Assembly (NCBI RefSeq): GCF_004138495.1 | Contig: NZ_ML142850.1 | Coordinates: forward strand, 425,788 to 442,190 | Length of the DNA: 16,403 nt | Reading direction: 5' to 3' | Source of the DNA: Phytoactinopolyspora endophytica | GTDB taxonomy: Bacteria; Actinomycetota; Actinomycetes; Jiangellales; Jiangellaceae | Part shown: positions 1-16,403 of the stretch, one piece after another | How positions within the stretch are numbered: position 1 is the first letter of the stretch | Layout: each line of letters begins with the position of its first letter | Notes under the pieces: generated by a model | Told to the model about the DNA's origin: nothing | Seen by the model: the letters and a program-made list of their open reading frames with translations, nothing else | The model's database searches: none | Translations under genes and position numbers: made by a program

Positions 1-722
1 GCTGGTGGATGAGCAAGCACAGCCGCCACCACGCGAACCCCAACAAGGAAGGCGCTGATCCCGACATCGGACCCAGCGCCTTCGCCTTCACCCCTGCCAT
101 CGCCCAGAACCGGCGCGGGCTGGCCTCCCGCCTCACCCGCTGGCAGGGCTACTTCTTCCCCCTCATCGCCCTCGTCGGACTCGCACTCCACATCGCAAGC
201 GTTCAGACACTCGTACAACGGAAGGACCTCAAACACCGCTGGTGGGAGGTCGCGTTCATCACGAGCCGCCTCGGTGGATACATCACCGTGCTCTTCCTCG
301 TCCTACCACCAGGCAAGGCCGCGGCCTTCTTCGGCGTTCAGATGGCCCTATTCGGCCTCCTTCTCGGCGGCACCTTCACCACCAACCACGTCGGCATGCC
401 CATCGTTCCACCCGACATGAGAATCGATTTCCTGCAACGCCAAGTACTGATGTCTCGCAACATCACCGGAGGCAGATTCACCACCTTCGCCATGGGCGGG
501 CTCAACTACCAAATCGAACACCACTTGTTTCCCAACATGCCCCGCCCGAATCTGCGCAAAGCGCAACAGCTCGTCCGAGAGCATTGCGCCAAACACGACG
601 TCCATTACACCGAAACCAGCTTCTTCGGCGCCTATCGCGCGATCATCCGGTACCTCAACACCGTCGAGAACGCCACCACCGACCCGTTCCGCTGCCCCCT
701 CGCCGCCCAGTACCGCGCCTGA
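1..722 (+). CDS. Membrane fatty-acid desaturase, 5' truncated by the window edge
   Basis: This is the C-terminal part of a membrane-bound, di-iron fatty-acid desaturase that introduces a double bond into an acyl chain. The reading frame is open upstream of the first ATG at 9 (codons Trp-Trp precede it), so the gene begins outside the window. Visible are the second histidine box HSRHH, just after that Met, and the third box QIEHH at about 511-525. Between them are hydrophobic stretches such as YFFPLIALVGLALHIASV and VQMALFGLLLGGTF, which fit membrane spans. The HxxHH and QIEHH spacing matches the DesA3/delta-9 or acyl-lipid desaturase family (PF00487). The electron donor is not visible. It ends 3 bases from the convergent regulator at 726. 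The family call is secure; regiospecificity is not. Confidence 0.93.
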   Translation, partial: WWMSKHSRHHANPNKEGADPDIGPSAFAFTPAIAQNRRGLASRLTRWQGYFFPLIALVGLALHIASVQTLVQRKDLKHRWWEVAFITSRLGGYITVLFLVLPPGKAAAFFGVQMALFGLLLGGTFTTNHVGMPIVPPDMRIDFLQRQVLMSRNITGGRFTTFAMGGLNYQIEHHLFPNMPRPNLRKAQQLVREHCAKHDVHYTETSFFGAYRAIIRYLNTVENATTDPFRCPLAAQYRA

Positions 723-725
723 GTC

Positions 726-1016
726 TTAGCGGTCAGCCAGAAGGTCGAGCACCTCGCCGATGGTCGGCTTTCGGCTGATCGTGCCGGGCATCGGGAGGTG
801 GTCCTGGATGTGATATCGGTTGCGGCGCCCATCGCGCTCTTTGATCACATAGCCCGCTACCTCGAGGTCAGTGACGATCCCGTACGCAGTGCGTTCGGTG
901 ACATCCAGGGCGGCAGCAAGATCACGAAGCCGGGCGTCGGAGTGTCCGGCGATGAACACCAGAGCCCGGGCGTGGTTGGTGATGAAGCTCCACTGAGTCA
1001 CAAAACCATGGTACAT
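726..1016 (-). CDS. Small winged-helix (MarR-like) transcriptional regulator
   Basis: A 96-residue DNA-binding protein made almost only of a winged helix. A helix-turn-helix runs from about residue 28 to 55 (RLRDLAAALDVTERTAYGIV), followed by a basic wing with RDGRRNRYHI. The N-terminal segment FVTQWSFITNHARALVFIAG resembles the first helix of MarR/ArsR-type single-domain regulators. I chose the ATG at 1016 rather than the in-frame ATG at 1067 because a TATAAT -10 box lies at 1027-1032 on this strand, which would put transcription start only a few bases before 1016 and inside the longer form. No Shine-Dalgarno is evident, so a near-leaderless transcript is likely. It is convergent with the desaturase and divergent from the acetyltransferase. 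No ligand-binding domain is visible; target genes are unknown. Confidence 0.8.
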   Translation of the reverse strand: MYHGFVTQWSFITNHARALVFIAGHSDARLRDLAAALDVTERTAYGIVTDLEVAGYVIKERDGRRNRYHIQDHLPMPGTISRKPTIGEVLDLLADR

Positions 1017-1018
1017 GA

Positions 1019-1055
1019 TACTAGAAATTATATACGAGTATTTACTTACTAGAAT
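1019..1055 (-). promoter_or_regulatory. AT-rich promoter patch of the winged-helix regulator with a repeated TACTAGAA
   Basis: The minus strand carries a perfect TATAAT at 1032-1027, 11 bases before the ATG at 1016. The octamer TACTAGAA occurs twice in direct orientation on the plus strand, at 1019-1026 and 1047-1054, 28 bases apart and flanking the -10 box. A dyad AGTA...TACT lies between the copies. No convincing -35 hexamer is seen. The base composition stands out sharply from the GC-rich surroundings. The repeats could be binding sites for the regulator itself; this is inference. Confidence 0.5.
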
Positions 1056-1134
1056 CATAAGGCCCATGTAGATCGAGTGGGAGACAGAGGCCGAGGCGAT
1101 GCCATGGAACGTCGTTGCTGCTCGGATAAATCTG

Positions 1135-1151
1135 TTGCTCCGATGGAGCGA
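1135..1151 (+). other. Short hairpin upstream of the acetyltransferase gene
   Basis: GCTCC and GGAGC at 1137-1149 form a 5-bp perfect stem over the 3-base loop GAT, extended by a T-G wobble and a T-A pair. It lies about 35 bases before the ATG at 1186 and could be a 5' leader structure or chance. The rest of the 169-base gap 1017-1185 shows no gene, and no clear promoter for the acetyltransferase was identified. Confidence 0.25.
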
Positions 1152-1185
1152 CCCCTGATAGCAAAGCGGTCATGGTGATCTTCCA

Positions 1186-1755
1186 ATGACGTGGCCGCGA
1201 CCAGCCGGACCGCTGACCCTGCGTCCCCCCACCGACGACGACATCGACCAGGCCCTGACCTGGCGGTACCACCCGGAAGTGACGAAGTGGCTGATCCGGA
1301 CCGAGGTGGATCCCGATGCGTTTCGAAAGGCGTGGCTCGACGCTCGGGATGACCCGAACGACTCTTCCGCCGTCGCAGAGCTCGACGGAGTGATCGTCGG
1401 CACCGGGGCACTCGAGGTTCAAGACGGGTTGGGCCAGACGCATGGCGACGAGTGGCGCGCCACCGAAGGCTTGCTCGGTTACCTCATCGACCCGCGATTC
1501 GCCGGAAACGGCTACGCCACGGCGATAGCCCGTGCGCTCCTTGAACTCTCATTCACCGAGCTAGGACTTCGGCGCGTCACAGCCGGCTGCTTCGCCGACA
1601 ACCTCGCATCGTGGCGCGTCATGGAGAGGCTTGGCATGCGCCGCGAGCAGCACGGCGTCAAGGACTCCTGGCACGCCGAGTTCGGTTGGGTCGACGGCTT
1701 TACCTACGGCATCCTCGCTGATGAGTGGCTTTCGGGAGTGGCACGCCGGGCTTAA
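1186..1755 (+). CDS. GNAT-family N-acetyltransferase (RimJ/RimL-like)
   Basis: A 189-residue acetyl-CoA-dependent N-acetyltransferase of the Gcn5 superfamily. The acetyl-CoA-binding motif A is seen as the end of strand 4 and its P-loop, LLGYLIDPRFAGNGYATAIA (about residues 96-115), with the R-x-x-G-x-G/A signature RFAGNG. It is followed by ADNLASWRVMERLGMRRE (about 137-154), the motif B pattern in which Asn-x-x-Ser precedes the helix and the LGM turn. The N-terminal LTLRPPTDDDIDQALTW is typical of the RimJ/RimL subgroup (PF13302). The length is normal for the family. The start at 1186 gives the expected N-terminus, though the upstream ribosome site is weak. The substrate may be a protein N-terminus, a small amine or an antibiotic; nothing in the neighbourhood decides. 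Confidence 0.92.
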   Translation: MTWPRPAGPLTLRPPTDDDIDQALTWRYHPEVTKWLIRTEVDPDAFRKAWLDARDDPNDSSAVAELDGVIVGTGALEVQDGLGQTHGDEWRATEGLLGYLIDPRFAGNGYATAIARALLELSFTELGLRRVTAGCFADNLASWRVMERLGMRREQHGVKDSWHAEFGWVDGFTYGILADEWLSGVARRA

Positions 1756-1804
1756 TGGCCGCCCAGCCTTGCCGGCATTTCGAGATTCCCTACCTGCGCA
1801 ACGT

Positions 1805-2518
1805 TCAGGCGGACGGTGTCGATCGCGCTTCGATGACAGCGGCCGTGGTGCGGATGTGCTCTCGCACAGCAGCCTCGGCCTTGTCTGGGTCCCCGGCGAC
1901 GATGCCGTCGATGATTCGCCGATGCTGCTCCACCGCTCGCTGGAGCGAGCCGATGTGGTCGGTGATCAGTTTGACCACGCCATGCTGCATCTCCCGCACG
2001 GCGGTCAGTACAACCGTCAGGTAGCGGTTGCCGGTCGCCTCCGCGATCGCCGAGTGCAGCTTCCAGTCCGACTGCGTGAAGGCTTCCCCGTCCCGATTGG
2101 AGACGGCCTCGATGTTCGCCTCCAGCTGCTCCTGAATGTGGGCCAGACTCTCGTCCGTCCGGCGCTCCGCCGCCAACCTGGCCGCGGTCACCTCCAGATG
2201 CTCCCGGAACTCGAATAGCTCGTTCACCGCGGTGTCATCCGGCGCCACTGACAGGGACAGCACTCGTGATACTGCCGGGCCGGGATCGGTACGGACGTAG
2301 CTCCCGCTGCCTTGACGGGAAGACACCAGCCCCATCGCCTCGAGTAACTTGATCGCCTCGCGTACAACGCTGCGGCTCACGCCGAACTCGGATGCCAGCT
2401 GCGTCTCGCTGGCGAGCTTCTGCCCATGCGACAGCTCCCCAGTACGGATCTGTCCCTCGATCTGCGCCACGATCTGGTGGGAGCGTGTCTGAACCGGCAC
2501 TAGCGGTTTGAACTGCAC
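1805..2518 (-). CDS. FadR-type GntR regulator with FCD domain (regulator 1)
   Basis: A 237-residue repressor-like regulator. The winged helix-turn-helix spans about residues 12-75, with the family hallmark LASEFGVSRSVVREAIKLLE and wing GSGSYV. An all-helical FCD effector domain follows (about 95-230). The FCD metal/ligand site residues appear as D151, H155, H199 and H221. It is a close paralogue of the protein at 14722-15441, and the four site residues fall at identical numbers in both. The start is a GTG; its reading frame agrees with the paralogue (QFKPL against SFEPL), and a TAACAT -10 element ends 6 bases before it, suggesting leaderless translation. It lies 70 bases downstream of the sulfatase gene on the same strand. 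FCD regulators usually sense carboxylic acids or sugar acids; the effector here is unknown. Confidence 0.95.
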   Translation of the reverse strand: MQFKPLVPVQTRSHQIVAQIEGQIRTGELSHGQKLASETQLASEFGVSRSVVREAIKLLEAMGLVSSRQGSGSYVRTDPGPAVSRVLSLSVAPDDTAVNELFEFREHLEVTAARLAAERRTDESLAHIQEQLEANIEAVSNRDGEAFTQSDWKLHSAIAEATGNRYLTVVLTAVREMQHGVVKLITDHIGSLQRAVEQHRRIIDGIVAGDPDKAEAAVREHIRTTAAVIEARSTPSA

Positions 2519-2524
2519 TATGTC

Positions 2525-2553
2525 ATGTTACCAGGTTGTCCAACGTGTTATCC
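2525..2553 (-). promoter_or_regulatory. Promoter of regulator 1 with an operator in the spacer
   Basis: Reading the minus strand, TAACAT (2530-2525) forms a -10 box whose start point would fall on the GTG at 2518. The 17-base spacer holds ACGTTGGACAA (2546-2536), which matches the GntR/FadR-family operator consensus TNGTNNNACNA at every fixed position but the first. The region aligns base for base with the promoter of regulator 2 over GGACAA..TAACATGAC. The matching -35 position reads GGATAA and is poor. The remaining sequence 2547-2588, down to the sulfatase stop codon, shows no gene. Confidence 0.6.
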
Positions 2554-2588
2554 CTGGCCAGCCGCGGTCTTCCCGGTTCTGCCGGCCG

Positions 2589-4034
2589 TCAGCCGGGCAG
2601 GTCCTCGAACGCAGCGCTCGGGTTCGGCGCCGGAACGCGTGCCTGCACGGCGGACATCCAGTCGTGCAGGCACGCAGCGAGACTGTCGGCCCGTCGAAGC
2701 TCCTGGCTGTGAACGTTGCGTTCCTCGGCCACGTCCTCTCGAAGGTTGTACAGCTCGTCGTGCCCGTCCTCGAAGAAGTGGACGAGTTTCCAATCGCCGT
2801 CCCGGACGGCCGCAGCCGGGGTCCCGCCGTTGTTGCTGTAGTGCGGATAGTGCCAGAAGATCGGCCCCCGTTCGAATGGCTCACCCCGCAGCAGCGGCCC
2901 GAAGTCCACCCCATCGACCCTCGGCGCCGGCGACGGTGGCCGCAGACCCGCGGCGGCCAGGATGGTCGGGAAGAAGTCGGTGCTCGTCACGGGTTCACCG
3001 ATCTGCGTACCGGGCGTCGTGACACCAGGCCAGCGCACGATCAGTGGCTCCCGCACGCCGCCCTCGTACATCCAGCCCTTCCCCTCGGCCAGCGGCGCGT
3101 TGCAGGTCGGCGACCCGGTGGCCGACGACAGACCACCGTTGTCGGAGGTGAACACCACGATCGTATTCTCCGCCTGGCCGGTCTCCTCGAGCGCGTCCAG
3201 CAACCGGCCGACGTTCCGGTCGAGGTTCTCCACCATCGCCGCGTACGCCGGATCGCCTTGGACCAGGCGCCGTCGCACCGGCTGGTGCCGCTTGTGCCAG
3301 ACGGGATAACTCTCGCCGTCGGAGAACTCCTCCTGGTCGTCGAGCCCCAGCTCGGCCCGCTTCCGCTCGTACTTCTCGACGCCGTCCGGCGGCGCCTGGA
3401 TCGGCGTGTGCACGGCGTAGTGCCAGAGATTGAGGAAGAACGGTGTCTCGCCCGCGCTGCGGACGAGGTTGATCGCCTCGTCGGTCAGCCGGTCCGTGAG
3501 GTACTCACCGTCCGGCCCGTCGTCAAGAGCCGGGCATCCGTACGGACTGAAATAGCTTGCCGGCTGCCCACGGTGACTGCCACCGATGTTGACGTCGAAG
3601 CCGTGCCGGTCTGGCCAGGTACGGCGGTCCCCAAGATGCCACTTTCCCACATGCCACGTGCGGTACCCCGCATCCCGCAGCACTCGCGCCATCGTCACCT
3701 CGCTGAGCGGCAACGACGAGAAATACGGGACGTCACACAACCGGCCCACACCCTGGCCGCCGATGAACTGTGTCACCCCGACCCGCGCGGGATACCGACC
3801 GGTGAGAACGCTGGCTCGGGTGGGTGAGCAGACCGGCGCGGAAGCATAGGCGTCGGTGAACAGTGCGCCCTCGGCGGCCAGCGCGTCGAGCCGGGGCGTC
3901 TCGTAGAAGGAACTGCCATAGCAGCCGAGATCGCTCCAACCGAGGTCGTCGGCCAGCACGAGAACGACGTTGGGCGGTCGCTCACGTGCCTCATCGGCTC
4001 CCGTGGCACGATCTGAGTCCGGTCGGTCGACCAT
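2589..4034 (-). CDS. Type I (formylglycine-dependent) sulfatase, predicted cytosolic
   Basis: A 481-residue arylsulfatase-family hydrolase that removes sulfate esters. The activation motif CSPTR is at residues 69-73; C69 would be converted to formylglycine by a maturase not in this window. Metal and active-site positions of the alkaline-phosphatase fold are present: D29-D30, K131 and H133 in VGKWHLG, H209 in HYAVHTP, D298-N299 in TSDNGG, and K319 in EGKGWMYEGGVREP. The ATG at 4034 was chosen over an upstream in-frame ATG at 4124 because a GGAGGG ribosome site lies 6 bases before it. No signal peptide is visible, so it should act inside the cell on imported sugars. It lies 92 bases after the Gfo oxidoreductase gene on the same strand. 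Substrate position specificity cannot be read from the sequence. Confidence 0.95.
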   Translation of the reverse strand: MVDRPDSDRATGADEARERPPNVVLVLADDLGWSDLGCYGSSFYETPRLDALAAEGALFTDAYASAPVCSPTRASVLTGRYPARVGVTQFIGGQGVGRLCDVPYFSSLPLSEVTMARVLRDAGYRTWHVGKWHLGDRRTWPDRHGFDVNIGGSHRGQPASYFSPYGCPALDDGPDGEYLTDRLTDEAINLVRSAGETPFFLNLWHYAVHTPIQAPPDGVEKYERKRAELGLDDQEEFSDGESYPVWHKRHQPVRRRLVQGDPAYAAMVENLDRNVGRLLDALEETGQAENTIVVFTSDNGGLSSATGSPTCNAPLAEGKGWMYEGGVREPLIVRWPGVTTPGTQIGEPVTSTDFFPTILAAAGLRPPSPAPRVDGVDFGPLLRGEPFERGPIFWHYPHYSNNGGTPAAAVRDGDWKLVHFFEDGHDELYNLREDVAEERNVHSQELRRADSLAACLHDWMSAVQARVPAPNPSAAFEDLPG

Positions 4035-4040
4035 GCAGGT

Positions 4041-4046
4041 CCCTCC
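4041..4046 (-). promoter_or_regulatory. Ribosome-binding site that fixes the sulfatase start
   Basis: GGAGGG on the minus strand, 6 bases before the ATG at 4034. It supports that start rather than the in-frame ATGs at 4052 or 4124, neither of which gives a better N-terminus. Confidence 0.8.
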
Positions 4047-4067
4047 AGGCATTCGGGGCGGTACCAG

Positions 4068-4105
4068 TTGTCCGGCAACCAGGTTAGTCAGGGCGACGTG
4101 TCGCC
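4068..4105. promoter_or_regulatory. Operator-like site and GGCGAC-GT-GTCGCC palindrome before the sulfatase gene
   Basis: The gap between the Gfo oxidoreductase and the sulfatase gene contains TTGTCCGGCAA (plus strand 4068-4078), one mismatch from TNGTNNNACNA and itself flanked by bases resembling the regulator 1 operator (TACCAG then TTGTCC in both). At 4092-4105 is a 14-base palindrome, GGCGAC and GTCGCC around GT. It could be a local operator or a processing hairpin in an operon. No clear -10 and -35 pair was found, so an independent promoter is unproven. Confidence 0.35.
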
Positions 4106-4126
4106 GAGTGGGCGCAACCCGCAAGC

Positions 4127-5353
4127 TCAGCCGGCGGGCGGGTCTCCGAGATCCGGAATGGTCAGCTGCACGCCGCCCTGAAGCGCGGACTCGTGCGCGA
4201 TAATGCCCGGAATGCAGTTCCGCGCCGACTCCCAGACGTTGTTCGGCGGCAGGCTCCCCGCGTTCACCGCCTTCGCGAAGTCGTCGACCAGGAAATGGTG
4301 CGAGCCGGCGTGGCCGTTCGGCAGTTTCGCGAACTCCGGCGGCAGCCGGTCCACGGGGTGAACCGGTGTGTAGCCGGCATTGAAGTCTTCCTCCATCGCC
4401 TCGTGCACTGGCGGCGTGAACTCACCGCTGCGACGGTGATGGCCGGGGCTCAACTTCGAACTCGTCAGATACTGGAAGAGGTCGGCCTGGTCCTCGAGGT
4501 GCAGCGTGTTCCACACTCGGGCGTTGCTCTGCTCCTCGTAGCTTCCCTTGGTGCCGTACATGCTCATCCGTGACGACAACTGACCCCGCCAGCCGACTCT
4601 GCGGAACTCGTTGACACGGCACATGCCTCCGTCCGAGGTCCGGAACAACGCGGTCTCATTGCTGAAGTTGTTGTCCCACATACTGATGTCGGCGTCGAAG
4701 ACGCCGTCGTCCTCCCGGTCGACGTAGCCGAGGCACGACACCGACTCCATCCGCGCGCCCGTGACCGACAAGATCATGCTGACCGAGTGCGTCGGGTAGA
4801 ACATCGGCGGGAAGCTGGCCGTCCGCTTCCACTCCGGTCCCCCACTGCGCTGGTACGCCTCGTAGAACCCGTGGGACATGTCGTGCAGGTATTCGCCTTC
4901 ACCATAGACGAAGTGCCCGATGTCGCCGCGCCGGAACCGGTCCCGGCAGTAGAGCGTGGACGGCGTGTAGTAAGCCGTCTCGGCGACCATGTAGGTCAGC
5001 CCCGTGTCGCTGACTTTCTTCACCAGTGCAGACATGTCCTCCACGCTGATCGCCGCCGGAACGGCGCAGAAGACGTGCTTACTGGCTTCCAACGCCATCA
5101 TCGCGTGCTCGGCATGCATCCACCGCGGAGTGAAGATGGCGACCGCATCGACGTCGCTATCGCACAGCTCCTCGATAGACGCGTAGGTATCGTCGACGCC
5201 GTAGTGGCGGGCCCCACGCTCCAACCGCTCCGGCGCCACGTCCACGAGTGCCACATCGCTCACACCAGGATGGACCTGGAACAGCGGCACGAACGACGAC
5301 GCGAACTGCCCGAGGCCACATACTCCGATCTTGAACGTCCGACTTTGCACCAT
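4127..5353 (-). CDS. Gfo/Idh/MocA-family sugar oxidoreductase without the usual EKP lysine
   Basis: A 408-residue NAD(P)-dependent oxidoreductase of the glucose-fructose oxidoreductase/inositol dehydrogenase family, likely acting on a sugar or sugar derivative in the cytosol. The N-terminal Rossmann fold starts FKIGVCGLGQFASSF (residues 7-21), with an acidic residue after strand 2 (VALVDVAPERL). The C-terminal half has the family pattern YPTHSVSMIL, with H189 at the usual catalytic histidine position. The canonical EKP motif after strand 4 is replaced: HVFCAVPAAIS has A97-V98-P99, so the normal catalytic lysine is missing. A GGAGGA ribosome site lies 8 bases before the ATG at 5353. It is followed by the sulfatase gene in the same direction and diverges from the binding-protein gene. 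The reaction may be altered or the enzyme may use another base. Confidence 0.9.
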   Translation of the reverse strand: MVQSRTFKIGVCGLGQFASSFVPLFQVHPGVSDVALVDVAPERLERGARHYGVDDTYASIEELCDSDVDAVAIFTPRWMHAEHAMMALEASKHVFCAVPAAISVEDMSALVKKVSDTGLTYMVAETAYYTPSTLYCRDRFRRGDIGHFVYGEGEYLHDMSHGFYEAYQRSGGPEWKRTASFPPMFYPTHSVSMILSVTGARMESVSCLGYVDREDDGVFDADISMWDNNFSNETALFRTSDGGMCRVNEFRRVGWRGQLSSRMSMYGTKGSYEEQSNARVWNTLHLEDQADLFQYLTSSKLSPGHHRRSGEFTPPVHEAMEEDFNAGYTPVHPVDRLPPEFAKLPNGHAGSHHFLVDDFAKAVNAGSLPPNNVWESARNCIPGIIAHESALQGGVQLTIPDLGDPPAG

Positions 5354-5395
5354 CAGCCAGGTCCTCCGCGTGTAGATCCCGAAACATACATCTGT

Positions 5396-5422
5396 TGATC
5401 AGACAGGTCCTAGACCCTTATA
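5396..5422 (-). promoter_or_regulatory. Promoter and putative operator of the oxidoreductase-sulfatase unit
   Basis: The minus strand has TATAAG at 5422-5417 as a -10 candidate. Just downstream, at the predicted start of transcription, is the imperfect palindrome CTGTTGATCAGACAG (5392-5406, plus strand). It contains TGATCAGACAG, a two-mismatch relative of TNGTNNNACNA that shares ATCAGACA with the site before the FAD oxidoreductase. No convincing -35 is seen. The rest of the 252-base divergent gap 5354-5605 contains no gene. Confidence 0.5.
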
Positions 5423-5524
5423 GCCTTCCCACCCAATACCGGCACACAGCATCTCGGAAATGCCGCCCTCGGCAGTGCGCGCCAGTTCGGCGCGTGCCAG
5501 CTCTTTCAACCAAAGAAATCATCC

Positions 5525-5572
5525 TTGACATAAGCGGAAAGACTTCGCCACACTAACACAGTCGTCAGACAA
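5525..5572 (+). promoter_or_regulatory. Promoter and operator of the binding-protein gene
   Basis: A consensus -35 TTGACA (5525-5530) is followed after 18 bases by CACACT (5549-5554) as a probable -10. The predicted start point near 5561 coincides with TCGTCAGACAA (5562-5572), a perfect match to TNGTNNNACNA. The longer block GTCGTCAGACAAGCAG (5561-5576) is repeated exactly at 14692-14707 before regulator 2. A repressor bound here would block initiation or early elongation. Confidence 0.65.
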
Positions 5573-5595
5573 GCAGGCAACCAGATTAGCGGTCG

Positions 5596-5601
5596 AGGAG
5601 G
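5596..5601 (+). promoter_or_regulatory. Strong ribosome-binding site of the binding-protein gene
   Basis: AGGAGG ends 4 bases before the ATG at 5606. It fixes that start and implies high expression, as is usual for transporter binding proteins. Confidence 0.75.
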
Positions 5602-5605
5602 ACCC

Positions 5606-7156
5606 ATGAACAGATCGAGTAACAGACTGTTCACCGCAGGCGGCAACGGCCGAGTTTCGGCGGGCCCCAGCCGGAGAGACTTCCTGCGTACGACGGGCAT
5701 ACTCGGAGCCGCCGGGCTTTCGGGCATCCTCGCCAGCTGCGGAGGTGACGACCCGCCTTCGTCGGAGGGGAACGCGTCCTCGCCCAGCAGCGGGGGCGGC
5801 CAAGGCGGCGGAACGGTGCGCGTGTGGACCGTCCCCACCGGCCCCGAAGACGAGCAGTTCCAGCGCGCCCAGTTCGACCAGTTCGCTCAGGACAACCCGG
5901 ACGTCGAGGTCGAGCTTCAGTTCTTCCCGCCGGACCAGTATGCGAACGCGATGCAACTCGCCTTCACCGGTGGTCAGGACACGCCGGATGTGTTCCGCCA
6001 GTCCAGTGGGCAAGGCCTCGATCTACGCGGAGCCCACGGCCGCGGGTGGGTCCGTCCGATCACGGAGTTCCTCACGGACGATTTCACGGCTCGGTTCCCC
6101 GATTACGTCTACGATCCCGACCGCAGCCCGCTGTACATCGACGACGAGGCGTGGGGCGTCCCGAATGCCGACCCGGCGGTCAACGGCTCGCGGCTGCTCT
6201 ACTACAACATCGATGTGCTCGGGGAGTTCGGCTTCGACGCGCCGCCTTCCACCTGGTCGGAGATGCGGGAGATGGCCGCGAAGATAACGACGGACGGTGG
6301 TGGCCGGGTGTACGGCACCGCGCCGGTCGGAGGCGCATTGAAGACTGCCATGATCCTGCAGAACCTCGCCGGTCCGCAGCCGTACCGCTCGGACGCGGAG
6401 CCGCCTATCAGTCTGCTCACCGGAGAGCCGGCCATGTCCGAGTCGTCGATGGTCGAGATGGTCGAGTTGCTGCAGTCCATGAACAGCGACGAGATCTTCA
6501 CACCAGGCTGGGAGACGTGGGACCCGACGCAGGTGCTGCAGCAGATGGCCGCCGGTCGCCTCGGGATGTATATCTTCCCGGTCTTCCACGCTGCGGAGCT
6601 GCGTAAGGCCAACGCCGACCTGAACCTCGGCATCGCCTCGCCGCCGGTGCCCGACAGTGGACGCGCGGGCTCGCGCGCCCCCGCGAACGGGGTGATGGCA
6701 TGGTGGATGATGAGCTCCGAGGCGCGCAGCCCGGAGGCCGCGTGGCGCGTCCTGGACTTCTTCGGCTCGGTCGACTTCCAGCGTGCCGCGTTCGAGGACC
6801 AGGGCCAGATCTCCATCATGCCCGGCGTCTACGAGGGCATCGAGGTGGACGAGGACACCACGCGCATCCGCGAGGTCGCCGCTGAGGTCGTCCGTAACCG
6901 ACCGGAGCCCACCGACGTCGACCCCGCGGTCGAGGAGTTCTACGAGAACCTGGTCAGCAATGGTCCGCGCCCCAACCCGCTGGAGCGCATCACCGAGGCG
7001 ATCACCCGCGGTACCGACTTCCGGGCGGCCGCCGAGGCCTACGACGAAGAGCTCGCCGAAACCATCGAGGCGGAGCTCGAGCGCAGCGACCTCGGCACCA
7101 TGGACGCGTTCGTCTTTCCCGACTGGGACCCCTTGGAGGAGTACTCCGCCTCCTGA
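5606..7156 (+). CDS. Extracellular solute-binding lipoprotein of a carbohydrate ABC transporter
   Basis: A 516-residue substrate-binding protein that would capture a sugar or oligosaccharide outside the membrane and hand it to ABC permeases. The N-terminus has a twin-arginine motif SRRDFLR (residues 22-28), a hydrophobic core, and a lipobox LASC with C45 as the lipidated residue. A Gly/Ser linker follows. The mature part begins GTVRVWTVPTGPEDEQFQRA and includes the DVEVELQFFPPDQYANAMQLAF pattern of family 1 binding proteins (PF01547/PF13416). It is longer than the usual 420-450 residues. No permease or ATPase gene follows; instead the beta-helix protein comes 177 bases downstream. The nearest permease is at 15485, under a matching operator, so the transporter may be split over two units. 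The ligand is unknown. Confidence 0.94.
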   Translation: MNRSSNRLFTAGGNGRVSAGPSRRDFLRTTGILGAAGLSGILASCGGDDPPSSEGNASSPSSGGGQGGGTVRVWTVPTGPEDEQFQRAQFDQFAQDNPDVEVELQFFPPDQYANAMQLAFTGGQDTPDVFRQSSGQGLDLRGAHGRGWVRPITEFLTDDFTARFPDYVYDPDRSPLYIDDEAWGVPNADPAVNGSRLLYYNIDVLGEFGFDAPPSTWSEMREMAAKITTDGGGRVYGTAPVGGALKTAMILQNLAGPQPYRSDAEPPISLLTGEPAMSESSMVEMVELLQSMNSDEIFTPGWETWDPTQVLQQMAAGRLGMYIFPVFHAAELRKANADLNLGIASPPVPDSGRAGSRAPANGVMAWWMMSSEARSPEAAWRVLDFFGSVDFQRAAFEDQGQISIMPGVYEGIEVDEDTTRIREVAAEVVRNRPEPTDVDPAVEEFYENLVSNGPRPNPLERITEAITRGTDFRAAAEAYDEELAETIEAELERSDLGTMDAFVFPDWDPLEEYSAS

Positions 7157-7173
7157 GCCGGCGCGCAGACCAG

Positions 7174-7204
7174 GAGCCAGGCGGCTCTCGGGGCGTCGTG
7201 CCCC
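7174..7204 (+). terminator. Tandem hairpins after the binding-protein gene
   Basis: Two short stems follow the stop codon: GAGCC/GGCTC (7174-7187) and GGGGC-GTCGT-GCCCC (7190-7204), the second followed by TCTGTCT. This could be a weak terminator or an RNA-stabilising structure that lowers expression of the downstream gene relative to the binding protein. There is no true U-tract. Apart from this and the operator-like site next to it, the gap 7157-7333 shows no gene. Confidence 0.45.
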
Positions 7205-7206
7205 TC

Positions 7207-7218
7207 TGTCTGGCGACA
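7207..7218. promoter_or_regulatory. Operator-like palindrome before the beta-helix gene
   Basis: TGTCTGGCGACA is an inverted repeat TGTC-TGGC-GACA. Its reverse complement differs by one base from the core GTCGTCAGACA seen at 5561 and 14692, but it has two mismatches to TNGTNNNACNA. No good promoter was found next to it, so a function is uncertain. Confidence 0.3.
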
Positions 7219-7333
7219 CCAGCCAAGACCTACCGGCCACCACGACGGCGGCTCCTGTCTGCGCGGCCTGGATCACTGCCCCGACAACGGTTCCAACGCG
7301 TCTGTCGACTCTCAGGATCGGGAGAAATCTACG

Positions 7334-10300
7334 ATGTCGAAAACCCGTGGTCTTGTCGTACTACTCATCTCGGCCGTTCTCCTACTCTTTCTCACCGCCC
7401 CGCAAGCAAGCTCGCAGTCGTCCGAAACTCCGCCGACGGTGTACGTCGCGACCGACGGCGACGACAGCAATGACGGCTCGGAAAACCAGCCGTTCGCCAC
7501 GCTCACCAAGGCCAGAGATCACGTACGGACACTGATCGCCGACGGCATGACCGACGATGTGCAGATACTGGTCCGCGAGGGCCAATACCACCTCGACGAG
7601 CCGCTCAGTCTCGACGAGAGTGACTCCGGCCGCGATGGGCACACCGTCCGTTGGTCCAGCCATCCGGGCGAGACGGCCGAGATCATCGGCGCCAGGCCGA
7701 TCGAAGGGACATGGGAACCCACCGACGACCCGAACATCCAGCGCATCGCCATTCCAGAGGTGGCCGACGGGTCGTGGCGGTTCGACCAGATCTTCGTCGA
7801 CGGGGAGCGGCGCGCCAAGGCCCGTTTCCCGAACGACGGCTACCTGCTCACCGACGGCGGCGCGGGGAACCTACGGGAGTTCTCCTTCCGAGACGGCGAC
7901 CTTCCCGAGTGGCCGGTCACAACCGGTGCTCAGGCCGTCGTCTGGAGCAGCGATTTCTTCGCCGACACTGTCGGCGTCGACGGAATCGACCACGGATCGG
8001 ACTCGATCACCGTCACGGACGACCTGCTCCGCCCGATCGAGCAGGGCCATCAGCGTCGCTACTTCGTTCAGGGGTTCAAGGAGGCTCTCGACGCGCCCGG
8101 CGAGTTCCACCTGGCTGAGGGCGAGGGCTACCTGTACTACTGGCCGGCCGAGGAGTCGCTCGAGGACGCCACCGTGCTGGCTCCGACCGTCGACAATGTC
8201 GTCGAGGTCGTCGGGTCCTCCCCCGACCAGCCCGTCCACGACGTGACGTTCGAGAACCTGCACCTGTCGACCTCCACGTTCTCCCCGTACTTCAACGAGA
8301 CGCACGGCATCGAGTGGAACCGGCCCGCCCCGGCCAACACGCCGGGTGTCGTCTACCTGGAGAACGCGCGTGCCGTCACGGTCAGCGACAACGTGATCTC
8401 CAACGCCGGATTCAACGCGGTCTCGCTGCACAAGTCCGCGGAGGAGAACGTCGTGGCACGCAACGAGATGCGCGACTTCGGCTACCACGGCGTCCTGCTC
8501 ATGGGGACGATCAGCGGTGAGTCCGATGACGACGGGAACCAGGTCTATGACAACCGGGGCAACGTCATCTCGGACAACCACCTGCACGACGGCGGCGTGC
8601 TGGCCCCACACGGCGGTGGTGTCTTCATCCATCAGAGTGGGGAGAACGTCGTCGAGCACAACGTCGTCCACGACATGCCCCGCTATGGGATCGCCGCCAA
8701 AGGCGGCCGGTCGCCGGACTTCATCGACCAGCTGACCAGCCGGGACAACACCATCCGGTACAACGACGTCTCAACGGTCATGCAGGACACGGACGACGCC
8801 GGCGGGATCACACTCACGACGACCGGGCCTGGCAACCTGGTCGAGAGCAACCGCGTCCACGACATCACCGCCCCGTACGTCTCCAAGGGCCAGGCCTACG
8901 GCATCTACCTCGACAACAACACCTCGCATGCCACGGTGCGGAACAACCTGGTACACGGAATCGACGCGGTTCTGCCCACCGCGTTGCATGGCCCGATCAA
9001 CGCCAAGGGCCCACACAACACGATCGACAACAACATCCTGGTCCAGAACACGGAGCGCAGCTCGGGATTCGGCATCCGGCACGCGCAGCACGGCCGGAAC
9101 GACGCGATCGACCACCTGTACACGCGCAACGTGATGGCGCTGCAGGCCGAGGGGGCCGCGTTCTACGAATTCCTGAACTTCGAGGAGGACAACCTCGAGC
9201 TCTCCGATGACAACGTCATCTACAACGCCGCGGACAGCTACACCATCCGCGGTCTTCCCGGAGTCGAGAATCTCGACGACTGGCTGACATTCATGGGTAG
9301 CCGGTATGACCAGAACTCCGTCTTCGACGATCCTCAGTTCCGCGACGCCGGCTCCGGCGACTACGTCCTCTCCCCCGAGTCTCCGGCGTTCGCACTGGGC
9401 ATCGAGGACATCGACCTGTCGGTGATCGGGGCCACGGCCGAGGCACCGTTCGCTCCGGGCGACCTGGCACGCATACACGTCACGGCGGGCGGGCAGGTCT
9501 CCCGAGGCGACGTCGGCGTCGGCGACGACCTCGAGCTGGCGGCGACGGCCCGGGACGACACGGGGCTACTGTTCCCCGACTCGGACGTCTCGCTCAGCTT
9601 CGCCAGCGTCGACAGCTCGATCGCGACTGTGGACGGCTCCGGCGTGGTATCCGGCCACGCGGCAGGCGTCACAGCCGTCACCGTCACCGCGGATGCCGGA
9701 GACGCCGGGCAGGCCGAAGTCTTGTTCCCGATCTACGTGGGTGACTCGGTCGACTCCATCGAGCTGAGCGCGGACACCGACGTCCTCGCTGTGGACCAGC
9801 AGGCCTCACTGCGCACGGTCGCACACACATCGCTCGGGACGAGCCGGCGACTCGACCCGGGCGAGGACGGCGTGACGTTCTCCTCCGACGACGAGAGCGT
9901 GGCCACCGTCGACGACAATGGCACGGTCACCGCGCTGCAGCCGGGAACGGCGACGATCGAGTCCGGGTACACCTCCGGAAGCCAGAGCGTCACCGACACG
10001 CTGACCGTCACGGTGCACGACAAGGTCCTCGACAGCGTCCTTGCCGGCACCGAGACCCTCGGCGTCGAGGAGGGCGGGTCGACCCCGATCACGGTCTCCG
10101 CGCTGTGGTCCGACGGAACGGACGTCGACCTGTCGGAGATCGACTTGAGCTACTCGAGCGGCGACGAGTCCGTCGCCACGGTCGACACCGACGGCACACT
10201 CACCGGTGTCGCTCCGGGCACGGCCACGATCCGCGTCACCGGCAGCTGGAACGGGATCGAACGGCACCACCAGTTCACCAACTACGTCGTGCGGGACACC

Positions 10301-12175
10301 GCGCTGCCGGACGGCTGGATCCACACCGACGTCGGCGACTGGGACGGTCAGGAGAGCTATGTCGAACACGACGACGGCCGCTGGGTGCTCAACAGCAACG
10401 GCATCGACGCATGGGGCGAGGAGGACCGGGTGACCTATGCCCACCAGAACGTGGACCTGGCCGACTACCCGAACGGGTTCTCCGTCGTCGCGACGGTGGA
10501 GTCGGTGGCGGAGATCCATACCAACTCGATGGCCGGGCTGATGATCCGGGACGACCTCACACCGTCGGCGACGAACGTCGCGCCGAGGATCAGGCCCGGC
10601 GGGGTGATGCCGGTCGGGTACCGGCAGAGCGCCGGCGGCGGCACGGTCAACGCCTCGGGCAACCCCCAGACGGACTTCCCCGCCACGCTGAAGCTGACCT
10701 ACGTGGACGGCATCCTCACCAGCTCCTATCTCGACGGCTCGGAATGGGTGGAGTCCGCCCAGGTCACGGTCGACATGTCGGACGAGGTGGGGGTGGGCAT
10801 CTGGAACGCCGCCGCCGACCCGACGGGACTGTCGCAAGCCGTCTTCAGCGACGTGCAGATCGTCGCCGAGGACCCGGTGCCGGCCGATCCCGAGACACGG
10901 GCCGAACTCGAGCGAGAGATCACGGTCGCCTCCGCCTTCCATGCCACGAGCACCGAAGGCGACGGCGACGGTGAGTATCCGTCCGAGGCGATGGCGGAGC
11001 TGCACACCGCCATCGAGGCGGCGCGCAGCCTGCTGGCCGACGAGAACGCCACGCAAAGCCAGGTCGTCCGCGAGACCGAGTCGTTGACCAGTGCCATCAC
11101 GCACTTCCAGAACGCACGCGTGGTGCCGAGAGTCTTCACACTGGACTTCGAGGACGACCCCGTGGGGCAGCCTCCGGAGTCGGTCTACACGACCACGCCG
11201 GACAACGGCACCGTCGCCGTCGCCGAAGGCGGCTATGACGAGCGGCAGGCCATGGTGATCGAAGGAACGGAGACGACCTACCGGGTCTTCGCCGACGTCC
11301 CGCCTTCCGAGGCGGACCGGACGACCTACTCGATGCGGTTCATGCCCGAGCAGAACTCGGTTCCGTTCGTGTACCGGCTGGGCTCGGCCGACGGCGAGGA
11401 GCAGATGATCCACCTCTGGTTCCTGGGCAACGGCACCATCCGCCTGATCCACGGCGACGGCTCACAGGAGATCAACATCGCCTCCTACAGCCCCGATCAG
11501 TGGTACACCGTGGACGTCACCGCCGATATGACCAACAAGACGTTCGATCTCGAGCTCGACGACGAGCCGATCATCTCCGACGTGCCGTTCCGGCATCCGG
11601 TCGAGTCGATCGAGACGGTGGAGTGGCGTGCCGGCGACGGACGGTTCTGGATCGATCACGTCACCGCCATCCCCGTGCAGGACACGGATGCGGCCGTCGA
11701 GTCGATCACCGTCGACGGAGCGGAGCTGGAGGACTTCGACCCGGACGAGACCAGCTACGTCGTCGAGCTTCCACCGGCCTCACCCGTGCCGGCGGTCGAG
11801 TCGACGCCACGGCATCCGCAGGGCTCGGCCTACGTCGCCACGCCCGACGAGGTGCCCGGCACAGCGTGGGTGGTCGGTATCTCCGAAGACCGCACCACGC
11901 ACCGTTCCTACGAGATCGAGTTCACCTGCGGCACGCACTCCCCAGAGGAGACGGTCGTCGTCGGCGACGTGGACAGCGACGTGCCGAACTACTCCCGCGC
12001 GGACGGCTGCACGTTTCTCGACCTCGTGGACGACGAAGGGCCGTTCGCCGACCACGGCGAGCTGGTCCGAACCGTACGGTCGCTGGCGAAACAGTGGTAC
12101 GACGACGGGATCCTCTCCCGGCAGGAGTACCAGACGCTGGTGATGTCCGCGGCGCAAGCCGGGACGAACGAGTGA
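7334..12175 (+). CDS. Secreted multidomain right-handed beta-helix protein, probable polysaccharide-active enzyme
   Basis: A 1613-residue exported protein. A signal peptide (KTRGLVVLLISAVLLLFL then APQA) starts it, with GGGAG 9 bases upstream of the ATG. Residues 36-70 hold YVATDGDDSNDGSENQPFAT, the opening of many carbohydrate-active beta-helix enzymes. Repeats such as NVVEHNVVHDM and HATVRNNLVHGI to about residue 600 form the helix. Three Ig-like (Big_2) repeats follow at about 714-985, then a jelly-roll domain (about 988-1175), a helical FIVAR-like segment (about 1181-1262), a second jelly-roll (about 1265-1450), a cadherin-like sandwich (about 1455-1535) and a Cys-containing C-terminal tag (about 1555-1613). 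The arrangement resembles GH141/pectate-lyase-like proteins. Catalytic residues were not identified, so lyase or glycosidase remains open. Its strongly acidic composition is notable. Confidence 0.88.
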   Translation: MSKTRGLVVLLISAVLLLFLTAPQASSQSSETPPTVYVATDGDDSNDGSENQPFATLTKARDHVRTLIADGMTDDVQILVREGQYHLDEPLSLDESDSGRDGHTVRWSSHPGETAEIIGARPIEGTWEPTDDPNIQRIAIPEVADGSWRFDQIFVDGERRAKARFPNDGYLLTDGGAGNLREFSFRDGDLPEWPVTTGAQAVVWSSDFFADTVGVDGIDHGSDSITVTDDLLRPIEQGHQRRYFVQGFKEALDAPGEFHLAEGEGYLYYWPAEESLEDATVLAPTVDNVVEVVGSSPDQPVHDVTFENLHLSTSTFSPYFNETHGIEWNRPAPANTPGVVYLENARAVTVSDNVISNAGFNAVSLHKSAEENVVARNEMRDFGYHGVLLMGTISGESDDDGNQVYDNRGNVISDNHLHDGGVLAPHGGGVFIHQSGENVVEHNVVHDMPRYGIAAKGGRSPDFIDQLTSRDNTIRYNDVSTVMQDTDDAGGITLTTTGPGNLVESNRVHDITAPYVSKGQAYGIYLDNNTSHATVRNNLVHGIDAVLPTALHGPINAKGPHNTIDNNILVQNTERSSGFGIRHAQHGRNDAIDHLYTRNVMALQAEGAAFYEFLNFEEDNLELSDDNVIYNAADSYTIRGLPGVENLDDWLTFMGSRYDQNSVFDDPQFRDAGSGDYVLSPESPAFALGIEDIDLSVIGATAEAPFAPGDLARIHVTAGGQVSRGDVGVGDDLELAATARDDTGLLFPDSDVSLSFASVDSSIATVDGSGVVSGHAAGVTAVTVTADAGDAGQAEVLFPIYVGDSVDSIELSADTDVLAVDQQASLRTVAHTSLGTSRRLDPGEDGVTFSSDDESVATVDDNGTVTALQPGTATIESGYTSGSQSVTDTLTVTVHDKVLDSVLAGTETLGVEEGGSTPITVSALWSDGTDVDLSEIDLSYSSGDESVATVDTDGTLTGVAPGTATIRVTGSWNGIERHHQFTNYVVRDTALPDGWIHTDVGDWDGQESYVEHDDGRWVLNSNGIDAWGEEDRVTYAHQNVDLADYPNGFSVVATVESVAEIHTNSMAGLMIRDDLTPSATNVAPRIRPGGVMPVGYRQSAGGGTVNASGNPQTDFPATLKLTYVDGILTSSYLDGSEWVESAQVTVDMSDEVGVGIWNAAADPTGLSQAVFSDVQIVAEDPVPADPETRAELEREITVASAFHATSTEGDGDGEYPSEAMAELHTAIEAARSLLADENATQSQVVRETESLTSAITHFQNARVVPRVFTLDFEDDPVGQPPESVYTTTPDNGTVAVAEGGYDERQAMVIEGTETTYRVFADVPPSEADRTTYSMRFMPEQNSVPFVYRLGSADGEEQMIHLWFLGNGTIRLIHGDGSQEINIASYSPDQWYTVDVTADMTNKTFDLELDDEPIISDVPFRHPVESIETVEWRAGDGRFWIDHVTAIPVQDTDAAVESITVDGAELEDFDPDETSYVVELPPASPVPAVESTPRHPQGSAYVATPDEVPGTAWVVGISEDRTTHRSYEIEFTCGTHSPEETVVVGDVDSDVPNYSRADGCTFLDLVDDEGPFADHGELVRTVRSLAKQWYDDGILSRQEYQTLVMSAAQAGTNE
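9471..10290 (+). repeat. Three tandem Ig-like (Big_2) domain repeats within the beta-helix protein
   Basis: The protein repeats a pattern of about 90 residues three times: SSIATVDGSGVVSGHAAGVT, ESVATVDDNGTVTALQPGTA and ESVATVDTDGTLTGVAPGTA. Each is preceded by an S-D-rich strand. This is the bacterial Ig-like group 2 signature, normally a spacer or adhesion module on surface proteins. Repeats 2 and 3 are the most alike, suggesting the later duplication. Confidence 0.8.
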
Positions 12176-12215
12176 GGCGTGACGTCACCGGTGCGGACAT
12201 GACCGACAGAAGAAG

Positions 12216-12257
12216 CGGCTGGGCGGCCGGAGGTCGATTCCTCCGGCCGCCCAGCCG
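12216..12257. terminator. Perfect 18-bp stem terminator between convergent genes
   Basis: The arms CGGCTGGGCGGCCGGAGG (12216-12233) and CCTCCGGCCGCCCAGCCG (12240-12257) are exact reverse complements around the 6-base loop TCGATT. It lies 40 bases after the beta-helix stop and 16 bases after the FAD gene stop, so it can serve both. On the minus strand it is followed by CTTCTTCTGTC, a modest pyrimidine-rich tail; on the plus strand there is no U-tract, as is common for actinobacterial hairpin terminators. Confidence 0.88.
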
Positions 12258-12273
12258 TCCGTCCGCGACGTTG

Positions 12274-14499
12274 TCAGACGTCGTAGACGCGGATCGCGAC
12301 CACGTGTGCCCGCTCGCTTCCGTTGGTGGACTCGACCACCACGCGGACGCTCTCCGCGTGGACCGGACCGTCGAGCCGGTGAACGCGGCGCCGGCGGCGG
12401 TTGTCCCGCTCCTGCGCGACGGTGATCCACTCGCCGTCGGCCAAAGCCTCGATCCGGTAGTCCTTGACCAGCGCCGGGATGACATCGAATGGCGTGTGCG
12501 TGCGGTGCAGGTTGTTGAGGTCCTCGTTGACGTCGTCGTCGAAGATGACCTGGATCTCGCCGACCTCGACCGGTGCGGGCCAGCTCAGCCGGACCCATTC
12601 CGCGCGTCCCGGGCGGATCGGCTCGGATACCCACATCTGCGGCCCGCCGAAGGGCCGCGCGTAGCCACCGATCACGTTCTCGGGCCGGAATGCGGACGTG
12701 GTGACCCGCACGCGCAGGCATGGCGCCTGCCTGGGGATGACCCGCCACTCTCGCAGCGGCTGCGGATACCCGAGGTCGCCGGGAAGCTCGATCCGTTCGA
12801 ACCCGATCACGCCCGGAAAGTCGTCAGCCATAGCCAGCGATACCTGTGTGTTCCGCTCGATCACCACGAAGGCGTTGCGGGCCGGCTCCGGTTCCCAGCT
12901 CACTGGAAGCGTGACCCACTGCCCTTGGCCGGCAGGCACCGGCACGCTCGCCTTCGCCACCGGCTCGGCTGGGACGTAGTTCTGGGCCCGGCCGGTCGAG
13001 TACACGGTGACCGACAGCTCGGTGTCGGCCGCCGCGTCCACCAGCACGTCGATGCCGTCGAGACGCGGATCCACCGGGACGATGGCACCGATGTCCGCGT
13101 CGAGCGCCTGGCGACGTCCCGCCGTGTCGACCGCGAGGTCGGTGAGCGTGCTCGACGCCGTCACGGTCGCTGTCAGCGCGTGGTCGGCCGGATCCTCGTA
13201 GGCCATCCCCAGAATCGGCGCGTCCTGGCGCAGCATCGTCAGCTGCAGCTCCCGCAGGTGTCGGGCGTGCAGCTCACGTGGGGCGACGTCGTTCGCCACG
13301 CACAACGCGGCGGCGGATCCGGCGGCCTCCCCGGTAGCCGCACACGTCGCCATCACGCGCGTCGTACCGAACGCCACGTGGCTGGCGCTGATGTCCCGGC
13401 CGGCGAAGAGCAGGTTGCTCACGTTCGACGAGTACAGGGACCGCAACGGGATGTGGTAGTTCCCGTCCGGCAGCCAGTGCTTGGAGCCGGCTTCGTTCGC
13501 GTACACGCCGCCCACCGGGTGCAGGTCGATCGACCAGCCGCCGAAGGCGACCCGGTCGTCGAAGTCGGCCTGGACGAGGATGTCGTTCTGGGTGAGGGTG
13601 TAGTCGCCGACGAACCGTCGGTACTCGCGCTTGCCCGGGATCGACGCGACCCACTCCAGGGTCAGCGTGTCCGCATCGAACTGTCCGGAGTTCTTGATGT
13701 AGTCCCAGATTCCGTAGATGACGCCCCAGAGCTCGTCCCGGATCCGCTCGTTGTCGTGGACCGAGTCGAGCTCGCCGCCCCATTCGATCCACCAGTTGTA
13801 GCAGCCGTCCCGTTCGGTGCTGATGATGCGCCGCTCGGGGATCGAGGTGGTGGAGATGTCCACAGCGAAGCTCGGCGGCACGTACTTCACCGGCCGGCCG
13901 ATGTCCTTCGAGTAGAAGAGCATGGTACTGCCGAGCGTCTTCGAGTCCGCGACCTCCGGCGCCCACGGCTCCCCATACTCGTCGCTGGACTCCCTGCCTA
14001 CGCGATATCGCGCTCCCGCCAGGTGGCCGACCAAGCCATCCCCGGTGCAGTCGAGGAAGACCGGCGCACGAAACTCGATGCTCCGCTCAGAGCCGGTCAT
14101 CCAGCCCGTCACCGACTCGACGATCCGCGCGTCGTCCGGGCCGTCGGCCTGGACGGAACGGACGTCGGTGTTCAGGAACAGCTGGATCCCCGGCTCCGCG
14201 CGCACGGCTTCCAGGACCACCAGATCCCAGTAGTACGGGTTGCCCTCGGGGTTGCGGTACTGGTTCTCCACCAGCATCTCCCCGATGATCCCGTTTTCCC
14301 GGGCGAAGCGCTGCCGGCCATTCGCGGTGGCACCGCAGATCCAGACCCGGACCTCGCTCGACGAGTTGCCGCCGAGGACGGGCCGGCTGTTGATCAACGC
14401 GACGGACCGTCCCAGCCGCGCGGCCGCGATGGCGGCGCAGACCCCCGCCAGACCTCCACCGACCACGACAACATCGGCGTTCACGGATTCCTCGCGCAT
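12274..14499 (-). CDS. FAD-dependent oxidoreductase with C-terminal beta-sandwich domains
   Basis: A 741-residue flavoenzyme of the FAD_oxidored family (PF12831). The dinucleotide fold is plain at residues 9-30 (DVVVVGGGLAGVCAAIAAARLG, quoted in part as GGGLAG), followed by the family block INSRPVLGGNSSSEVRVW (36-53). The closing FAD motif LLFAGRDISASHVAFGTTRV is near residues 362-381, with ATCAATGEAAGSAAALC after it. Beyond about residue 430 lie roughly 300 residues predicted as beta-strands in two domains, the last discoidin-like (VGEIQVIFDDDVNEDLNN). No signal peptide is visible, so it is probably cytosolic. A GGAG site lies 6 bases before the ATG at 14499; a GTG six codons in is an alternative. 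It is convergent with the beta-helix gene and divergent from regulator 2. The substrate, presumably a sugar, is unknown. Confidence 0.92.
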   Translation of the reverse strand: MREESVNADVVVVGGGLAGVCAAIAAARLGRSVALINSRPVLGGNSSSEVRVWICGATANGRQRFARENGIIGEMLVENQYRNPEGNPYYWDLVVLEAVRAEPGIQLFLNTDVRSVQADGPDDARIVESVTGWMTGSERSIEFRAPVFLDCTGDGLVGHLAGARYRVGRESSDEYGEPWAPEVADSKTLGSTMLFYSKDIGRPVKYVPPSFAVDISTTSIPERRIISTERDGCYNWWIEWGGELDSVHDNERIRDELWGVIYGIWDYIKNSGQFDADTLTLEWVASIPGKREYRRFVGDYTLTQNDILVQADFDDRVAFGGWSIDLHPVGGVYANEAGSKHWLPDGNYHIPLRSLYSSNVSNLLFAGRDISASHVAFGTTRVMATCAATGEAAGSAAALCVANDVAPRELHARHLRELQLTMLRQDAPILGMAYEDPADHALTATVTASSTLTDLAVDTAGRRQALDADIGAIVPVDPRLDGIDVLVDAAADTELSVTVYSTGRAQNYVPAEPVAKASVPVPAGQGQWVTLPVSWEPEPARNAFVVIERNTQVSLAMADDFPGVIGFERIELPGDLGYPQPLREWRVIPRQAPCLRVRVTTSAFRPENVIGGYARPFGGPQMWVSEPIRPGRAEWVRLSWPAPVEVGEIQVIFDDDVNEDLNNLHRTHTPFDVIPALVKDYRIEALADGEWITVAQERDNRRRRRVHRLDGPVHAESVRVVVESTNGSERAHVVAIRVYDV

Positions 14500-14513
14500 A
14501 CATCACTCCAAAG

Positions 14514-14561
14514 TTGTCTGATGACCTGTCTACTATGCTGTGCTCGAATCGACACTGTCAA
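14514..14561 (-). promoter_or_regulatory. Promoter and operator of the FAD oxidoreductase gene
   Basis: On the minus strand a consensus -35 TTGACA (14561-14556) is followed after 18 bases by CATAGT (14537-14532). The predicted start point, near 14525, is followed at once by TCATCAGACAA (14524-14514), one mismatch from TNGTNNNACNA and one base different from the sites at 5562 and 14693. The operator ends 14 bases before the ATG at 14499. Confidence 0.65.
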
Positions 14562-14685
14562 GACAAGAGGTCGCCTCGTACCGCATGGACGGATGGCGCG
14601 AATCGCCTCCGCAACCGTCAACTGCGCGGCCCGGGAGGCGGAAACCACCATCGCGGACAACCGGTCGGACGAGTTCATCCGTTAC

Positions 14686-14714
14686 TTGAAAGTCGTCAGA
14701 CAAGCAGTTAACAT
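14686..14714 (+). promoter_or_regulatory. Promoter of regulator 2 with an operator in the spacer
   Basis: TTGAAA (14686-14691), a 17-base spacer and TAACAT (14709-14714) form a good promoter whose start point would be the GTG at 14722. The spacer contains TCGTCAGACAA (14693-14703), a perfect match to TNGTNNNACNA. The block GTCGTCAGACAAGCAG (14692-14707) is identical to that at 5561-5576. The rest of the divergent gap (14562-14685) has only a 7-bp inverted repeat, CGCCTCC (14604-14610) and GGAGGCG (14634-14640), and no gene. Confidence 0.7.
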
Positions 14715-14721
14715 GACGACC

Positions 14722-15441
14722 GTGTCGTTTGAACCCCTGCGGAAGCCGCAGACTCGGTCCCAGCTGGTGGTCTCTCAGATCGAAGATCAGATTCGCGCCG
14801 GCGAACTCACCCATGGCGAAAAGCTCGCGAGCGAGACCCAACTCGCTCACCAGTTCGGCGTCAGCCGCAGCGTGGTCCGCGAAGCGCTGCGGCTCCTTGA
14901 GGCCATGGGCCTGATCAGCTCACGACACGGCAGCGGCAGTTACGTCAGCAACAACACCGAACGCATCGTCTCGCGCATCCTGTCTCTGTCCGTCATGCCC
15001 GACGAGACGTCGGTTCACGAGCTCTTCGAGTTTCGCGAGTCGCTGGAGAGCGACGCCGCACGCCTGGCCGCTCAGCGAAGGTCCGAGGGCGACGTCGACA
15101 CCATCCTTCGACGGCTCGAGGCCAATGCGTCCGCGGCGGCAGCGCGAGACGCTGAGGAGTTCACCCGGACCGACTGGGAGTTCCACGCCGCCATCTCTGA
15201 GGCGGCAGGCAATCGCTACCTCGCTGTGGTCCTCAAGGCGGTACGAGAGATGCAGTACGACGTCGTCAACCTGCTGACCACGGACACCGGGTCCGTCGAC
15301 CAGGCCGTGGACCAGCACCGACGGATCGTCAAGGCCGTGATCGAAGGATCCGCGGAAGGAGCCGAGAGCGCCGCGAGGATACACATCCAGACGACCGCCG
15401 CATGTTGCATCGAGCGCGCCATCGCGTCGATGCAGGACTGA
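14722..15441 (+). CDS. FadR-type GntR regulator with FCD domain (regulator 2)
   Basis: A 239-residue regulator with an N-terminal winged helix (LAHQFGVSRSVVREALRLLE, wing GSGSYV) and a C-terminal FCD domain. With the GTG start at 14722 the FCD site residues are D151, H155, H199 and H221, exactly the numbers in regulator 1. The two proteins are very similar throughout, sharing for example VSRSVVREA, LLEAMGL, VREMQ and QHRRI. I preferred GTG 14722 to the in-frame ATG at 14713 because the -10 box TAACAT overlaps that ATG and because regulator 1 starts at the matching GTG. It lies 43 bases before the permease gene in the same direction. It probably represses its own promoter and the locus; the effector is unknown. 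Confidence 0.95.
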   Translation: MSFEPLRKPQTRSQLVVSQIEDQIRAGELTHGEKLASETQLAHQFGVSRSVVREALRLLEAMGLISSRHGSGSYVSNNTERIVSRILSLSVMPDETSVHELFEFRESLESDAARLAAQRRSEGDVDTILRRLEANASAAAARDAEEFTRTDWEFHAAISEAAGNRYLAVVLKAVREMQYDVVNLLTTDTGSVDQAVDQHRRIVKAVIEGSAEGAESAARIHIQTTAACCIERAIASMQD

Positions 15442-15484
15442 GACCACCCTACCCACGCGCATACCGAGAGGGAGGCCACACACC

Positions 15485-16403
15485 GTGAGCTCTGCGCGCC
15501 TGACCGAAGCAACCGGTATGGCGCCACCGCGACGCAGACCACAGAGCCTGAGATCGCGCATGTGGCGATACCGCTGGCACTATCTGTTCATCCTGCCGAT
15601 GGTGGTGCTGTTCGTCGCGTTCACCGCGTGGCCGATGGTGGCCAGCTGGGTCTATTCCGTGTTCCGGTGGTCCGGCTACGGACCGATGAACGACTTCGTC
15701 GGTCTGGCGAACTATCGGGAAGCGTTCAGCGACCCGCTCTTCTGGAACGCCTTCCGTAACACCAGCGTCTTCGCGCTGTTCGCGATCTTCGTACAGTTGC
15801 CTCTCGCCCTGCTGATCGCGATGGTGTTGAACAACAGCGCGCTCAAGGGCCGCAACATCTACCGGGTGCTGCTGTTCCTGCCCGTGGTCACCACCACGGC
15901 GGTGGTCGGCGTCGTCTTCGCCATCTTGCTCGACCCCTCGGGCGGCCCGCTCAACGAGCTGCTGCTCAGCCGGGAGTTCCTCGACCGGCCCATCAACTTC
16001 CTCGGCAGCGAGAGTCTCGCTCTGCCGACCGTGCTGGTCATCGACATGTGGAAGGGCATCGGCGTCACCATCATCTACTGGCTCGCCGCGTTGCAGACCA
16101 TCCCCACCGAGCTGTACGAGGCGGCACGGATCGACGGGGCCGGCCGCCGGCAGATGTTCCTGCGGATCACCGTGCCGCTGCTGGTTCCCCTCGGCGTGGT
16201 CATCCTGCTCCTGACCTTCGTCACCAGCCTGAACGCCTTCGACATCGTCAAGGTCATGACCGACGGCGGTCCGAACGGCGCCACGGACATCATCCAGACC
16301 TACATCTTCCGCTACGCCTTCGACCCCGAGGGCACGCCGCGTTTCGGATTCGCCTCGGCCGTCGGGATCCTCTTCGGCGTCGCCGTCATGCTGCTGAGCC
16401 CAC
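15485..16403 (+). CDS. Carbohydrate ABC transporter permease, CUT1 MalF/UgpA-type, 3' end beyond window
   Basis: At least 306 residues of an integral membrane permease; the frame stays open to the right edge, so the end lies just outside. The GTG start follows a GGGAGG ribosome site by 9 bases; an in-frame ATG 11 codons in is an alternative. A basic N-terminus leads into WHYLFILPMVVLFVAFTAWP, the standard first span of MalF-like permeases, with further spans at VFALFAIFVQLPLALLIAMV and VLLFLPVVTTTAVVGVVFAI. The cytoplasmic EAA loop that contacts the ATPase reads ELYEAARIDGAGRRQMFLRI, near residue 212. PF00528 is the expected domain. It is probably co-transcribed with regulator 2. A second permease (MalG-type) is expected downstream. 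It is the likely membrane partner of the lipoprotein at 5606. Confidence 0.95.
   Translation, partial: MSSARLTEATGMAPPRRRPQSLRSRMWRYRWHYLFILPMVVLFVAFTAWPMVASWVYSVFRWSGYGPMNDFVGLANYREAFSDPLFWNAFRNTSVFALFAIFVQLPLALLIAMVLNNSALKGRNIYRVLLFLPVVTTTAVVGVVFAILLDPSGGPLNELLLSREFLDRPINFLGSESLALPTVLVIDMWKGIGVTIIYWLAALQTIPTELYEAARIDGAGRRQMFLRITVPLLVPLGVVILLLTFVTSLNAFDIVKVMTDGGPNGATDIIQTYIFRYAFDPEGTPRFGFASAVGILFGVAVMLLSP

Follow-up and report, generated by a model that had tools for sequence, protein, structure and literature searches.

Candidate shared operators of two GntR/FCD paralogs in a sulfatase and sugar transport gene cluster of Phytoactinopolyspora endophytica

Two paralogous GntR-family regulators of the FCD type, encoded in one cluster of the Phytoactinopolyspora endophytica genome, quite probably have a common set of operators in front of their neighbouring genes, and these sites would then define a local repressor regulon of the FadR subfamily with autoregulation. 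The arrangement is of a textbook kind and leaves existing knowledge of GntR regulation unchanged; only a part of the five sites listed in an initial annotation is solid. What is gained is a concrete candidate operator for two GntR/FCD regulators of which very few close relatives are recorded, and a cluster of sulfatase, ABC transporter and oxidoreductase genes tied into one proposed control unit, which aids the finding of its substrate.

Gene layout and candidate sites

The window, i.e. the whole stretch of 16,403 nucleotides that was analyzed, covers bases 425788-442190 of its contig in a genome of 7.6 Mb, with a G+C content of about 66% in the genome stretches read. From left to right it encodes regulator 1, a sulfatase and a Gfo/Idh/MocA oxidoreductase on the minus strand, a solute-binding protein and a beta-helix protein on the plus strand, a FAD-dependent oxidoreductase on the minus strand, and regulator 2 followed by an edge-cut sugar ABC permease on the plus strand (Table 1). 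The solved structure closest to the sulfatase is 6ust, named N-acetylgalactosamine 6-sulfate sulfatase, followed by a k-carrageenan sulfatase. The N-terminal part of the beta-helix protein is related to 9rx2 and to the glycoside hydrolase BT_1002 (5mqp), and the solute-binding protein carries a weak TAT-type signal match (PF10518, below its cut-off). Regulator 2 probably starts at the GTG at 14722, giving 239 aa, since its database copy P0001 has this length.

Table 1. Genes, candidate operators and predicted promoter elements of the window.
Feature	Coordinates	Strand	Basis
Regulator 1, GntR family with FCD domain (FadR subfamily), 237 aa	1805..2518	-	PF00392 and PF07729 above cut-off
TTGTCCAACGT, weak candidate operator of regulator 1	2536..2546	+	position rather than sequence
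Sulfatase	2589..4034	-	PF00884
TTGTCCGGCAA, candidate operator upstream of the sulfatase, absent from the initial annotation	4068..4078	+	matrix score
Gfo/Idh/MocA-type oxidoreductase, first in a possible leftward Gfo-sulfatase-regulator 1 run	4127..5353	-	PF01408
CTGTCTGATCA (minus-strand reading), suggestive candidate operator of the Gfo gene	5396..5406	-	matrix
TTGACA, probable -35 box of the binding-protein promoter	5525..5530	+	37-nt spacing, as at 14561
TCGTCAGACAA, strong predicted operator of the binding-protein gene	5562..5572	+	motif, matrix, 17-base identity, spacing
ABC-transporter solute-binding protein	5606..7156	+	PF01547
CTGTCTGGCGA, weak candidate before the beta-helix gene	7206..7216	+	matrix
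1613-aa protein, right-handed beta helix and Big_2 domains	7334..12175	+	domain search
FAD-dependent oxidoreductase	12274..14499	-	PF12831
TTGTCTGATGA, strong predicted operator of the FAD oxidoreductase gene	14514..14524	+	motif, matrix, spacing
Candidate FAD promoter: TTGACA, 18 nt, CATAGT	14532..14561	-	promoter scan
Candidate regulator 2 promoter: TTGAAA, 17 nt, TAACAT; operator inside the spacer	14686..14714	+	promoter scan
TCGTCAGACAA, strong predicted operator of regulator 2 (autoregulation)	14693..14703	+	motif, matrix, 17-base identity
Regulator 2, GntR family with FCD domain	14713..15441	+	PF00392 and PF07729 above curated cut-off
ABC sugar-transporter permease, extends past the window	15485..16403	+	PF00528

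The Gfo, sulfatase and regulator 1 genes lie head to tail on one strand with gaps of 92 and 70 nt and may therefore form one leftward operon, in which case the five transcription units of the initial annotation are an overcount and may be four. The five sites which that annotation had named were all found at their positions and, as it had claimed, all are intergenic; compared with its motif, TNGTNNNACNA, the sites at 5562 and 14693 show no mismatch, those at 2536 and 14514 one, and that at 5396 two. Read in the same direction, the binding-protein and regulator 2 sites have TTGTCTGACGA in common, next to TTGTCTGATGA for FAD, CTGTCTGATCA for Gfo, TTGTCCAACGT for regulator 1 and TTGTCCGGCAA for the sulfatase; the Gfo site shares TCAGACA with the binding-protein site.

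Sequence signal at the sites

In its original form the motif fails to tell real sites from chance matches. With no more than one mismatch, TNGTNNNACNA occurs 59 times in the window against 47.1 +/- 6.2 in shuffles, of which 7 out of 200 reached 59, and this generic pattern, being near chance level, was dropped as evidence for an operator. When genes and intergenic DNA (6.9% of the window) were compared, the latter held 2/6 perfect, 8/53 one-mismatch and 16/342 two-mismatch matches, i.e. a modest excess at up to one mismatch (10/59) and none at two mismatches; the other four perfect matches lie inside genes.

Throughout the 7.6 Mb of the genome, a sharper form, TTGTCTGAYSA, is matched exactly at just three places; all are within the window, with one each in the binding-protein, FAD oxidoreductase and regulator 2 promoters. 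When one mismatch was allowed it was found 131 times genome-wide, versus 92 times for the reversed control. The looser symmetric form TYGTCWGAYRA occurs at 11 places, three of them in the window (17 strand rows versus nine for the reversed control). Among the eight places elsewhere, two lie inside predicted genes (L089, L090), one overlaps a gene end (L093), three fall in open frames (L084, L092, L094), one marks the junction of two small open frames (L091) and one is seemingly intergenic (L088). The 9-mer TCAGACARG is present at 37 places genome-wide (47 for the reversed control), three of which are in the window. The promoter regions of the binding protein and regulator 2 are joined by an identity of 17 bases, the longest in 300 shuffled pairs being 12.

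Each promoter region was further scored with a symmetric matrix built from the sites of the initial annotation minus the site under test, and compared with same-length stretches taken from elsewhere in the genome (182,135 bases, window excluded). The test is conservative, because some of these background stretches had been chosen for carrying a similar string (a few also overlap), and partly circular, because the matrix derives from sites which it then finds and the binding-protein site helps to train the matrix for regulator 2 and vice versa, a circularity that leaving one site out lessens without removing it entirely. Background stretches were as good in 4/5750 cases for 5562, 3/6144 for 14693 and 36/6870 for 14514, and these three sites are clearly non-random for their own promoter regions. 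The best site of the sulfatase region, 4068, was equalled by 121/7784 stretches and did better than 5396 and 2536. Matches were weak at 5396 in the Gfo region (538/5743 stretches as good) and at 7206 upstream of the beta-helix gene (373/4009); in the regulator 1 region the best match lay at 2523 and not at 2536, and even 2523 was equalled by 809/10581 stretches. With the matrix applied to the FAD loci (see below), the window's scores were 14.4 at 12271, 13.2 at 4068, 12.4 at 10775, 10.3 at 5396 and 10.1 at 2536, so strings outside promoters can score high as well: 12271 overlaps the FAD gene at its 3' end, and 10775 falls within the beta-helix gene.

The proposal of a shared FCD-type operator is thereby well supported at three promoters and plausible at Gfo, and finds no support in the sequence at regulator 1. 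For the single regulon which had been drawn from 1805 to the right edge, the candidate sites are strong at the binding protein, FAD and regulator 2, suggestive at Gfo and the sulfatase, weak by matrix at the beta-helix gene, and unsupported by sequence at regulator 1.

Promoter geometry and the two regulators

On both strands together the window has only three copies of TTGACA. In the promoters of the binding protein and FAD, a copy shares the orientation of the operator and begins exactly 37 nt ahead of it. The loose combination of TTGACA and TCNGAC with a gap of 26-36 shows no genome-wide enrichment (11 places, both window cases included, versus 10 for the reversed control), and therefore the equal spacing at the two operators is the telling point. 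A promoter scan over 13 kb returned two sites, those of FAD and regulator 2, versus 1.2 +/- 1.2 in shuffles, a number not above chance; the binding-protein promoter, with its poor -10 box, was not among them. Upstream of regulator 1, the sulfatase and Gfo neither TTGACA (window) nor a promoter-like pair (13-kb scan) was found. Seven promoter regions were compared in 42 pairwise alignments, in which shuffle p values were lowest for sulfatase and binding protein (0.003) and for FAD and regulator 2 (0.01), followed by binding protein and regulator 2 (0.013) and binding protein and FAD (0.03).

If the predicted FAD promoter is right, its operator would cover the transcription start, and by analogy of spacing the same is predicted for the binding-protein operator; likewise, regulator 2 would be transcribed from about the GTG at 14722 if its predicted promoter is right. 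Such positions fit repression. As a working operator we propose TTGTC-N-GAC/T-N-A, an imperfect palindrome in which two GTC half-sites flank a single central base and to which the two paralogous repressors, nearly the same in their DNA-reading parts, would bind as dimers. For the binding protein and FAD, the site would lie just downstream of the predicted -10 box, so that RNA polymerase may be blocked at the start; for regulator 2 it would occupy the promoter spacer, with the predicted -35 box on one side and the predicted -10 box on the other, for which reason we propose that regulator 2 represses itself.

The site at 2536 shares some of this geometry, its centre lying 23 nt from the start codon of regulator 1 (24 nt at regulator 2), and aligned in place with the regulator 2 promoter it gives 19/24 identities, including the -10-like TAACAT, with 40/1000 shuffled pairs as good. 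In a wider comparison of the two regulator promoters the best alignment was a different stretch (p 0.077). It is possible that 2536 is an operator of regulator 1.

The GntR (PF00392) and FCD (PF07729) domains of both regulators were found above the curated cut-offs, which places them in the FadR subfamily. They are 61% identical overall, 75% in residues 1-75 (56/75) and 55% in residues 76-230 (85/155), and the recognition segment GVSRSVVREA is identical in both. Judged from these heads, both regulators are expected to read one common site. Asp151, His155, His199 and His221 (numbering of the first sequence), which we take to be the likely metal-binding set of FCD domains, are invariant in nine homologs.

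In the sections considered of a comparative-genomic survey of GntR regulons, the operator consensus of the FadR subfamily is GTM-N(0-1)-KAC, typically with 3 nt between GT and AC (PMC4494728). The sites at 5562 and 14693 (GTCTGAC) agree with it, and 14514 (GTCTGAT), 5396 (GTCTGAT, minus strand), 2536 (GTCCAAC) and 4068 (GTCCGGC) depart from it at one position each. As in the surveyed systems, GT and AC stand 3 nt apart in a GTM-N-KAC palindrome and the regulator is found within its own predicted regulon. According to the same excerpt, four helix-turn-helix positions correlate with operator bases, Gly 59 being linked to a G/C pair beside the GT box (PMC4494728); with the Pfam register taken as that of the survey, positions 28, 39, 40 and 59 are Thr, Ser, Val and Gly in both regulators. 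The match to these base rules is mixed, because one half-site has T and the other C beside the GT box. Of the half-sites, TTGT fits the TKGT box of the excerpt and TCGT departs from it. Divergent units are there described as often having two separate sites, each near its own start ('separate double site' divergon; PMC4494728), an arrangement recognizable in both divergent regions here, firmly between FAD and regulator 2 and less so between Gfo and the binding protein. Unlike the systems in the portion of the survey considered, two FCD paralogs share one cluster here, and no orthologous regulon was found for comparison.

Nine proteins, the window's two included, were obtained as close relatives at E <= 1e-30 from a database of 5.8 billion sequences, in which the 8000 best word-sharing candidates were scored. 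P0002 groups with regulator 2 (73%), and P0004 and P0005 are nearer to regulator 1 by a small margin (59% and 61% vs 57% and 54%); because these relatives group separately, the pair appears to be older than this genome and no recent duplicate. No match to regulator 2 came from the other 21 family genomes at E <= 1e-50 (the order search comprised the same 22 genomes) or from 392 other genomes of the class at E <= 1e-45, where seven candidates were scored per genome. A scan of genome contigs, which reaches close relatives only, gave a 29% relative as the sole regulator match, and 1876 plasmid records matched regulator 2, all below 60% identity. No comparable regulator having been found in the genomes searched, the pair is rare in what was searchable. 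A profile of the nine relatives matched in 159/393 class genomes at E <= 1e-35, the best match outside the own genome reaching 1.9e-48, and these are distant FCD proteins.

Orthologs of the FAD oxidoreductase were present in 22/393 class genomes, own genome included. Twenty FAD loci, one of them the window's own, were inspected with 1.5 kb on each side, and a regulator match was found in 0/19 of the others. The sole site scoring above 12 in these loci (15.6, L046) lies within the matched span of the FAD gene, and six loci (L042, L043, L048, L049, L051, L053) have matches of 11.5, which with the same matrix exceed 2536 and 5396. Relatives of the binding protein outside the window are 32-38% identical.

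Upstream regions were also examined for 47 distant FCD genes, comprising 18 of the 32 own-genome matches besides both regulators (L011-L028) and 29 class loci (L055-L083), with L054, which is regulator 1, left out and the match start used for the true start codon. Six of the 47 had p < 0.05, with top scores of 13.7, 12.7 and 12.6, none reaching that of regulator 2. Perfect TNGTNNNACNA was seen four times vs 1.1 expected, and the generic family pattern is therefore slightly over-represented upstream of distant FCD genes.

Alternative readings and the probable substrate

In Escherichia coli the targets of ExuR and UxuR are hexuronate genes at several places of the genome, whereas here both regulators lie in a single cluster, which also encodes sulfatases and a sugar ABC transporter. 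In the excerpt consulted, ExuR and UxuR are paralogous GntR regulators of the FCD type with common catabolic targets, self-repression and cross-regulation, for which heterodimers have been proposed (PMC9369180), and they provide a precedent for two such paralogs on the same operators. As to the binder, the own genome has 34 matches to regulator 2 at E <= 0.001, both regulators included, so another FCD protein could take this role. The near-identical palindrome ATTGTCTGACAAT is contained in gel-shift probes for the LysR-family regulator CrgA of Pseudomonas aeruginosa, as given in an extract of that study (PMC6422896), and hence the letters alone name no binder. This study was also the top match of a literature search for the literal TTGTCTGACA, the others among the matches listed looking unrelated by title.

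How far the sharing extends is about evenly balanced: it may be real for no more than three or four promoters, those of the binding protein, FAD, regulator 2 and perhaps Gfo, with transcription from the Gfo promoter running on through the sulfatase and regulator 1, and with 2536 and 4068 being chance or decayed matches. This would account for the weak or unsupported scores of 2536 and 5396, and it agrees with the single-strand order and gaps of Gfo, sulfatase and regulator 1 and with the lack of TTGACA or a promoter-like pair found upstream of these three genes. It leaves aside, however, that 2536 keeps the start-codon distance of the regulator 2 site within the 19/24 aligned identities, and that so few background stretches equal the 4068 region. 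Improbable, in our view, is a division of the operators between the paralogs, in which TTGTCC (regulator 1, sulfatase) would belong to regulator 1 and TTGTCT/CTGTCT (binding protein, FAD, regulator 2, Gfo) to regulator 2. The sites do fall into these two spellings, and the relatives group separately, P0002 with regulator 2 and, slightly, P0004 and P0005 with regulator 1, but the recognition segment and the residues at the four helix-turn-helix positions are identical in both proteins, and neither TTGTCC site comes up to the strength of the three strong sites.

It is scarcely credible that a loose pattern has been matched by chance at sites with no relation to one another. Such a reading can draw on TNGTNNNACNA, without clear enrichment and with perfect matches inside genes, and on TCAGACARG, less frequent than its reversed control; yet it would have to explain the 17-base identity, the confinement of TTGTCTGAYSA to the window and the identical promoter spacing, and at 5562, 14514 and 14693 the evidence against it is already strong; the strings at 2536 and 7206 may be chance matches.

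Under the favoured reading of operators common to both repressors, a breakdown product of the substrate would bind the FCD domain and cause the repressors to release, whereupon the genes for uptake, desulfation and oxidation would come on together. The FCD domain, together with the oxidising enzymes, points to a sugar acid as the probable inducer; for such a domain, sugar acids and lactones would be natural inducers. Rather unlikely is the further idea that old FCD paralogs with near-identical DNA-reading heads and diverged sensors serve one operator set in a sulfated-glycan cluster, so that transport, oxidation and regulators are released only with two different breakdown products, or in graded order. 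Graded release, if true, would have its order set by operator strength and position (over the transcription start vs inside the spacer).

Beyond the right edge of the window, plus-strand open frames, picked by codon composition, continue for about 7.7 kb after the permease that follows regulator 2. They comprise L030:191-937, two more sulfatases, an aldo/keto reductase and an amidohydrolase related to 4dlf, which is presumably of the sugar-lactonase type; one open frame gave no Pfam match at E <= 1e-6. The position of L030:191-937 directly after the cut permease suggests a second permease. Three sulfatases, the BT_1002-related beta-helix protein, the amidohydrolase and the aldo/keto reductase together suggest, as far as protein relationships tell, that a sulfated glycan of the deoxy or galactose type is taken up and broken down by oxidation, and the regulon probably extends about 7.7 kb beyond the right edge through more sulfatases and oxidation genes. 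This run is followed by a second ABC transporter on the opposite strand and an IclR regulator; the promoter of this second ABC operon has a weak match only (L030:11375, score 9.1).

Continuation of the regulator 2 run

The run of genes that includes regulator 2 extends beyond the right edge of the window, and its 758-aa open frame matched neither a Pfam family at E <= 1e-6 nor a PDB entry.

Features in and beyond the window (G000, source genome; C2, contig holding the window; C5 and C17, other contigs; L030, locus past the right edge)
Feature	Location	Remark
Regulator 2 run, continued	G000:C2:442191-449882	L030:191-7692
Two further sulfatases	within the same interval	
758-aa open frame	within the same interval	start overlaps preceding gene
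Aldo/keto reductase	within the same interval	
Amidohydrolase	within the same interval	
Beta-helix gene	window 7334-12175	1613 aa, beta-helix and Big_2
Inverted repeat	window 12216-12257	18 pairs (16 G-C), loop 6
Second FAD oxidoreductase	G000:C2:346547-348811	~90 kb from the window's FAD gene, same contig
TTGACA-headed stretches	G000:C5:354436-354478; G000:C17:156476-156518	TTGACACGCYATRGCRTGTC

Beta-helix and FAD genes

The beta-helix protein, with glycoside hydrolase BT_1002 (5mqp) and 9rx2 as relatives, is possibly a polysaccharide-degrading enzyme of the cluster. The very strong inverted repeat separating the convergent ends of the beta-helix and FAD genes probably serves both as terminator. 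The second FAD oxidoreductase shares 61% identity with that of the window.

TTGACA-headed stretches elsewhere

Common to both sites is a TTGACA heading a palindrome-like stretch, likely the promoter type of a different regulator.
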